Shown here: positions 1 to 64,000 of the stretch, piece after piece
Layout of the letters: the number at the start of each line of letters is the position of its first letter
How positions within the stretch are numbered: position 1 is the stretch's first letter
Assembly: GCA_016931955.1 (NCBI GenBank)
Contig: JAFGDV010000012.1
Span: 1 to 64,000, forward strand
Source: Candidatus Altarchaeota archaeon
GTDB lineage: Archaea; Altiarchaeota; Altiarchaeia; IMC4; QMZM01
Direction: 5' to 3'
Length of the DNA stretch: 64,000 bases
Notes under the pieces: generated by a model
What the model was told of the DNA's origin: nothing
Database searches by the model: none
What the model saw: only the letters and a program-made list of their open reading frames with translations
Made by a program: the position numbers and the translations under genes

Positions 1-15
1 CAAAGGAGGTGCAAG

Positions 16-74
16 CGCAAGGTAACGGGATATACGCAATTCCTCCGTGGACTAAAGTCCACGGTATCCTTGCG
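16..74 (+). other. Structured hairpin element, possible IS200/IS605-type end or omega-RNA remnant
   Basis: Bases 45-52 and 57-64 form a perfect 8-bp stem around a TAAA loop. An outer 7-bp pairing joins 16-22 (CGCAAGG) with 68-74 (CCTTGCG). A GGAGG at 5-9 can also pair with CCTCC at 42-46. Nested stems next to a subterminal palindrome are typical of IS200/IS605 right ends and of the guide-RNA scaffold of their TnpB proteins. No tnpB reading frame lies inside the window, so any element would continue to the left of base 1. The assignment is by resemblance only. Confidence 0.35.
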
Positions 75-87
75 TGTTTGTAATGAA

Positions 88-294
88 TCAAAACAATTTT
101 GCCTTTCGTCTATATCTGACCTTCAGATCCTTCAATGTGTAGAGGTCTGGTTCGTCTTCGATGAATTCCCTCAGAGAGCTCTCCTGGACGAGGAGGAAAG
201 GTTTACTATCCTCCCTCTCTTTCAGTTCCTCTATTTCTTTTTCTATCTTCTTAAGCCGCACATCCAGACCCTTTATGGTTTTATAAACGTCCAT
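88..294 (-). CDS. Small charged coiled-coil protein (68 aa), antitoxin-like
   Basis: Small protein whose residues 1-30 form a K/E-rich amphipathic helix (LKKIEKEIEELKERED), followed by an acidic patch (LREFIEDEPDLY) and a basic end (KVRYRRKAKLF). This layout is common in archaeal VapB-like or PHD-like antitoxins, where the helix dimerises and the acidic tail covers a toxin. No toxin gene is adjacent, because the next gene downstream on this strand would lie beyond base 1. The frame was chosen over an overlapping plus-strand frame because of its protein-like heptad pattern and its clean ATG at 294. The function is unproven. Confidence 0.5.
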   Translation of the reverse strand: MDVYKTIKGLDVRLKKIEKEIEELKEREDSKPFLLVQESSLREFIEDEPDLYTLKDLKVRYRRKAKLF

Positions 295-324
295 TATTAG
301 TTATAGCTATTTCAGGATATAAAT

Positions 325-1410
325 CTAAGTTATTTTTCCCAGGATAACCGCTGCTATCTCTTTTATCTCTTCCTCGGTCAAGTTCACCGAAGACGGCAGA
401 TTCAGTCCGTTCATGGAGAGCCTCTCAGCGACCGGCATTTTCTCTCTCCTCAGATGGCATGGCTGCTGGTGTATTGGCGGGAAAAAGGGTCTGCTTTCGA
501 TTCCCTTCTCTCTCAGTTTTTCGATGAGATGGTCTCTCTTTTCTGAGAGGATAGAGTACATCCAGTAGACGTTCTTCGCCCAATCCTCCTCAGGCGGAAG
601 TTTTACGTTAGAATCCTGTAGCAGTGAATTATATAATGCAGCTATTTCCCTCTTTTTTTCCACGAAGCTGTCGAGTTTCTCCAGCTGCGCAACACCCACC
701 GCAGCCTGCAGATTCGTCATCCTGTAGTTGAATCCGATCACGTCGTGCCAGTATTTTTTTCCTGGATCCATGCCATGGTCTCTCAGTATCCTCATTTTTT
801 CCATCAATTCTCTGTCGTCTGTGAGACACATTCCGCCTTCTCCCGTCGTTATGATCTTGTTCCCGTAGAAGGAGAAACATGAAATATCCGAGAATGAGCC
901 GACCTTCCTGCCCTTGTATTCTGCGCCGTGGGCTTCCGCTGCATCCTCTACGATGCATAGGTCATGTTCTTCTGTTATCTCCTTTATCGGATCCATGTCG
1001 CAGGGGTGCCCGTACAGGTGTACTGGTATCACGGCCTTGGTCTTCTCGGTTATTTTTTTTCTTAACTTCTCCGGATCCATGCACCAGTATCTTGGATGAG
1101 AGTCTACGAAGACCGGTTTTGCTCCAGTGTAGGCTACTGCGTTCGCCGTGGAGATGAACGTCAAAGTTGGAACCAAAACCTCGTCGCCTTTCTTTACTCC
1201 CAGAGCAGATAATGCCAGATGCAGCGCCGTAGTCCCATTGGATGTTGCCACTCCGTATTCGCATCCGCAGTATCCTGCGAATCCTTTCTCGAATTCGATG
1301 ATGTATTCTCCTTTGGAGCTGATCCATCCGGACTCCAGTGCCTTCACCACTTTTTCCAGTTCTTCCTTCCCCAGGGAGGGCTCCGCTACTGGGATTGTCT
1401 TCTGCGCCAT
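325..1410 (-). CDS. DegT/DnrJ/EryC1/StrS PLP sugar aminotransferase, probable GDP-perosamine synthase
   Basis: A 361-aa fold-type I PLP enzyme of the sugar-nucleotide aminotransferase family, full length. It has the SNGTTALHLAL cofactor-phosphate region (about residues 57-67), the PLP-ring aspartate in VEDAAEAHG (D156), and the Schiff-base lysine in FSFYGNKIITTGEGG (K185). That last motif is the form usual in GDP-4-keto-6-deoxymannose 4-aminotransferases (Per/RfbE). The same operon ends with a GDP-mannose 4,6-dehydratase, which makes the required substrate, so GDP-perosamine is the best-supported product. The start overlaps the 3' end of the upstream epimerase by 25 bp, indicating co-translation. 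A UDP-4-amino-sugar product cannot be excluded from sequence alone. Confidence 0.85.
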   Translation of the reverse strand: MAQKTIPVAEPSLGKEELEKVVKALESGWISSKGEYIIEFEKGFAGYCGCEYGVATSNGTTALHLALSALGVKKGDEVLVPTLTFISTANAVAYTGAKPVFVDSHPRYWCMDPEKLRKKITEKTKAVIPVHLYGHPCDMDPIKEITEEHDLCIVEDAAEAHGAEYKGRKVGSFSDISCFSFYGNKIITTGEGGMCLTDDRELMEKMRILRDHGMDPGKKYWHDVIGFNYRMTNLQAAVGVAQLEKLDSFVEKKREIAALYNSLLQDSNVKLPPEEDWAKNVYWMYSILSEKRDHLIEKLREKGIESRPFFPPIHQQPCHLRREKMPVAERLSMNGLNLPSSVNLTEEEIKEIAAVILGKIT

Positions 1411-2336
1411 TCAGTGAACCTCCTGATTCCTTCCTCTATCGAGGTCTTGGGTTTGTAGTCCAGCATCTCCTCCGCCTTAGTGATGTCTGCATACGTTATT
1501 GGAACGTCTCCGGGCTGCTCTGGCTGCTGCTCTATTTCTGCCTTCTTTCCCAGATTCTCCTCTATTAATGAGATCATGTGTTTGAGCTCTACCGTCTCTG
1601 AGTTTCCTAGATTGAATACTTCGAACCTGAATTTTTTCTCCAGGGAAGACAACACTCCATCGATTATGTCGTCTATGTAGGTGTAGTCCCTCTTCGAGGT
1701 TCCGTCGCCGTACATCGGTATCTTTTTCCCGGAATCTATCAGCCTCGTGAACTTGTGTATCGCCATCTCGGGGCGCTGCCTTGGCCCATATACTGTGAAG
1801 AACCTCAAGCATGTTATTGGGATACCGTAGAGGTGGCTGTAGTTGTAGCAGAACAACTCCCCCGCCCTCTTAGAGGCTGCGTAAGGCGAGATCGGTTTAT
1901 CCACTTTATCGTCTTCTCTGTAAGGAACCCTCGAGTTTATCCCATAAACTGAAGAAGAGGAACCGAATATGAATTGCTCTATCCCCAGTTCCCTTGCAGT
2001 CTCCAACAGATTCAGGGTTCCTTCGATGTTGACCTTAGAGTAGAGTATTGGCTCCTTTATTGAGGGCCTGACTCCGGCTCTCGCCGCCAAGTGCACTATC
2101 TCCTCTATTCCCTCATCTCTTACTATCTCTTCGATGGCTTCCTTGTTGAGTATGTCTTCTTCATAGAATCTGAAGTCTTTGTTTTCCAGTGATTTCTCCA
2201 GGTTTTTCTTCTTTATTTTTGGGGAATAGAAGTCATTCAAGTCGTCTACACAAACTACCTTCTCCCCTTTCTCCAGCAACCTCTCACATAGGTGTGATCC
2301 TATGAACCCCGCCCCCCCGGTTACCATGACTGACAT
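1386..2336 (-). CDS. NAD-dependent epimerase, UDP-glucuronate 4-epimerase type
   Basis: A 316-aa extended short-chain dehydrogenase. The NAD-binding glycine motif TGGAGFIGSH is at residues 6-15 and the catalytic Tyr-Lys pair is in PYAASKRAGE (Y152, K156). Family-specific stretches DDLNDFYSP, GVRPSIKEP, CLRFFTVYGPRQRP and QPGDVPITYADI match UDP-glucuronate 4-epimerases rather than generic GalE. The reaction interconverts UDP-glucuronate and UDP-galacturonate, and UDP-glucuronate would come from the dehydrogenase two genes upstream. It lies 1 bp from the preceding epimerase and overlaps the following aminotransferase, so it is part of the operon. The protein is cytoplasmic. Confidence 0.85.
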   Translation of the reverse strand: MSVMVTGGAGFIGSHLCERLLEKGEKVVCVDDLNDFYSPKIKKKNLEKSLENKDFRFYEEDILNKEAIEEIVRDEGIEEIVHLAARAGVRPSIKEPILYSKVNIEGTLNLLETARELGIEQFIFGSSSSVYGINSRVPYREDDKVDKPISPYAASKRAGELFCYNYSHLYGIPITCLRFFTVYGPRQRPEMAIHKFTRLIDSGKKIPMYGDGTSKRDYTYIDDIIDGVLSSLEKKFRFEVFNLGNSETVELKHMISLIEENLGKKAEIEQQPEQPGDVPITYADITKAEEMLDYKPKTSIEEGIRRFTEWRRRQSQ

Positions 2337-2337
2337 C

Positions 2338-3255
2338 TTATATCCCCTTGAAGTAGTCCACTGTTTCCTTTAAGCCCTTCTCTATTCCCGTCTTCGGCTT
2401 CCACTTCAGCGCTTTCTCGGCTTTTGAGTAATTCAGGGAACAGTATCTTACCTCGCCTTTCCTCTCTTCCTCGTATGCTGCCTTGGTCTTTTTCCCGGTG
2501 ATGTTTCTCAGCATCTCGAAGATCTCGTTCACAGAAGTCTGTTTTCCAGTGCATATGTTGTATGTTCCATTAACTCCTTCCAGTGCAAGGAGGTTGGCTT
2601 CCACCACATCCCTTACGTAGACGAAGTCCCTGGTCTGTTTTCCGTCTCCAAATATTATTGGTTGCTTGTCTTCCAGCAGTTTTTTGGAGAATATGGCTAT
2701 TACTCCGGCTTCTCCGTGGGGGTCCTGTCGCGGCCCATAAACATTTGAGTACCTTAGTGCTGTGCACTTTAATCCGTAGAGCCTATGGTAGAGGGACATA
2801 TATAGTTCAGAGACATATTTTCCGAGGCCGTAGGGGCTCAGCGGCTTTATGGGGTGTTCTTCGTCCATGGGCAGGTGTTCTGGTTCTCCGTAGATGGCTC
2901 CTCCAGTGGACGCATACACTATCTTTTCTGTATCGTACCTGCGGCAGCATTCCAGCAGATTAATCGTTCCTATGATGTTTACTTCGGCGTCGAAGTCGGG
3001 TTCCCTAACCGATTTTATGACGCTGGCCTGCGCCGCCTGATGTATTACCTTCCGGATATTGTTTTCCTTGAAGACCCTTTCCAGGTCTTCCTTGGAGCGC
3101 AGGTCTAGTTCATGGAACCTTGCGTTTTGGTTTAGATTCTCTTTTCTGCCAGTAGATAGGTTGTCCACTACTACTACTTCATAGCCCCTCTCCACAAGCT
3201 TGTCTACTATATGTGATCCTATGAATCCTGCCCCTCCGGTTACCATTATCTTCAT
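2338..3255 (-). CDS. NAD-dependent epimerase/dehydratase, UDP-glucose 4-epimerase-like
   Basis: A 305-aa extended short-chain dehydrogenase with an N-terminal TGGAGFIGSH motif. The catalytic pair is in SPYGLGKYVSE (Tyr142, Lys146 counted from this start), and the GalE-type ALRYSNVYGPRQDP stretch is present. It probably interconverts UDP-glucose and UDP-galactose, or the N-acetyl forms. An in-frame ATG at 3276 would extend the protein by 7 residues. I chose 3255 because family members begin directly with MKIMVTGG and this leaves only one base after the stop of the upstream dehydrogenase. It sits between UDP-glucose dehydrogenase and the UDP-glucuronate epimerase in one minus-strand operon. Confidence 0.8.
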   Translation of the reverse strand: MKIMVTGGAGFIGSHIVDKLVERGYEVVVVDNLSTGRKENLNQNARFHELDLRSKEDLERVFKENNIRKVIHQAAQASVIKSVREPDFDAEVNIIGTINLLECCRRYDTEKIVYASTGGAIYGEPEHLPMDEEHPIKPLSPYGLGKYVSELYMSLYHRLYGLKCTALRYSNVYGPRQDPHGEAGVIAIFSKKLLEDKQPIIFGDGKQTRDFVYVRDVVEANLLALEGVNGTYNICTGKQTSVNEIFEMLRNITGKKTKAAYEEERKGEVRYCSLNYSKAEKALKWKPKTGIEKGLKETVDYFKGI

Positions 3256-3256
3256 T

Positions 3257-4540
3257 TTACCAGCAAAGTCCTTCATAGATTATATCTTTTCTGTGTCTTA
3301 GAAGGTTTCTTCCATCCACTATTATGGGTTTTTTCATCCCTGAGTAGTCGAGTTCCCGGAATTCTTCCCATGCGGTTGTGATGAATGCTATGTCAGCGTC
3401 CTTCAGCGCTTCCTGGGCTGTTTTAGCAAAGGTTATCCTTCCGTTGATTGTTTTTTTGGCGTTCTCCATCGCCTTCGGGTCGTATACAACAACGCAAGCG
3501 TCCTCTTTTAGGAGGTATTCTATCACCGGCAGGGCTTGGCTGTCTCTTATGTCGTCTGTGTTCGGCTTGAATGCCAGCCCTAGGACGGCTGCTTTCTTAC
3601 CCTCCAGTGTGCCCAGTCTTTTCTTCCCCAGTCTCACCATTATCTTGGGCTGTTCTTCGTTGATCTTTATCACGCCGTCCACGAGCTTGGGTTCATAGCC
3701 TAGTTCCTTGGCCTTGTGCACTAGGCCGCGGATGTCTTTCGGGAAACATGAGCCCCCCCATCCAAGGCCTGCGTTGAGGAAGTGCGGTGATATCCTCTTG
3801 TCCATGCTGAGTCCTTCCGCGACCTTGTAGGTATCGATGTCCAATTTCTTGCATATGTTGCCTATGTCGTTGATGAATGATATCTTCGTGGCTAGGAAGA
3901 TGTTGGATGCGTACTTGATCATTTCCGCGGTTCTTGGGTCTGTCCGGTATATCGGGCAGTTGAATCCTCTGTATATTTCTTCCACTGTTTTGTATGCTTT
4001 TTCTTCTGTCGCCCCGATGATGACCCTGTCCGGGTTCAGGAAGTCTTTTATGGCTATCCCTTCTCTCAAGAATTCCGGCGACATCACTACGCCGAAGTCT
4101 CTGCCTGCTTTTTTCCCTGAGTTTTCCTCCAGTATCGGGGTCACCGTCTTCTCTGTGGTGCTTGGGGGCACTGTGCTCTTCACCACCACCACGTGGTAGG
4201 TCTTCTTTTTCTTCAGTGTTTTTCCAACATTTTCGGCGACCCTCTTTATCGGCCTCAGGTCGACTGCGCCTTCGAAGTCTGCGGGCGTCTGCACGCATAT
4301 GAATGTCACGTCCGTGTCTAATATGGATTTTTCTCCGTCGGTTGTCGCCTTCAGTCTTTTCCCTGAATTCTTCCTGAGTATCTCTTCGAGTCCTTCCTCG
4401 TATAGTGGGCTTTTTCCGGCGTTTATCATATCCACTTTTTCCTTCTGTATGTCTATCACCAGGACGTTGTGTCCTTTCTCAGCTAATCCCGCAGCAGTTA
4501 TCAGTCCCACGTATCCCGCCCCTATTACCGAGATTTCCAT
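3257..4540 (-). CDS. UDP-glucose 6-dehydrogenase
   Basis: A 427-aa UDP-glucose/GDP-mannose dehydrogenase. It has an N-terminal Rossmann motif (GAGYVGL, residues 7-13), the central helical domain, and the catalytic cysteine in GGSCFPKDIRGL (C265, with K268). The C-terminal substrate domain carries GLAFKPNTDDIRDS. The spacing and the FPKD version of the cysteine motif favour UDP-glucose dehydrogenase over the UDP-ManNAc dehydrogenase encoded at 28412, which has GGHCIPLDPYY. It oxidises UDP-glucose to UDP-glucuronate, feeding the 4-epimerase two genes downstream. It lies 1 bp after gmd in the operon. Confidence 0.9.
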   Translation of the reverse strand: MEISVIGAGYVGLITAAGLAEKGHNVLVIDIQKEKVDMINAGKSPLYEEGLEEILRKNSGKRLKATTDGEKSILDTDVTFICVQTPADFEGAVDLRPIKRVAENVGKTLKKKKTYHVVVVKSTVPPSTTEKTVTPILEENSGKKAGRDFGVVMSPEFLREGIAIKDFLNPDRVIIGATEEKAYKTVEEIYRGFNCPIYRTDPRTAEMIKYASNIFLATKISFINDIGNICKKLDIDTYKVAEGLSMDKRISPHFLNAGLGWGGSCFPKDIRGLVHKAKELGYEPKLVDGVIKINEEQPKIMVRLGKKRLGTLEGKKAAVLGLAFKPNTDDIRDSQALPVIEYLLKEDACVVVYDPKAMENAKKTINGRITFAKTAQEALKDADIAFITTAWEEFRELDYSGMKKPIIVDGRNLLRHRKDIIYEGLCW

Positions 4541-4541
4541 C

Positions 4542-5588
4542 TTACACCTTCAGCGATCTTGTGAGTATCTTCATCTCATTAGGGTAGAGGGGCGCATCCC
4601 ATGGGAAGTGTTCGCCTTTCTGCCATCGTTGCCATCTTTCAAGGTCTTCTTCCACCATTATCTTGACGAGTTTCTCGAATCTTGTCTTAGGCTTCCAGCC
4701 TAGTTTCTTCTCCGCCTTGCTGTAGTCTCCCTTGAGGAGGTTCACGTCTAATGGGCGCATGAATCTCCTGTCTACTTTGGTGTGTTTCTGCCAGTCTAAC
4801 CCTACTACGTCGAAGGCTTTTTCCGCGAATTCTTGAACTGAGTGTGTTTCGTTCGTTGCAATAACGTAGTCGTCTGGTTTTTTCTGTTGTAGCATGAGCC
4901 ACATTGATTGCACGTATTCTGGAGCGTATCCCCAGTCCCTCTTGGCTTCCAGGTTTCCTAGTGGGAGTTTTTTCTCTATTCCTAGGCTGATCTTCGCTAC
5001 CGCATTCGTGATCTTCCGTGTGACGAATTCGAGGCCCCTTATTGGAGACTCGTGGTTGAATAGTATCCCGTTGCAGGCGTATATCCCGTATGCTTCCCTG
5101 TAGATCTCTGTCATCCAGTATCCATATAATTTAGCTGCCGAATAGGGGCTCTGCGGCTTGAAGGGTGTTTTCTCTGTCTGCGGTGTTTCCTGTGCGTTCC
5201 CGTATAGTTCGCTTGTTGAAGCTTGGTATACCCTTGTTTTTATTTCGAGTTGTCTTACTGCCTCCAAGACTCTTGTCACCCCTAAACCAGTCACAGCCCC
5301 TGTCCCTATTGGTTGTTCGAATGATGCGCCGACGAAGCTCTGCGCCGCTAGGTGGTATATCTCATCTGGTTCTGATATGGATATTGCTTCTATGACTGAG
5401 CCTGCGTCTACCAGATCCGCTGGTATTAGGTCTATTTTTTCGAATATGTTCAGGTATTGTAGGCGCCAGAAGTTTGGCGTTGACAGCCGCCTGTATGTTC
5501 CATAAACCCTGTAGCCCTTTTTTAGTAAGAATTCTGCGAGGTAGGCGCCGTCTTGTCCTGTTATCCCTGTTATCAGTGCTTTTTTCAT
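4542..5588 (-). CDS. gmd: GDP-mannose 4,6-dehydratase
   Basis: A 348-aa full-length GMD-type short-chain dehydrogenase. Diagnostic stretches are GITGQDGAYLAEFLL at the N-terminus, the RRLSTPNFWRL substrate loop, ASTSELYGNAQETPQTE, the YSAAKLYGYW catalytic motif (Y149, K153), NHESPIRGLEFVTRKI and LGNLEAKRDWGYAPEYV. It converts GDP-mannose to GDP-4-keto-6-deoxymannose. It is the first gene of the minus-strand sugar-nucleotide operon that ends with the DegT aminotransferase, which together give a route to GDP-perosamine. The start at 5588 follows an AT-rich intergenic region shared with the divergent surface-protein gene. Confidence 0.92.
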   Translation of the reverse strand: MKKALITGITGQDGAYLAEFLLKKGYRVYGTYRRLSTPNFWRLQYLNIFEKIDLIPADLVDAGSVIEAISISEPDEIYHLAAQSFVGASFEQPIGTGAVTGLGVTRVLEAVRQLEIKTRVYQASTSELYGNAQETPQTEKTPFKPQSPYSAAKLYGYWMTEIYREAYGIYACNGILFNHESPIRGLEFVTRKITNAVAKISLGIEKKLPLGNLEAKRDWGYAPEYVQSMWLMLQQKKPDDYVIATNETHSVQEFAEKAFDVVGLDWQKHTKVDRRFMRPLDVNLLKGDYSKAEKKLGWKPKTRFEKLVKIMVEEDLERWQRWQKGEHFPWDAPLYPNEMKILTRSLKV

Positions 5589-5729
5589 TTTGTTTATTTT
5601 TATATTACTATTTAGGAATATTGTACATAAAAGTTAATCTTCCATGAAAAATACCTCAACCAAGCCACACAAGACCGCCACCTAACACCTATTCTTTTAC
5701 ACTTACGTATTAATTATATACCCTATAAA
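5589..5729. promoter_or_regulatory. Divergent promoter region between gmd operon and surface-protein gene
   Basis: A 141-bp AT-rich gap between divergently read genes, expected to carry both promoters. T/A-rich stretches that could act as TATA elements lie at about 5590-5615 (minus strand) and 5709-5720 (plus strand). No strong inverted repeat was seen. The placement is by context only. Confidence 0.4.
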
Positions 5730-8700
5730 ATGAATAAAGCAAACCTTTCCCTCATCCTCATCCTATTGAGTGCCTCAGCCAACGCAGCCCTCTGGTACGA
5801 CTCAGACACCTCAGACAGTTTCTATTGGAACTCCCGTATCCCAGTAATCCTGAACGAGTCCCTCGGCGTGGACAGAATAAAGGAACCAGTAATAGTATCA
5901 CTAACGGGCCTGAACTATTCATCCCTTAGAGTAGTCGACCCCCAAGCCCTGCCAGACGAAGAAAAAGAAGTCTATGGCAACGACATCCCATACCAGATCA
6001 ACGGCGACGAGCTGCTCTTCCTGGGCAACGTTCTCAGTCGACGCTCCAAGATCTACTACGTCTACTTCTCAGACGACCCCATCGAGAGAAGGTTCTATCC
6101 CCCACAGGACCTCATCATGTCCCATAGCAGGTACGGTATCTCAGTAGAGAACAGCAAGGCCTTGTGGGAGATCTCGGAGAGGGGCTACTACTTCAGCGTG
6201 AGCCGATACGAGAACAAAGACTTTAATGGGAGCATCACTGCAGCTCAGGGCCTGGAATGGGGCGAACGCATCACCTCAGGAATGGGGTGGGAGGGCTTCC
6301 CAGCGTATGGCGGAAACTGGAACTGCTCTACCCTGGATTCAGGCCCCATCAGGTTAAGGATCAACTGCAGCACCAATCTTTACCCATACAATCTCATCAG
6401 GGTTTATTCCTTCTACTCCGAGAACGCCTTCTTCGAGGTCGAGGAACACTTAGACATCTTTGACGAGGAATGGAGTGATTCCAGGCTGCAGGTCCGCAAC
6501 CGGGTTGACGCCTTATTCAATGAAAGCTGCAACTACTGCTTCAGCAGATACGTTGGTGATGGTTCATTTTATATGGCCGCCCGCGACGTCGTCAACTCCA
6601 CGGGAGGGTTTGTGTTCTGGGTCATGGGTAAGGGTAACTTTTCTGACGTCGGCTTCAGGAAACAACGCAGCGAGGACTCATTCGATTACGTTCTCCGAGC
6701 TAGCCATAACGCCTCCGGCATCGTCAGGTTCCTCTTCAGGGAGGGCGGCATACTCGAAGCCAGGCGAGAATTCGAGCGCTTCATCAGACCATTGGCTTAT
6801 GTGAAGCCCATGGAATATAACAGCTTATCCATTTTCCCCATACCCTCATATGATCGCTTCTATGATAGGGGCTTCGTCGTCGTCCAGGCGGGATCCAGAC
6901 AAGTCTATGGCACAGACAGGGTAGACTGCAGGATAGGCGACAACTTCTTTGCCTTATTCGATGACGGAAGCCACGGCGACCTCCTTGCCTTAGACAACCT
7001 CTGGACTAACAAAGTGAGCTTCCAGGTCACTGAGAGAACACCCACTGGAGAATACACTGTACTCTGTGAGGCACTTGACCGCAAGGGTAACAGCGTATCT
7101 TCTTCCAGCACCTTCCCCGTCTTCGATCATGGAAGCTACCACAACATCGTCTTCTCTGCCGGGGATGTGCGAATCAGGCCGTCTGGTTCAGCCCGTATCC
7201 CAGTCAATGTCTCTAACCTGGGCCACTTTTCTGAGAGCGAAATCTCCTTTGGAGTGGATGCTCCCATTGGCTGGTCTATCTCCCTTCCCGAGGGGTTCGA
7301 CCTTGGTATTAATGAGACCCGGAATGTGTTCATTGTCTTGTCTTCCCCTTCTTCGCAGGCGTTGGGTTCCATCCCGCTCACGGTCAGTACCCGTAGCCGT
7401 GACTCTATTGAGTCCAGTCACAGGATTTCAGTCGACGTGGAATTATTCGACGTAGAATTTGATTCCCAGATCTCCGGAGACGAGGTCTCCCTCAGATTCC
7501 TTGGAGACGACCTTAACCCGGTAGCCTACGCCGATGTCTTGGTTACCCATGATGATCTAACGTCCTCTTACGTCACTGACGCTGACGGTCTTCTCTCTTT
7601 CAGGGCTGACGGCGCGGCTTTTCTTGAGATAGATGTCATTGAAACCGGCTATAAGCCTTTCTCGATCAAACTTGGCCTGCGGGAGAAGGAGGTTAGTTAC
7701 TGGTTCCCAGTCAGTGCTTTCATCATCATCCTCCTGACTCTGTTCTTCTTCCGCCTCTATTGGAGGATGCCTGACAGGGACTACATGGAGGATGCCTTCG
7801 TAATAGCTCTCGTCATTGGAGTCTTCATCACATTGGCCTGGGTGGGCTTCACCATGCGCGGCAAGGAGTCGTTCACTGCCTTGTATTTTCCCGAGGATTC
7901 TTACTCAGGTAATCTCTCAGGCGATTCCACCTCTTTCAGGTATGCTGTGGATTGCTGGGAGCATAAGCCCACCTCCTATAACCTGAGCGTCTTCCTCGGT
8001 TATCAGCTTGTCGACGTGGACTCTTTCCGGCTTGGAGTCGGTGATTCTCTCCAGGTCAGGTACTTGGAGAGAGAGAAAAAGATTAATGTTCCGCTGAGCC
8101 TTGGATTGCCTGCACGCGTTCGGCTTGTCCTCTCTGGGGGTAACCGATCCTATGACATCCACTTCTTCTTAAGGAATAGAGTCCTTAACGTGAGCAATGT
8201 GTCCGTAAACGTGACCTGCGTTGATGGTTTATTGGATGGGGATGAATCCGACTTAGACTGCGGAGGCTCCTGTGTTCCATGCAGCCTCGACCAGGACTGC
8301 GTCAGCCACTTGGACTGTCTCTCGGGTTTCTGTCTGAGGAGAGCCTGCAGTGAGCCGACCTGCTTTGACGGCGTCATGAACCAGGGAGAGCAGATGATGG
8401 ACTGTGGGGGGCCTTGTCTGCCGTGTCACTGCTTTAACCTCGTCACTGACTTGGATGAATCCGACATAGACTGCGGAGGCTCCTGTACACCGTGCAGCCT
8501 CGACCAGAAGTGTGTCAGCCACCTGGACTGTCTCTCTGGCTTCTGCTTTAGCGGCTTATGCAGGACCTCGACCTGCGATGACAAGATCTGGGGTCCGAGC
8601 GAATTGGAGATTGACTGCGGAGGGCCTTGTCCGCCTTGTCCTTCCTGTTTTGACGGCGTCATGAACCAGGATGAGATCGACGTGGACTGCGGGGGATCAT

Positions 8701-10001
8701 GTGTCTCCTGTGATTTACTCTATGAGAACAGGACCCATGTTTCCCTGATCACTGAGTTGGAGGGCTTCATCTCTTCCCTCAGCTTTGACTCCGACGGCTC
8801 CCATGTTGTGGTGGCTTCGAACGGCCTTGAGGGTTACGTCAGTTTACTGGAGAACGGCATCCTCATGTGGACTCAACGGATCCCTTCCGCTCTCACGGAT
8901 GTCCGATTCCTTGACGGGGACCGCTTTGTCTCCCCTTATCCTGGAGCTGACGTCTACCTGTTGGACTTGAATGGCGTGAACCGTATGCCCTCGTTCATGG
9001 ATAAGGCAGCAACTGCTGGAATCGTCTGCGGCGTCTCCCGCGGCTCTGAGGTCTTTTTTGTGTTCAACCGCTCCCAGAATCGTTGGATTTATAGCGTCGA
9101 CTCCCAAATCCGTAGGTTCTCGTTCACCGATAACTGTTCTCACCGCGTCGAGGGCTATAGGTTGAGTGAGAACTTCTCCAGTGTCCGGCTTTTCGAGGGC
9201 AAGAACAGGCTGTGGGATCATTCTGTAAGAGATGACGTCTACAGCGTCGACGTCTCATATAATGGCAGCTTTGTCGCCGTCGGCGCCGGCGGCAGGCATA
9301 TTACCGATGACAACTTCATCTATTTCTTCGACAGAGGCGGGAGGCTTCTCTGGAAGCGTTTAGTGGACTGGAACATCTATTCATTGTCTTTATCGGATGA
9401 TGGCGGCTTTGTCCTGGCTGGCTCTCGCAGCGGCGTCGTCTATTTATTCAACGGAAGCGGCAGCCTCCTCTGGTCTTACGAATCGGGTAGCAGCGTCCTG
9501 GACCTTGAATTGTCTTCTGACGGAAAACAGGGGGTCTTCGGTACCTCCTCTGGCCGTCTCTACTATGTGTCTAATCCCTTAGTCAACTGCAGTGACGGCA
9601 TATTGAACATGGGTGAATCCGACGTCGACTGCGGAGGGCCTTGTCCGCCTTGCCGGGTTGGTATGTGGTGTCGCAGCAGGTCTGACTGTCTCTCGGGTTT
9701 CTGCCTTAACGGCTTGTGCAGGACTCCTACCTGCGATGATGGGGTCCGGAATCAAGGCGAGCAGTGGATAGACTGTGGAGGGCCTTGTCTTCCCTGTAAG
9801 CCGAGGTGTTTCCGCGACAGCGACTGCGGCAGGGACTTCGTCAGCGAACCCTACTGTTTCGGCGAATTCGTCTTAGAGGATGATGTCTCTTTTTCCTGCG
9901 TTGACCCTGGCGTCGTGGAGTCTTACTGTGACGTCTACAATGAGACCCGCCTTGTGGAGGCCTGCGTCGATTCAGTATGCATCGATGGGAGGTGTGTTTG
10001 A
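5730..10001 (+). CDS. Giant surface protein: N-terminal ectodomain, central TM hairpin, cysteine-rich repeats, beta-propeller
   Basis: 1423 aa. Residues 1-19 are a signal peptide (core LSLILILLSASANA). The N-terminal region begins with a W/RIPV pattern like DUF2341 lectin-like domains. It is followed near residues 490-560 by an NEW3/CARDB-like segment and near 570-655 by a carboxypeptidase-regulatory-like beta domain. Two transmembrane helices lie at about 657-678 and 689-710, so both halves should face outside. Residues 829-1000 and 1285-1363 hold seven units of the form CxDGxxNxGE plus DCGGPCxxC, interspersed with three DCLSGFC modules. A quinoprotein/WD-like propeller lies between (about 1005-1283). 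The many N-x-S/T sequons suit glycosylation by the adjacent glycan genes. It probably serves in the envelope or in adhesion; the actual ligand is unknown. Confidence 0.8.
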   Translation: MNKANLSLILILLSASANAALWYDSDTSDSFYWNSRIPVILNESLGVDRIKEPVIVSLTGLNYSSLRVVDPQALPDEEKEVYGNDIPYQINGDELLFLGNVLSRRSKIYYVYFSDDPIERRFYPPQDLIMSHSRYGISVENSKALWEISERGYYFSVSRYENKDFNGSITAAQGLEWGERITSGMGWEGFPAYGGNWNCSTLDSGPIRLRINCSTNLYPYNLIRVYSFYSENAFFEVEEHLDIFDEEWSDSRLQVRNRVDALFNESCNYCFSRYVGDGSFYMAARDVVNSTGGFVFWVMGKGNFSDVGFRKQRSEDSFDYVLRASHNASGIVRFLFREGGILEARREFERFIRPLAYVKPMEYNSLSIFPIPSYDRFYDRGFVVVQAGSRQVYGTDRVDCRIGDNFFALFDDGSHGDLLALDNLWTNKVSFQVTERTPTGEYTVLCEALDRKGNSVSSSSTFPVFDHGSYHNIVFSAGDVRIRPSGSARIPVNVSNLGHFSESEISFGVDAPIGWSISLPEGFDLGINETRNVFIVLSSPSSQALGSIPLTVSTRSRDSIESSHRISVDVELFDVEFDSQISGDEVSLRFLGDDLNPVAYADVLVTHDDLTSSYVTDADGLLSFRADGAAFLEIDVIETGYKPFSIKLGLREKEVSYWFPVSAFIIILLTLFFFRLYWRMPDRDYMEDAFVIALVIGVFITLAWVGFTMRGKESFTALYFPEDSYSGNLSGDSTSFRYAVDCWEHKPTSYNLSVFLGYQLVDVDSFRLGVGDSLQVRYLEREKKINVPLSLGLPARVRLVLSGGNRSYDIHFFLRNRVLNVSNVSVNVTCVDGLLDGDESDLDCGGSCVPCSLDQDCVSHLDCLSGFCLRRACSEPTCFDGVMNQGEQMMDCGGPCLPCHCFNLVTDLDESDIDCGGSCTPCSLDQKCVSHLDCLSGFCFSGLCRTSTCDDKIWGPSELEIDCGGPCPPCPSCFDGVMNQDEIDVDCGGSCVSCDLLYENRTHVSLITELEGFISSLSFDSDGSHVVVASNGLEGYVSLLENGILMWTQRIPSALTDVRFLDGDRFVSPYPGADVYLLDLNGVNRMPSFMDKAATAGIVCGVSRGSEVFFVFNRSQNRWIYSVDSQIRRFSFTDNCSHRVEGYRLSENFSSVRLFEGKNRLWDHSVRDDVYSVDVSYNGSFVAVGAGGRHITDDNFIYFFDRGGRLLWKRLVDWNIYSLSLSDDGGFVLAGSRSGVVYLFNGSGSLLWSYESGSSVLDLELSSDGKQGVFGTSSGRLYYVSNPLVNCSDGILNMGESDVDCGGPCPPCRVGMWCRSRSDCLSGFCLNGLCRTPTCDDGVRNQGEQWIDCGGPCLPCKPRCFRDSDCGRDFVSEPYCFGEFVLEDDVSFSCVDPGVVESYCDVYNETRLVEACVDSVCIDGRCV
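8241..8545 (+). repeat. Internal tandem duplication of cysteine-rich module
   Basis: Bases 8241-8332 and 8454-8545 are close copies of about 92 nt, encoding DESDLDCGGSC...DCLSGFC and DESDIDCGGSC...DCLSGFC. The DNA similarity, higher than protein-level conservation needs, suggests recent expansion of the cysteine-rich stalk by unequal recombination. Confidence 0.8.
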
Positions 10002-10456
10002 TGGATAGCCTCTACCATTTCGTCTTTGCCTTGGTCGGCGGCTATGTCCTTGTCAAGGGCTTGAATGTCCGGTATAGTTTTCCTTTCCTCGTTGTTCTGG
10101 CTTTTCTCTCTACCTTAATAGATGTTGACCATCTATGGCAATCCCAGATCTTCCATAATCTTTTTGTCCTCGTCCCAGTCTTATTTGTTTTCTTCGTCTC
10201 TTTTTTGTTCAAGCATCGGGGCATCAAACTCTATTCCCTGGTCTTGTTTGTCATGGTCTTCGGCCACTTGTTGGCTGATATGACCTTCGGCATCGGCATT
10301 CCCCTATTTTATCCTCTTAGTGATTCCATGCATCGTTTTCCTTCTTTTGTCATGGAGCCTAACTTTGTCTCTTCTTTTGGTATTGCCTTGTCTCTGTATT
10401 TTGGCTTTATCGCTGTTCTGGTGTTTTCTTACAGGGTGAGAAGATATTTTAACTGA
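10001..10456 (+). CDS. YdjM-like (DUF457) membrane-bound metal-dependent hydrolase family protein
   Basis: 151 aa with about four hydrophobic helices. Conserved polar motifs sit at helix ends: SLYHFVFA near the start, LIDVDHLW (about residues 36-43), FHNLF, and GHLLADMTFGIG (about 87-98). The spaced His and Asp residues within membrane helices are typical of the YdjM/DUF457 family, whose members are predicted metal-dependent hydrolases. I took the ATG at 10001, which overlaps the TGA of the surface-protein gene by one base and follows a strong GGAGGTG ribosome site. An upstream in-frame start would be buried in the previous gene. Tight coupling suggests work on the same envelope protein or its lipid partner; the substrate is unknown. 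Confidence 0.75.
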   Translation: MDSLYHFVFALVGGYVLVKGLNVRYSFPFLVVLAFLSTLIDVDHLWQSQIFHNLFVLVPVLFVFFVSFLFKHRGIKLYSLVLFVMVFGHLLADMTFGIGIPLFYPLSDSMHRFPSFVMEPNFVSSFGIALSLYFGFIAVLVFSYRVRRYFN

Positions 10457-10568
10457 TTTATCCTAGATTTTCTTGTATTTTGTCCCACTTTTTTGGTTTT
10501 TAAATATAAAATGTAATATATTTAAGTCCTATTCTAACCTATGTTGTTGGAAGTGGGGGTGATTGATT

Positions 10569-11453
10569 ATGAAAAAAATCTTAAGCATTGTTTTCAGTAT
10601 CTTTATGTTGACTGTATATGCTTCGGCGTATACCATCGACGGTGACTTGTCTGACTGGGGCGTGACCCCATTCTCTGACTGGATACCTGGCAGCGACACA
10701 TGTGACTGGATCGTTGAAGACAACATCGACCCAGCCCGCACGGGCGATCCTGCCTACCCTGACTGGACGGGTTATTCTGCTACTGGCGTGCATATTCAGG
10801 GGACTGGTAGTTCATCTTCTACGTACAGTGAACCTGTGCTTAATCTTGTGGATTCTTGGTCAGCGGCTCATGGGGGCCATTATCTGCAGCCTGCTGGCGG
10901 CGAACACTACGACATCGAGGCCTTGTACTTTGACGATGACGCCTTTTACGCATATTTCGCCATTGTGACTTCTATGGATTCTAGCGGCTACACTGACCAG
11001 TATGGTAGGCACTGTGATCCAGGCGACTTGGCTCTTGACTTGGACAATAATGGAGTCTACGAGTACGGCATCTACTTGTACGGAGCAAACCAGGGCAAGA
11101 TCTGCCTTAATCCTACTTGGTCTACTCCAGGTAGTTTTCCGTCGAGTTACCCTGACGGCATAGCGAGCTGCAACAACCACGTCGGTAATGCCACTGTTGT
11201 GTATACAAGTGCTGGTGTCTCTGATAATTCAGTCAGCAACTACATAGTAGAGGTCCGAGCGCCTAAGACTGCCTTGGGTGAACCCATATATGGGCAGATC
11301 AGTGACCTGCATATCACGATGACATGCGGCAACGACATCATCGAGCTCTTAGAGTATACGTGGAATTTCCAGGTGCCTGAGTCCGCGGTCGCCGTGGCCT
11401 TGGTTTCTCTCTTGATTCCGGGCTTGATCTACGTTGCCAGAAAGAGGGAATAA
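10569..11453 (+). CDS. Secreted surface protein with CBM9-like domain and VPE-type archaeosortase tail
   Basis: 294 aa. A signal peptide (residues 1-20, ending SAYT) is followed directly by IDGDLSDWGV, the opening of CBM9/DOMON-like beta-sandwich domains. Several acidic D-x-D clusters (YFDDDAF, LDLDNNGVYEYG) suggest calcium or sugar binding. The C-terminus is VPES, then a hydrophobic helix containing PGLIYVA, then RKRE, which is a tripartite archaeosortase sorting signal. The same signal ends the protein at 25902-26477, and the archaeosortase is at 27556. The ATG at 10569 sits 7 nt after a GGGGGTGAT ribosome site; a TTG at 10563 is the alternative. It is separated from the gene upstream by about 110 bp and may have its own promoter. 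Confidence 0.8.
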   Translation: MKKILSIVFSIFMLTVYASAYTIDGDLSDWGVTPFSDWIPGSDTCDWIVEDNIDPARTGDPAYPDWTGYSATGVHIQGTGSSSSTYSEPVLNLVDSWSAAHGGHYLQPAGGEHYDIEALYFDDDAFYAYFAIVTSMDSSGYTDQYGRHCDPGDLALDLDNNGVYEYGIYLYGANQGKICLNPTWSTPGSFPSSYPDGIASCNNHVGNATVVYTSAGVSDNSVSNYIVEVRAPKTALGEPIYGQISDLHITMTCGNDIIELLEYTWNFQVPESAVAVALVSLLIPGLIYVARKRE

Positions 11454-11498
11454 ATCCCCTCTATTCCTTTTTTATTCTATTCTTCAGTTTATGTTTGT

Positions 11499-11533
11499 TT
11501 TTTCCTTCTATTTCTCGGAGCCAGTCGTCTATT
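11499..11533 (-). repeat. Tail copy A: shortest 3'-end fragment of the 696-aa surface gene
   Basis: In the minus-strand sense it encodes a fragment ending DWLREIEGK, matching the C-terminus of the protein encoded at 15514-17604. It has lost the original stop codon and reads on into unrelated sequence. It is the farthest and most eroded of five copies and lies just before the HicBA operon. Confidence 0.75.
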
Positions 11534-11615
11534 AATTTGATGGTTTATAAGGTGACTTGAGGATATCCAGAGATTGGAGGTGTCTCCGTAAACCGTTTTC
11601 TTTAAGCCTCAAAGA

Positions 11616-11640
11616 TTTAAGCAGCAAATACTGAGTATTA
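11616..11640 (+). promoter_or_regulatory. hicBA promoter and operator
   Basis: A TTTAA element at 11616-11620 lies about 28 bp before the hicB ATG. Between it and the start is a perfect palindrome, AATACT-G-AGTATT (11627-11639). HicB-type antitoxins usually autoregulate at such sites. The binding is inferred. Confidence 0.55.
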
Positions 11641-11645
11641 ATGAG

Positions 11646-11888
11646 ATGAAAAAGAGGATTATGGGTAAAATATTCGAATTTCCGGTGATAATAGAGAGGG
11701 ATGAATGCGGATATTTCGCGTCATGTCCCCTGCTGCAGGGTTGCTATACGCAGGGAGAAACTTATGAGGAGGTTCTTGAGAATTTGAAGGACGCAATGAG
11801 GCTTCATATAAGAGACCGATTGGAGGCGAAAGAGGAGATCCCTTCTGTGCAGAACATTGCATTAACAACCGTAAGGGTTAGAGCATGA
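11646..11888 (+). CDS. hicB: HicB-family antitoxin
   Basis: 80 aa. The partial RNase-H-like fold of HicB is recognisable from FPVIIERDECGYFASCPLLQGCYTQGETYEEVLENLKDAMRL (given here by its key motifs FPVIIE, GYFASCP, GCYTQGET and EEVLENLKDAM). It neutralises the HicA mRNA interferase encoded immediately downstream, with a 4-bp overlap. It is shorter than HicB versions that carry a C-terminal ribbon-helix-helix domain, so DNA binding would have to come from the short basic end. An internal ATG at 11661 (MGKIFEF) is the alternative start. Confidence 0.88.
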   Translation: MKKRIMGKIFEFPVIIERDECGYFASCPLLQGCYTQGETYEEVLENLKDAMRLHIRDRLEAKEEIPSVQNIALTTVRVRA

Positions 11889-12115
11889 CTGGAAGGCTTC
11901 CGAGGTTGGATGTTAGGCGGGTAAGCAAGGTTCTTAAAAAACTTGGTTTCACGGTGGCTAGACAATCTGGCAGCCATATGATATTCAAAAATTCTGAGGG
12001 TAAGAGGATAACTCTCCCATATCATTCAAAGAGGATACTGCATCCGAAACTTTTAAAAAGCGTTCTGAAGGATGCTGGAGTATCCATTGAAGAATTCAAA
12101 AGGTTGCTTGGATAG
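11885..12115 (+). CDS. hicA: HicA-family mRNA interferase toxin
   Basis: 76 aa with the double-stranded-RNA-binding-like HicA fold: RVSKVLKKLGFTVARQSGSH, then MIFKN, then ITLPYHSKRILHPKLLKSVLKDAGVS. The catalytic histidine is in GSH (about residue 31). It cleaves mRNA when released from HicB. Its ATG overlaps the hicB stop. It is the first module on the far side of the tail array and is on the plus strand, opposite to the HEPN/NTase pair that follows. Confidence 0.9.
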   Translation: MTGRLPRLDVRRVSKVLKKLGFTVARQSGSHMIFKNSEGKRITLPYHSKRILHPKLLKSVLKDAGVSIEEFKRLLG

Positions 12116-12125
12116 ACTTCATCCC

Positions 12126-12614
12126 TTATTTTTTCCCTTCTATTGTTATTTTTTTCTCTAATTTGTTTCTTATTTCGTTTATTTTGTTTTCATCGAGTTT
12201 TTGTAGTGTGTATTTGCATTTAACGAGGAATTCTGGTGCTTTTTCAGTCATTTCATTATATTGTTCGTCTGGTATGTTCCTGTTTACATAGTATTGTGCG
12301 TCTATTCTTGCCTTTAGTGAATCCTTTAGGAAATCGATTTCTTCTTTTTTGAAGAACTCTTTGAGGTATTGTTTTGCGAATTCCACTGTGCATGAGTGTA
12401 TTTCGCATTTTATCCCTATTCTGACGAGAATTGAGTACAATGAAAAGTACATTGTATAGTAGGCGGTTGCTATCTCCCAGTCTTTTATTACATTGATTCT
12501 CATTGATTGGAGTGATTCTTCTGCTTTTTTTGTATATGCTTCTGCAAGGTTTGGGTTTGGTTCGACTAGGCTTATCCCTTCTTTCTTTTTCAGGCACCAG
12601 TTGATTTTATCCAT
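12126..12614 (-). CDS. HEPN-domain protein, putative toxin of NTase/HEPN pair
   Basis: 162 aa, all helical. A tetratricopeptide-like helix pair (LAEAYTKKAEESLQSMR, then DWEIATAYYTMYFSLYSIL) is typical of HEPN domains of the PF05168 group. A basic C-terminus follows. HEPN proteins paired with minimal nucleotidyltransferases are usually RNases or RNA-binding toxins. Its start overlaps the end of the HTH-nucleotidyltransferase gene by 8 bp. No clear Rx4-6H motif was seen, so RNase activity is uncertain. Confidence 0.75.
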   Translation of the reverse strand: MDKINWCLKKKEGISLVEPNPNLAEAYTKKAEESLQSMRINVIKDWEIATAYYTMYFSLYSILVRIGIKCEIHSCTVEFAKQYLKEFFKKEEIDFLKDSLKARIDAQYYVNRNIPDEQYNEMTEKAPEFLVKCKYTLQKLDENKINEIRNKLEKKITIEGKK

Positions 12615-13197
12615 TTTTCAGGACTGTTCTTATGAATTCTTCTGTGTTTGAGAAGACTATGTGGTTGTCTAGTACCTCTTTTATGAGGATGTCATTCCAC
12701 ATGTTTTCTTGGAATATTTTTTTGGGATAGTTTTTGATGCTTGTTTCGATCCCGTACAGGCTGGATGCTTTTTTGGTTTCTTCTTTGTCGTAGTCTCCTG
12801 CAATGAATATGTCTAGGTCTGAGTTTTTTTCTTCGATGCCTTTTGCGTAGCTTCCGAATATTATGCCTATTCCATTGATTGAGGGGGTTATCTTTGTTAG
12901 TAGTTCTCTGATCATTGGTTTGTCTTTGAGGAAGGTTATTTTTTTGTATTGTTCGGTGAATATTAGATAGTCTTTTGCGGTTTCTGTTTTCTTTATTTTG
13001 TATGTTTTTATTTTACCTTTTGTTTTTGATTCTAGGACTGTTTTTTTTTCTAAGTCTCCCAGGATTAGTTGGGCTGTTCTTGGGCTTATCTCCAGGAGCT
13101 TCTGTACTTCTCTTATGTAGTGGTCTTTGTTGAAGCCTTTCGTGTATAAAGCCAATACTTGCAGGTGGTTTTCGGTTATGTTTATTTTTTTATACAT
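12607..13197 (-). CDS. HTH-nucleotidyltransferase fusion, antitoxin of NTase/HEPN pair
   Basis: 196 aa. Residues 1-70 form a winged helix-turn-helix (YIREVQKLLEISPRTAQLILGDLEK region). Residues 95-190 form a polymerase-beta-like minimal nucleotidyltransferase with GSYAKGIEEKNSDLDIF, the GSx10DxD metal-binding motif. The DNA-binding part suggests autoregulation, and the catalytic part may modify the HEPN partner downstream. The promoter is clear: TATTTAAA at 13221-13228 lies about 26 bp upstream of the ATG, so the transcript is probably leaderless. Confidence 0.8.
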   Translation of the reverse strand: MYKKINITENHLQVLALYTKGFNKDHYIREVQKLLEISPRTAQLILGDLEKKTVLESKTKGKIKTYKIKKTETAKDYLIFTEQYKKITFLKDKPMIRELLTKITPSINGIGIIFGSYAKGIEEKNSDLDIFIAGDYDKEETKKASSLYGIETSIKNYPKKIFQENMWNDILIKEVLDNHIVFSNTEEFIRTVLKNG

Positions 13198-13230
13198 ATG
13201 TATTATTTAGAATACAATCGTATTTAAACC

Positions 13231-13285
13231 CTAAGTTTTCTTTTTTCCTTCTATTTCTCGGAGCCAGTCGTCTATTGTTCTTTCA
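13231..13285 (-). repeat. Tail copy B of the 696-aa surface gene
   Basis: Encodes ERTIDDWLREIEGKKKT plus a TAG stop in the minus sense, matching EKTIDDWLKEIDGKKKT at the end of the protein at 15514-17604. It lies between the HTH-NTase/HEPN pair and the broken HepT gene and has no upstream reading frame of its own. Confidence 0.85.
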
Positions 13286-13298
13286 GAGGGTTTTATGC

Positions 13299-13643
13299 TC
13301 AGAAATCGATCTCTTTTATGGTTTGTTGTAGTAGTGGTTTGATTTTCGGCATTCTTTCTTTGATGGTTTCCCAGATAAGTTTATAGTCTACTCCAGAGTA
13401 GAAATGTATTAGTCTGTCTCTCATGCCGGCCATTTCTTTCCATGGGATTTCGGGGTGTTTTCACCGTATTTCTTCGGGGATGTGTTTTGTTGCCTCTCCT
13501 ATGATTTCTAGCTTCCTCACTACGGCGCTTGCGGTTTTGTCGTCTTCTCTGAATTTTTCGAAGTCTGATTTACCTACGAATTCTTCGATTTTTTCCACTG
13601 CCTCCAGTATGTCTTTCAAGTAGATCATATGGTCTCTTTTCAT
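13299..13643 (-). pseudogene. HepT (HEPN, DUF86) toxin gene interrupted by an in-frame TGA
   Basis: The frame from 13643 encodes a DUF86/HepT protein but meets TGA at 13461-13463 after ATKHIPEEIR. Beyond the stop the same frame continues intact (KHPEIPWKEMAGMRDRLIHFYSGVDY) to a second stop at 13299, giving 114 codons, the normal HepT length. The catalytic Rx4HxY region (RDRLIHFY) lies after the stop, so the truncated 60-aa product would lack the RNase site. One base change would restore it. The partner MntA gene upstream is intact, with a 4-bp overlap. TGA is an ordinary stop elsewhere in the window, for example at 9999-10001. Confidence 0.85.
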
Positions 13644-13933
13644 ATGGGAGTCGCCTCTTTTAATATGCTTTCCTTGAGTTCTTTTCTCAGCGCTCTTCTT
13701 GGTATGATGTCGACTTTTGTGTTTAGTTTTTCTTCGAGGAATAGTGCGAGCCCTGTCAGGTCTATGAGGTCGGCGTCTTCTTTGAAGTCTACTAGTAGGT
13801 CTATGTCGCTTTCTTTTTTGGTCTCGTTTCGGACGTAGGAGCCGAATACTTCTATCTTTTTTATCTTGTATTTCTTGTATAGTTCTGTTTTGTATTCTTT
13901 TAGGGTGTTTTTTATCTCATCAAGTGGTTTCAT
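13640..13933 (-). CDS. MntA-like minimal nucleotidyltransferase antitoxin
   Basis: 97 aa. GSYVRNETKKESDIDLL is the GSx10DxD nucleotidyltransferase motif, followed by VDFKEDADLIDLTGL. In characterised MntA/HepT pairs, MntA adds AMP to a tyrosine near the HepT active site. A TATA-like TTTAATA at 13956-13963 lies about 26 bp upstream. It is oriented opposite to the two MntA/HepT cassettes that follow. Because its HepT partner carries a nonsense mutation, this antitoxin may now be free of selection for detoxification. Confidence 0.85.
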   Translation of the reverse strand: MKPLDEIKNTLKEYKTELYKKYKIKKIEVFGSYVRNETKKESDIDLLVDFKEDADLIDLTGLALFLEEKLNTKVDIIPRRALRKELKESILKEATPI

Positions 13934-13965
13934 ATCATTATATCTTTGATTTTTTTGTATTAAAC

Positions 13966-14046
13966 CTAGGTCTTTCCTTCTATTTCTCGGAGCCAGTCGT
14001 CTATTGTCTTCTCTACTTCCGCCAGTTTGTGGTGTTCCTGCAGCGG
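13966..14046 (-). repeat. Tail copy C of the 696-aa surface gene
   Basis: In the minus sense it encodes PLQEHHKLAEVEK, then TIDDWLREIEGKT and a stop. Compared with the native tail it has lost two lysine codons. It starts at a CCTAGG palindrome, as copies D and E do, and continues directly into the promoter of the first MntA/HepT cassette. Confidence 0.9.
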
Positions 14047-14091
14047 TTTTATATCCACCAAAAAGAAATAGTTAATTTGGTAGGTGTTTTG
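14042..14091 (+). promoter_or_regulatory. Cassette 1 promoter
   Basis: TTTTATAT at 14047-14054 is a TATA-like element, and GGTAGGTG at 14079-14086 is a ribosome site before the ATG at 14092. From about 13978 to 14077 the DNA is nearly identical to the stretch before cassette 2. Confidence 0.6.
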
Positions 14092-14394
14092 ATGGAAAAA
14101 ATCAAAGTAAACGATAGGTTGGTGAATTTTAAGAGGAAGGTTATTCCCGTCCTTAAGCGAAACGGTGTGGTGAGGGCGGGGGTGTTCGGCTCATTTGCTC
14201 GTGGGGAGGCTAAGAAGGGTAGTGACGTTGATATCCTGATTGAAATAAGGGGTAGGAAGAGCCTTTTTGATCTTGCGAGGTTGGAGATTGAGTTAGAGAA
14301 AAGGGTGGGACAGAAGGTGGATGTGGTTGAATATTCAACAGTTCATCCTCTGCTGAAGGATAGGATCTTGAAAGAGGAAGTGCAGGTACTATGA
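14092..14394 (+). CDS. MntA-like nucleotidyltransferase antitoxin, cassette 1
   Basis: 100 aa from the ATG at 14092 (MEKIKVND). The reading frame is open further upstream, but that part is the antisense of tail copy C and has no start signal. GSFARGEAKKGSDVDIL carries the GSx10DxD motif, followed by the third acidic residue region KVDVVEYST. It is predicted to AMPylate and silence the HepT encoded immediately downstream, with a 4-bp ATGA overlap. It is roughly half identical by eye to the MntA of cassette 2, although the DNA flanking both cassettes is nearly identical. Confidence 0.88.
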   Translation: MEKIKVNDRLVNFKRKVIPVLKRNGVVRAGVFGSFARGEAKKGSDVDILIEIRGRKSLFDLARLEIELEKRVGQKVDVVEYSTVHPLLKDRILKEEVQVL

Positions 14395-14738
14395 AAAAGG
14401 ATGTGCGTGTGTTTCTGTTGGATATCCTGGAGTGTATTGAGAAGATTGAGGAATACACTGGTGACATAAGCAAGGAGGAATTTCTTGGGGAGACATGGAT
14501 TCAGGATGCAGTGCTCAGACGAGTGGAGGTCATCGGTGAAGCTGCGAAGAATATACCTGATAGTTTCAAGAAGACTCATCCGGGTTTGCCTTGGAGTGAG
14601 ATGGCTAGGACGAGGGATAGGCTTATCCATGGATATTTTGGTGTTAATCTTGAGCGTGTTTGGGTTATTGTGAAGGATGATCTCCCTGACTTGAAGAAGA
14701 AGATCAAGAAGATCCAAGAGGATCTGGAAACATCCTAG
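14391..14738 (+). CDS. HepT-like HEPN ribonuclease toxin (DUF86), cassette 1
   Basis: 115 aa. The DUF86 signature is EVIGEAAKNIPDSFKKTHP, then GLPWSEMARTRDRLIHGYFGVN, which includes the Rx4HxY catalytic and AMPylation motif (RDRLIHGY). It is predicted to be an RNase toxin held inactive by MntA-mediated AMPylation of the motif tyrosine. The last 60 nt (from 14679) are almost identical to those of cassette 2, giving the shared end KKIQEDLETS. The stop codon lies inside a CCTAGG palindrome shared with the converging stop of tail copy D. Confidence 0.9.
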   Translation: MKKDVRVFLLDILECIEKIEEYTGDISKEEFLGETWIQDAVLRRVEVIGEAAKNIPDSFKKTHPGLPWSEMARTRDRLIHGYFGVNLERVWVIVKDDLPDLKKKIKKIQEDLETS

Positions 14739-14822
14739 GTCTTCTTTTTTCCGTCTATTTCTCGGAGCCAGTCGTCTATTGTCTTCTCTACTTCCGCCAG
14801 TTTGTGGTGTTCCTGCGGCGGT
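14735..14822 (-). repeat. Tail copy D of the 696-aa surface gene
   Basis: Minus-sense fragment encoding PPQEHHKLAEVEK, then TIDDWLREIDGKKKT and a stop. It is the longest and best-preserved of the displaced copies. Its stop codon overlaps the HepT stop of cassette 1 within CCTAGG. Confidence 0.92.
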
Positions 14823-14864
14823 TTTATATCCACCAAAAAGAAATAGTTAATTGTAGATGTTGTG
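14818..14864 (+). promoter_or_regulatory. Cassette 2 promoter
   Basis: TTTTATAT at 14822-14829 and the following 24 bp match the cassette 1 promoter, then the sequence diverges just before the start codon. The TATA-like element lies 36-43 bp upstream of the ATG at 14865. Confidence 0.55.
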
Positions 14865-15173
14865 ATGGAAAAGGTTGTGCTACGTGATAAGCGTTTAATG
14901 GATTTGGGGAGGAGGATAGTTCCTGTACTTAAACGTAACAAGGTTGTGCGGGCAGGGATTTTTGGTTCGTTCGCGAGGGGGGACTTCAAGAGGGGTAGTG
15001 ATATCGATATCTTGATCGAGGTGAAGGCGAAGAAATTTAGTTTATTTGATTTGGTTGGGCTTGAATTGGAATTGAAGAAGGTGTTGGGGAGAGATGTGGA
15101 TTTGTTGACGTATAATGGGATTAATCCTCTCTTGAGGGATAGGATCTTGGGGGAGGAGGTAAGGATAATATGA
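14865..15173 (+). CDS. MntA-like nucleotidyltransferase antitoxin, cassette 2
   Basis: 102 aa. GSFARGDFKRGSDIDIL is the GSx10DxD motif and DVDLLTYNGINPLL the third-acid region. A GTG at 14862 directly precedes the ATG, so the start is one of the two. It overlaps the HepT gene by 4 bp. It is a paralogue of the cassette 1 gene but clearly older in divergence than the shared flanks. Confidence 0.88.
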   Translation: MEKVVLRDKRLMDLGRRIVPVLKRNKVVRAGIFGSFARGDFKRGSDIDILIEVKAKKFSLFDLVGLELELKKVLGRDVDLLTYNGINPLLRDRILGEEVRII

Positions 15174-15517
15174 AAAAAGAGCCGTTGATTTTTATTAAGC
15201 ACATATTGGGGAGTATTGAGAACATAGAATCTTTTTCTCGGGGACTTTCTAAGAGTGAATTTTCGGGGGATAGATTGAGGCAGAGTGCTGTTATTAGGGA
15301 AATAGAGATAATCGGGGAAGCTGTGAAGAATTTGCCCACAGAATTCACGGTCAAGTATCCTAGTGTGGAGTGGAGCAGGATTGCCGGTACCCGCGATAAA
15401 GTAATCCATCACTATTTTGGAGTTGATGCGGACGTTATCTGGGATATTATAGAATATGATCTCCCTGACTTGAAGGAGAAGATCAAGAAGATCCAAGAGG
15501 ATCTGGAAACATCCTAG
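15170..15517 (+). CDS. HepT-like HEPN ribonuclease toxin (DUF86), cassette 2
   Basis: 115 aa. EIIGEAVKNLPTEF, then the motif TRDKVIHHYFGVD with its catalytic Rx4HxY core, mark a HepT toxin. The C-terminal 19 residues (DLPDLKEKIKKIQEDLETS) are nearly the same as in cassette 1. The stop lies in CCTAGG and overlaps by 4 bp the convergent stop of the native 696-aa surface gene. This places cassette 2 exactly at the native gene's 3' end. Confidence 0.9.
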   Translation: MKKEPLIFIKHILGSIENIESFSRGLSKSEFSGDRLRQSAVIREIEIIGEAVKNLPTEFTVKYPSVEWSRIAGTRDKVIHHYFGVDADVIWDIIEYDLPDLKEKIKKIQEDLETS

Positions 15518-17604
15518 GTCTTCTTTTTTCCGTCTATTTCCTTGAGCCAGTCGTCTATTGTCTTCTCTACTTCCGCCAGTTTGTGGTGTTCCTGCAGTAG
15601 TTTTTCTTTTTTCTGGTGTATTTGTTCCCACCATTTTTCGACTTCTTCTGGGGTCTTTGGCATCCGGTGGTGTTCTTCGGTGGTCTTCTTTATTATCAAT
15701 GTGGCGGCTATTATGCTTACTACCAGCATTACTATTAGCACCTCTGTTATCGGCAGCTCTCCCTCTTTTTTAGGTGTCAATGGTTCTGGGTCTATTAGGT
15801 CTTCTATTCCGTCTCCGTCTGTGTCTTTGTTGTATGGGTTCGTGCCTTTCTGGCTTTCTTCGTAATCTGTTAGCCCGTCTTTGTCTGAGTCTATGAACAT
15901 GGTCTCTGGTTGCAGTGGGTGGGGGTCTATTCCGTCTATCAGCTTGTCTCCGTCTGTGTCGTTTTTGTATGGGTCTGTTCCCATCATCGTCTCATTGTAG
16001 TTGCTGAGTCCGTCCTTGTCTGAGTCTATGAACAGGTCCTTGTGCAGTAACGGGTATTTGTCTAGTGAGTCTATCATCCCGTCGCCGTCTGTGTCGTTGT
16101 TGTATGGGTCTGTGCCTATCCTTAATTCATCATAGTCTAGTATTCCGTCTCCGTCGGCATCGTATATGAGGTCTTCTTTTATGAGTGGGTGCGGGTCGTA
16201 CATGTCTGTTATCCCGTCGCCGTCTGTGTCTACGTTATAGGGGTTTGTCCCGCTCATTGTCTCGTTGTAGTCGCTTAGTCCGTCTCCGTCTGAGTCCGTG
16301 TAGAGGTCTTCTGTTTCCAGTGGGTGGGGGTCCATTGAATCCGGTAATCCATCCCCGTCGGTGTCTTTGTTTGTCTTGTTCGTCCCCATCACCTTCTCCA
16401 CGTAGTCTATGACTCCGTCCTCGTCTGTGTCGTTTGTGTACCCGAATAGGTACATCTTGTTGTCGTTGGCTCCTATCAGTAGTTCGGGTATTTTGTCTCC
16501 GTTCAGGTCCACTATCTTTGGTGTTGACTGTATTGAGGTGTTCAGCCAGTGGCTCCATTTCCTGGTCAGGTTCCAATCCAGCACATATATTGTCCCCTTT
16601 GTCGTGGCCACTATTATATCTTTTCTGCCGTCTAGGTCTATGTCTTCTACTTGTGGTTTCGTTTTTATGGCGCCGTCTAGTGTTGTCTTCTTTTTGAGTT
16701 TTCCGTTGTAGTCTAGCATGTACAGGTTTTTGTCTGTTGACCCGAATATTACCTCTGTTGTTCCATTGTTGTCTATGTTGTTTATCGTCGGAGCCGCCTC
16801 TATCCCTCCCTTCGTTGTGTAGTTCCATCTCCTGTATACTTCGTAGACGTCGTATTCTTTTCCAGTCGTCTTTCTATGCCCTAGTGAATGCATTATTCCG
16901 TCCCCTGATCCTGCGAATATTTCTCTCCCGTTTGTTTCCACCGCTAGTATGTCTCCTCCTGTCTGGTAGCTCCATATTGACAGCATCGGGTATTTTATTA
17001 TGTATACTTTGTTGTCGTCTGATCCTAGTATTATCTCTGGTTCTTTGTCTGCGTCTATGTCTGTTATCTTTGGCGTTGACTGTATTTTGTCCATGGTCTT
17101 GTATTCCCACACGTGTTTTCCTTTTAGGTCTAGTAGGTATATTCTCGCGTCTCCTGACGTCAACGCTATCAGTTGTTTTCCTTTGAATTCGCCTGTCGCC
17201 GCTGCTCCCATTATTTTCCCCTTGGTCGTGTAGTTCCACATATGTGTTCCATTACTGTTTATCGCGTACACTATTCCATCCCATGCTCCTACTATCACGT
17301 CCTTTAGTGTGTCGTTGTTTAGGTCTATCAGTAATGGAGTTGAGGATATGCTTCCCCCTGTCTTGTAGCTCCATTCTTCTCTTCCTAGCGCGTCTACCAC
17401 ATATATTTTTCCGTCTCGGCTTCCGTATATTATCTCCGTTATTGTGTCGTTGTCTATGTCTGCTGTTGCCGGCGCCCCTGTATTCCAGTTTTCTGCTGTG
17501 TGCGTCCATATTATCCCGAATCCCTCTAAACTGAGGTTTTCCTGTGCTGTCGCCTGCATCGTCAGTATCAGCAGCATTATCGTGATTGCTTTTTTTGTCT
17601 GCAT
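15514..17604 (-). CDS. Surface protein with beta-propeller repeats, thrombospondin-3-like calcium repeats and a C-terminal TM anchor
   Basis: 696 aa. Signal peptide at residues 1-20 (core ITIMLLILTMQATA). About residues 28-390 are repeated blades of PQQ/FG-GAP type (for example TADIDNDTITEIIYGSRDGKIYV, recognised by DIDxD and YGSxDGKIYV). About 395-620 hold seven DTDGDGxxD / DSDGDGLSDYNE repeats, the thrombospondin type 3 calcium-binding pattern. A transmembrane helix (TEVLIVMLVVSIIAATLII, about 628-646) is followed by a charged cytoplasmic coiled tail ending EKTIDDWLKEIDGKKKT. It is probably a rigid calcium-stabilised envelope protein. Its 3' end is the apparent target of the toxin-antitoxin array to its left. 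Confidence 0.85.
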   Translation of the reverse strand: MQTKKAITIMLLILTMQATAQENLSLEGFGIIWTHTAENWNTGAPATADIDNDTITEIIYGSRDGKIYVVDALGREEWSYKTGGSISSTPLLIDLNNDTLKDVIVGAWDGIVYAINSNGTHMWNYTTKGKIMGAAATGEFKGKQLIALTSGDARIYLLDLKGKHVWEYKTMDKIQSTPKITDIDADKEPEIILGSDDNKVYIIKYPMLSIWSYQTGGDILAVETNGREIFAGSGDGIMHSLGHRKTTGKEYDVYEVYRRWNYTTKGGIEAAPTINNIDNNGTTEVIFGSTDKNLYMLDYNGKLKKKTTLDGAIKTKPQVEDIDLDGRKDIIVATTKGTIYVLDWNLTRKWSHWLNTSIQSTPKIVDLNGDKIPELLIGANDNKMYLFGYTNDTDEDGVIDYVEKVMGTNKTNKDTDGDGLPDSMDPHPLETEDLYTDSDGDGLSDYNETMSGTNPYNVDTDGDGITDMYDPHPLIKEDLIYDADGDGILDYDELRIGTDPYNNDTDGDGMIDSLDKYPLLHKDLFIDSDKDGLSNYNETMMGTDPYKNDTDGDKLIDGIDPHPLQPETMFIDSDKDGLTDYEESQKGTNPYNKDTDGDGIEDLIDPEPLTPKKEGELPITEVLIVMLVVSIIAATLIIKKTTEEHHRMPKTPEEVEKWWEQIHQKKEKLLQEHHKLAEVEKTIDDWLKEIDGKKKT

Positions 17605-17636
17605 TTTAGTATATTATTAATTCTCTTTCGATTAAA

Positions 17637-17933
17637 ATGGATGTCTTATCTCTTGTTCGGGTTGTCTTGGGTCTTTTCTTTTATCTCTTTGTCCCCGGCT
17701 TCGCAGTGTCTTATGCCATCTTCCCCAAGGAAGAGATCGACTTGATTGAAAGGATCACTCTTTCTCTGGCCTTCAGCGTCACCATGACTCCCTTATTCGT
17801 CTTAATCCTGAATCTTTCTCTCGGAGTCGAATATTTTCCCATCGACCTTCTTCATTCTCTCCTGGCCTCTCTTTTCCTGATCTTTGTTTCCTGTCTTGTC
17901 TGGCTTTATAGGGTGGGTCGTCTGAGATTTTGA
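17637..17933 (+). CDS. DUF1616-type membrane protein, short form
   Basis: 98 aa with three hydrophobic helices and the motif VRVVLGLFFYLFVPGFAVSYAIFPKEEIDLIERITLSLAFS (key parts VPGFAVSYAIFP and ERITLSLAFS). This is the N-terminal membrane module of archaeal DUF1616 proteins, which are often linked to surface-glycan or S-layer loci. The longer family members continue with an extracellular domain that is absent here, so it is either a stand-alone short form or a truncation. It is divergent from the 696-aa gene, with only 32 bp between the starts. Confidence 0.7.
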   Translation: MDVLSLVRVVLGLFFYLFVPGFAVSYAIFPKEEIDLIERITLSLAFSVTMTPLFVLILNLSLGVEYFPIDLLHSLLASLFLIFVSCLVWLYRVGRLRF

Positions 17934-17940
17934 TTTTTTT

Positions 17941-18103
17941 GTCTGTATGAGTGCGAGCCTACTATTATCTCTGTTCATCATGTCTATTTCCCTTCGTCTT
18001 CTTTGTTGTTGGCTGCAGTTGTAGGTGATCTTGGCGGGAGTGTGTTTTAGAGTTTCTGTAGGGTGTTTTTTGTTTTGTCTATTAGTTCTTCTATGTTGTC
18101 TGC
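17941..18103 (-). pseudogene. Remnant a: duplicated abiEii 3' end plus surface-protein tail
   Basis: Bases 18013-18103 repeat 18974-19064 with about three mismatches. In the minus sense they read DNIEELIDKTKNTLQKL and a stop (the AbiEii C-terminus), followed by TPAKITYNCSQQQ, which resembles the CTYTCSQQQ that precedes the VPE tail of the intact gene at 24833. The remainder to 17941 is degenerate. Nothing recognisable was found between 18104 and 18244. Confidence 0.7.
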
Positions 18104-18244
18104 AGCTGTTATGTATTGTTGTTCTTTGTATAGCGTTTTGTGGTGTCTCTGTTCTCTGCTGGGTTTTAGGAGGCGAACAATATTGTGTTGTAGGGTGTGG
18201 GGGACTATAGTTGGGGGGTGGTGTCTGTGAACTCTTTTGAGGGG

Positions 18245-18493
18245 TTATTTGTAGATGTTTTTTCTGTGCCCTATCTTTAGGACTAGGATTAGGAGTTTGT
18301 CTTTTTCTATGTCCATTAGGATTCGGTGGTCTCCGACTCTTAGTTTGTAGCCGGGGTCTCCCACTAGTTTGGTGACGTGGGCTTCGGGTCGTATTCTGAT
18401 TCTTTCTATTGCCGAGATTATTCTTTCCTGCTGTTCTCGTCCGAGTTTTTTGTATTGTTTTTTGGCTGTGTCTGAGAAGAAGACGTCGTACAT
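18245..18493 (-). CDS. RelE-family mRNA interferase toxin
   Basis: 82 aa with the RelE/ParE fold: MYDVFFSDTAKKQYKKL, then RIISAIERIRIRPEAHVTKLVG, then YKLRVGDHRILMDIE and KIGHRKNIYK. The basic residues in YKLRVGDHR and the C-terminal GHRKNIY are those expected of ribosome-dependent RelE toxins in archaea. It follows the antitoxin gene directly, with no gap. Confidence 0.9.
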   Translation of the reverse strand: MYDVFFSDTAKKQYKKLGREQQERIISAIERIRIRPEAHVTKLVGDPGYKLRVGDHRILMDIEKDKLLILVLKIGHRKNIYK

Positions 18494-18709
18494 TTATTTC
18501 ATCTCTGCTTTTATTTGGTTGAGTGTGTGGATTTTCCCTGCTTTTATTTCGGCGCGGGCTTCTTCTAGTTCTTTTTTTGTTTCGGCGTTCAGTTCTGTTG
18601 TGTCTTCGATCAGGTTTTGGATTACTTCTTCGTAGGTTTCTCTGTCGGAGAGTTTTCTTTTGTTTAGTGTTTCCTGTAGTTTGTTGCTTATCTGGATCGT
18701 AGTTGCCAT
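18494..18709 (-). CDS. RelB-type antitoxin
   Basis: 71 aa. The N-terminal ATTIQISNKLQETLNKRKLSDRETYEEVIQNLIED is a ribbon-helix-helix DNA-binding unit. The C-terminal part is a charged helix that would wrap RelE. Its promoter is well defined: TATATAAATA at 18732-18741, with an inverted repeat between it and the ATG. Confidence 0.85.
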   Translation of the reverse strand: MATTIQISNKLQETLNKRKLSDRETYEEVIQNLIEDTTELNAETKKELEEARAEIKAGKIHTLNQIKAEMK

Positions 18710-18715
18710 AGTAAA

Positions 18716-18741
18716 CTATAGTATGTTATAGTATATAAATA
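18716..18741 (-). promoter_or_regulatory. relBE promoter and operator
   Basis: CTATA and TATAG arms (18716-18731) form an imperfect palindrome lying between the TATA box (18732-18741) and the antitoxin start at 18709. This position would block transcription when RelB binds. Autoregulation is inferred. Confidence 0.6.
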
Positions 18742-18876
18742 CCCCCATGCATCCATCTGTATCGAGCTGACTGTATGTGTTTATTCTCCAAAGGAACCCG
18801 CATATTTCAACGTTTTTTGTTTGTTGGGGGTAGCATAGGATCTGTTGGCTGTCTAAGGAAGAAAACTCTTTCTCTT

Positions 18877-19004
18877 TTATCTGCGTCTTGTTATCAGGTA
18901 CGCTACTGTCGGCGTCGTCAGCAGTATTAGTATTGTTGTCTCTGTGGTGTTGTATTCTGGCACCTGTTTTTGTCTGCAGCTGTAGGTGATTGTGGCGGGA
19001 GTGT
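18877..19004 (-). pseudogene. Remnant b: decayed VPE-type sorting tail
   Basis: The minus-sense frame reads TPATITYSCRQKQVPEYN, then TTETTILILLTTP, TVAYLITRRR and a stop. It aligns along its length with the end of the intact protein at 24833 (QQQVPEFNTIGIILIILTTP, GIAYLITRKR), but the hydrophobic helix is broken by TTETT and there is no start. It directly follows the abiEii stop codon. The rest of the gap, 18742-18876, shows nothing recognisable. Confidence 0.85.
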
Positions 19005-19007
19005 GTT

Positions 19008-19844
19008 TTAGAGTTTCTGTAGGGTGTTTTTTGTTTTGTCTATTAGTTCTTCTATGTTGTCTGCCATGTCTCTGCTTACTCTGTAGGAGGATATGAAGCC
19101 TTTTATTCTGTCTTCTCTCAGCTTTAGTAGGTTGGTTTGGCAGGAAGTGATCACTTCCTCTGTTTTGTGGCTGCTTCCTCTCCTCCGAAGGTCTCTTCTA
19201 ATCTCTGTGGGTACCTGGCTGTAATCGATCCTCTTTTTCGGATAGTTTATGAGTGCTATCACGTCGAATAGGTCTTTGTAGTGGGCTCGGCCTACGTGGA
19301 CCTTATCTGATCTGGCAGAGATCACAATCTTGTTGGCGAGTAGCATCTCTATTGGAGTTATCTTCTGTTTGAATGCGTAGTCGTCTAATATGCCTGGGAG
19401 CGTGTTGAAGTCTGTTTCATCTGGTTTTCTTAGGACTGTCTTTGTGTTGACTTGTACTTTGATTAGGTGGGCGTTGATTTTTTCGCCTTCGAATCGTGTC
19501 TCTGTTTTGTATATTGTCGGAGCTATTCTGTAGTAGGTCAGGGCTCCTGTGAATCTGTTGTATTTGCCTCCTCTTAGCCCTAGTTCCTCCATCTCTGTTC
19601 GTGTTTCTTCTATTGTTTTCTCTTCTTCGAGGTCGTAGTCTAAGTCCATTGATATCCTCCTGTTTGTTTCTTTTATGAACTGTTGGACTGCTGTGCCTCC
19701 TTTTAAGACGATTTTTTGTCTGCGGAGGAGGTTTGCTGTGTCCATGAGCCATATCAGGAACTCGGTTTGTAGTCGGGGGTGGCCTGTTTTCTCTGATATT
19801 CTTTTTATGTTTTCTTCGTTCAGCAGCTGTTTTAGTTCATGCAT
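19008..19844 (-). CDS. AbiEii-type nucleotidyltransferase toxin
   Basis: 278 aa, full-length AbiEii/AbiGii family. The diagnostic motif KIVLKGGTAVQQF, then RRISMDLDYDL, carries the nucleotidyltransferase Gly-Gly and DxD elements. Downstream are TPIEMLLANKIVISARSDKVH and the KDLFDVIAL motif usual in this family. These are type IV-like toxins that modify tRNA acceptor ends or GTP, depending on the subfamily, and they act in abortive infection. The gene overlaps its AbiEi antitoxin by 8 bp. The last 18 codons are duplicated at 18045-18103. Confidence 0.88.
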   Translation of the reverse strand: MHELKQLLNEENIKRISEKTGHPRLQTEFLIWLMDTANLLRRQKIVLKGGTAVQQFIKETNRRISMDLDYDLEEEKTIEETRTEMEELGLRGGKYNRFTGALTYYRIAPTIYKTETRFEGEKINAHLIKVQVNTKTVLRKPDETDFNTLPGILDDYAFKQKITPIEMLLANKIVISARSDKVHVGRAHYKDLFDVIALINYPKKRIDYSQVPTEIRRDLRRRGSSHKTEEVITSCQTNLLKLREDRIKGFISSYRVSRDMADNIEELIDKTKNTLQKL

Positions 19845-20550
19845 TTATTCCTCCTTCTATGAATTTTCGTTCTTCTTCTGTCGGTTTTTTTTGTGTTGTC
19901 TTTACCTTGTAGCCTTTCTCTGATAGGACTGTGAGTATCTTTTTCAGGTATTCTAGTGTTCCTGTTTCTTGGGCTGCTTCTGTGAGTTGCTTCTGGTTGA
20001 ATCCTCTTTCTATGTAGTCGCATATGGCTGGTATGGCGTAGAACTGTATTATTTCTGGCTCCATTAGTAGGGTTTCTGTTATCGCTGTTTCGGGTGTGGC
20101 TATGTTGGCTTCTCTGTCTTCGAAGACTGTTCTTCTGTAGTTTTCTTTTTTTATCTGCCTCTTTATTGTTTTTATCTCGGCTTCCATTGTTTTGTTGTAG
20201 GCTTTTATCTGTTTATCGTCTTCTACTGTGAGGTAGTATTCTCTGCTGGATGCGAGTCCGTAGTATGATAGTGCTGATGGTCCTGTGATATAGTATCCTT
20301 GGTTGTATGTTTTTTCCATGAAGCCTATGATGTCTTTTCCGTAGGTGTTTTTTATCAGGTATTCTTCTGGTTTGTTTAGTTTGTATCTTCCTTTGGCTGT
20401 TTTTGTTATCATTCCTTTTTTCTGCATTCTGGTGGCGACTACTTTTGCGTTGTTTTCGGTTGTATTCAGTATTCTGCTTATGTCTTTTGTTGTGAATTCT
20501 TTTTCCCCGAGTCTCAGGTATAGTAGGGTGTAGCGTTCGGTGATTTTCAT
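19837..20550 (-). CDS. AbiEi-type antitoxin and transcriptional repressor
   Basis: 237 aa. An N-terminal winged helix (about residues 1-62; FTTKDISRILNTTENNAKVVATRMQKKG) is followed by the AbiEi C-terminal domain with YYITGPSALSYYGLA, the conserved phrase of this family. It represses its own promoter and suppresses AbiEii. Four GTAAC/GTTAC boxes upstream fit the known style of AbiEi operators. The ATG at 20550 is leaderless or nearly so. Confidence 0.88.
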   Translation of the reverse strand: MKITERYTLLYLRLGEKEFTTKDISRILNTTENNAKVVATRMQKKGMITKTAKGRYKLNKPEEYLIKNTYGKDIIGFMEKTYNQGYYITGPSALSYYGLASSREYYLTVEDDKQIKAYNKTMEAEIKTIKRQIKKENYRRTVFEDREANIATPETAITETLLMEPEIIQFYAIPAICDYIERGFNQKQLTEAAQETGTLEYLKKILTVLSEKGYKVKTTQKKPTEEERKFIEGGINA

Positions 20551-20555
20551 TTTTT

Positions 20556-20615
20556 GTAACTTGTAACATAATTACTGTTTTTGTAACTTAAATATCAAGT
20601 TACAGAAATCGTAAC
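20556..20615 (-). promoter_or_regulatory. abiE promoter with GTAAC operator array
   Basis: GTAAC elements occur at 20556, 20563, 20583 and 20611, with a perfect inverted repeat GTAACTT (20583-20589), 7-bp spacer, AAGTTAC (20597-20603). A TATA-like ATATTTAAG lies inside the spacer region. A damaged second copy of 20572-20629 occurs at 21552-21603, lacking six bases that include half of the palindrome. Confidence 0.65.
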
Positions 20616-20632
20616 TATTCCCTGATTTTGAT

Positions 20633-20725
20633 TTACGCGGGTCTTTTTCTCTTCCTCAGGTACGCTATTCCCGGCGTCGTCTTTGTTGTTTGTCTCTGTG
20701 GTGTTGTATTCTGGCTCTTTATTCG
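20633..20725 (-). pseudogene. Remnant c: decayed VPE-type sorting tail
   Basis: Minus-sense pieces read PEYNTTETN and, after a frame change, TPGIAYLRKRKRPA and a stop. This is the sorting-tail pattern of Pro-Glu, a helix with TTPGIAYL, and a basic end. Compared with remnant b, about 13 bases of the helix are deleted. Bases 20671-20695 recur exactly at 21510-21534. Confidence 0.75.
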
Positions 20726-20792
20726 TCAGTGTGGATGCTCCGTGTTGTTGTCTTGCACTGTTTTTTTTGGAGGGAATCAGTTGTGCTTGTTT

Positions 20793-21161
20793 TTAGAGAA
20801 GCTTTTTAATGTCCTCAATAAGCTTTTCGGCTGCTGTTATAGCTTCTTCTGCATCGGCTTTTGAGATGTCTGATATGATTCCATAGTCTGCTTTCTCTCT
20901 TTCTTCTTGTGTTGTTGCAAAATCCCTGAAGGTGTCTTGGCTTAGTTCTCCTGTTTTAACGTATTCTTCGGCGATTTTGGGTATAACTCCTCTATGTGTT
21001 TTTGGATAGATGTCTTTTGTAGATAGTAGAGCTCTTGCTGCGAAGAACATTGAGTAGTATGCCCTGCTTAAAGCATCAGAGTAGTGTTTGTCTTCCAGTA
21101 AGTCTTTTGCTGCTTCGAGTTTTTCTCTTGCTTTTTCCATTAACATGTCTTTTTCATCCAA
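20793..21161 (-). CDS. HEPN-domain protein (PF05168 type), partner of NTase
   Basis: 122 aa, all helical. EKAREKLEAAKDLLEDKHYSDALSRAYYSMFFAARALL is the classic HEPN opening (key parts SDALSRAYYSMFFAARALL). The later part has the usual TFRDFATTQEEREKADYG. It pairs with the nucleotidyltransferase immediately upstream (8-bp overlap). The pair is a putative toxin-antitoxin system. Confidence 0.85.
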   Translation of the reverse strand: MDEKDMLMEKAREKLEAAKDLLEDKHYSDALSRAYYSMFFAARALLSTKDIYPKTHRGVIPKIAEEYVKTGELSQDTFRDFATTQEEREKADYGIISDISKADAEEAITAAEKLIEDIKKLL

Positions 21162-21465
21162 TTAGAACACCATTTTTTTCTATTTCGGAGATGAAGTGTG
21201 TTTTTCTGATTTTTTTGTAGTCTTTTTGTGTGATGATTTTTGCTGAGATGTAGACTGATTTTTCTAGGAGGGTTTTGACTACGTCTTCCATTATTTTTTT
21301 CTTTATTTTTCTTTTGCTGCTTTCTGAGATTAGCATCATGTCTATGTCTGACTTTTCCTTGTCTTTTCCGCTTGCTACGGAGCCGTAGAGTATGATTTTT
21401 TTTATTTCTGGGTTTTTTTTCTTGACTGTGTATGCGAAATCTTCTGCTATTTTTTTTCTGTTCAT
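21154..21465 (-). CDS. Minimal nucleotidyltransferase, partner of HEPN protein
   Basis: 103 aa. LYGSVASGKDKEKSDIDMML contains GSx10DxD, the metal and nucleotide-binding motif. The C-terminal part (VYISAKIITQKDYKKI) holds the third strand. It is the predicted antitoxin, by nucleotide transfer to its HEPN partner. It is the first gene of the module bracketed by the 25-bp direct repeats. Confidence 0.85.
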   Translation of the reverse strand: MNRKKIAEDFAYTVKKKNPEIKKIILYGSVASGKDKEKSDIDMMLISESSKRKIKKKIMEDVVKTLLEKSVYISAKIITQKDYKKIRKTHFISEIEKNGVLIG

Positions 21466-21551
21466 TTTTTTGGTAAAGGTATTTTGTTTTCCAGATTTAA
21501 AATGGTTTTCCGGCGTCGTCTTTGTTGTTTGTCTGCATGTGTGGGTGGTTG

Positions 21552-21603
21552 TTACTGTTTTTGTAACTTAAATATACAGAAATCGTAACTATCCCCTGAT
21601 TTT
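21552..21603. repeat. Second, damaged copy of the abiE promoter segment
   Basis: Matches 20572-20629 except for a six-base deletion that removes half of the operator palindrome, plus few substitutions. No abiEi gene follows. It abuts remnant d. Confidence 0.8.
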
Positions 21604-21680
21604 CATCAAATATGCTGTCCCAGGAGTCGTTTTTATTCTTGGATGGGGGTCAGTTCAGGGATTGTTGGTGAGGTGGGTGG
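21589..21680 (-). pseudogene. Remnant d: decayed VPE-type sorting tail
   Basis: The minus sense reads IPELTPIQ and, in a shifted frame, KTTPGTAYLMKIRG and a stop. This again matches the TTPGIAYLITRKR end of the intact gene at 24833. It lies between the HEPN/NTase module and the CHAT operon. Confidence 0.75.
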
Positions 21681-21689
21681 GGTGGATAA

Positions 21690-22291
21690 TTATTTGGCCA
21701 GTTTCATGTCTTTGTCGCCTAGGATTGTCTGGCCTTCGTGGTTGCTCCAGAGTGCCATGATGGAAGCCAGTGCTCCCGGCTCTGTTTCGTTTTTCATGAG
21801 TTTTAGAATGTTTTTCCTCACCATATTTTTGGACTTCTCTGAGGCCTGTTGTGCGCTGTTGCCTTTGAGTAGGGAAACAACGACTAGATTGGAGGGTTCA
21901 AGGAAGAGTTTGGCTGTCTCGTCTTTCAACGGCGTCGCTGATCGTCTCTCATCTATCCAGAAACTGAAGGGGGTATTGTAGCCTATGAAGCATCCGCCTT
22001 TTAGGGTGCATGCTTTTCCCAGGGAGGCTGCTGCGTAGCAGGCTCGGGCGTAGACTATCTTTTTGCTTAGGATGTTATGGTTTACGTCTTCTTCCACCAA
22101 AACTTCTTCTATGCCTCTGATTTTGTCGCCGTATATGTGTTTTTCATCTCCGTGGGCGTTGAAGAAGATCAGCGGCGGATTTTTCTCTGAGACTATATTT
22201 GAGAAATTTTTTTGTGTGAGGCGTGGTCTCTCCAGGTCTAAGACTTTGGTGTTCTTTTTTTTGGCTGACTTAATGACTTTGCTGGCGTCAT
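21690..22291 (-). pseudogene. CHAT-domain caspase-like protein, frameshifted at an A8 run
   Basis: The frame ending at 21690 contains a caspase/CHAT-like core: PPLIFFNAHGDEKHIYG (candidate catalytic His) and VYARACYAAASLG (candidate catalytic Cys), then GGCFIGYNTPFSFW. The frame is open up to a TAG at 22299 but has no start codon. An ATG at 22291, overlapping the upstream gene's TGA as ATGA, is in a different frame. Adding one A to the A8 run (minus sense; T8 at 22255-22262) joins them into a 200-aa protein starting MTPAKSLSQPKKKNTKVLD. So this is a homopolymer deletion, a sequencing error, or programmed -1 frameshifting at A-AAA-AAA. It is the third gene of an operon with two small proteins. 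Confidence 0.7.
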
Positions 22292-22527
22292 GTTTCTGCT
22301 AGTGTCTTGGAGAATTCTCCGCTGGCTACTGCGCGGATGAATTTGAGTTGCATGTCGACGAAGTTTCTGCCGACTTCGTCTTCTGCTTGTATGTGTTTTT
22401 TAAGCTCTTCTTTGGTGTAGACGCCTTTCTCTCCTACTGATAGCTTGAAGTGGCTGGGTACGCTGGTTTCTAGGCGCCATAGTACTAGTTCTTTGACTTC
22501 TTTGTCGAGTTTCTTTTTGTCTTTCAT
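22288..22527 (-). CDS. Small protein of CHAT operon (79 aa), unknown function
   Basis: Charged, mostly helical protein with no recognised domain: KKLDKEVKELVLWRLETSVP, then SHFKLSVGEKGVYTKEELKKHIQAEDEVGRNFVDMQ. It overlaps the upstream small gene (22524-22527) and the downstream CHAT gene start, each by four bases or fewer, so the three are translationally coupled. It may be a regulator or partner of the caspase-like protein. This is inferred from coupling only. Confidence 0.7.
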   Translation of the reverse strand: MKDKKKLDKEVKELVLWRLETSVPSHFKLSVGEKGVYTKEELKKHIQAEDEVGRNFVDMQLKFIRAVASGEFSKTLAET

Positions 22528-22712
22528 ATTATCTTCATTTTCGCCAACTTGTCGATAATCTGCTTACCAAGCTCAGAATCGTTTTTGATTTCGATCATGG
22601 CTGTATTCCATGTGTAGGGTTTGTTTTTTATGACGACTATTATGTCTTTTCCGCGGATGGCTTCTGGGACGTTGGCATATATCCTCATAAATTTGGCTTT
22701 TTTGTCTGCCAT
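22524..22712 (-). CDS. Small protein of CHAT operon (62 aa), unknown function
   Basis: 62 aa: FMRIYANVPEAIRGKDIIVVI, then KPYTWNTAMIEIKNDSELGKQIIDKL. The IYANVP...KPYTWN...IEIKND layout looks like a compact conserved beta-alpha unit rather than a random frame, but I cannot name its family with confidence. It is the first gene of the three-gene unit and carries its likely promoter in the AT-rich sequence just right of 22712. Confidence 0.65.
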   Translation of the reverse strand: MADKKAKFMRIYANVPEAIRGKDIIVVIKNKPYTWNTAMIEIKNDSELGKQIIDKLAKMKII

Positions 22713-23313
22713 AAGTAACCATTAGCATTGGGGGGATTATTAAGCGTAACGCAGACTTGTTGGGCTTCGCTTATTGTCTAACCCGTGGAAAGCCTTGTCC
22801 CCACTTCATCATGTCTATTTCCCGTCGTCGTATTGTTTTGGTTGTAGTATGTTTTCCTGTATTTCTCATATTGTATTACATGAATTTTTAAACTTTCGTG
22901 TATTATTTATCTCAATAATTTTTCCTTTCCTCGATAAATTAATAGAGTTAAATTTTGTGTCATATGTTTTGGTGGGCTTACCTAAATTTTTAGTATTTAT
23001 ATGCGTAGTTCCCTTGTTTTAGGTGGGGTGTGCATAATGGAACTTAGGATTGAGATGAGCCATACTGAGCAGACCGCATGCTTCTCGCTCCTATTGAGTT
23101 GGAGACTCCGAGCAGGTTAAAGACTTTTGGGGCTTATCTTGGAATCTAGGATATGACTTTATTGGCTGAGGCGATAACTCTTAAGATCCCTTATTTTATC
23201 TCTTTGTATGTCGGTGGTGGGGCTCAGAGGAAGTTGATTATTGTCAGGCGGCTGGATGATGTCTTTTTTTTTTGTTAGGCTGCTGCTGTTGGTGTATCCT
23301 TGGTGGGTTTTTT
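22713..23313. other. 600-bp region without an intact gene, with two decayed pieces
   Basis: Around 22808-22828 the sequence shares about 20 bases with 17977-17997, the outer part of remnant a, so it may be another tail footprint. From 23038 a plus-strand frame starts MELRIEMSHTEQ. After a frame change it continues IELETPSRLKTFGAYLGI, stop, DMTLLAEAITLKIPYFISLY. That looks like a decayed gene I cannot identify. No RNA gene was recognised. Confidence 0.4.
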
Positions 23314-24741
23314 TCAGGCGTGTGAGAAGAATATTATGGGCATGTGTAGTATGTTTTCTTCCAGTTTTATCTGGTCTGTGTTGTAGATTATTATGCCGTG
23401 GGGGGATTTGTATCTCTTGATTGCTTTTCTTATCTGTTTGGTGTTTTTGTCGCCTGAGCCTACTTCTACTGGTATTATCTGGTTTTCTTTTTGGATTAGG
23501 AAGTCCACGCCTTCTTTTTCCGGGTCGTAGGATATTCCTGCTTTTTTTGTGCGGAATAGGGTTGATGCGACGAGGTTTTCTGCGAGGAGTCCTATCATGT
23601 CTCTGTTTTTCAGGTTGTATGTTCCGAGTTTGAATCGTATTGCTGCATTGATGGAGGGTGATAGGAAGTAGTATTTCCAGGGTTTTCTGACTATTTTGCC
23701 TGCGCTGCCGTAGGGTTTGACGCTGAATATGAGGTGTGTTTTTTCCAGGACGTCTAGTATGTTTCTTATGAGGGTTGGTGATTTCTTTAATCTTGCGGCG
23801 AGTTTGGCGTCTGATGTTCCGCCTGGTTTTTGGAGTGCTAGGAAAGTGAGTATCAGCGAGATTGTGTTTCGTGTTTCTGTTGTGAAGTTTTGTATCGTGG
23901 TTAGGTCTTTTTCTATCACTCTTTCGATCATGTCGAATGTTTTCTCGTGGACTGCGGCTTCTTCGAGGGGGATGGCGTAGGGTAGGCCGCCGTAGCATAG
24001 GTAGTTTTCCCATTCTCTCTGGGGGTCTTCGCCTGTTTTCAGGGTCTTTATCGTGATTTCGTGCTTTAGTTCGGAAGCTTTTTTTAGTGTTTTTTCGTCT
24101 GGGTTGTGGATTAATTCCATTATTGTCTCCGTTGTTTTCGGCAGGTCTATGCCGTATTTTAGGGTTATGTGTTCTGTGTAGTTCATTGGGTATATTCTTA
24201 TCTTGGTTATTCTTCTTGCGGCGTCGACGTTTAGTTCTAGGTCTAGCGCGGATGATCCTGTGTATACCGTGAATATTTTCTTTGTTTTGTCGTAGAAGAT
24301 TTTTCCTGCTGTGGACCATTCTTTGTCGTAGTGGGCTTCGTCCACGAATATGAATAATGGCTCTTTGAGGTTTACTGGTGAGGTTCTGTGGATTTTTTGT
24401 ATGTATGTGTCTATCGCATTGAATATTGTGCTGCCGACGTAGTTTTTCATTTCGTCGGCTGTGAAGTATAGTATTTTTTCTGGGTCTATTTTTTTGTCTT
24501 TTGTCAGGTGGTCGTATAGTTGTAGTAGTAGTGTTGTTTTGCCTGTTCCTCTTAGTCCGGGCATCATTATTAGTCTGTTTTCTGTGTCTTTTCCGTCTAG
24601 GTAGTTGTCTGCGTGTTGTTGTAGTCTGTTGTAGATTGTTCTGTGTTTTAGTGGTTTGTCTTCTCTTTTGATGCCGTCTTTTACGAGTTTTGGTGTTTCT
24701 GTGAGTTTGCCTATGACGTAGTTCAGTACCAAGTCGTCCAT
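23314..24741 (-). CDS. AAA ATPase with C-terminal DUF4143/nuclease-like domain
   Basis: About 475 aa. Walker A is GLRGTGKTTLLLQL and Walker B is LFIFVDEAHYD. Sensor-type TGSSALDLE follows. The C-terminal third contains a helix-turn-helix-like segment (KLAARLKKSPTLIRNILDVLEKTHLI) and an EGVDFLIQ...IIPVEVGSG motif of PD-(D/E)XK style. Such ATPases are common accessory genes in archaea with unclear roles. In-frame starts exist at 24762 (TTG), 24750 and 24741. The TATA at 24766-24775 and a TACAT-TATT-ATGTA palindrome favour 24741 and a leaderless message. Confidence 0.82.
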   Translation of the reverse strand: MDDLVLNYVIGKLTETPKLVKDGIKREDKPLKHRTIYNRLQQHADNYLDGKDTENRLIMMPGLRGTGKTTLLLQLYDHLTKDKKIDPEKILYFTADEMKNYVGSTIFNAIDTYIQKIHRTSPVNLKEPLFIFVDEAHYDKEWSTAGKIFYDKTKKIFTVYTGSSALDLELNVDAARRITKIRIYPMNYTEHITLKYGIDLPKTTETIMELIHNPDEKTLKKASELKHEITIKTLKTGEDPQREWENYLCYGGLPYAIPLEEAAVHEKTFDMIERVIEKDLTTIQNFTTETRNTISLILTFLALQKPGGTSDAKLAARLKKSPTLIRNILDVLEKTHLIFSVKPYGSAGKIVRKPWKYYFLSPSINAAIRFKLGTYNLKNRDMIGLLAENLVASTLFRTKKAGISYDPEKEGVDFLIQKENQIIPVEVGSGDKNTKQIRKAIKRYKSPHGIIIYNTDQIKLEENILHMPIIFFSHA

Positions 24742-24745
24742 CTCA

Positions 24746-24775
24746 TACATTATTATGTACAAACCTATATAAATA
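24746..24775 (-). promoter_or_regulatory. ATPase promoter with overlapping palindrome
   Basis: TATATAAATA at 24766-24775 and an inverted repeat TACAT/ATGTA at 24746-24759 lie just upstream of the chosen start, the same arrangement as before the ATPase at 59648. Confidence 0.5.
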
Positions 24776-24800
24776 CTTATACATTATAGAATATAAATCA

Positions 24801-24816
24801 GGGGATTTGGATCCCC
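24801..24816. terminator. Short GC hairpin between ATPase and surface gene
   Basis: GGGGAT and ATCCCC form a 6-bp stem around TTGG, about 20 bp beyond the 3' end of the surface gene at 24833 (minus strand). It may be a termination or mRNA-end structure. There is no clear T run. Confidence 0.3.
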
Positions 24817-24832
24817 CCTAGCCAGATATTCT

Positions 24833-25654
24833 TCACCTTTTTCTTGTTATCAGGTAGGCTATTCCGGGTGTCGTCAATATTATCAGTATTATTCCTATGG
24901 TGTTGAATTCCGGCACCTGTTGTTGGCTGCAGGTGTAGGTGCATCCTGTCGTGCCTTCATCGTCGTAGTTGTCTGTGGTGTCGCATCTGTTGTTGTCTCC
25001 TGTTGTCACGTCTAGGCTGACTATGTCTTCGAAGCTTCCTCCTTCTTGGTTGTTGTTGCAGAATGTGTTCTCGTTCAGTACGTTGTTGAGCACATGTACT
25101 ATGTATACTCCAATGCGTTGGTTGTTGTTTGCTGTGTTACCTGTTAGTGTGTTGCCGTGTGTGCCTATGTATATTCCGTGTAGTGTGTTTTCGTTTGCCG
25201 TGTTGTTTATGAGTTGGTTGTTGTCTCCTCCTGTTCCTCTTATGTCTATTCCTTCTCGGAATCCGGTTATTTTGCAGTTTCTTATGGTGTTTCCTGTTTT
25301 TCCGTCTAGTATTATGCCGAAGTCGTTGCCGGTGTTGTCTCCGTCTATTGTGTTTCCTTGGCAGTCGAATATTTTGTTGTTGAAGCCTGCTGGGCTGTTG
25401 ATGCATGTTCCTACGTAGTTGTTTACTGTTATTGTTCCTACGTAGTTTACTTGGCTGTTGCAGTTTATATTGTCGTTTAGGGCTGCTGTGCAGTCGATGC
25501 AGGCGTCTGTGTTGCTTCCTCCATTTGTTGTTGTGCCGTCTCCGCAGTTGCATACTCCGCATCCTATTTCTGTGTAGGCGTTTACGGTGGCCATCATTAT
25601 CAACAGCATTGTTATTATTGTCGTTATCTTTTCTTTGTTTTTGTTTGTTTTCAT
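24833..25654 (-). CDS. Secreted parallel beta-helix protein with VPE-type archaeosortase tail
   Basis: 273 aa from the ATG at 25654 (MKTNKNKEKITTIITMLLI; signal peptide ending VNAYT). The frame upstream to 25897 is open but low-complexity and unlikely to be translated. After a cysteine-rich start (CGVCNCGDGTT, CIDCTAALND), it has right-handed beta-helix repeats of PbH1/NosD type (NTIRNCKITGFREGIDI, NQLINNTANENTLHGIYI, NTLTGNTANNNQRIGVYI). The C-terminus CSQQQVPEFN, hydrophobic TIGIILIILTTPGIAYLI, TRKR is a sorting signal for the archaeosortase at 27556. It is the intact source of the decayed tails a-d and heads the second module array. Confidence 0.85.
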   Translation of the reverse strand: MKTNKNKEKITTIITMLLIMMATVNAYTEIGCGVCNCGDGTTTNGGSNTDACIDCTAALNDNINCNSQVNYVGTITVNNYVGTCINSPAGFNNKIFDCQGNTIDGDNTGNDFGIILDGKTGNTIRNCKITGFREGIDIRGTGGDNNQLINNTANENTLHGIYIGTHGNTLTGNTANNNQRIGVYIVHVLNNVLNENTFCNNNQEGGSFEDIVSLDVTTGDNNRCDTTDNYDDEGTTGCTYTCSQQQVPEFNTIGIILIILTTPGIAYLITRKR

Positions 25655-25901
25655 GGTGTTTATATTTGTATTCTGTTCTTTATAAGGGGTTTTTTTGTTT
25701 TGCTTTTTAAGCTTTGGTTCGTAATATTTTTGTGTATGGCGTTTTGTCTGTGGGTGGTGTGGTATAGTGTGCGTTGTTTTTTTGGTTTTTTTATACATTG
25801 GTTTGCTTTTTAAAGGCGAAATCCCATATATTTGTATCTTATTTAGGCGAGAAAGTACGTTATTTATTTGAAACAAGTTTGAGGTGACGCAAAACAAAAA
25901 A

Positions 25902-26477
25902 ATGAAAATGATGAAGGTTATGATGGTTCTATTGACCTTGATAACAACTATTTCAGTAGTTAACGCAGCTTATGTTTATTCTACAGACGCTGATGGTAAT
26001 TGGAAAGACCTCTTTGATGGTGATGATAACATATATGCAATAGGTAGTGGGTTCCAAGCAGAAGAAACTTGTAGGATATATATAATGAAAAACGGTAATT
26101 GGGAAACAAAAGATGTGGGTGGTATACCCCCAGGCTCAACAGGAACATATGATGTGTACATCGGGGATACAATACCAATGGACAAAAAGGTTGTTGGCCC
26201 AATAGAAATTGTGACCACTAATGGAGGTAATTTATTAAATACATTAGTGTGGAGCCCACCATTACAAACCGGGAAGTTTGATATAATAGTGGATTGTAAA
26301 AATGTAGGTGGTGATTATGGAAGTTGGGATGGAGCCTACGACCCCACCTCTAGAGATGCTGTAGACACAAACTTCTGTATCGGCTTCACGGTTGTTCCTG
26401 AGTCTGTGTTAGCTGTTGGTTTGATCGCTCTCTTGGTTCCTGGTTTGATTTATGTTGCTAGGAAGAAGTCTGCGTAA
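25902..26477 (+). CDS. Secreted protein with VPE-type archaeosortase tail
   Basis: 191 aa. Signal peptide MKMMKVMMVLLTLITTISVVNA (cleavage before AYVYS). The mature part is a single beta-rich domain (DGDDNIYAIGSGFQAEETCRIYIM, then GTYDVYIGDTIPMDKKVVG), possibly an Ig-like or calcium-stabilised fold. The end is VPESVLAVGLIALLVPG, then LIYVARKKSA, almost the same as the tail at 11360-11450. A GAGGTGA ribosome site at 25881-25887 precedes it; a GTG at 25884 and ATGs at 25902 and 25908 are possible starts. It is divergent from the gene at 24833. Confidence 0.75.
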   Translation: MKMMKVMMVLLTLITTISVVNAAYVYSTDADGNWKDLFDGDDNIYAIGSGFQAEETCRIYIMKNGNWETKDVGGIPPGSTGTYDVYIGDTIPMDKKVVGPIEIVTTNGGNLLNTLVWSPPLQTGKFDIIVDCKNVGGDYGSWDGAYDPTSRDAVDTNFCIGFTVVPESVLAVGLIALLVPGLIYVARKKSA

Positions 26478-26534
26478 AACCTTTTTCTTTCTTTTTCTAT
26501 TTTTCTTTTATTCCTTTTTTTGTATTGCTGCGCT

Positions 26535-26606
26535 ATTTTTATATATAATAATCCATATATATAATATCATTTTAAACATTATTCAATAATTCCACCTTGA
26601 ATTAAA
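26535..26606 (+). promoter_or_regulatory. Promoter region of the aglH-archaeosortase-glycan operon
   Basis: Strongly AT-rich, with repeated TATATA elements at about 26538-26565 and ATTTTAAAC at 26570-26578, before the ATG at 26607. It is the only clear gap before a run of ten plus-strand genes reaching 37698. Confidence 0.5.
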
Positions 26607-27551
26607 ATGGATCCCCTAATAATCTCATCCATAATGTTTTTTGTCGGCTTCTTTGTCACTTTTTTGTACACCCCGCGCTTTATCCATAAAGCCACTACGA
26701 TGGGCTTCGTCGTCATGGACATGTACAAGAAGGGCAAGCCGTTGATTCCCAACGTGGGCGGTCTCACCATCTTAGCCGGCACCTTGGCTTCTTTGATGGC
26801 TGCACAACTCCTTGTGCCCATGGACAAGATACTCATTTTTTACTTCATCGTCACCTCTTTCGCCTTATTCGGTCTAGCAGACGATCTACTCAATGTGGGC
26901 AGGCCCTCCAAGATATACATTCCCTTCCTCCTTTCCCTACCCATCGCTATCCTCTGTAAGGATACTACGCTGTCTCTTGGCTTCATGGAGGTCGAATTGA
27001 GCACCTTGTATGCTTACCTCATCTGCCCCCTTTATGTGATGGTCGTCGCCAACTTGGTGAACATGCACTCCGGCTTCAATGGTCTCTCCGTGGGCCTCTC
27101 CACTAACCTCCTCATCTTTATCGCCGCTAAGGCCTACCTCTCTAACGGCGTGGAAAGTCTCTACTATATCCTGCCTCTCTTCGGTTCCTTGATCGCCTTC
27201 CAGTATTATGACTTCTATCCAGCCAAGATTCTCTGGGGTAATGTTGGCAGCTTGATGGTGGGTTCCGCCGTCGGCGGCTTGATCGTCGTGAACAGATTGG
27301 AGGCTTTTGGTTTTGTTCTCTTGATCCCCCATATCGTCAATTTTTTGATGTATGTTGTCTGGAAGATCAAGAACTTAGGTGACGTGAAATTCGGTAGAGT
27401 CCAAGAGGATGGTTCTTTGTGGGTGCCTAATCCTTGGACTTTGAAGTGGGTTTTGCCTTATTATTTTAGGGTGACTGAGCATCAGGCTATGTGGTTTATG
27501 TATTTGTTGACGACTTTGTTCGGCGTGCTTGCCTTTGTATTAGTACCTTAG
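26607..27551 (+). CDS. aglH: Lipid-linked GlcNAc-1-phosphate transferase, AglH/GPT-like (GT family 4, MraY/WecA superfamily)
   Basis: 314 aa with about nine to ten membrane helices. The superfamily motifs are present: GKPLIPNVGGLTI (substrate loop), LFGLADDLLNV (metal-binding DD), NLVNMHSGFNGLSVG, and a C-terminal cytosolic loop. The HSGFNGL form is that of archaeal and eukaryotic enzymes that use dolichyl phosphate and UDP-GlcNAc. The product is a polyprenyl-PP-GlcNAc primer for protein glycosylation or surface glycan. The gene lies 4 bp before the archaeosortase gene, so the two are co-transcribed. Confidence 0.88.
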   Translation: MDPLIISSIMFFVGFFVTFLYTPRFIHKATTMGFVVMDMYKKGKPLIPNVGGLTILAGTLASLMAAQLLVPMDKILIFYFIVTSFALFGLADDLLNVGRPSKIYIPFLLSLPIAILCKDTTLSLGFMEVELSTLYAYLICPLYVMVVANLVNMHSGFNGLSVGLSTNLLIFIAAKAYLSNGVESLYYILPLFGSLIAFQYYDFYPAKILWGNVGSLMVGSAVGGLIVVNRLEAFGFVLLIPHIVNFLMYVVWKIKNLGDVKFGRVQEDGSLWVPNPWTLKWVLPYYFRVTEHQAMWFMYLLTTLFGVLAFVLVP

Positions 27552-27555
27552 TAAG

Positions 27556-28404
27556 ATGGATCAATACAAAATCTCGAAGGCGTGGTTTGCGGTGGTTATG
27601 CTTTGCCTTATTGGTTCCCTCGTTTTCCTAGAGGTTGGCATGTCATATTTCCCATTTGTCTGGGTTGCTGTGGGCGTCATCGTCCTCTATAAGGCTCGGT
27701 ATCAGCCTTCTTTAGGTCTATCTATACCTTTGAAGATTGTCTGTGTGTTGTTTGGACTTAGCGCTTGTGTTCTTGCTTTTTCCATGGATTCTTTTCGTAT
27801 GCCTGAGGTCTCTCTTCTCCTCTCTGGTCTCAGTATTATTTTCTTCGCTGTCTTGGGTTTCCGAGGCCTCATAATTCCTACAGGAGTACCTATTGTTGTT
27901 TCTTTGGCTTCTCGTTTCATCCGACCATTGATGGTTTCTTTAATCGAGCCTTTGGTTAAACTTACTTTCCTTGTTGTTTCTTTTGTTTTTGGTTTGTTTG
28001 TTGAGGTCCAAACGAGGGATGTGAATAATGTTTTGTCTTTTAAGTCGGTGAACGGTGTTTTCATGAATATCGGCATTGATAATTCTTGTTCTGGTATTTG
28101 GTCTCTTGGGGCGTTCGTCATTGCCATGTTCTTGGTTCTCATAGTCTTTCCTTATATTTTCAGGGAGTGGATCTTGTTTTTCTCCATCGGCTTTGCAGTC
28201 ACCTATTTCCTCAACATTGTGAGGATTGTATTTGTCTGTTTTGTGGGTTATTATACTGGCTCTTATGAGCAGGTCATGTTTGCTCACACCCATATTGGTT
28301 GGATCTTGTTCACAATTTGGATGATCGTTTTCTGGTATTTCTTCATATCGGAATTCCTTAAAGATAGAAAGTCGCGAGGGATTGAAATTGAAACAACTAA
28401 CTGA
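27556..28404 (+). CDS. Archaeosortase/exosortase family transpeptidase
   Basis: 282 aa with about eight transmembrane helices. The three catalytic residues of the exosortase/archaeosortase family are visible near helix ends: Cys178 in IDNSCSGIWSLG, Arg223 in LNIVRIVFVC, and His244 in FAHTHIGWILF. It is predicted to cleave the VPE-type tails of exported proteins and transfer them to a membrane lipid or glycolipid. Three intact substrates are seen at 10569, 24833 and 25902. It sits between the lipid-linked sugar primer gene and the UDP-ManNAc dehydrogenase gene, linking anchoring with glycan synthesis. I cannot assign it to a numbered archaeosortase subclass. Confidence 0.87.
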   Translation: MDQYKISKAWFAVVMLCLIGSLVFLEVGMSYFPFVWVAVGVIVLYKARYQPSLGLSIPLKIVCVLFGLSACVLAFSMDSFRMPEVSLLLSGLSIIFFAVLGFRGLIIPTGVPIVVSLASRFIRPLMVSLIEPLVKLTFLVVSFVFGLFVEVQTRDVNNVLSFKSVNGVFMNIGIDNSCSGIWSLGAFVIAMFLVLIVFPYIFREWILFFSIGFAVTYFLNIVRIVFVCFVGYYTGSYEQVMFAHTHIGWILFTIWMIVFWYFFISEFLKDRKSRGIEIETTN

Positions 28405-28411
28405 TAAAATA

Positions 28412-29722
28412 ATGGATAAAACAGTAAAGATAGGTGTGATAGGTTTAGGTTATGTTGGACTTCCGTTATCAATTGCTTTCGCTAATAAATTCAAGGTTTA
28501 TGGCTACGACGTATCCTCTGAGAGGATTGAATCTCTTTCAAGAGGTGAATCCCATATAGTAGACATCAAAGATGAAGAAGTCAAGAGGGTTCTTAAAAAG
28601 ACTTTTTATCCGACAAAGGATAAAAAAGACTTAGTTAGTTGTGATTTTCTCATAATCTGTGTTCCAACGCCATTAGATAAGAAGAAAAAACCTGACCTAA
28701 GTTACATAAAGGACGCCACCCGTATGATATCCTCCATCTTAAGGGAGAATCATTTTGTAATCCTTGAGAGCACAACCTATCCAGGAACTACTGAGGAGGT
28801 CGTAATTCCCCTTTTGGAGAAAAGTAGTTTGAAGGTTGGTAGGGATTTTAGGGTGGCTTTTTCTCCTGAGAGGGTTGATCCTGGGAACAAGAAGTACCGA
28901 ATAGAAAACACTCCAAAGGTGGTTGGCGGATATGATTCCGAGTCTACGGAGATAGCATTCAGTTTGTATAGTACCATAGTTGAAGCAGGCGTCATTAAAG
29001 TTAAGGATTGTAGGACTGCTGAAGCAATAAAAATCTTTGAGAACATCTTTAGGGGGGTAAACATCGCTCTTGTGAATGAGATAGCCTTGATATTTGAGAA
29101 AATGGGAATAGATACTTGGGAGGCTATAAATGCTGCTTCAACTAAACCATTTGGCTTTATGCCTTTTTACCCTGGCCCAGGTATCGGAGGTCATTGCATC
29201 CCCTTGGATCCATATTATTTATCCTACAAAGCAAGACAGGTTGGCTATAATCCTCGCTTTATCGAACTGAGTGGTGAACTCAATGATTACATGAAGGTGC
29301 ATGCAGTTAATCTTGTCACTAGAGGGCTAAAGGCTGTTGGAAAAAGACTCTTTGATTCAAAGATAGCGGTTATGGGCTTGGCTTATAAGAGGGACATTGA
29401 TGACACAAGAGAATCACCAACTGAGGGCATAATAGAAGAACTAGTGAATCAAGGAAGCCATGTGAAAGTCTATGACCCTTTTGCCAAATCAATAAAGACA
29501 GATTTTGGAGTTTTTAAATCAGAGAAAACATTGAGTGATGCATTAAGTGGTGTTGATTGTGCCATTTTTGTTACAGACCATACTGAATTCAAGAAAATAG
29601 ATATGCAAAAATTCAAAGAAACGATGAATTCTCCAGTTGTTGTTGATTGTAAAAATATTTTTGACCGAAATAGGATGGAGGGGTTTGGATACTACGGAAT
29701 AGGAAAACCTCTTTTGGATTAA
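28412..29722 (+). CDS. UDP-N-acetyl-D-mannosamine (or GlcNAc) 6-dehydrogenase
   Basis: 436 aa from the ATG at 28412 (MDKTVKIGVIGLGYVGLPL); an upstream in-frame ATG at 28382 lies inside the archaeosortase gene. Rossmann motif GLGYVGLP, EST-TYPGTTEE stretch, and the catalytic Cys in GPGIGGHCIPLDPYY, the form found in WecC/WbpA-type enzymes. C-terminal AYKRDIDDTRESP. It oxidises UDP-HexNAc to the uronic acid. With WecB at 52273 it gives UDP-ManNAcA. It is paralogous to, but distinct from, the UDP-glucose dehydrogenase at 3257. Confidence 0.88.
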   Translation: MDKTVKIGVIGLGYVGLPLSIAFANKFKVYGYDVSSERIESLSRGESHIVDIKDEEVKRVLKKTFYPTKDKKDLVSCDFLIICVPTPLDKKKKPDLSYIKDATRMISSILRENHFVILESTTYPGTTEEVVIPLLEKSSLKVGRDFRVAFSPERVDPGNKKYRIENTPKVVGGYDSESTEIAFSLYSTIVEAGVIKVKDCRTAEAIKIFENIFRGVNIALVNEIALIFEKMGIDTWEAINAASTKPFGFMPFYPGPGIGGHCIPLDPYYLSYKARQVGYNPRFIELSGELNDYMKVHAVNLVTRGLKAVGKRLFDSKIAVMGLAYKRDIDDTRESPTEGIIEELVNQGSHVKVYDPFAKSIKTDFGVFKSEKTLSDALSGVDCAIFVTDHTEFKKIDMQKFKETMNSPVVVDCKNIFDRNRMEGFGYYGIGKPLLD

Positions 29723-29723
29723 A

Positions 29724-30485
29724 ATGCAGCGAGATTTTACTATTAGAAAATATTTAGAACTCTGTAATGCGGTAAAGGAAGGTTATACAGTGGTGACTGT
29801 TGCAGACTACATCTTAGAGCAACCACAGAGATGTGTAATTCTCCGGCATGATATCGACATCAGTGCCAATAAGGCCCTTGGGATAGCTAAATTGGAAAAG
29901 GATGTGGGTGTAAGTTCTACGTACTATTTTAGGATGATTCCTGGGATATTCAAGCCAGATATTATAGAAGATATACAGAGCATGGGGCATGAAATCGGCT
30001 ATCACTATGAAGTCTTAGACAAGACAAAAGGAAATAAGAAGAGGGCAATACGGCTATTTGAAAAGGAACTTGAAAAATTCCGTAAAATTTGCGACATCAA
30101 AACAATTGCTATGCATGGTAACCCTTATACTCCTTGGATTAATTGCTCTCTTTGGGATGATATAGACTTCAGGGATTATGGTATAATAGGTGAAGCCTAT
30201 TTAAGTTTGGACTACTCAAAGATCCCATATTTTACAGATACCAGTAGAACATGGGATGGTAGATACAACATAAAGGATCTTGTAAGAATAAAAAACCCTT
30301 ATTCTAGAGAGTTAGGTTGCACAGATGACCTTATTAGGATAATACAAACGAAAAAACTTAGGAGTATCTGCATCAACACTCACCCTAAGAGGTGGAATGA
30401 TTCCTTCCTCCCATGGCTTTGGGAGCTAGGATCACAATCAACAAAGAATCTTTTTAAGTTATGTCTAAAATGCAATCGACAATAG
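29724..30485 (+). CDS. Polysaccharide-deacetylase-like (CE4 fold) protein
   Basis: 253 aa. ILRHDIDISANKALGIAKLE contains an aspartate motif in the place of the CE4 catalytic TFDDG. HEIGYHYEVL matches the second metal motif but has Tyr where H-x-x-x-H would be complete. KTIAMHGNPYTPW lies further on. It may deacetylate or bind an N-acetylated sugar, but the altered motifs leave activity uncertain. It is 1 bp after the dehydrogenase and overlaps the next gene by 25 bp. Confidence 0.7.
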   Translation: MQRDFTIRKYLELCNAVKEGYTVVTVADYILEQPQRCVILRHDIDISANKALGIAKLEKDVGVSSTYYFRMIPGIFKPDIIEDIQSMGHEIGYHYEVLDKTKGNKKRAIRLFEKELEKFRKICDIKTIAMHGNPYTPWINCSLWDDIDFRDYGIIGEAYLSLDYSKIPYFTDTSRTWDGRYNIKDLVRIKNPYSRELGCTDDLIRIIQTKKLRSICINTHPKRWNDSFLPWLWELGSQSTKNLFKLCLKCNRQ

Positions 30486-31483
30486 AGATTAAATCATCAG
30501 TCAATAGGGAGAAATGGTCTAAGTTCGTTGGAGAAAATCCTTATGGTAACCTCTTCCAGAGTCCCAAGATGTTTGAAGTTTTTCTTAGAACAAAAAACAT
30601 GGAACCTGTATGCCTTTTCGCTGTTGATGAAAATGATAATATCCTAGCCTCTGTTCTCGCTTTTTTGTCAAAAGAAAAAGGTGGGATTCTTAAGTCAGTA
30701 GCTACAAGGGCTGTGATTCATGGTGGACCATTATCCTACACAGAAGACAGAACCAACAATCTATGTAAGTTAATGTCGAGATATGATGAGATTGTATCAC
30801 AGAAGGCTATGTTTACGGAGATACGGATGCTGCACGAAATACCTGAATTTTCAATCCTCGCAGAAGTTGGATACACCTATGATGATCATTTAAATTTTCT
30901 TTTAGATTTGACCAAATCTGAGGAGGATATATGGGGGAAAATTCATAATTCTAAGAGGAGAGGGATTAAAAGAGCTCAGAGTATTGGCATCACAGTCAAA
31001 GAGGTGGCAGATAAGAGAGACATTAAAATCGTTTATAATCTCTTGGAAGAGACCTACAGAAGGGCTAGAATCCCTCTTGCAAACATATCCTTGTTTGAAT
31101 CCACCTTTGATGTACTATGTCCTTTAGGTCAATTCAAGGCCTTTTTGATCATGTATGAGGGAGAAGCAATAGCAAGTCGTGTTCTTCTTACTTATGGAAA
31201 TACTGTCTACGACTGGTATAACGGATCGTTGGAGAAGAGTTTTCCACTACACGCTAATGATTTATCCGAATGGCATGCCATAAAATGGTCAAAAGATAAC
31301 GGATATAAAATTTTTGATTTCTGCGGAGCAGGAAAACCTAATGAGGAATATGGTCCACGTGAGTTCAAGAGGCGGTTTGGAGGTGAACTCGTCAATCTTG
31401 GCAGATACAATAAAGTCTATCATCCAATACGCTTAAATATCGCAAAGATAGGATATGGGGTATATAGGAGGATATTCATATGA
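30461..31483 (+). CDS. FemAB/GNAT-like acyltransferase
   Basis: 340 aa with duplicated GNAT folds as in FemAB and lipid II:glycine transferases: NPYGNLFQSPKMFEVF near the N-terminus, then IHNSKRRGIKRAQSIGITV, then a C-terminal GNAT with FDFCGAGKPNEEYGPREFKRRFGGELV. In surface-polysaccharide clusters, relatives attach amino acids or acyl groups to glycan amino sugars. The amino sugar made by the aminotransferase or deacetylases of this window could be its acceptor. An in-frame ATG at 30470 is an alternative start. Confidence 0.72.
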   Translation: MSKMQSTIEIKSSVNREKWSKFVGENPYGNLFQSPKMFEVFLRTKNMEPVCLFAVDENDNILASVLAFLSKEKGGILKSVATRAVIHGGPLSYTEDRTNNLCKLMSRYDEIVSQKAMFTEIRMLHEIPEFSILAEVGYTYDDHLNFLLDLTKSEEDIWGKIHNSKRRGIKRAQSIGITVKEVADKRDIKIVYNLLEETYRRARIPLANISLFESTFDVLCPLGQFKAFLIMYEGEAIASRVLLTYGNTVYDWYNGSLEKSFPLHANDLSEWHAIKWSKDNGYKIFDFCGAGKPNEEYGPREFKRRFGGELVNLGRYNKVYHPIRLNIAKIGYGVYRRIFI

Positions 31484-32562
31484 TGAAAGTTTTAGTTGAT
31501 ATAGGTCATCCTGCACACGTTCACTTTTTTAAGAACGTAATCTGGGAGTTGGAGAAAAAAGGTCATGAAGTAAAAATCACTGCGAGGGAGAAAGAGATCT
31601 CGTTAGACCTTCTTACAGCCTATGGATTTCAGTATACAAATCTCGGAAAAAACCGTACGGGTTTGATTAATAAAGCTATTGGAATGCTCAAAATGGATTA
31701 TAACATGTATAGGATAGCAAAGCAATTTAGACCCGACATACTTACCGGTTTAGGATCAATGTATGCCGCTCAAGTGGGAAAACTCATCAATAAACCCTCC
31801 ATCTTATTTACGGATACTGAACATGCAAAACTAGTTCATTGGTTGACAAACCCTTTTGCGACAGTAATTTGTACACCAACATGTTTCAAAAAAGACTTCG
31901 GTCAAAAACAAATTAGGTATAATGGCTACCATGAACTCGCATATCTTCACCCAGACTACTTTAGACCAAATGCAAAAGTATTAGATGAACTAGGTTTAGC
32001 GAGGGGTGAGAGATTTATCATTTTAAGGTTTGTTTCATGGAAAGCAAGTCATGATATCGGACGTAAAGGTTTTGATATGGCAACAATCAAGGATTACGTG
32101 AAGAAACTTGAGTCCTATGGCCGGGTTTTTATAACATCAGAGGCTACACTCACCCAAGACCTTGAAAAGTATAGGATTATGATAAATTCCGAAAAGATTC
32201 ATGATCTGCTTTACTATGCCACAATGTATATCGGAGAAGGTGCTACAATGGCTTCTGAAGCAGCAATATTAGGGACACCTTCACTGTATGTAAATCCTCT
32301 TCCTCTTGGCTATATCTCAGAAGAAAGCGAGAGATATGGTCTTGTCCATATATTCCCAAATCCAAAAGAAGGGCAGATAAATGCACTGCAAAAAGCATTA
32401 GAACTCCTAGAAGACAAAAACTTAAAGAATGAATGGAAAGAGAAAAGAAAAAAACTTATTGAAGAAAAGATAGATGTAACACATTTCATAGTCGAGTTAA
32501 TTGATAGATACCCTAAAAGTACACAAGAATATTTGAATACTGAGAATGGACATATACCCTAG
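31480..32562 (+). CDS. DUF354-family glycosyltransferase-like protein
   Basis: 360 aa of the archaeal DUF354 family: MKVLVDIGHPAHVHFFKNVIW at the start, ILTGLGSMYAAQVGKLINKPSILFTDTEHAKL, and a C-terminal GT-B type nucleotide-sugar site (YIGEGATMASEAAILGTPSLYV). The fold is related to UDP-GlcNAc 2-epimerase and MurG. The role is probably sugar transfer in glycan assembly. It overlaps both neighbours by 4 and 17 bp. Confidence 0.8.
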   Translation: MMKVLVDIGHPAHVHFFKNVIWELEKKGHEVKITAREKEISLDLLTAYGFQYTNLGKNRTGLINKAIGMLKMDYNMYRIAKQFRPDILTGLGSMYAAQVGKLINKPSILFTDTEHAKLVHWLTNPFATVICTPTCFKKDFGQKQIRYNGYHELAYLHPDYFRPNAKVLDELGLARGERFIILRFVSWKASHDIGRKGFDMATIKDYVKKLESYGRVFITSEATLTQDLEKYRIMINSEKIHDLLYYATMYIGEGATMASEAAILGTPSLYVNPLPLGYISEESERYGLVHIFPNPKEGQINALQKALELLEDKNLKNEWKEKRKKLIEEKIDVTHFIVELIDRYPKSTQEYLNTENGHIP

Positions 32563-33886
32563 CTTATTTAAACGGTTAGTTTTCCCATTAATGGAAAATA
32601 TGTGCAGAACAGACATACAGAAACGTCTAAAATTTCTACAAGAAACACAATGGTGGGATAAATCAAAACTTGAGAAGCTACAAAACGAACGGCTTAGATC
32701 ATTAATACATCATGCTTATGATAACGTGCCATATTATAGGAGATTGTTCAGAGAGACTAAACTGTCACCTACAGATATAAAGACAAAAGAAGATTTATCC
32801 AAACTCCCAAGATTGACAAAGGAGATTATAAGGAAGAACCTAAAAGATATGCTTGCTACTAATATAGCAAAAACTTTTTTTGTTGAACGACACAGTAGTG
32901 GATCCACAGGAGAACCGATGAAGTATTTCATAGACAAAAATTCGTATAGTGATGGTTGGGCTCAAACCTTCCGTTGTTGGAGTTGGGCTGGTTATGAGTT
33001 AGGAGAACCTTATGTAAAAGTAAGCCTTAATCCTCGCATGTCAAAGTTAAAACTTTTACAAGACAAACTGATGAACTGCACTTATATGTATGCCTCAGAC
33101 ATAAACGAAAATACGGTATATAAGAAGATAGATCAGATAAGGATGTCTAAATCAAAGATTATCAGGGGATATCCCTCATCGCTATATATAATGTCCAAGT
33201 ATATGGAAGATGCAGGCATCACAAATCTTCACATGGATGCTATTACAACAACCGGCGATATGCTTTTCCCGAAATATAGAAATATGATAGAATCTAAATT
33301 CCATTGTAAAGTTTTTGATGGTTATGGTGGTGAGAATATTGTTGTTTCTTTCGAGTGTGAAAAACATGATGGTTACCATATATGTGATGAACATGTAATC
33401 ACAGAAGTTTTAAGTAATGGTGAAGCGGTTGACTATGGAGAACTTGGTGAGATAACCTTGACTAGTTTATGCAATTACGCTATGCCGTTTATAAGATACG
33501 GAATCAATGATGTTGGTCGACCTAAAAAGAGCGAATGTCCATGTGGGCGAGGACTTAGTATGATGGAAGGGATAGAAGGTAGAGATACTGATATTATAGT
33601 TACACCAAAAGGGGACCTCATAGTCGTACATTTTTTCACAATACTCTTTGAGTATATTGAAGGTGTTACTCAATTTCAAGTAATTCAAGATAAAATTGAT
33701 AGATTGAGGGTTAAAATAGTTAAAAATGATAGGTTTACTGAGGTAGACATAGAGCACATAAAATCAAAGCTCTTGGAACTGATGGGAGAGAATGCAGAGG
33801 TATTAGTTGATATAGTTGATGAAATTCCATTGGCGAAATCAGGGAAACGGAGATTCGTAATATCCAAAGTACCATTAAAATTTTGA
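32546..33886 (+). CDS. CapK/PaaK-like adenylate-forming enzyme
   Basis: 446 aa, phenylacetate-CoA ligase family. The P-loop-like adenylate motif is RHSSGSTGEPMKYF. YDNVPYYRRLF near residue 60 and RGYPSSLYIMSKYME in the centre are characteristic. GYGGENIVVSFECEKHDGYH and ITLTSLCNYAMPFIRYGINDVG carry the A8-type loop. In capsule clusters CapK proteins are thought to activate an acyl group or amino acid for glycan decoration. Working with the FemAB-like protein two genes upstream is an attractive inference. Confidence 0.82.
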   Translation: MDIYPSLFKRLVFPLMENMCRTDIQKRLKFLQETQWWDKSKLEKLQNERLRSLIHHAYDNVPYYRRLFRETKLSPTDIKTKEDLSKLPRLTKEIIRKNLKDMLATNIAKTFFVERHSSGSTGEPMKYFIDKNSYSDGWAQTFRCWSWAGYELGEPYVKVSLNPRMSKLKLLQDKLMNCTYMYASDINENTVYKKIDQIRMSKSKIIRGYPSSLYIMSKYMEDAGITNLHMDAITTTGDMLFPKYRNMIESKFHCKVFDGYGGENIVVSFECEKHDGYHICDEHVITEVLSNGEAVDYGELGEITLTSLCNYAMPFIRYGINDVGRPKKSECPCGRGLSMMEGIEGRDTDIIVTPKGDLIVVHFFTILFEYIEGVTQFQVIQDKIDRLRVKIVKNDRFTEVDIEHIKSKLLELMGENAEVLVDIVDEIPLAKSGKRRFVISKVPLKF

Positions 33887-33892
33887 TTGATT

Positions 33893-34924
33893 ATGGCAAA
33901 GCTACACCATCCAAAAGTCAAAATTGGGCTAATCGCAAACTATGGAAGTGCAGGAGGGATATCCAGTCAAGTTGACTTACTCAACAAAAATCTGAGATTA
34001 GAAAATTTCGAAGTAACTCTGATATCAACAAGATCTAACTTATTTTTAAAGCCCTTTGTTTTGATATATACAATACTAAAGTCTCGCGAATGTGATGTGT
34101 TACATATACATGGTTGTTCGTGGTTTGGTTTCCTCCCTGTGGCCATGGGTGTCCTAGCAGGTAAGCTACTTAGGAAAAAAATCGTCATAACATACCATGG
34201 CGGAGAAGTAAGTGATTTTCTCGATAGATTCATGTTTGTATGCAAACCAATTTTATTTATCGCAAAGAAGATAACTGTCCCATCACAGTACCTCAAAAGC
34301 GTTTTTGATGAGCGTGGAATTAATGTGGATGTTGTCCCAAATATACTTGATATTGAGAATTTTCCTTACTGTAAAAGAAAGCAGATAAGGCCAAAACTGT
34401 TAATCGTGAAACACTTAGAGCAGGTATACAATATTAAGATGGGCATTATGGCATTTGGTATAGTAAAGAACAATTTCCCTGATGCAGAGCTTAAAATAGT
34501 TGGGTCAGGTTCACAAGAAAATAAGCTTAGAGCCCTTGTAAAAGAATTAGGTCTCAACGATAGTGTTTGCTTTTTAGGCGTGATAGACCACAATAAGATA
34601 GCAGGTATCTACAAAGAATCAGATATATTCCTCAACTGTTCAATTTTCGAGAGTTTTGGTATGGTTCTCTTAGAAGCAATGGCTTCTGGTTTACCTGTTG
34701 TTTCAACTAATGTGGGCGGCATACCATCGATAATAGAAGACCGCGTAAATGGCTTTTTAGTGGAACCAGACGACTATCAAGGGATGGCAAAAAGTATCAT
34801 ATCCCTCCTAGAAAATCAAGAAATAGTAAATAGAGTTGTTATCAATGGACGACAAAAATCTGAGGAGCATACATGGGAGGGGATAAGACAAAGCATAATA
34901 TCATTATATGAGTCAGATAACTAA
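33893..34924 (+). CDS. Glycosyltransferase family 4
   Basis: 343 aa GT-B retaining glycosyltransferase. It has the N-terminal GLIANYGSAGGISSQVDLL loop, a donor-binding C-domain, and the E-x7-E motif in ESFGMVLLEAMASGLPVV. I used the ATG at 33893; a TTG at 33887 is in frame. It lies 6 bp after the CapK gene. Sugar specificity is not readable from sequence. Confidence 0.87.
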   Translation: MAKLHHPKVKIGLIANYGSAGGISSQVDLLNKNLRLENFEVTLISTRSNLFLKPFVLIYTILKSRECDVLHIHGCSWFGFLPVAMGVLAGKLLRKKIVITYHGGEVSDFLDRFMFVCKPILFIAKKITVPSQYLKSVFDERGINVDVVPNILDIENFPYCKRKQIRPKLLIVKHLEQVYNIKMGIMAFGIVKNNFPDAELKIVGSGSQENKLRALVKELGLNDSVCFLGVIDHNKIAGIYKESDIFLNCSIFESFGMVLLEAMASGLPVVSTNVGGIPSIIEDRVNGFLVEPDDYQGMAKSIISLLENQEIVNRVVINGRQKSEEHTWEGIRQSIISLYESDN

Positions 34925-34926
34925 GA

Positions 34927-36663
34927 ATGCAACACAAAACAGAGTTACCCAAGTTAGGTAAAGAACATTTAATTTTACTAATGCTTGTCTTATTAAACGT
35001 AGCAATTAGGTTACCAGTAGTTCCACATGAGGTAGGATCCGACTCTTTTGTTTACCATGACATGGCGAAGAGTATTATTGATGATAAACAAGTAAAATGG
35101 ACGTTTTATTTCTGGGAACTTTTCTCGAAGGATTCATCTTCTCTGCCAGTTATAAGTTCTTTAAATTTAGCGATTTTATCCAAAGTCACAAGGTTGGATA
35201 TAGAGGGAATAATTTTGATATTCTCTGTATTCTTGGGCATAGTTGGAACTCTGTCCGCCTACCTCATGGCAAAAGAGCTAACTAAGAATACAAAAATAAG
35301 ATTACTTATAACATTCCTCTTCTCATTATCCCCTATCTATCTATCTATCACCATGTTTACAGTGTCTACAAGAGGCCTTAATATGGCGATTTTGCCTTTA
35401 TTAATCTGGTGTCTTCTTAGACTGCAGAATACTAAGAGAAGCATATACATAGTTCTTACAACATTTCTCTTCATGTTGTTTATTCCCATACATCATTCTT
35501 TTGTCTTAGTTTATTCCATTATAATGGCTTTTATAGCAGCCCATTTTTATTTCAAAGTTGTAGACAGAACAAAATCATTAAAGAAACGATTTCATTTACA
35601 TCTCCCAGTAGCATTATTTCTTATATTAATTGTTGTCACCATAGTATCGGCCTTCGTCTTAAACTATTTCTTGCATATGTTTTCACTCAATATATTACTC
35701 TTTATAACTCTCTTATTTGTTTTTTATGTGACATACGCTTTCAATGAGAATATCCATTACTTGTCCAATAGAACGCAGAGAATCTTGGATTTTCTGTATT
35801 TGTTTTTGCCTTTAATCTTAGTTGTTATGCTTCTATCACTTATACTTGTTCAGTTCTTCTCAGGTCTTGCATTTTTTGAGAAATTGAGGGGAGGTTACGA
35901 ACAGGGTTTGTTCTTTGAAGGGAGTTCTAGTTATATAATCTTTTTGAATATGTGCATAGACTATGGCAGTAGTGAGGGTATACTCTCACCTTTTGCAATT
36001 ATTGGTTTTCTCACGATGCTAGCGTCTGTCAATAAAAACAAGAATTATCTCTTCCTGTTTTTAGCGTTAATCTCAAGTTCTTTTTTACTTGTTTATGGAG
36101 AGTATATGACAATCTTTTTATTACCGTTATTTTCGATACTAACAGGTTATGGTTTAATGGCATTTGCATCGAAGCTAAGAAAACATAGAAAACTAATAAC
36201 TTCATTCTTTATTGTTTGTGTAGCTATATCATTGGTTTTCTCCAACTTTATGCTTTATCACTGGGTATTGTCAAAGAGAGATAGAGCAGGTAATACAGGA
36301 TGGCTACAGGAGAGAACAATACATGTCAGCTATTTTCTTGACAAGATGAATGGGTATGGAACCTCTATATTGACTAATGATGCCCTCTTTGCTCGGCAAA
36401 CAAAAACTATCCTCCAAAATACAGAAATTGGTGGGATGTATGAACTAACAAATCAACCATATGAAAGTCAACGTATGCTAAATCTAATTTCAGATGATAA
36501 GCTGAGGTACTTTATGAAAAACGAGAACATTCCTCAAGAAACAACAGGAGCTGAACGGTTATATCCTTCACCTTTTATTATGCGTATAGACCGGAATGAA
36601 GACAAAATTTATGATAATGGCTTTCAGGGGATATGGGATTTGTACAGATTGATGGAAAGTTAG
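34927..36663 (+). CDS. Polytopic membrane protein, GT-C-type glycosyltransferase candidate
   Basis: 578 aa with about eleven to twelve membrane helices and a C-terminal soluble part of about 110 residues. The first external loop has VPHEVGSDSFVYHDMAKSI, an acidic cluster in the position of the catalytic Asp of GT-C enzymes. It probably uses a polyprenyl-phosphate sugar to extend or transfer glycan on the outer face. A polymerase or oligosaccharyltransferase role is possible, but no WWDYG motif is present. Confidence 0.65.
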   Translation: MQHKTELPKLGKEHLILLMLVLLNVAIRLPVVPHEVGSDSFVYHDMAKSIIDDKQVKWTFYFWELFSKDSSSLPVISSLNLAILSKVTRLDIEGIILIFSVFLGIVGTLSAYLMAKELTKNTKIRLLITFLFSLSPIYLSITMFTVSTRGLNMAILPLLIWCLLRLQNTKRSIYIVLTTFLFMLFIPIHHSFVLVYSIIMAFIAAHFYFKVVDRTKSLKKRFHLHLPVALFLILIVVTIVSAFVLNYFLHMFSLNILLFITLLFVFYVTYAFNENIHYLSNRTQRILDFLYLFLPLILVVMLLSLILVQFFSGLAFFEKLRGGYEQGLFFEGSSSYIIFLNMCIDYGSSEGILSPFAIIGFLTMLASVNKNKNYLFLFLALISSSFLLVYGEYMTIFLLPLFSILTGYGLMAFASKLRKHRKLITSFFIVCVAISLVFSNFMLYHWVLSKRDRAGNTGWLQERTIHVSYFLDKMNGYGTSILTNDALFARQTKTILQNTEIGGMYELTNQPYESQRMLNLISDDKLRYFMKNENIPQETTGAERLYPSPFIMRIDRNEDKIYDNGFQGIWDLYRLMES

Positions 36664-36669
36664 ATTAAT

Positions 36670-37698
36670 ATGGATACTACAGTATCAATTGTTACGTTAT
36701 GCGATACAGATCCGGATAGATCTCGTTATGGTGGAGTGCATATCAACAAGAGGATAGAACCTACTTGGCGAGGAGTAACCGACGGGGTGCCTAAACTAAC
36801 AAAAGTATTTGATTCAATCAATAAAGAAAAACCTAAAATTACTTGGTTTCTTAGATCAGATGACCAGATGAAAACTCTCTATGGAGAGTCTGTAGGTCCA
36901 ATTAAGGTGTTAATGGATGTGTTGGTAGAATTTAAGGATAGAGGTGATGAGATTGGTTGGCATCCTCACTTATGGAGATGGGATGAGAAGTTTGATATTT
37001 GGCATCAAGAAACCGATGATTTAGAATGGATTGATATATGTTTAGGTGAGGGTTATAAAGGATTAAATAAGTATTTTGATTTACATATTGTTAGGATGGG
37101 GTGGGATTTTCACTCTAATTCTACAATGATTAAATGTGACAAGTTAGGTCTTAAAGCTGACTTTTCGGCTTTGCCCGGGCTTAGAAACTTGGAATATGTT
37201 CATAAAAAAAGTAAACTCTTACAAAATACGTATGATTGGAATATAACACAAGAAGATCCATATAGACCTTCCACATCTGACTACAGGAGACCCGCTATTA
37301 ACTGTGAAGATTCGCTAAGTATTTTAGAATTTCCAGTTACAGTATTTGAGATTCCACTATATTTATATGTGCTAAAATCAATAAAAAATTTTTCTTTTGA
37401 TTACAGACTGCGGAAGAGTGTTATGCGGATAACCAAGGATCCTGCATTTTTTGAACCTGGAGCTAGAATGGTTTTCAAAAGAGCTAAGGAAAAAAAGGCT
37501 CCTAGTTTTATGTGCTCATATTTTCACCCAGATGAACTTCTACCGTTAAGGGGATTATTTTCCATCTCAAATTTCAAACGCAATTTAGAGATTATTGACA
37601 AACTATCAAGAGAATACAACGTAGGCTACAAATTTCTTACTGCTTCAGAAGCGGTTGAAAACTTTGTTACATACTCTGGTAAACAAAGTAGTTGTTAG
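36670..37698 (+). CDS. CE4-like carbohydrate deacetylase-family protein
   Basis: 342 aa. KITWFLRSDDQMK, DEIGWHPHLWRWDE and RMGWDFHS reproduce the order of CE4 metal motifs in variant form, and SYFHPDELLPL resembles the last motif. It probably acts on, or binds, an N-acetylated glycan. It is the last gene of the plus-strand run that began at 26607, and its 3' end overlaps the convergent ATP-grasp gene by 54 bp. Confidence 0.65.
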   Translation: MDTTVSIVTLCDTDPDRSRYGGVHINKRIEPTWRGVTDGVPKLTKVFDSINKEKPKITWFLRSDDQMKTLYGESVGPIKVLMDVLVEFKDRGDEIGWHPHLWRWDEKFDIWHQETDDLEWIDICLGEGYKGLNKYFDLHIVRMGWDFHSNSTMIKCDKLGLKADFSALPGLRNLEYVHKKSKLLQNTYDWNITQEDPYRPSTSDYRRPAINCEDSLSILEFPVTVFEIPLYLYVLKSIKNFSFDYRLRKSVMRITKDPAFFEPGARMVFKRAKEKKAPSFMCSYFHPDELLPLRGLFSISNFKRNLEIIDKLSREYNVGYKFLTASEAVENFVTYSGKQSSC

Positions 37699-38853
37699 GT
37701 TGTATATGGACACAAAAAAGGGTAATGGGTCATCTAAAGCCAACACAGCAAATATCTTTTTTCCTCTGATGGAGTGCAACCAACCCCTCCAAGTTAACTT
37801 TTTTTCACATAGCAGTTTGTAGGCTGATTTGAAATCATTAATCAAATAAATCCATTTAACACGATCTTCTTGAGAATTTATAGGAGGATTATCCTTCCCA
37901 GTTATGTCAATATATGCTATGTAAGGCACATTAAGACCACACTTCGTCGATAACCTGTTCTGCCAGCCAGTTCGGGGATTTACTTCAATAAGCTTGAATT
38001 CGCCGCTAGCAGCATCCTTCTTAAATTCCACATCAGCGATTCCATTATACCCAATCGCACTCAAAAAGGAAGTTGCAAATTCTGATATCTCTGGAACCCA
38101 GATACTCTCACACAAAGCACCATTACCAAAACGATGAGGCCATTGGCGTATTCTTTTAAAAGTGAAAGTTGCTAATGGTTTAAAATTTTTGTTCATATAT
38201 AAATGGGCTAGATACATCATATCATCACCACCCGGCACTATCTCTTGTAATAGTACTTCATAACCCTTTCGACGTGCCTTCACATATCCGTCTAAGAGTT
38301 CCTCTTGGGAGTATGCTTCGAAGACTTTTACACCAAACTCTTCTACAAAACTCGCTGAATGACTTGGTTTGATTATACAAGGATAATCAATCTCCTCACT
38401 GATTTTCTTAAGATCCTGATCATCTCTCGGAAAATAGGTTTTTGGGTGGGGCACAGAACTTTTAGCTAAAGATTTATAGAAGTCAGCTTTATTCACAAGT
38501 TGTTCAATAACTTTAGGCTTACCAATAACAAAATCAAAATATTTTTCTAACCGCATCTGATGTTTAGAAAGAACAACAACACTTATGTCCCCTGTGGGAA
38601 ATAATACCGCTCTTTTATCTTCTAAACCAAGGGATAACAAAAAGTTTATAAAAACTTCTTCCGAAACTAATGGATTTGGTGATATTAATTTCCTTCCGAA
38701 TCGGGAGTATAGCCCCACAGCTCTTTTATCCCATGTAACACCGATAACAGGGACTTTTTGTTCACTAAGACTTCGCAAGACGCCTAGACCATTAAGGCCT
38801 AATTCAATTACTATTGCTGGAGGTTTACTTGAGACTTCCTTTATTTTTTCCAT
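37645..38853 (-). CDS. ATP-grasp family ligase
   Basis: 402 aa. The ATP-grasp core is visible as CIIKPSHSASFVEEFGVKVF, LLQEIVPGGDD and GYNGIADVEFKKD, then KLIEVNPRTGWQNRLS with the metal-binding ENP-type motif. The C-terminal 60 residues are basic and partly hydrophobic. In polysaccharide loci such ligases join an amino acid or other carboxylate to a sugar amine. It is convergent with the CE4-like gene, sharing 54 bp of coding sequence in antisense. Confidence 0.8.
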   Translation of the reverse strand: MEKIKEVSSKPPAIVIELGLNGLGVLRSLSEQKVPVIGVTWDKRAVGLYSRFGRKLISPNPLVSEEVFINFLLSLGLEDKRAVLFPTGDISVVVLSKHQMRLEKYFDFVIGKPKVIEQLVNKADFYKSLAKSSVPHPKTYFPRDDQDLKKISEEIDYPCIIKPSHSASFVEEFGVKVFEAYSQEELLDGYVKARRKGYEVLLQEIVPGGDDMMYLAHLYMNKNFKPLATFTFKRIRQWPHRFGNGALCESIWVPEISEFATSFLSAIGYNGIADVEFKKDAASGEFKLIEVNPRTGWQNRLSTKCGLNVPYIAYIDITGKDNPPINSQEDRVKWIYLINDFKSAYKLLCEKKLTWRGWLHSIRGKKIFAVLALDDPLPFFVSIYNLTTTLFTRVCNKVFNRF

Positions 38854-38945
38854 TATGGCATACTAAGGGTTTTATAGCCTATAGGGATATATTATTGTCT
38901 AATACCCTTATTCTATTATCAAAAGAATAGATATATTTAACCAAC

Positions 38946-40106
38946 ATGAAACTAGCTCTTCTTGGACCTTATCCTCTAGATGCCAAAAACATTCAGGGAG
39001 GCGCACATGCCCACATATACGCATTAACTGAGCACTTTAGACACTATGCAGATTTATACGTACACGTCATTACTATATCACCAGAACTGGAGGACGATAA
39101 AACAATTGTGAAGGATAACATCACAGTACATTATATAGCCTCAAAAGGGCCCTTTAGATTGTTATCTGCCCTTACAACAGATCGGAAGAGGATAATCAAG
39201 AAAACAAAGGAAATCAATCCAGATATTGTCCATGCCCATTGTACCGTCTCGTATGGATTCCCAGCGAGCTCATTATCTAAGAAATTTCCAACAATCATGA
39301 CAGTCCATGGAATAAGTTCTGAGGAGATAAAGACGTTTAATGGGCTTTCAAAGTATCCTAAATGGATCATAGAAACAATAATTGAGAGACACGTACTAAA
39401 AAAGATAAAGGATATAATCGTCGTATCGCATTATGCTAGTGGAAAAATCGAACCATTATGTAGAAAAAACAAGATTTATATAATACCTGTAGGAATTAAT
39501 CGAGATTTTTTTGAGATAAAAAATAACGAAAAAAAAGGTGAACTATTATTCGTTGGTGGTATAGAACCAAGAAAAGGTTTATTATACCTCTTCAAGTCTG
39601 TGAAAATCATGAAAGAGATCATCCCCACAATAAGGCTACATGTCGTAGGTAGAGTTCGAAAAAAAGGGTATTATAATAGACTTAGGGGATATGTGGATAC
39701 AAATGACCTAACGGAGAACATAAGGTTTCTTGGCTCCTTAGATAAAGAGGGGCTTAAGATGAGATATAGTGAATGTTCAGTATTTGTTCTCCCCTCCCAA
39801 GAAGAATCTTTGGGTTTAGTTCTTGTGGAGGCCATGGCAGCTGGAAAGCCTGTTGTGGCTTCAGGTATTGGGGGAATACCTGATGTAGTTGATAATAATG
39901 AAAATGGTTTTTTAGTTGAATACGGAAACTCAAAACAACTTGCTGAAAGGATTACTGTACTATTAAACGATAAAAATCTAAGAGAGACCATGGGTACGAA
40001 AGGTCGTGAGAAAGCCAAAGAATTCAAAAATGAGGTTATTGCTAAACAGATATATGATTTATACAATAATATATTAGGTGAGTGCATTCATGGAAAAAAG
40101 AGTTAA
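38946..40106 (+). CDS. Glycosyltransferase family 4
   Basis: 386 aa. [20 protein letters not shown] at the N-terminus, [20 protein letters not shown] at the domain junction, and the E-x7-E motif in [19 protein letters not shown]. It is a retaining GT-B enzyme. It starts a new plus-strand unit after a divergent AT-rich promoter region (38854-38945) and overlaps the acetyltransferase downstream. Confidence 0.88.
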
Positions 40107-40605
40107 TAGTTTAGCACATATCCTGTATTTTTTAGTTAAACCGATACCAAGTATTATCGGCAATAAACTTCGATATCTTGTAGCCCGAACTTTCAATAAG
40201 GATTTTGGCAAAGGGGTTGTCATAAGAAAAAATACTTTTCTCGACGTCAAAAACATTAAAATAGGGGATTATGTTTCGATTGATGAAGGTTGTGTGTTTA
40301 CATCCATTAGAGGGGGAAAAATTGAGATAGGGAACTATACAATAATATCTTCTAGAGTCAAGTTCTACCCTATGAGTTTTAAATTCGATTCAAGAGACGA
40401 ATTAATCAAAAATCAGGGAGCTAATAGAAAGCCGATAATTGTTGGTAGAGATGTGTGGATTGGTGCAGATTCTATCATCTTAGGTGGTGTTAAGATAGGC
40501 GATGGAACGATAGTTGGGGCGGGATCAGTAGTTTCAAAGGATATTCCAGCATACGCTGTTGTCGTGGGTAATCCGGCCAGGATTATAAGGGAAAGAGGCA
40601 CATGA
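40090..40605 (+). CDS. Left-handed beta-helix (hexapeptide) acetyltransferase, copy 1
   Basis: 171 aa. Hexapeptide repeats ([28 protein letters not shown]) lead to the conserved end [49 protein letters not shown]. It transfers an acetyl group to a sugar, probably O-acetylation. I chose the ATG at 40090 over a GTG at 40078. It shares a 35-bp identical stretch (40448-40482) with its paralogue at 40651. Confidence 0.85.
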
Positions 40606-40650
40606 TAATAAGTTAAAGCAGTATGTGAGAATAGTCACTCTAGTGGTTAT

Positions 40651-41214
40651 ATGAAAATAAAGAAGAAGCATATCATCAAATTACTAAATGAGATGAACCC
40701 TCTTAATGAGTTCCCTCATTTAATTTACGCATGCGTTAAGTGGATTCCGTATACAATTGGCAGTTATCTCAGAGTTTTGGTCGCAAAAATATTTTTGAAA
40801 GATGTTGGCAGTGGCGTCTATATCCGAAAGAATGCAGTATTTGATTTTAAGTACATCAAGATTGGGGATGGCGTCTTGCTTGGAGAAGACTGTATTTTGG
40901 CTGCTCGAGTTGGTGGGGAAATTGTCATAGGCGATAATTCATTGATTGGCGGGCGGGTTAAGTTTTATACAATTAACCATAAATTCGACGACCCATGTAA
41001 ATTGATTAAGAACCAGGGTGTGGTGTATGGCCCTATCCTTATCGGGTCTGATGTGTGGATTGGTGCAGATTCTATCATCTTAGGCGGAGTTAGGATAGGG
41101 GATGGAGCAGTTGTGGGCGCAGGTTCTGTAGTTACAAAAGACGTACCACCATACACAGTGGTTGCTGGAAATCCAGCAAAAAAAATAAAGTCTAGGGATA
41201 GATCACAGAACTGA
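40651..41214 (+). CDS. Left-handed beta-helix (hexapeptide) acetyltransferase, copy 2
   Basis: 187 aa paralogue of the gene before it, with the same domain order: a hydrophobic N-terminal helix region, hexapeptide coils, and [20 protein letters not shown]. It is followed by [18 protein letters not shown] and [13 protein letters not shown]. Its 3' end overlaps by 12 bp the convergent glycosyltransferase at 41203. The two copies probably acetylate different positions or sugars. Confidence 0.85.
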
Positions 41215-42357
41215 TGAGTAGATTTTTTCAATAACTTCAATACGTTTAGCCCACGTGAAATTACTGTTCACTCGTCTGACACCATTAGCACCCATTTTCT
41301 TGGGTAGGATATCATCATCAAGCAGCTCATCAATCTTATTAGCTAACTCTATATGATTTTCAGGTCTTACCAAGAAACCTGTTTCTCCATCCCTCACTAC
41401 CTCGGGTATAGCCCCTACTTGGGCGGATACAACCGGCAGACCACATGCCATTGCCTCTGCGAGAACGATACCAAAGCTCTCTATCCTAGATGGCATGACA
41501 AATACAGATGCCTTATTTAGTAATTGCACTATCTCCTTTTGTTGTAGAAAGCCATGGAAATTAACTTTTCTAGTTAAGCCCTCTTTTGCGCATATGTTTT
41601 TGAGGTGACTTTTGTAGTTCTTGGCTCCTTCTCGCCCAACAATATCAAGGAATGTGTTGGGGTGATTTTTTAGGACTTCCTTGAACGCAAAAAGTAGAGT
41701 GTCTATACCTTTTTGAGGTTCCAATCGTCCCACTGTTATTATTCGCTGTTCTCGTTCTAATCCAAAGTCCTTGAAAACAAAAGTATCGACACCAGGATAT
41801 GCGACTTCTATCTTGTTTTCGTTAATCTTATAAATCTTCTTCAATTCCTCTTTACTGTATCTACTCGGAACAATTGCTTTTGTGCTTAATTTTGTGGCTT
41901 GCTTGTCTAGATGCAAATGCAATGACCATCGTATAGCCTTATGGTTAAGTATTCCCTCTTTTCTTATGTCTGTAAGAGAGTAGGGATAAAGACGTGGATA
42001 ATGTACTTCATGAACCAAGGGTTTCTTTTTTAATTTCGCCCAGAAATTGGTTAGAATCATCTCAGGTTTTGCGCCATGTATTATGTCAATGTTTCTGATA
42101 TTAATCGATTTTCTCCACCAAGAGACTGCTGAACGCACATCTAATGGCCTGAATCCAGTGAACTTAGATGCTGAATAGAATATTATGCCGTCTATCTTAG
42201 GTAGAGCAATATACGATTGCTTGGGTAGAACCACATCCAGAGTGTGACCTCTTTTTGCAAGTTCTTCCATCGTTTTCCACAGAACAATCTCTCCACCTCC
42301 GACGCCACTTTCAGTTGGTGTGCCTGCTACGAACATCAGGATTTTATAGGTCTCCAT
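41203..42357 (-). CDS. Glycosyltransferase family 4
   Basis: 384 aa. [20 protein letters not shown] (acceptor loop), [19 protein letters not shown], and [18 protein letters not shown] with E-x7-E. It is a GT-B retaining enzyme. It is the second gene of a two-gene minus-strand unit with the glycosyltransferase at 42362, 4 bp apart. Confidence 0.88.
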
Positions 42358-42361
42358 TATC

Positions 42362-43516
42362 TTAGACTAATTTTTCATATTCTTTTATGGCTTTTTTGGC
42401 TATTATTCCCCAGTCATAGTCTTTTATGATTTTCTTGGACTCTTCACCCATCTTCTTTAGAAGATTTTTCTCGTAAACCGTTATCACGGCTTCTGATATT
42501 GCATTACAGTCTGCTGTGGGCACCAACAACCCATTAACGCCATCTTTGACTACCTGCGGGTTCTCAGACGTGTTGGTCGCTATTACTGGAAGTTCAACGC
42601 TCATCGCCTCTAGAATAACGAGCGGAAGCCCTTCATAGAGAGTGGGTGTCACCGACAAATCTGCAAGTTTATAGTAGTTAAAGAGGAGTTCATCGTCGAC
42701 ATTTCTAAAATGTTTTATTATGTCTCCCAGACCAAGTTTTTTTATCAGTGAGTAGACTCTTTCTTCATCAGTTCCGGTTCCGACAAGTATCAGTTTAACG
42801 TTTTCTATCTCTTTTCTAATCTTATCAAGAGCCTCTATTAGATAGTATACCCCCTTCACTTTTTCTATCCTATTCACATTTATGATGATAAAGTCATCAT
42901 CTTTAAGCCCTAAGTCCTCTCTCGTCACAGAAGCTTTAGATACGTATTCTTCTATTTGGGAAAGATCAACGCCATCAGGTATGTTGAATATCTTCTTTCT
43001 TTCGACATCGAAAAGTTCTGCTATTTCTCTAGCTTGTAATTCTCCTTCAGAGGCTATGGCTTCTGATCTGTTCATACAAATTTTTAGTGGATAGTTAACT
43101 GGCGTCAAGAAAAACCTGTTTTTAAAGCCCTTCGCTTTATACCATTCGTTACCAAATGCTTGGACTACTATTGGTTTCCTGTTTTTTGACAGTATGTAGG
43201 GAAATGATGTTATCTCGTAGGCGTGCAGTATATCAAATTCTTTCTTTTTCAGGTATTTGGACAGATTTATGTTGAAGTGGTGGTATGTTCTATAGAATCT
43301 GAATCCTCGACCGTATTGAACTCTTGGAGAGATAAAACGATATTTTACACCATCAAGATTTTCTGTCTTTTTTCTGCCTTCTTTTTCTGGTGAAGAGATT
43401 ACTTCGACGTCAACTCCTTGTTCTGCTATGTGTTTCGCAAGGAAATAGACGTATCTTTCCATCCCCCCATATCCATGGAAGGGGAAAACCCACCTAGAGG
43501 ACATCATAACTTTCAT
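42362..43516 (-). CDS. Glycosyltransferase family 4
   Basis: 384 aa. VFPFHGYGGMERYVYFLAKH at the N-terminus, IINVNRIEKVKGVYYLIEAL, and EGLPLVILEAMSVELPVI with E-x7-E. Closely resembles hexosyltransferases of archaeal glycan clusters. It starts about 115 bp from the divergent glycosyltransferase at 43631. Confidence 0.88.
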   Translation of the reverse strand: MKVMMSSRWVFPFHGYGGMERYVYFLAKHIAEQGVDVEVISSPEKEGRKKTENLDGVKYRFISPRVQYGRGFRFYRTYHHFNINLSKYLKKKEFDILHAYEITSFPYILSKNRKPIVVQAFGNEWYKAKGFKNRFFLTPVNYPLKICMNRSEAIASEGELQAREIAELFDVERKKIFNIPDGVDLSQIEEYVSKASVTREDLGLKDDDFIIINVNRIEKVKGVYYLIEALDKIRKEIENVKLILVGTGTDEERVYSLIKKLGLGDIIKHFRNVDDELLFNYYKLADLSVTPTLYEGLPLVILEAMSVELPVIATNTSENPQVVKDGVNGLLVPTADCNAISEAVITVYEKNLLKKMGEESKKIIKDYDWGIIAKKAIKEYEKLV

Positions 43517-43630
43517 CCTATCGTGATATGCCTATATGTTATAACTAATATTGTATATTGTCATCTATTAGCATTTGTTAAAGTATCTATATTACATATA
43601 TACAACATACCACATAGGTTAAATAATAAA

Positions 43631-44827
43631 ATGAGGATTCTGTTCATCCACGACAACCACAAACATCTAGGTGGGGCTGAAACATATCTATTCCAACTCA
43701 TGAAGCTACTAAAGGGTAGAGGACATAGTGTTTACTTTTTCTCAATCGACAAGAATGTTGAAGCAAGAACAGAGGATATCTTCGTCTACAAAGAAAAAAG
43801 AAAGAACAGATTAGCAAAGCACTTATCCTATTACTATCTCGATTGGGGCATATACAAAGCCCTCAAGAATTGGATAAAGGAGATAAAACCTGACGTAATC
43901 CATCTGCAGAATATTCAGAAATGTCCTATAACGTTGCTTCTTGCAGCAACCAGTTCAGGAATCCCCGTGGTATATACTGTCCACGACGTAGGAATCCTGT
44001 GTCTGACTGGTTTATGTATCAAGCCTTCTGGAGAAGTGTGCGGAGGAGGATTTGGGGTGAAATGCGTATGGAGTGGTTGTGTTAGCCTTAAAGGTTACTT
44101 ATACAATTTTCTGCCGAAGATTATCAAAAAATATCTCATCAAAAACAGGATAAAGCTGATTATCTCTCCAAGCAGAGCATTCGAAAAACTTTTGGGAGAT
44201 GATGGATACGCGAACGTGGCCCACATAAAAAACTTCATAGATATTCAAAATTGTGATGTTGATCAAACAAAAATTGAGAGGGGTAATGTATTATTTGTTG
44301 GTATGTTGGAGCAGCATAAGGGAGTATATCCCTTGATGAATGCATTTTCTAGCGTATCCAATAAAATACCTTCGGCTGTCCTACACATAGTTGGAGAAGG
44401 TCGCGAAAAGGAAGGTATGACAAAAAAGGCCAACGAGTTGGGTTTTCTTGAGAAGGTGGTTTTTCATGGGAAAATTCCTAAAGAGGAGCTTGCAACATTT
44501 TATCAGAAAGCAAACTTGGTGGTTTTCCCCTCTGTTTGCATGGAGAATAGTCCCTACGTTATCAGGGAGGCTATGGCTTCAGGTCGGCCTGTTGTAGCCA
44601 GTAACATTGGTGGTATTCCTGAGCTTGTAGTTGAGGGGGAAACTGGTTTTCTGGTTAGCGTTAGAAACCCTGACGAATTGACTGAAAAAATACTTCGATT
44701 GTTGTCTGACTGGAATCTTGCTAAGAAAATGGGGGAAAACGCAAGGAGGATAGCTGAAAAAGATTTAAAAGCGAACGATCATTTGGATAAAATCTTGGAG
44801 GTTTATACTTCACTTTCAGAGAAATGA
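43631..44827 (+). CDS. Glycosyltransferase family 4
   Basis: 398 aa from the ATG at 43631 (MRILFIHDNHKHLGGAETYL); the frame is open back to 43418, but that part is antisense to the neighbour and lacks protein character. It has a Cys-rich insertion (CIKPSGEVCGGGFGVKCVWS) typical of some GT4 capsule enzymes, ILFVGMLEQHKGVYPLMNAF, and ENSPYVIREAMASGRPVV. It overlaps the GT2 gene downstream by 4 bp. Confidence 0.87.
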   Translation: MRILFIHDNHKHLGGAETYLFQLMKLLKGRGHSVYFFSIDKNVEARTEDIFVYKEKRKNRLAKHLSYYYLDWGIYKALKNWIKEIKPDVIHLQNIQKCPITLLLAATSSGIPVVYTVHDVGILCLTGLCIKPSGEVCGGGFGVKCVWSGCVSLKGYLYNFLPKIIKKYLIKNRIKLIISPSRAFEKLLGDDGYANVAHIKNFIDIQNCDVDQTKIERGNVLFVGMLEQHKGVYPLMNAFSSVSNKIPSAVLHIVGEGREKEGMTKKANELGFLEKVVFHGKIPKEELATFYQKANLVVFPSVCMENSPYVIREAMASGRPVVASNIGGIPELVVEGETGFLVSVRNPDELTEKILRLLSDWNLAKKMGENARRIAEKDLKANDHLDKILEVYTSLSEK

Positions 44828-45678
44828 ACGTATCTATAATAATCCCTTGCTCTGCCGAGCATGCGAAATATCTGGATGATCTGTTTAATGCTTTGTCAAA
44901 GCAGAAGTTTAAGGATGAATTTGAGGTTATCCTAGTTCTGGAAGACGGCAATTGGGGAATGGATGATAAGATAAGTAATTATCCATTGAACGTAAAATTG
45001 TGTTCTTCTCAGCTTAGGAATCCTGGAGCTAATAGAAATATCGCAATAAAGGAAGCTAATGGTAACGTGATTGCATTTATTGACAGTGATTGTGTACCCA
45101 CTGAGAATTGGCTTGAGAACTTGATTAAACCCCTAGGGGAATATGATGGTTCTCAGGGGATTGATTATTCATACGACGACTCCTATCTTGGGAAGTTTAT
45201 GGAAAAACAGCAGTTGAATTTTCTGTATAGCTCAGTTGTAGATGGGCGCTGTAAGTTCATAGACACACGTAATTGCGCCATACGGCTGGATGTGTTAAAC
45301 AAGGTTGGTGGTTTTGATGAGAGATTGGAAACTTCTGAAGACAAAGACCTTGGCTATAGACTCTACAAATCAGGATTCAATGTTGTATTGAATAAAGAGG
45401 CAATAGTCTATCACAGGTGGAGAAAAGGAAGCCTTCTGGGATTCTTTAAATGGGGTATGTGGTATGGCAAAGGCGACTACGTATTCAGGCAGAAATGGGA
45501 TAAAATGTCTTTCCATTCTGGTTTTAGGAGCGCATTAAATGACTTGAAGTCTTCACTTTTTTACTTGATCAAAAGTCTTTGTTCCTCAGGTGATGAAAGA
45601 GAAGTCAATTTGCTTTTTTCTTTCAGACAGTTTGGTGTAGCCTTTGGTAAGCTAAAGGCTATGTTGTTTAAAACCTAA
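44824..45678 (+). CDS. Glycosyltransferase family 2
   Basis: 284 aa GT-A enzyme. SIIIPCSAEHAKYLDDLFNA opens the nucleotide-binding fold, FIDSDCVPTENWLENL carries the DxD-type metal motif, and ETSEDKDLGYRLYKSGF the catalytic ED region. Translationally coupled to the GT4 upstream. Its end overlaps by 27 bp the convergent deacetylase gene. Confidence 0.87.
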   Translation: MNVSIIIPCSAEHAKYLDDLFNALSKQKFKDEFEVILVLEDGNWGMDDKISNYPLNVKLCSSQLRNPGANRNIAIKEANGNVIAFIDSDCVPTENWLENLIKPLGEYDGSQGIDYSYDDSYLGKFMEKQQLNFLYSSVVDGRCKFIDTRNCAIRLDVLNKVGGFDERLETSEDKDLGYRLYKSGFNVVLNKEAIVYHRWRKGSLLGFFKWGMWYGKGDYVFRQKWDKMSFHSGFRSALNDLKSSLFYLIKSLCSSGDEREVNLLFSFRQFGVAFGKLKAMLFKT

Positions 45679-46416
45679 CGCCTCTAAGCATTCTCCATTA
45701 GTCAAATATTTTACATCGGGTTTATCGGCTACGTGCTCAAATATCTTTTCCAGTCTATCCCACATTTCCAATTTCTCGACTTCCCATGAATGCCCCCATA
45801 CATGGAATATTCCGCCTTTCTTGAGAACTTTCTCAAAGAGTCGCTTTGCACGCGACTCCCAGCTGAAAATTGACTTCTGGGGCAAAGAATACGTCTTATG
45901 TAATTTTATATTTCTTGGTCGCGGATAGACCTGTACTGTTGTCGCGAACTCGAATGGATCCTTTGGGGGATCTGTAATACCCATCTCAACTGTTCTAGCT
46001 CCTAAGAAACCTGCATCCTTGACTATCGCTTTAGTTTCATTGCTGAAATCGCCATAAGGGTAACAGAACATCTTAACTTCGTGTCCTAGAATATCTTCTA
46101 GATACTCTTTTGATCCCTTTATCTCCTCTCTCACATCTTTTATAGACAGTTGAGATAAATAGGGATGATTTAGTGTGTGTGCACCAATCTCATGTTTCCC
46201 ATCTAAGTCTAACAAATCTTCTTTCGTAAGGGAACCTGTTTTTATACTCTCCTCAACCAGCTGTGACCTGTCTCCCTCATTCAGGGTATCTATTGCTTCA
46301 ATCTTTGGAACATAGAATGTCCCCTTAAGCGAGAATTTGTCCAGTAGCTCTGACAATTGTTTATCTAGGATGTGTCCGTCATCCCAGCTTGTTGTTACAA
46401 AAATCTTTTTTTCCAT
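45652..46416 (-). CDS. Polysaccharide deacetylase (CE4)
   Basis: 254 aa with canonical motifs: VTTSWDDGHILDKQL (catalytic Asp and metal Asp), HEIGAHTLNHPYLSQL (metal His pair), FCYPYGDFSNETKAI, and a C-terminal VWGHSWEV (last motif His). It is therefore likely active, in contrast to the two variant CE4-like proteins at 29724 and 36670. It removes acetyl groups from HexNAc in the glycan. No signal peptide is seen, so it may act on lipid-linked precursors in the cytoplasm. Confidence 0.88.
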   Translation of the reverse strand: MEKKIFVTTSWDDGHILDKQLSELLDKFSLKGTFYVPKIEAIDTLNEGDRSQLVEESIKTGSLTKEDLLDLDGKHEIGAHTLNHPYLSQLSIKDVREEIKGSKEYLEDILGHEVKMFCYPYGDFSNETKAIVKDAGFLGARTVEMGITDPPKDPFEFATTVQVYPRPRNIKLHKTYSLPQKSIFSWESRAKRLFEKVLKKGGIFHVWGHSWEVEKLEMWDRLEKIFEHVADKPDVKYLTNGECLEALGFKQHSL

Positions 46417-46420
46417 GTTT

Positions 46421-47320
46421 TCACAAACAGATTATTCTACGCTCTATGCTTCCTCGTATTCTACCTAGTTTGTAGGCAAACCATTGTACAAACTGGCAGA
46501 TTGGTATCCCCACATACAATGCTTTGTCCCCTTTGTGGAAAGGCGCATTTAGGATTCTCCATGGAAGGCGGAGGAAAAGAGCTTTAAACATGACTTTATA
46601 GATTCCCCAGTCAATGGTGTGGTTCTTCCCTAGCATGTCTCTGTGTTTTTTAAAGTATCTTACATACCATCTCCCATATCTGTAAAACTGCCGATATAGT
46701 TCATACAATGAGGTTCGATGTTTATGTAAGACGACTGCATCAGGTTCATAAATCAACTTATACCCTGCTTTTGTCACCCTCCAACCCATGTCTACATCCC
46801 CCCCAGAGTACTGTGCTCCGTCAAAGTAGCCCAATTCCTCTATTATTTTCCGTCTGTAGGCAGCATTAGCTGTGACGATGTAGGGGTATTTTTCCTTGAC
46901 ATTCCATTCTTGTATTAGAACGTATTTGGCCGAGTATTTTTCTACCACCGTTTGTGGGTTGTATGCTACAACTTTTCCACCGACGCCTGCGATCTTGTCG
47001 TCTGTGAAGTTCCTCATCAAGTTTTTAAGCCAGTTCTTGTCTACTTCGCAGTCTCCGTCTGTGAATGCCAGTATCTCTCCTTTGGCGTTTTTTACTGCTA
47101 GGTTTCTCGCATAGAATTGCCCTTTTCTGCTTTCGAATAGGTATCTCACAGGATATTTCTGTATCACTTCTTTCGTGGAGTCTGTGGAGTTGTTATCCAC
47201 CACTATGACTTCCGTCTTTTCTTTTGGGTAGTTTAGATCCAGTATAGATTCTATGCATTCTCCCACTATCCTCTCTGCGTTGTGTACTGGCACAATTACT
47301 GAGACAGTTGGTAATTCCAT
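46421..47320 (-). CDS. Glycosyltransferase family 2
   Basis: 299 aa. SVIVPVHNAERIVGECIESI, VVDNNSTDSTKEVIQ, FTDGDCEVDKNWLKNLM (metal motif) and GGDVDMGWRVTKAGY. The C-terminal 80 residues contain amphipathic and hydrophobic stretches that would dock it at the membrane. It shares strong similarity in layout with the GT2 at 51308. It lies 4 bp before the deacetylase, with which it forms a minus-strand pair. Confidence 0.87.
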   Translation of the reverse strand: MELPTVSVIVPVHNAERIVGECIESILDLNYPKEKTEVIVVDNNSTDSTKEVIQKYPVRYLFESRKGQFYARNLAVKNAKGEILAFTDGDCEVDKNWLKNLMRNFTDDKIAGVGGKVVAYNPQTVVEKYSAKYVLIQEWNVKEKYPYIVTANAAYRRKIIEELGYFDGAQYSGGDVDMGWRVTKAGYKLIYEPDAVVLHKHRTSLYELYRQFYRYGRWYVRYFKKHRDMLGKNHTIDWGIYKVMFKALFLRLPWRILNAPFHKGDKALYVGIPICQFVQWFAYKLGRIRGSIERRIICL

Positions 47321-47385
47321 AATAGCACTTAGAGATTTATGGTAGTAGGATATATATGCTAAGAAGACAAAATAAATAGATCCCT

Positions 47386-48834
47386 ATGACACTTAAAAGA
47401 AAAGCTATAAGGAGTAGCATTTTAATATTCGGTAAGACTCTCTTTCAGAGAGGTGCCAGTTTTGTAAGTAAAATAATCTTGGCTAGGCTCCTTGTACCAG
47501 CGGATTTTGGTTTGGTCGCTATCGCATCTCTGGTTGTAAACGGCATAGGCTTGTTTAGGGATATCGGTATAAACTCTGCTCTAATTTATAAAAAAGAGGA
47601 TGAAAGTGCAACAGCAGATACCTCTTTCTTGATTATCTGGGTGGTAAGCATCTTCTTATATCTTATTGCTTTCATGTTGGCTCCTTTTGTAGCTGATTTT
47701 TTTGGAGAAGAGGTAGTTGTGGACATTATTAGAATATCAGCTCTCACATTTCTTCTATACGCCGTTGGATTTGTTCCAATGACTTTGCTTGAAAAGAGGA
47801 TAAAGTTCAGAAGGTATGTTGCTGTTGAGCTTATATCAACTGTTGTGGGTATATCCACTATGTTATACATGGCTTTTGTTGGCTTTGGTGTCTGGAGTCT
47901 TATCTACGGTGGCTTAATTGGCGGGTCTGCTGGAGCCGTTGCTGTCTGGTTTTTGACTTCCTGGAGGCCTAGATGGGTATTTGACAAAAAGATTGCTAAA
48001 GAATTGATAGGGTATGGGAAGTTCATGTTGGGTGTGACGCTTGCGATTTTTTTGATTCAGAATATTGATAATGCTGTAATTGGGAAGGTTATTGGCATGT
48101 CTATGCTTGGAATTTATACGATGGCATATTCTATCTGTAATCTTCCGGCGAATACCGTCATGCAGACTATAAATCAGGTGCTTTTTCCCACTTATTCTAG
48201 GATACAGGATGATATCCCAAAGCTTAGGAGGGGTTATCTCAAGGTTTTTAATCTTGTTTCATTGCTTGTTTTCCCCATATCTTCTGGTATCTTCATCCTA
48301 GCGCCTGAGTTTGTCACGATTGTTTTAAGCGAGAAATGGATTCCTGCCATTCCCGCTATCCAGATACTGTGTTTTTTTGGTTTGTTTCGTTCTTTGGCTG
48401 GGACTACTGGTGAGGTTTTTAAGGCTTTAGGTAAACCTGATATTCCTTTTAAAGCCTATAGTGCTCAATTCTTGATTATTCTCTTACTGATTTATCCGTT
48501 CACTCTCCAGTTTGGTATTGTTGGAGCAAGTGTGGTTGTGACATCCTCTATTCTCCTTATAATGCTGTGGCTGCTATTCAGGGTATGTAAGGCTTTGGAG
48601 ATCAAGTTCAGTTCTTTATCTGCGATTTCTGTAGTGCATTTGTTGTCTTCTTTGGTCATGGTCTTGATTGTTTACCTAATTAAAACAAGCCTAGGTATGA
48701 CTCTTTTATCTTTAGTTACTTCAGTCCTTGTTGGAGCGATAGTTTATGTCTCCACAGTATATGTTCTAACGAGAGGAAGGGCTGTTTCAGATGCTATGGA
48801 GGTTGTTTCTGCTCTTAGAGGAGTCAGATCATAG
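47386..48834 (+). CDS. Polysaccharide flippase (MOP superfamily, WzxC-like)
   Basis: 482 aa with about twelve to fourteen helices. The N-terminal SSILIFGKTLFQRGASFVSK, ILARLLVPADFGLVAIA signature and the TLLEKRIKFRRYVAVEL loop are typical of the WzxC/TuaB branch of lipid-linked oligosaccharide flippases. It moves the assembled lipid-linked glycan across the membrane. A second, less similar flippase is encoded at 54584. Confidence 0.85.
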   Translation: MTLKRKAIRSSILIFGKTLFQRGASFVSKIILARLLVPADFGLVAIASLVVNGIGLFRDIGINSALIYKKEDESATADTSFLIIWVVSIFLYLIAFMLAPFVADFFGEEVVVDIIRISALTFLLYAVGFVPMTLLEKRIKFRRYVAVELISTVVGISTMLYMAFVGFGVWSLIYGGLIGGSAGAVAVWFLTSWRPRWVFDKKIAKELIGYGKFMLGVTLAIFLIQNIDNAVIGKVIGMSMLGIYTMAYSICNLPANTVMQTINQVLFPTYSRIQDDIPKLRRGYLKVFNLVSLLVFPISSGIFILAPEFVTIVLSEKWIPAIPAIQILCFFGLFRSLAGTTGEVFKALGKPDIPFKAYSAQFLIILLLIYPFTLQFGIVGASVVVTSSILLIMLWLLFRVCKALEIKFSSLSAISVVHLLSSLVMVLIVYLIKTSLGMTLLSLVTSVLVGAIVYVSTVYVLTRGRAVSDAMEVVSALRGVRS

Positions 48835-48840
48835 CTCCCT

Positions 48841-50298
48841 TCAATCACGCTTTTTCCAAACATACATTCCTTCCGGGATTCTAGAATCATTCAGCTGATA
48901 ATAGTCTTTCTCTAAGAGTAGATCTTCTGCTTGCTGAACCTCATCGAACTCAAAATCGCTGAGTAGGACTATTGGGGGTTTATTCTCTACTAAGATTTCG
49001 TTAAATTCTGTTAGATTAATTGTAACTAGTACAGATCTATCAGAGTAGTATTTCAAAAAATCTTCTCGTTCAAAGGTGGTTGCTAGAACCAGATCATCTG
49101 GATTTGATACAACATTTATATACCTAGCTACATCCCTTATCTCTCCATGATACGCACTATTACCATGCATACCAATTACTCCATATACCGAAAAAATCAC
49201 GAACAGAACGAGAATAGGGAAATGGACATTTTTTGGCAGCATCTGAAGCCCTAATGCCGCAGAAATGATGAAAGGCGGAACTAGGGAGTACAAGAAGTAA
49301 TCGTGTTCATATACGGCTCCGGGCATCAAGACAAAAAACATCAAGCCATAGGCAAATAATATTAGAATGATTGAATTTTTGAATAATTTTTCTTTATCAT
49401 CAAACTCAAATTTCTTTGTTAAAGCATTCCAAAACCAGATGAATGATAGTGTAAGAACAATAAACCCGACTTGACTCATAAATCGGTCAAGAAAAACTCG
49501 GTAAAAACTAGGGGATAATAGTAATTCTAATCCTAAGTATTTATCTACTGCACTTGATAGATGAGCTACATTACCAGATAAGAGATTTATATGTAGCATA
49601 TTAATCAAAAATGCAATAAATGCAACTATGGGTATCAAAGAGAATAGTTTGATATTAACTTTAGACCTAAACAGAATCGAGACCAAAAAGAATAAAAACA
49701 CAAAAGGTAGGAAATAGTGGGAATCAAGTCCACCAAATAGGGTAATCAGGATAAGATAATAAAAATATTTTTTCTCATTATCCTCTATCCATTTGATAAA
49801 TAAATAGATAAATAAAAACTGAAAAAATAAACCTATGGGGAAACCAAACCGATCAAAATATACTGCTTCAGGAACAACCGCTAAGAAAATTGTTGATATA
49901 AGAGCAGTATTTTTATCCCAAATTTTAGAGACAATAGCATAAAGGAGGATTATATTAGCTAACCCAAAGAGTATATAGGGTAAACGAATGGTCCACTCGT
50001 TAACACCTAGAATCATATGGAATAATGACAGGAGTATAACACCAAATTGGGGGTAATTAGAATAGTATATAAGTTTACCATCAATTACGTTGGTTACCGC
50101 CCCAAATTTAGTTTCTAAAAAACCATATCTTAGGTGATTTCTCTCCACCACACCCAATTGAGCGCCCATTAAATCATGATGTCCTACAAAACTCTCTGTT
50201 ATCTCATATGACCTAAACAACAAGCCAAGTACCAAAACTAGGAGAAGAGCCTTATTTTTAAAAAGGAATCTTTTAAGTTTACTAATCACGTTATCCAT
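48841..50298 (-). CDS. GT-C membrane glycosyltransferase (PMT/ArnT-like)
   Basis: 485 aa with about eleven to twelve helices. The first external loop has SFVGHHDLMGAQLGVVERNH, with the acidic residue expected for dolichyl-phosphate-sugar-dependent GT-C enzymes. IYYSNYPQFGVILLSLFHMI is characteristic of the PMT_2 family. The C-terminus is a small external domain. It could add a sugar from a polyprenyl-phosphate donor made by the GT2 at 50407, which is divergently transcribed. Confidence 0.75.
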   Translation of the reverse strand: MDNVISKLKRFLFKNKALLLVLVLGLLFRSYEITESFVGHHDLMGAQLGVVERNHLRYGFLETKFGAVTNVIDGKLIYYSNYPQFGVILLSLFHMILGVNEWTIRLPYILFGLANIILLYAIVSKIWDKNTALISTIFLAVVPEAVYFDRFGFPIGLFFQFLFIYLFIKWIEDNEKKYFYYLILITLFGGLDSHYFLPFVFLFFLVSILFRSKVNIKLFSLIPIVAFIAFLINMLHINLLSGNVAHLSSAVDKYLGLELLLSPSFYRVFLDRFMSQVGFIVLTLSFIWFWNALTKKFEFDDKEKLFKNSIILILFAYGLMFFVLMPGAVYEHDYFLYSLVPPFIISAALGLQMLPKNVHFPILVLFVIFSVYGVIGMHGNSAYHGEIRDVARYINVVSNPDDLVLATTFEREDFLKYYSDRSVLVTINLTEFNEILVENKPPIVLLSDFEFDEVQQAEDLLLEKDYYQLNDSRIPEGMYVWKKRD

Positions 50299-50406
50299 CC
50301 CCAGTTATTAGAATATCTATGCTATATATAGATAGTTCATTAATATATAAAAACTGCGCATATATTATCATACATTATCCCATAACTTTATAATTTAAAT
50401 AAACAA

Positions 50407-51297
50407 ATGACATATAAAAACCAAAAAATAATTGCTATTGTCCCAGCATACAACGAGGAGGCAACCATCGGTAGCGTTGTACTAACTGCCAAGAACTATG
50501 TGGATAAGGTGGTTATAGTAGATGATGGTAGCAGTGATAAGACTTCCGCGATCGCTGAACTTGCTGGCGCTGAGGTTGCTAGGCATGACGAAAATATGGG
50601 CTATGGCGCAGCTATTAAAACTTGTTTTGATGTGGCGAAAAAATATAATGCTGATGTTATGGTCACATTGGATGGCGATGGTCAGCATAATCCCAGTGAG
50701 ATAACAAAGGTGGTAAAATCTATAATCAATGGAGAAGCTGACATCGTTATTGGGTCGAGATTTTTGGGTAAGTCAAGCCGTATTCCGGGATACAGGAAAT
50801 TCGGCATAAAGTTTCTGAATAGGATGACAAATCTATCCTCAAGAAAGGTTTCTGATACGCAGAGTGGTTTCAGAGCTTATTCACGAAAAGCAATCAACAG
50901 CTTGAGGTTAAATGAATCAGGCATGGGTATCGGCTCGGAGATATTAATGAACGCCCAAAAGCTTGATTTGAAGATAGAAGAGGTTCCAATCTCTGTCAGG
51001 TATGATGTAAGTAAGCCTTCTCAACATCCATTATCTCATGGAGCTAGTGTTTTGGGTACAGTTTTGAGTTATATTGAAGAGAAACGTCCGCTTGAGTTCT
51101 TTGGCTTAATAGGCATATTATGCTTAACATCCGGCGTCGGTTTAGGTTTTTGGGTTTTTCAAAGATACAATGAAGTACATCAGCTTGCTACTGGAAGTGC
51201 TGTAATAACGGCCATTCTTGTGCTTACCGGAATCCTCTCTATTTTTTCGGGGATCATAATTCACACAATCGTAAGTTCTCTCAGAATAAAGGAATAA
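50407..51297 (+). CDS. Dolichyl-phosphate sugar synthase-like glycosyltransferase family 2
   Basis: 296 aa. AIVPAYNEEATIGSVVL, VDDGSSDKTS and VTLDGDGQHNPSEI define the DPM1-like GT2 fold. SDTQSGFRAYSRKAI is the usual loop of polyprenyl-phosphate hexose synthases. Two C-terminal helices (about residues 235-290) anchor it. It probably makes dolichyl-phosphate mannose or glucose for the GT-C enzymes. Confidence 0.87.
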   Translation: MTYKNQKIIAIVPAYNEEATIGSVVLTAKNYVDKVVIVDDGSSDKTSAIAELAGAEVARHDENMGYGAAIKTCFDVAKKYNADVMVTLDGDGQHNPSEITKVVKSIINGEADIVIGSRFLGKSSRIPGYRKFGIKFLNRMTNLSSRKVSDTQSGFRAYSRKAINSLRLNESGMGIGSEILMNAQKLDLKIEEVPISVRYDVSKPSQHPLSHGASVLGTVLSYIEEKRPLEFFGLIGILCLTSGVGLGFWVFQRYNEVHQLATGSAVITAILVLTGILSIFSGIIIHTIVSSLRIKE

Positions 51298-51307
51298 TTC
51301 AAAGAAG

Positions 51308-52276
51308 ATGTATCCTTTAGTTTCAGTAGTTGTTGTAGTCTATAATGAAGAAAAATATATCCAAGGATGTATTGAATCTCTGTTGAGATTAAACTATCCA
51401 AAAAATCGATATGAAGTTGTTGTGGTTGATGGCATGTCAACTGACAGAACACAAGAAATTGTTAAGAAGTACCCAATTAAGCTTGTAATCAATAAAGCTA
51501 GATTTTGTCCACCTGGGAGGAATCTTGGCGTTGAAAATGCGAGAGGGGATTATGTGGCGTTCACTGATGGGGACTGTGAGGTCGATGTTAACTGGTTGAA
51601 AACTTTGGTTGATGAAATCAGGAAATGCCCAGATGAAGTGGTTTCTGTGGGTGGTCCGAATCTTGTATTTGAGACTGATTCTCTTCTTGCCAGAACGATT
51701 GGACACATGCAGGAAACGTATTTAGGTTCTGGTGGCTCGGCACAATCATATAAGATTGATGAGCCCCGTTATGTTGAATCAATCCCCACTTGCAATATAC
51801 TCTACAAAAAAGAGATTTTAGCAAAGGAGAGATATGATGATGAACTCAAAATTGGCGAAGACGCTGAACTGCATTTTAGGTTGAGGCGACTAGGATATAA
51901 ATTTTTGTATCTGCCAAACGCTATTGTATGGCATCACAGACGAAGTAAAATAGTGAATTTCATTGGGCATATATGGACATATGGGAAGGCTATGGGGGGG
52001 GTAACGAGAAAACATAAAAAAATCATAAGATTTTATGCCTTTTTACCTCCTTTGGCGATAATTGCTTTGATATTAGCATACCCTCTAATACTTTATTTTC
52101 CACTGATTATTTGGATATATCTACTAGGGATTGGCATATATTCCATTGCTTTATTGATATCATCATTGCAAGTCTACAATAGGATAGGTATAACTGGGTT
52201 TATACTAACCATGCTACTATTACCCCTACAGCATTTTATTTATGGGGTTGGGTTTTTAATGGGGGCATTATTATGA
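51308..52276 (+). CDS. Glycosyltransferase family 2 with C-terminal membrane helices
   Basis: 322 aa. SVVVVVYNEEKYIQGCIESL, VDGMSTDRTQEIVKK, FTDGDCEVDVNWLKTLV and IGEDAELHFRLRRLGYKF, followed by three hydrophobic helices at about residues 245-320. It overlaps the wecB gene by 4 bp and is 10 bp after the previous glycosyltransferase. Confidence 0.86.
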   Translation: MYPLVSVVVVVYNEEKYIQGCIESLLRLNYPKNRYEVVVVDGMSTDRTQEIVKKYPIKLVINKARFCPPGRNLGVENARGDYVAFTDGDCEVDVNWLKTLVDEIRKCPDEVVSVGGPNLVFETDSLLARTIGHMQETYLGSGGSAQSYKIDEPRYVESIPTCNILYKKEILAKERYDDELKIGEDAELHFRLRRLGYKFLYLPNAIVWHHRRSKIVNFIGHIWTYGKAMGGVTRKHKKIIRFYAFLPPLAIIALILAYPLILYFPLIIWIYLLGIGIYSIALLISSLQVYNRIGITGFILTMLLLPLQHFIYGVGFLMGALL

Positions 52277-53349
52277 AAATAATAACAGTTTTGGGGACTA
52301 GGCCTGAAATAATTAAACTAAGCCCTTTAATACCCTTGCTTGATAAAAAATTCAAGAATATAGTCGTCCATACAGGCCAACATTATAATTGGGAGATGGA
52401 CAAGGTTTTTTTCAAGGAATTGGATCTACGAGAGCCAGATTATAACCTGCATGTTGGTTCAGGGAATAGTGCGTATCAGATAGGTACAATAATCCTTAGA
52501 TTAGAAAAAATAATTAAAAAAGAAAAACCAAACGCAGTTATTGTTTATGGGGATACAAATACTACATTGGCTGGAGCACTAGTCGGCTCAAAGATGAATT
52601 TAAAAGTAATCCATATAGAAGCAGGATGCAGATCAAGAAATAGAAAAACACCCGAAGAGATAAATAGGATACTGACGGATCACTGTTCAGATATGTTGTT
52701 CAGCATAGACGAAGAGAGTTATAGAAACCTGATTGATGAAGGAATTGATAAAAAAAGAATATTCTTAAGTGGAAATACAATTACTGAGGTGCTTTCTAGG
52801 AATAAGAAACTCAGTAAGAAATCAAAGATACTAAGGGATCTTGGCTTAAAAGAGAGGGAATACGCTGTTGTTACAATGCACAGAGCAGAAAATACTTCAA
52901 AAGAAAACATCAAATGCATTATAAAGGCGCTAAATGAAATCTCCAAGGAGAGTGATATTGTATTCCCAATACACCCAAGGACTAAAAAAGTTATTTGTTC
53001 TAACAAAATTCAGGTTTCTAAAAAGATAAAGATAACAGAGCCTCTGGGGTATCTAGATTTTATAAAGCTCTTATCTAACGCCCTATTTGTAATGACCGAC
53101 AGCGGTGGGATTCAAGCAGAAACAGTCGAATTAAACATTCCATGCTTAGTATTGAGAAATGAAACAGAATATAACGAATATATTCGCTTGGGTAAAATAA
53201 TATTGGCTGGAACCGACACGAGGAATATAATAAAAGCTTCAAAGAAATTGAGTATAAGCCATGAGAAAATAAGAAAAATAAAGTATAAACCCAAAAAAAA
53301 CGCATGTAAAAAAATAATAGAAGCAATAGAAAGCATGAGTACATATTAA
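52273..53349 (+). CDS. wecB: UDP-N-acetylglucosamine 2-epimerase (non-hydrolysing)
   Basis: 358 aa. TVLGTRPEIIKLSPLIPLL, VVHTGQHYNWEMD, VYGDTNTTLAGAL, IEAGCRSRNRKTPEEINR and MTDSGGIQAE are the standard WecB motifs with the catalytic Asp, Glu and His residues. It converts UDP-GlcNAc to UDP-ManNAc, which the dehydrogenase at 28412 can oxidise to UDP-ManNAcA. Confidence 0.92.
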   Translation: MKIITVLGTRPEIIKLSPLIPLLDKKFKNIVVHTGQHYNWEMDKVFFKELDLREPDYNLHVGSGNSAYQIGTIILRLEKIIKKEKPNAVIVYGDTNTTLAGALVGSKMNLKVIHIEAGCRSRNRKTPEEINRILTDHCSDMLFSIDEESYRNLIDEGIDKKRIFLSGNTITEVLSRNKKLSKKSKILRDLGLKEREYAVVTMHRAENTSKENIKCIIKALNEISKESDIVFPIHPRTKKVICSNKIQVSKKIKITEPLGYLDFIKLLSNALFVMTDSGGIQAETVELNIPCLVLRNETEYNEYIRLGKIILAGTDTRNIIKASKKLSISHEKIRKIKYKPKKNACKKIIEAIESMSTY

Positions 53350-53389
53350 AAACCGTGAGGATTATCAAGATTTTTATCCAATAGATAGA

Positions 53390-54511
53390 ATGACTACTAA
53401 GGTATTATTTGTCAGATCAAATCCTGTTAATCCGGAGCCTAGAGTCGAAAAACAAGCACTTGCACTTGCTGAAGAAAATTTTGACGTCAACATCCTAGGG
53501 TGGGATAGAGAGGGTAGCCATCAGAGGATAGAACATAGAAACGAGTACACGATAAACAGGTTCCGACTTAAATCCAGTTATGGTTCTCTAAAACTACTTT
53601 TTTATATCCCTATCTGGTGGTTTTATGAATTTTATTATTTGATGACACGAGAATGGGATATAATACACGCTTGTGATTTTGACACATTATTGCCTGCAAT
53701 AATTGCAGCAAAAATAAAAAAAAGGAGAATAGTTTACGATATTTTTGATTTTTACTCAGGCATGATTCCCACAGGAATCCCAGAAATAGTTATAAAAATC
53801 ATCACTTTTTTAGAAAACTCCTTTCCGAGATTTGCGGATTTTGTCATTGTTCCAAATGACAGCATGACAAAACACATAAAAGGCATGAAGTCTAAGAGAA
53901 TTATAACAATCATGAATATCCCTAAAGACTTAGAGTATAACAATATGTTTATCAATTCTGAAAAAATCGATAAATTCCTGATATTTTATGGAGGTACATT
54001 TGGAAAAGATCGCGGATTAGATGAGATAATAGGAATAGTCGAAGGTATAGATGATGTACAATTAGTTATTGCTGGTTATGGTGCTGACTCAGAAAAAATA
54101 AAAGATTTATGCAACAATAGCAATAATTCAACTTTTATTGGTAGATTAAAATATGATGAGATTTTAGCTTATACACAAAAAGCAGACATGTTATTTGCAT
54201 TATATGACCCAAATATAAAAAACAACATCTTCGCCAGCCCCAACAAATTATTTGAAGCAATGATGTTAAGTAAACCAATTATCGTCAGCGACAAAACATT
54301 TATGGCAGATATTGTTAAAAAAGAGAGATGTGGTTTTGTTGTGGATTATAGAGATACTAATAGTATAAAAAACGCCATAATTAAACTCAGAGATGATCCC
54401 AAACTTTGCAAAGAATTGGGAAAAAATGGGGAAAACGCCCATGAAAAAAAATACAATTGGGATATTATGAAAAAAAGATTGCTAGAGATTTACAATTCTT
54501 TAAAAGAATAG
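53390..54511 (+). CDS. Glycosyltransferase family 4
   Basis: 373 aa GT-B protein. RSNPVNPEPRVEKQALALAE at the N-terminus, FYGGTFGKDRGLDEIIGIVE, and a weaker E-x7-E region, FASPNKLFEAMMLSKPIIV, in which the first Glu is replaced. It is markedly A-rich. It is the last gene of a plus-strand run starting at 50407. Confidence 0.84.
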   Translation: MTTKVLFVRSNPVNPEPRVEKQALALAEENFDVNILGWDREGSHQRIEHRNEYTINRFRLKSSYGSLKLLFYIPIWWFYEFYYLMTREWDIIHACDFDTLLPAIIAAKIKKRRIVYDIFDFYSGMIPTGIPEIVIKIITFLENSFPRFADFVIVPNDSMTKHIKGMKSKRIITIMNIPKDLEYNNMFINSEKIDKFLIFYGGTFGKDRGLDEIIGIVEGIDDVQLVIAGYGADSEKIKDLCNNSNNSTFIGRLKYDEILAYTQKADMLFALYDPNIKNNIFASPNKLFEAMMLSKPIIVSDKTFMADIVKKERCGFVVDYRDTNSIKNAIIKLRDDPKLCKELGKNGENAHEKKYNWDIMKKRLLEIYNSLKE

Positions 54512-54583
54512 GATAGCTACGGTTACAAATACAAATGTGTGTTGTCACATAACTCTTTTGTCTTATCACTACAGCGTAAATTC

Positions 54584-55813
54584 TCAATTTCTTCTTAACA
54601 AAACTAACTGTGTTAAAAAGAATAATATATTAACGCCAAACAAAATCCAGATTATGTTATCCAATGTTAGATGATATAAAAGAATAAACACTATCTCAAA
54701 TGTTGTTATTGCCAATAGATAGGGGATAAATCCTGTTTTCTTTAATGCTAGGTTGTAGTTCACTAGAAGCGTATTTACGCCTATGGGTAGCATTGCAACA
54801 CCCAAGAGTTGTAATAAAGGAACTGAGTTAAGGTATTCTGGGCTGAATAAAACCCCTATAATAAATCTCGGGAAAAACCAAAAGACTGCCGCTACAAGAA
54901 TTGACGTAGTTAAAACATAAAAAATGCTTGCGCTTAATATCCCTTTCGTTTCCTCGCCTTTCGCATAAACCTCAGAGACCTTAGGAAACATAACCATACA
55001 AACAGACGAAGTCACAAAAAGAATCAATCGCGCCATCGTCAAAGCAACATTATAAAAACCAGTCTCCTGAGAACTAAAAAAGTGTTTAACAAACACGGTT
55101 GGAGCCTCAACCATAACAGTCATACAAAAGAGAGTTAAAAGAACAGGCCACGTATATTTGTATATGGCTGATATATCTATACTGTTATCTGATCGATCAA
55201 ACAAAAACTTTAGGGGGATGAAAGCTATCAAAAAAGCAAAAAGATAACCCAAACCATAAGCAAGAAGAGCCCCATTAACACCCAAACCAAAAAAAACAAG
55301 GACTACTCCCAAAACCAATCTTGCTACAGACTCCAGAGAAAAATTCAAACCCAGTTGATTAAAGTCTTGTATGCCACGAAGAACCCCCCGATTAACAGGT
55401 AAAACAACAGCGAACACAATAGAAAAACCAACAATGACTACCGGTGTGATAGAGGGCAACTTCATGAAATCAGCAATAAACCAACTCAACAATAAGACAA
55501 TAAAAAAGCCTAAAAAACCATACCTAGAGAGCTTTTTTATAGCTGAAAACATAAGAGAATTGATCTTCCCATACTGTTCTTTAGCCTTAAACTCGGAAAC
55601 GAATTTGGTTATAACGGTAGTTATTGTCCCAGACGGAACTGCAAAGATCATAAGCAACGCCAACATGGAACCCAAGATACCATAGTCAGCAGGCCCTAAA
55701 GCCCTTGCCATATAGATGTGATAGATGTAAGCGAAGAGATTGGCTATTACTGTGGCTATAAACATGATACCAGATTGCTTCATAAGTTGTTTAGACATGT
55801 TCTGTATCACCAC
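54584..55813 (-). CDS. Oligosaccharide flippase family protein
   Basis: 409 aa with about twelve helices. FIATVIANLFAYIYHIYMARALGPADYGILGS is the N-terminal signature of Wzx-like transporters (key parts YMARALGPADYG), and GALLAYGLGYLFAFLIAFIPLK lies mid-protein. It would translocate a lipid-linked glycan. Two flippases in one region suggest two different glycans or linkage types. Confidence 0.82.
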   Translation of the reverse strand: MVIQNMSKQLMKQSGIMFIATVIANLFAYIYHIYMARALGPADYGILGSMLALLMIFAVPSGTITTVITKFVSEFKAKEQYGKINSLMFSAIKKLSRYGFLGFFIVLLLSWFIADFMKLPSITPVVIVGFSIVFAVVLPVNRGVLRGIQDFNQLGLNFSLESVARLVLGVVLVFFGLGVNGALLAYGLGYLFAFLIAFIPLKFLFDRSDNSIDISAIYKYTWPVLLTLFCMTVMVEAPTVFVKHFFSSQETGFYNVALTMARLILFVTSSVCMVMFPKVSEVYAKGEETKGILSASIFYVLTTSILVAAVFWFFPRFIIGVLFSPEYLNSVPLLQLLGVAMLPIGVNTLLVNYNLALKKTGFIPYLLAITTFEIVFILLYHLTLDNIIWILFGVNILFFLTQLVLLRRN

Positions 55814-56018
55814 AAAATAAATTGTATATAGTTATATGGAGAGAGATAATAACTAATCGGGTTTGAATCAATTGCCTTCTTATCCGTACATTTTATATTA
55901 TATATAATTATTTTCATACAATGTTTATATTTAAGCAATTCAATCCATATATTAGCATATATCACACACGCTCCAGGTATTTATGCACGAAAATAAAAAT
56001 AATTTAAAACAAGAGAAC
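55814..56018. promoter_or_regulatory. Divergent AT-rich promoter region
   Basis: About 200 bp with repeated TATATA-like elements (for example 55895-55910 and 55922-55935) between the flippase (minus) and the large surface protein (plus). No other structure was seen. Confidence 0.4.
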
Positions 56019-59000
56019 ATGCGAAAAACACTCTACTTGATAATAGGCATACTAATAACAGTCAGCCTAGCTAACGCACAATGTGGATATTCTGGAACAG
56101 GAGACTGGATTATAGATTCTAAGATTGATTGCAAGGACACATCGATTACATTAAACGGAAACATACTCATCAACACAGGAGGCTGGCTTAACGCAACCAA
56201 TGTGTTTTTCACATTCAACAACACTGGTAAAGCCAACGAAACAACAAGAGGCACGGCACTTGAAGACGGAGGCAACCTGACTCTTGTGGACTGCCTTTAT
56301 CAAAGCAACGAACCAGTTGGTGGAACGGATATTGAAGACAACCCAGGCGGTTGGACTAACACATGGATCAATGTATGGAATGATGTTGGAAATGCAGACT
56401 GTAGGATAATATTGAATAGAACAACCTTCAATGGCATAGGGATGCATCCCTTGAACATATTAAATAGTCGCTATGGCATCTACCCTATGGAGGGGCAGAT
56501 GTGGGTGGACAACTGCACATGCAATAAATCAGTTAACTGTTTCATTTCTACAGCAGATAGCACAAGAGGGGATAATAGAACAATTCGCTACTTGAAAAAC
56601 AACAAATTTGAGAACATAAGCACATTCCCCTATGTCTTCCTCTATGATGGAGACAGTGAAACAGAATACTTGGAAATAACAGGAAACACCTGGTATGGTA
56701 ACACATACCGTATGGGGACACTTGATTACACTGAGAAAGTTAAGATATACGACAACACCGCAAGCGGCACACCCAACTATGGTTTCAGCAACAACGGAGC
56801 AAGTGATGTCTTGATATACAACATGAACATTTCAGGACCGCCAACAGCAGTAGAGTTAAATTCAGGAAACCATGACTTTGAGATATACAATCTGAATATA
56901 ACAAACGGCGGAATAGGCTGCAACTACGGCAACCGCAACATAACAATACATGATGTAGACGTCACAGGTAAGAAAGCATTTGTAGGAAGCACCGCAGTCG
57001 CAGGAAGCCCAAACTACAACAACCACTTCTACAACATGACATACACATTTGTTTTCGGGGCAGACATAGTAGGCTACCTGATAGCCTACACAGGAGAAAA
57101 CTCAACAATAGAGGACATCACAATAGTTGGGTCTCCCACAGACCAGACAGCGATAACCACAAAACACGCCACAGGAGGGACTGGGGGAAGCGAATACTAT
57201 GTTAAAAACGTCACATATGAGGACATAAGCATAGACAACATCAACACAGGCATCCGGATGAAATACTTCAACGACAGCACATTCAGAGACATCAGGATGA
57301 CCAATGTGAACAGCTACAACATCTACTTCTCAGGGAACAACTACCGAAACAGATTCATCAACGTCACACACGACAGCGTTTTCTTCGACAACAACGACGA
57401 CGTATTCGACTACTACAATTATCTTTCGGTGAATGTGACCGGTGACAACGTGTGGGGGATAGAAGTGTATAATAGGACTAGCGATTTGTTAACGAGCGGA
57501 TCCACGACGACGGGGAAAGTCGAGAAACTAGAAGTCAACGAATTCAAGCAGACCAAGGTGGCGACAAATTTACAGTATCCGCACACGATCAAGGTAACAG
57601 GATTGGTGGCGGACACGGACTACAACGTCACAGTAAACGGAGCATACAGTCAAACAAAAAAGACAGACGCACTGGGAGTACTGACATTCCAAGAGAATAT
57701 AACAGACAACACACGGATGACACTGAAGGCGACAACAGACGTATACCCGCCATTCATCACGATCATTACACCACAGAACACAAAATACGCGCAAGGAGCG
57801 CTGACGGCGGAGATCAGCTTAGACGAAGACGGAGACTGGTGCGCATACTCACTAGAAGGAAACCCCAACAAAACAATGACAGGAGCAGGAAAAAGCTGGA
57901 CAACACTGCTCACAGAACTCGCGAAGATAGAGTACAGCATAAAGTTCTGGTGCAATGACACACAAGGACACATGGGGTCATCCGAGAAACGATATTTTAC
58001 GATAGTAGAATGCCTGGCAGACGGAGACTGCGGCATAGGACAATACTGCAACACAGGAGATGAGTGCAAAGACAAAAAAGGAGACGGAGCACCATGCAGT
58101 GCAGATAAGGAGTGCACGTCAAATGAATGCTGCCATTCAATATGTAGAAGTGTGTGCCCCTACTGCGGAGACGGATACTGCGACGGAGGAGAAACATGCG
58201 GAACATGCCCGCTAGACTGCACCTGCGCACCCGGAGGCGGACCAGGAGGAGGAACAGGAGGATCCGGAGGAGCCATCGGGACAGGAGGAATAGGGGCGAA
58301 CTGCTTCGACGGGATAATGAACCAGGGAGAAACCGGAATAGACTGCGGAGGACCCTGCAAGGCATGTCCTAGTTGCATGGACGGGATACTGAACCAAGGC
58401 GAGACCGGAGTAGACTGCGGAGGACCCTGCGGAGAATGCGCCATCGGAGCGACAGCGGCAAGCTGCTATGACAGAATAAAGAACCAGGGAGAACAAGGAA
58501 TAGACTGCGGAGGACCCTGCAAGGCATGCAAGACAGGGAACATATTACAGGAGAAATTCATGATAGGGTTAAATCATCCCAGTGAAGTGGAAGCAGGAGA
58601 CCACTACACAGTAGGAGTGACAGTAGAGAATACAGGAGACACCACACTAAAAGAACTGAACGTGAAAGTAGGCAGCCAGATAAAGACAACCGACTTAGAT
58701 CTGACAGAGAAAAAGACAGTGGAATTCCAACTAACCGCGCCACGAGAAGAAGGAGAATACATGATAAAAGTAGAAGCATACAATGGAACCCTAAGAGAAG
58801 AAGAACAAACAAAGATACAAGTAAAGCCAACCCCGCTGACGCTGAGAGCCACAACAGTAGACAACACAACATATATTATAACGCAGACCAATTACACCGA
58901 CGCAGTGATAGAATTAATAATCACAAGAGAAAACAAAACAGTATACTGGGACTACATAAGCGAAGAAGAACACATAACACAGATACAGGCAGGAAACTAC

Positions 59001-59174
59001 CAAGTACAAGCCAACCTCAGAGTAGACGGAAAAACACTGAAAACCAAACAAATAACGCCGACCACAGAAAAAGAAACAATACCCGAAGACATGACCACGA
59101 TACTGGCAATACCGTTACTGATAATAAACCTCGCTTTATTAGGAAGCATCACCAAAAAAATAATAAGAAAATAA
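56019..59174 (+). CDS. Large surface protein: parallel beta-helix, cysteine-rich repeats, CARDB-like domain, C-terminal anchor
   Basis: 1051 aa from the ATG at 56019 (MRKTLYLIIGILITVSLANA signal peptide). About residues 25-480 are right-handed beta-helix repeats (IYNMNISG, IYNLNITN, ITIHDVDV patterns). A beta domain follows (about 530-650). Then comes a cysteine-rich block with DGDCGIGQYC and CCHSICRSVC, a Gly-rich linker, and three CxDGxxNxGE plus DCGGPC units at about 757-842. A CARDB-like domain (NHPSEVEAGDHYTVGVTVEN) precedes a C-terminal helix AIPLLIINLALLGSI and KKIIRK. No VPE tail is present, so it is anchored by its own helix. The cysteine repeat is the same as in the 1423-aa protein. 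Confidence 0.82.
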   Translation: MRKTLYLIIGILITVSLANAQCGYSGTGDWIIDSKIDCKDTSITLNGNILINTGGWLNATNVFFTFNNTGKANETTRGTALEDGGNLTLVDCLYQSNEPVGGTDIEDNPGGWTNTWINVWNDVGNADCRIILNRTTFNGIGMHPLNILNSRYGIYPMEGQMWVDNCTCNKSVNCFISTADSTRGDNRTIRYLKNNKFENISTFPYVFLYDGDSETEYLEITGNTWYGNTYRMGTLDYTEKVKIYDNTASGTPNYGFSNNGASDVLIYNMNISGPPTAVELNSGNHDFEIYNLNITNGGIGCNYGNRNITIHDVDVTGKKAFVGSTAVAGSPNYNNHFYNMTYTFVFGADIVGYLIAYTGENSTIEDITIVGSPTDQTAITTKHATGGTGGSEYYVKNVTYEDISIDNINTGIRMKYFNDSTFRDIRMTNVNSYNIYFSGNNYRNRFINVTHDSVFFDNNDDVFDYYNYLSVNVTGDNVWGIEVYNRTSDLLTSGSTTTGKVEKLEVNEFKQTKVATNLQYPHTIKVTGLVADTDYNVTVNGAYSQTKKTDALGVLTFQENITDNTRMTLKATTDVYPPFITIITPQNTKYAQGALTAEISLDEDGDWCAYSLEGNPNKTMTGAGKSWTTLLTELAKIEYSIKFWCNDTQGHMGSSEKRYFTIVECLADGDCGIGQYCNTGDECKDKKGDGAPCSADKECTSNECCHSICRSVCPYCGDGYCDGGETCGTCPLDCTCAPGGGPGGGTGGSGGAIGTGGIGANCFDGIMNQGETGIDCGGPCKACPSCMDGILNQGETGVDCGGPCGECAIGATAASCYDRIKNQGEQGIDCGGPCKACKTGNILQEKFMIGLNHPSEVEAGDHYTVGVTVENTGDTTLKELNVKVGSQIKTTDLDLTEKKTVEFQLTAPREEGEYMIKVEAYNGTLREEEQTKIQVKPTPLTLRATTVDNTTYIITQTNYTDAVIELIITRENKTVYWDYISEEEHITQIQAGNYQVQANLRVDGKTLKTKQITPTTEKETIPEDMTTILAIPLLIINLALLGSITKKIIRK

Positions 59175-59175
59175 A

Positions 59176-59427
59176 ATGTACATACCCTACCTAAACATAG
59201 ACATAGACCTAATATGGCTGCTAGTGCTAGGAAACATGGGAATGATACTAGCACTAATACTGATACTAATAGAACTACAACAAGTAAGAAAACTGAGGAA
59301 AGCATTCGAACACATGTTCGGACACTACGAAGAACTAATGGAAAAAGACACCAAAATATTCTGGAAAGAACTGGAAGAACTAAAATACATAATAGGAGCA
59401 AACAACAACAAATCAACTGAACAATGA
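59176..59427 (+). CDS. Small membrane protein with coiled-coil tail
   Basis: 83 aa. One transmembrane helix (LIWLLVLGNMGMILALILILI, about residues 12-32) is followed by a charged coiled coil (LQQVRKLRKAFEHMFGHYEELMEKD, ELEELKYI). It starts 1 bp after the large surface protein, so it is probably a membrane partner of that protein. A shortened, decayed version of its 3' half appears at 63946-64000, beyond the ATPase genes. Confidence 0.75.
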   Translation: MYIPYLNIDIDLIWLLVLGNMGMILALILILIELQQVRKLRKAFEHMFGHYEELMEKDTKIFWKELEELKYIIGANNNKSTEQ

Positions 59428-59627
59428 AGCATACAATCTGACATAGGATACGTGTTCTACGAGATCGAGCTTGCTCTTACCGCCCCCATGCGGTCGACGA
59501 AGGGGATGGAAATAGCCGCAGACCAGGATCTCTAAGAGGATAGGGATACAGCCGCCTGAGACACTAAAAGCCCACCGAAACATCTGATAACGGAGTTGTT
59601 ACTTTCTGGTGTAGCATTTTTAAACAT
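59428..59627. other. 200-bp intergenic segment, possible small RNA or decayed element
   Basis: More GC-rich than its surroundings (about 59455-59575). A stretch at 59484-59501 containing GCGGTCGACGAA recurs at 60973-60986, just before the next ATPase. No tRNA, C/D box guide or coding frame is convincing. Confidence 0.3.
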
Positions 59628-59649
59628 ATGTTACGTTATAATGTAACAT
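59617..59649 (+). promoter_or_regulatory. ATPase 1 promoter with operator over the start codon
   Basis: TTTTAAA at 59617-59623 is a TATA element 25-31 bp before the ATG. ATGTTAC (59628-59634) and GTAACAT (59643-59649) are inverted repeats, the second one overlapping the ATG. A bound repressor would block initiation, and a leaderless message is likely. Confidence 0.65.
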
Positions 59650-60928
59650 GGAACTACGTAAATTAGCCGAAGCCAACCCCTGGTGGCAGACCAAAAAAGT
59701 ACCACAAAACCTCCGAGGACGCGACAGACCCAAATACAGACTACTCCTAAAATCAATCACACAAAAAGAAGTCACAATAATAACCGGAGTCAGACGCTCA
59801 GGAAAAAGCACACTAATGTACCAGACCATAGACAACCTACTCAAAGAAAAAACACCCCCAAAACAGATACTATTCGTCAACCTAGAAGACCCAAGACTCA
59901 CAAACGACACACTAGACGACATATACGAAGCATACAGAAGCGGAATCAACCCCGACCAGAAGGCACACATCTTCCTAGACGAAATACACCGAAGAGAAAA
60001 CTGGGAAAAATGGGTCAAAAGACACTACGACCTCGGCACAGACTGCAAATTCACAATCTCAGGATCATGCTCATACCTCCTGAAAAAAGAATACTCAACA
60101 CTACTCACAGGCAGAAACCTCACCTTCGAAGTATTCCCCCTAAGCTTCCAAGAATACCTCACCTTCAAAGGCATCAACTTAGACGCCGAAGCACTGGAAA
60201 AAGACATCCTCCTAGAGAAACAGAGACACGAAATCCAGAAGGCGATGAACGAATACATGGAAGAAGGAGGCTTCCCAGACGCGTTCTTCAAAGAAGAAGA
60301 CTTCAAGAGACTGCTCCTAACACAATACTTCGACGACATAATATACAAAGACATCGTAGACCGCCACGAACTAAACAGCCGCAAAACAAGAGACCTTGCA
60401 CTATACCTCGCATCCAACATCACCTCCCCACTATCCCTCAGAAACATCAGAAACACGCTCGGACTATCCTACGAATCAATAAAAGACTACATCACATACT
60501 ACGCCGAAGCATTCCTCTTCTTCACAGTCGAACACTTCTCCTACTCCCTCAAAGAACAGAAGACACGCCCCTCAAAAGCATACTGCATAGACAACGGCCT
60601 CCGAAACGCAGTAAGCTTCAAGTTCACAAAAGACGACGGAAAACTAGCCGAAAACCTAGCCTACCTCCACCTAAGACAAAACAAAGACGACATATACTAC
60701 TGGAAAGACAAAAACGAAGTAGACTTCATAACAAAAAACCCCGACCACACACTAACCGCCATAAACGTCACATACACAGATGAAGTGGACGAAAGAGAAA
60801 TAAAGTCGCTCAAAGAATTCAAACAAAAACACAAAAAAACACAAGAACTCATAATAATCACAAAAAACACCCAAAAAACACAAGAAGAAATCAAGTACAT
60901 ACCACTATGGAAGTGGCTGCTAGAATAG
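59648..60928 (+). CDS. AAA ATPase with DUF4143 domain, ATPase 1
   Basis: 426 aa. NPWWQTKKVP near the start is typical of the family. Walker A GVRRSGKSTLMYQ, Walker B HIFLDEIHRRE, sensor FTISGSCSYLLKKEYSTLLTGR, then YMEEGGFPDAF and the DUF4143 part with YYWKDKNEVDFI, a PD-(D/E)XK-like EVDF motif. It ends YIPLWKWLLE. The family is widespread in archaea, often in variable regions, and its role is not established. Codon use is heavily A/C-biased, as in the neighbouring ATPase. Confidence 0.85.
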   Translation: MELRKLAEANPWWQTKKVPQNLRGRDRPKYRLLLKSITQKEVTIITGVRRSGKSTLMYQTIDNLLKEKTPPKQILFVNLEDPRLTNDTLDDIYEAYRSGINPDQKAHIFLDEIHRRENWEKWVKRHYDLGTDCKFTISGSCSYLLKKEYSTLLTGRNLTFEVFPLSFQEYLTFKGINLDAEALEKDILLEKQRHEIQKAMNEYMEEGGFPDAFFKEEDFKRLLLTQYFDDIIYKDIVDRHELNSRKTRDLALYLASNITSPLSLRNIRNTLGLSYESIKDYITYYAEAFLFFTVEHFSYSLKEQKTRPSKAYCIDNGLRNAVSFKFTKDDGKLAENLAYLHLRQNKDDIYYWKDKNEVDFITKNPDHTLTAINVTYTDEVDEREIKSLKEFKQKHKKTQELIIITKNTQKTQEEIKYIPLWKWLLE

Positions 60929-61041
60929 AGACTAACCCAGATACTCCGAGGTTTAATTTACATTTGCCGCCCACGCGGTCGACGAATAAACAAAATTTGC
61001 CGTTACAAGGGCAAAGTTTTAAAAGAAAATTCACCCACAAA

Positions 61042-61087
61042 TGCAATATTTATGCATAAATATTGCAATAGACTGCAATATTTAAAT
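61042..61087 (+). promoter_or_regulatory. ATPase 2 operator: perfect 26-bp palindrome plus half-site and TATA
   Basis: Bases 61042-61067 are a perfect 26-bp palindrome whose arm reads TGCAATATTTATG. The half-site TGCAATATTTA repeats at 61074-61084 and overlaps the TATA element at 61079-61087, 22-30 bp before the ATG at 61109. Repressor binding here would cover the TATA box. Confidence 0.75.
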
Positions 61088-61108
61088 ACAACAACCACTA
61101 TATATAAC

Positions 61109-62434
61109 ATGGACAAAAACACCCTCAGAGCAACAATAATATCACAAAAAAAAGAAACAAAAAAAATACTAAAACAAGAAAAAATCATAGAAAGAGAACT
61201 ACAAAAAGAAACAGAAAAACAACTAAAAAACAACCTCATCAAGATCACCACAGGCGTCAGAAGATGCGGAAAATCAACCCTCGCCCTACAAACACTCCAA
61301 GACAAAGAACACGCCTACATCAACTTCGACGACGAAAGACTCTACAAGATCACGACAAAAGACCTCGACACAATCCTAGAAACACTATATGAAGTATACG
61401 GAAACTTCAAATACCTCCTCCTAGACGAAATACAGAACATACCTGGATGGGAGCTATACGCAAACAGACTACAAAGACAAGGCCTCAACCTCATAGTAAC
61501 CGGAAGCAACGCAAAACTACTAAGCAAAGAACTTGCAACACACCTAACAGGAAGACACATCACACTTGAACTATACCCCTTCTCCTTCAGAGAATACCTA
61601 AGCTACCACAAAATCAGCCCCCAAAAAGAAGACCTACAAATCGCAGAAGGCATCGGAAAAATCAAAAAACACCTAAGAGACTACATAGAAAAAGGCGGAT
61701 TCCCCGAAACATACAAAATCAAAGACAACACAAGATACCTAAAAGACCTCTACAACTCCATCATAAACCAAGACATCATAAGCAGATACAACATAAAATA
61801 CGCAAACACGCTAAGAGAGATAATCTCCTACACCATCTCAAACTACGCAAGCCCAATAACCTACAAAAAAATAAAAAACATATTCGACATAAAAAGCCAA
61901 CACACAATAAAAAACTACCTCTACTACGCAGAAGAATCATACCTGATAACCCAGAGCCTACAATACACACACAAAATAAAAGAACAAACACGACTGCCCA
62001 AAAAAATCTACGCCATAGACACAGGCCTCATAAAAGCAATAGGATTCAAGGCATCAGAAAACACCGGCAGACTAATGGAAAACCTCATCGCAATAGAACT
62101 ACAGAGAAAAAAAACACAAAACCCCCTCCTAGAAATATACCACTGGAGAGACTACCAAAAAAGAGAAGTCGACTTCGCAGTCAAAGAAGGCCTAAAAGTA
62201 AAGGAACTAATCCAGGCATGCTACGACATCGAAGACCCAAAAACAAAGGAGAGGGAAGAAAAAGCATTGATAAAAGCCGGGAAAGAACTCAGATGCAAAA
62301 ACCTCAAAATAATAACCTGGGACCACGAAGAAACAGGGAGAATAGAGTATATCCCACTATGGAAGTGGCTGCTGCAGCCGACGGGTTTTGTCCCGGCGAC
62401 TGAGGAGAATGTAGTGCCTAACCCAACAAATTAG
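61109..62434 (+). CDS. AAA ATPase with DUF4143 domain, ATPase 2
   Basis: 441 aa from the ATG at 61109; the in-frame ATG at 61052 falls inside the operator palindrome and is not expected to be used. Walker A GVRRCGKSTLALQ, Walker B YLLLDEIQNIPG, sensor VTGSNAKLLSKELATHLTGR, YIEKGGFPETY, and C-terminal YHWRDYQKREVDFAV with the EVDF nuclease-like motif. It shares IEYIPLWKWLL with ATPase 1 near the end but carries an extra tail (PTGFVPATEENVV). It is a paralogue of ATPase 1. Confidence 0.85.
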   Translation: MDKNTLRATIISQKKETKKILKQEKIIERELQKETEKQLKNNLIKITTGVRRCGKSTLALQTLQDKEHAYINFDDERLYKITTKDLDTILETLYEVYGNFKYLLLDEIQNIPGWELYANRLQRQGLNLIVTGSNAKLLSKELATHLTGRHITLELYPFSFREYLSYHKISPQKEDLQIAEGIGKIKKHLRDYIEKGGFPETYKIKDNTRYLKDLYNSIINQDIISRYNIKYANTLREIISYTISNYASPITYKKIKNIFDIKSQHTIKNYLYYAEESYLITQSLQYTHKIKEQTRLPKKIYAIDTGLIKAIGFKASENTGRLMENLIAIELQRKKTQNPLLEIYHWRDYQKREVDFAVKEGLKVKELIQACYDIEDPKTKEREEKALIKAGKELRCKNLKIITWDHEETGRIEYIPLWKWLLQPTGFVPATEENVVPNPTN

Positions 62435-62473
62435 GCACCAAACCCAAAAAAAACACCCCGAATAGGGGAAAAC

Positions 62474-63796
62474 CTAAGGCAACCCCAATAAAGAGAAAAG
62501 CCACGCCGGAATATAATATATTACTATACTATCTGTTCCCCCTCTCCTCAGCTGATTCCTCGTCACCAAAACCGCCTCACCTACACCGTATTTTTCGCAG
62601 AATTTAGTTAGGCTACGAATGTCTTTCTTGTTAATGTAGGTCTGATACTTGACTTCGACAGGCAGCAGCCTTTTGTCCGCTAATACAATATCCACCTCAT
62701 CCTTCTGCGGCGTACGCCAGAAAGATATCTTCTGCAGACTACCCACTATCTGAGACTCTATGAGATGACCTGCTATCCCACCACCTTCAAGCATGCTAAA
62801 GGGTTGATCCAATAACGCCAACACAATAGATGGGTGGACTATGAACTGTTTCTTGCTTGCACGCACCTGCTTAGATACGTTGACAGAGTAGTTGTAGGCC
62901 ACCTTAATCAGAAAAGATTTCTCTAGTAGGCTTACATACTCTGCCGCCTGATTTCGGTTAATCCTGAGGTTGCCTGCTATGTTCACCAACTCAAAGAGTT
63001 GGGCGTTCGCCGCAGCCAGCAGCCTGAGCAATTCGTAGACCACGTTCTCATTCCCCCTGCTAGCCCGACTTATGTCTTCGACGGTTTTCTCTATCACCGA
63101 CTCCCGAATATACTTTTTAATGTATTCTTCGTCGTCTTCGTCAAACAGCTCAGGGAAGGCGCCCCTCTCCAAGTATTGGATGAACAGTTCCATGTATCTA
63201 GCCCTATTCGCAGCGAAATGCAGGTCATATTCTCGTATCATGTTTTCGTTCAAGGCTATCTCGTCCCTAAGACCAAAGTATCTCACAAACTCCCTGAAGG
63301 AAAGTACTGGCAGATGAAAGGATAGTATCCTGCCGGCAAGCGTTTCCCTGTATTTCCTCAGCTCAAGAGACGATGACCCGGAGACAAAAATCTTCAGGTT
63401 CTCTTCGGTGTCATAGACAGTCTTAAGGAGATCAGGGAAGTTAGGAAGCTTCTGCACCTCGTCGAGGAAAAGATACCTCATACCTTTCCCATCAGAAAAC
63501 TCCAGAAAGTAGTTGATTAGATCCCATGCCACCTCATACCTCTGGAAGTCTATGTCGTCGAAGGAGATATAGCAGACGTTCTTTTCTTCGGTCTTCACCA
63601 GAAGCTTCTTTATCATCTGCTTGAGTAAGACAGTCTTGCCTACGCGCCGCAGACCCACGACTGCCAGAATCTGCCTATTTTGACAGTATTTGAGTAGGTC
63701 TCCCATGAGGTCTCTCTCAAACTCTGGAGTAGTGAAGTCTTTTTTCTCCCACCACGGGTTCTGCCTGAAAAGCAGTCTACTGTGTCTTTCGTCCAT
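62474..63796 (-). CDS. AAA ATPase with DUF4143 domain, ATPase 3
   Basis: 440 aa from the ATG at 63796 (MDERHSRLLFRQNPWWEKKD). Walker A GLRRVGKTVLLKQM, Walker B YLFLDEVQKLPNF, sensor FVSGSSSLELRKYRETLAGR, YLERGAFPELF, and a C-terminal FWRTPQKDEVDIVLADKRLLPVEVKYQ with a complete D-x(n)-E-V-K nuclease-like motif. More distant from ATPases 1 and 2 and with balanced codon use, so it was probably acquired separately. It is oriented against them. Confidence 0.86.
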   Translation of the reverse strand: MDERHSRLLFRQNPWWEKKDFTTPEFERDLMGDLLKYCQNRQILAVVGLRRVGKTVLLKQMIKKLLVKTEEKNVCYISFDDIDFQRYEVAWDLINYFLEFSDGKGMRYLFLDEVQKLPNFPDLLKTVYDTEENLKIFVSGSSSLELRKYRETLAGRILSFHLPVLSFREFVRYFGLRDEIALNENMIREYDLHFAANRARYMELFIQYLERGAFPELFDEDDEEYIKKYIRESVIEKTVEDISRASRGNENVVYELLRLLAAANAQLFELVNIAGNLRINRNQAAEYVSLLEKSFLIKVAYNYSVNVSKQVRASKKQFIVHPSIVLALLDQPFSMLEGGGIAGHLIESQIVGSLQKISFWRTPQKDEVDIVLADKRLLPVEVKYQTYINKKDIRSLTKFCEKYGVGEAVLVTRNQLRRGGTDSIVIYYIPAWLFSLLGLP

Positions 63797-63821
63797 CGTA
63801 TTATCTATTAGGAAGAACATC

Positions 63822-63883
63822 CTTATAAAGTTTATGCACTAAAAACGTGCACAAAATAAAATTTTATGCACAAAAACTGTGCA
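63822..63883 (-). promoter_or_regulatory. ATPase 3 promoter with two identical-spacing palindromes
   Basis: CTTTATAAG at 63822-63830 (minus sense) is the TATA element, 26-34 bp before the ATG. Upstream lie two inverted repeats with the same arms and 7-bp spacers: TGCAC 63835-63839 with GTGCA 63847-63851, and TGCAC 63867-63871 with GTGCA 63879-63883. Their centres are 32 bp apart, about three helical turns, suiting cooperative binding. Confidence 0.7.
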
Positions 63884-63945
63884 CAGAATCTAAAAAGCCA
63901 CAAGATTAAGAACGACGCTATTGATTATCTCCCCAAAAAACCAGG

Positions 63946-64000
63946 GAAAGCATTCAAACACTACGAATAAAAAAAGAACTGGAAAAACTGAAACATATAG
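63946..64000 (+). pseudogene. Possible decayed copy of the small membrane-partner gene 3' half
   Basis: The DNA matches 59304-59397 in ordered blocks: AAAGCATTC, AACAC, TACGAA, AAAGAACTGGA, with deletions between. Read with a frame change it gives KAFKHYE and KKELEKLKHI followed by a stop, against KAFEH...HYE and KELEELKYI in the intact protein at 59176. It is in the same orientation as the intact gene and lies beyond the three ATPases. Confidence 0.45.

What the first reader, a model, noticed from the sequence alone, without database searches (positions are those of the whole stretch)
18013..19064. RelBE insertion duplicated the abiEii 3' end together with the surface tail
18013-18103 and 18974-19064 are 91-bp repeats with about three mismatches. 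Each contains the last 18 codons of abiEii plus the start of the sorting-tail remnant, and RelBE lies between them. The copied unit therefore crossed two older elements, showing that RelBE arrived after abiE and that the copied segment is defined by position, not by gene identity.
Basis: seen in the sequence. Interest (0 to 1): 0.7.

Follow-up and report, generated by a model that had tools for sequence, protein, structure and literature searches.

The report
Toxin-antitoxin insertions duplicating neighbouring gene ends
A small toxin-antitoxin pair in an archaeal genome is flanked by two copies of the end of its neighbouring gene, and the same scar (a 30-170 base copy of whatever lay at the insertion point) brackets many other such pairs in archaea and bacteria, which suggests how these "selfish" genes spread and pile up without transposon machinery.

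Summary
The repeat is real: 18013-18103 and 18974-19064 match without gaps with exactly three mismatches (100 nt at 95% when extended). It holds the last 18 codons and stop of an AbiEii-type toxin gene plus the start of a surface-protein tail, and a RelE/ParE-type toxin-antitoxin (TA) pair lies between the copies. The pattern is not unique. In a second array (11.5-15.5 kb), MNT-HEPN modules only partly alike share near-identical ends: the last ~20 HEPN codons plus a copy of the neighbouring gene's 3' end. A relative has that locus without the array. Elsewhere, bare TA modules are bracketed by 32-173 bp direct repeats, often copied from an adjacent gene's end: 11 of 69 MNT loci against about 2 expected; 15 of 53 TA loci against 0 of 20 acetyltransferase loci. 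This matches "insertion with long target duplication", described for restriction-modification systems; I found no report for TA modules. RelBE-after-abiE is the simplest reading but unproved: no strain with abiE and without relBE at this site was available, and the tail side of the repeat has a different history from the abiEii side.

The parts
18004..18103 (-). Distal copy of the repeat: abiEii last 18 codons and stop (18047-18103) plus tail start, followed by a shortened tail (17974-18019)
18965..19064 (-). Proximal copy: 3' end of the full-length abiEii gene plus tail start
18096..18109 (-). Junction: ACAGCTGCAGACAA matches tail sequence; its last 8 nt (GCAGACAA) also match abiEii, where the copy begins
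18104..18964 (-). Segment between the copies (861 bp): rest of tail, intergenic, RelBE, spacer; no recombinase gene, no terminal inverted repeats
18245..18493 (-). RelE/ParE-superfamily toxin
   Evidence: PF05016 41.3 bits, cut-off 23; NCBIfam RelE_StbE below cut-off
18494..18709 (-). Putative antitoxin partner
   Evidence: only sub-cut-off Pfam matches; position in operon
18886..18974 (-). Rest of the surface-protein-like tail (VPEYNTTETTILILLTTPTVAYLITRRR*)
19008..19844 (-). AbiEii-type toxin gene
   Evidence: PF08843 41.6 bits, cut-off 22.5
19837..20550 (-). AbiEi-like partner gene, named by position and by co-occurrence with AbiEii in G011 and G004
20656..20727 (-). Tail remnant upstream of AbiE
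21507..21640 (-). Tail remnants and inverted-repeat block upstream of MNT-HEPN; block shared with 20572-20632 (87%)
22805..22848 (-). Tail remnant similar to 17974-18019 (85% over 46 nt)
24833..25897 (-). Surface-type beta-helix gene whose 3' end resembles the tail copies
14677..14816 (+). Array 2 linker: last ~20 HEPN codons plus copy of host gene 3' end; 97% to 15456-15595
15456..15595 (+). Array 2: same unit at the native end of host gene 15514-17604
13973..14099 (+). Array 2: host tail copy plus promoter region; 95% to 14748-14872
13230..13278 (-). Array 2: short host tail copy
11494..11533 (-). Array 2: short host tail copy
15514..17604 (-). Host gene of array 2 (beta-propeller and TSP3 repeats); ortholog in G002 without the array

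Best explanation
A small RelE/ParE-type TA module was added just downstream of abiEii by insertion with long target duplication: the segment at the target point (abiEii 3' end with tail start) ended up on both sides of the newcomer, so abiEii stayed whole. No transposase or integrase lies in the insert. The same process, repeated at one place, built the nested TA arrays here, and it acts on TA modules in other archaea and bacteria. Shown: the repeats, their bounds, their origin from neighbouring genes at many loci, the excess over controls, and the array-free locus in a relative. Inferred: the order of events, and that the join used tail homology at one end and the 8-nt GCAGACAA overlap at the other (template switching or homology-aided illegitimate joining). 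Addiction by the TA pair would then protect the insertion from loss.
For: Exact repeat around RelBE. Same unit composition in array 2: HEPN end plus host gene end, 140 bp at 97%, around cores that match far less. G002 has the array 2 locus with 80 bp instead of 5 kb. Single modules elsewhere bracketed by copies of a neighbouring gene end: L093, L010, L079, L133, L226, L237, L123. Excess over controls: 11/69 against 2.07 expected, 15/53 against 0/20. Inserts are TA operons with little else and no shared inverted repeats. Copies are local, not dispersed.
Against: No strain with abiE and without relBE at this locus was found. Tail sides of the two copies differ more than the abiEii sides. The segment between the copies includes a tail of its own, so its left end is not foreign sequence. 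Most TA loci show no bracketing repeat, and several counted repeats are short. The physical step that makes the copy is not shown.
Confidence: 0.62

Rival explanations
1. Unequal illegitimate crossover between two versions of the array, one with RelBE and one without, at the shared GCAGACAA (tail of one, abiEii end of the other). The duplication is then a by-product of recombination between arrays, not of insertion.
For: 8-nt overlap at the junction, with 6 further nt of tail sequence on its far side; the two tails differ; several tail copies offer partners.
Against: Needs a prior RelBE insertion in a sister array; does not explain isolated TA modules bracketed by copies of unrelated single-copy genes.
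Confidence: 0.22
2. Site-specific integration of a mobile cassette, with the repeats as attachment sites and a recombinase acting in trans.
For: Repeats often cover gene 3' ends, as attachment sites do (general knowledge).
Against: Repeat sequences differ at every locus and range from 32 to 173 bp; no recombinase or shared terminal inverted repeat in inserts.
Confidence: 0.06
3. Tandem duplication of a whole toxin or host gene followed by decay of all but its end.
For: Array 2 units are partly tandem; TA duplications are known in archaea (PMC2701414).
Against: Near-identity within sharp bounds and none beyond; beyond the distal repeat only weak AbiEii similarity; unrelated modules share linkers.
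Confidence: 0.06
4. Assembly artefact in a draft genome.
For: The genome is a draft in 46 contigs.
Against: Copies differ at five positions and have distinct flanks; the same pattern occurs in many independent genomes.
Confidence: 0.02

Closest known systems
Insertion with long target duplication of restriction-modification systems (Nobusato et al. 2000, Gene 259:99; Furuta et al. 2010; as summarised in PMC3874152, PMC1643837, PMC3031569)
   Same: Addictive gene pair inserted without a linked mobile element; long, variable direct repeat of target sequence of order 100 bp.
   Different: Here the inserts are TA modules, in archaea as well as bacteria, and insertions are stacked at one place so that the copied unit includes the end of the previous toxin.
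TA islands (Makarova et al. 2009, PMC2701414)
   Same: Clusters of unrelated TA pairs that tandem duplication does not explain.
   Different: That paper offers preferential incorporation or transfer of cassettes; here the clusters carry sequence scars that point to stepwise insertion.
Homology-facilitated illegitimate recombination (from general knowledge, not tested)
   Same: One homologous anchor plus one short-overlap join would fit the two ends of the RelBE segment.
   Different: Described for incoming DNA in transformation; nothing here tests it in this archaeon.
Integron-type cassette arrays (from general knowledge)
   Same: Unrelated small modules in series with related sequence between them.
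   Different: The linkers are copies of local gene ends, not recombination sites, and are absent from the rest of the genome.

Membership tests
Insertion with long target duplication | Direct repeats of order 100 bp on both sides of the insert | tested here: met
   100 bp at 95% here; 32-173 bp at other loci
Insertion with long target duplication | Repeat derived from target sequence, single copy in a relative without the insert | tested here: inconclusive
   Array 2 locus empty in G002 and the L079 gene without second piece in relatives; no empty site for RelBE itself
Insertion with long target duplication | No linked mobile element or terminal inverted repeats | tested here: met
Insertion with long target duplication | Insert is a restriction-modification system | tested here: not met
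   Insert is a TA pair; hence called a variant, not a member in the strict published sense
AbiEii toxin (PF08843) | Pfam match above cut-off | tested here: met
   41.6 against 22.5 bits
RelE/ParE toxin (PF05016) | Pfam match above cut-off | tested here: met
   41.3 against 23 bits
RelB-type antitoxin | Profile match above cut-off | tested here: not met
   Only sub-cut-off matches to DUF7557 and Unstab_antitox; partner role inferred from position
PEF-CTERM sorting tail (TIGR03024) | NCBIfam match above cut-off | tested here: not met
   Surface gene 24833-25897 scores 11.2 against 23 bits; isolated tail peptide no match. It only resembles one

The most novel reading that the evidence does not exclude
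TA modules across archaea and bacteria spread as bare two-gene units by an uncharacterised, recombinase-free insertion process that duplicates 30-170 bp of target, spares the target gene, and by repeating at one place grows TA islands in which a newcomer's toxin can take over the 3' end of its predecessor.
Probability: 0.35. Interest if true: 0.8.

Novelty: new variant of a known kind. Interest (0 to 1): 0.58.

Why it matters
How TA modules enter chromosomes without mobility genes of their own, and why unrelated TA pairs cluster, is not settled (PMC2701414 leaves the clustering open). A readable scar, a copy of the target end on both sides, orders insertions, marks exact module boundaries, links TA mobility to the pattern known for restriction-modification systems, and can be counted across genomes.

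Tried and rejected
Paralogous-toxin origin of the repeat: rejected, since the identity runs past the stop codon and the C-terminus is native to AbiEii. abiEii's last codons borrowed from the surface gene: rejected for the same reason, although a gapped alignment to 24842-25028 runs weakly into them. Dispersed mobile repeat: rejected, all tail copies lie in one stretch of one contig. Shared terminal inverted repeats in inserts: none. Whole decayed abiEii copy beyond the distal repeat: not supported. Furuta et al. 2010 is not in the library. L162 is doubtful because its repeats are palindromic and may be a dispersed element; L109, L194, L210 and L213 rest on short repeats (27-32 bp). L070's repeat comes from a repeat-rich gene.

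Full report
Observation. The two 91-base segments are as described: gap-free, three mismatches, sharp right edge; they extend to 100 nt at 95%. On the minus strand each copy reads the last 18 codons of the AbiEii-type gene (ADNIEELIDKTKNTLQKL*), its stop, and the beginning of a tail that, in the copy next to abiEii, runs on as TYSCRQKQVPEYNTTETTILILLTTPTVAYLITRRR*. The tail resembles the 3' end of the beta-helix surface gene 24833-25897 (80% over 103 nt). A RelE/ParE-type toxin and its partner lie between the copies. All five mismatches of the 100 columns fall in the 28 tail-side columns, none in the 72 abiEii-side columns (0.0013 if evenly spread, a post hoc test).

Whose end is it? AbiEii homologs in two genomes of the same family (60% and 56% identity) align to the query's end, and their C-termini (SSYRVARDM...LIDNSKSILEEL; SSYKVSEEV...) resemble this one. 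The 18 codons therefore belong to abiEii and were copied with the tail start. These two abiE loci have no RelBE beside them and no such repeat, but their surroundings differ, so they are not a clean empty site.

Surroundings. The stretch 11.5-24.8 kb is rich in TA modules, in two arrays. Array 1 (18-24.8 kb) holds RelBE, AbiE, MNT-HEPN, a two-gene cassette without Pfam match and an AAA/DUF4143 ATPase, with tail remnants at 17974-18103, 18886-19071, 20656-20727, 21507-21640 and 22805-22848. AbiE and MNT-HEPN, unrelated modules, share an upstream inverted-repeat block (20572-20632 / 21552-21606, 87%) next to tail remnants. Array 2 (11.5-15.5 kb) holds HicBA and four MNT-HEPN pairs, separated by copies of the 3' end of the surface gene 15514-17604 at 11494, 13230, 13973, 14734 and 15513. 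The copies occur nowhere else in the 1.55-Mb genome.

The key parallel. Aligning the two neighbouring MNT-HEPN units of array 2 shows cores in which about 55-75% of columns match per 60-column row, then near-identity through the last ~20 HEPN codons and the host gene's 3' end (140 bp at 97%). This is the abiEii case again: the copied unit is the end of the previous toxin plus the end of the host gene.

Empty locus. G002 (same family) has the 1423-aa, 159-aa, 696-aa and DUF1616 orthologs in the same order with only 80 bp where the window has 5 kb of array 2. Part of that 5 kb is a further surface gene (10563-11453), so not all of it need be TA insertion. In the window's genome, outside the window, a MNT-HEPN pair near 71.6 kb lies between two copies (53 bp, 96%) of the 3' end of a gene. 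Related genes were found in nine other genomes of the family, as partial or nearly full-length matches; in the loci fetched, no second 3' piece and no clear MNT-HEPN pair was detected (one weak MNT hit).

Generality. Among HepT loci of the family 7 of 20, ParE loci of the family 6 of 14 and AbiEii loci of the class 2 of 19 are bracketed by direct repeats (at least 25 bp, 85%), against 0 of 20 acetyltransferase loci (pooled Fisher p=0.004, or 0.016 without the window's own loci). DNA methyltransferase loci, the known case, give 3 of 25 with a slightly wider limit. In a separate set of MNT loci from public genomes, 11 of 69 usable loci are bracketed against 2.07 expected from control positions in the same loci (none of 20,000 permutations reached 11). 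The repeats are often local gene ends: the 3' end of a preceding gene (L093 57 bp 98%, L010 115 bp 97%, L237), an alaS-like 3' end (L133, 124 bp), the start of an epimerase-like gene (L226), and, in L123, the last HEPN codons plus the start of the next gene. In 18 cases examined the inserts are TA operons with at most about 260 bp more on either side and no shared terminal inverted repeats. Caveats: several counted repeats are short, some loci are not independent, and the gene names alaS and epimerase are my reading of the sequence, not a profile search.

Mechanism. [quoted passage not shown] It leaves the target gene whole, which may explain why such insertions survive; an addictive module then resists loss. 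How the copy arises is not shown. At the RelBE site the distal junction (ACAGCTGCAGACAA) belongs to tail sequence on one side and abiEii on the other with an 8-nt overlap, and the two tails differ. This points to joining by tail homology at one end and a short overlap at the other, by template switching or illegitimate recombination. An unequal crossover between arrays with and without RelBE would give the same product here and cannot be excluded.

Known or new. Long target duplication is known for restriction-modification systems; full-text searches for TA modules with target duplication or direct repeats found no such report, though I read only a few of the papers listed, the library is partial, and Furuta et al. 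2010 could not be read. Makarova et al. 2009 found TA islands that tandem duplication cannot explain. I rate this a new variant of a known kind.

Noticed in passing
window 13323-13643 (-): The HepT-type HEPN gene of array 2 carries an in-frame TGA, so this module looks decayed.
   Followed up: no
window 22288-22712 (-): Two overlapping small ORFs (79 and 62 aa) without Pfam match sit in array 1 where the other cassettes are TA pairs; possibly an unrecognised TA pair.
   Followed up: no
window 20572-20632 and 21552-21606: An inverted-repeat block (87% identical) lies upstream of both AbiE and MNT-HEPN, two unrelated modules; perhaps a promoter or operator shared through the array.
   Followed up: partly
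L123 1236-2962: Woesearchaeota contig with three MNT-HEPN-like units in a row, each followed by a full or partial copy of the 5' end of the next host gene.
   Followed up: partly
L260 and L266: DNA methyltransferase loci in the same class bracketed by 82-bp (99%) and 70-bp (96%) direct repeats, the known restriction-modification pattern.
   Followed up: partly
L162 173-262 and 1307-1396: A MNT-HEPN pair in an uncultured bacterium sits between 99%-identical 90-bp repeats with palindromic ends, perhaps a dispersed element rather than a target copy.
   Followed up: no
G000 contig C23, about 70.7-72.3 kb (outside the window; L079, L244): Another MNT-HEPN pair in the same genome between two copies of a neighbouring gene's 3' end (53 bp, 96%).
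   Followed up: yes
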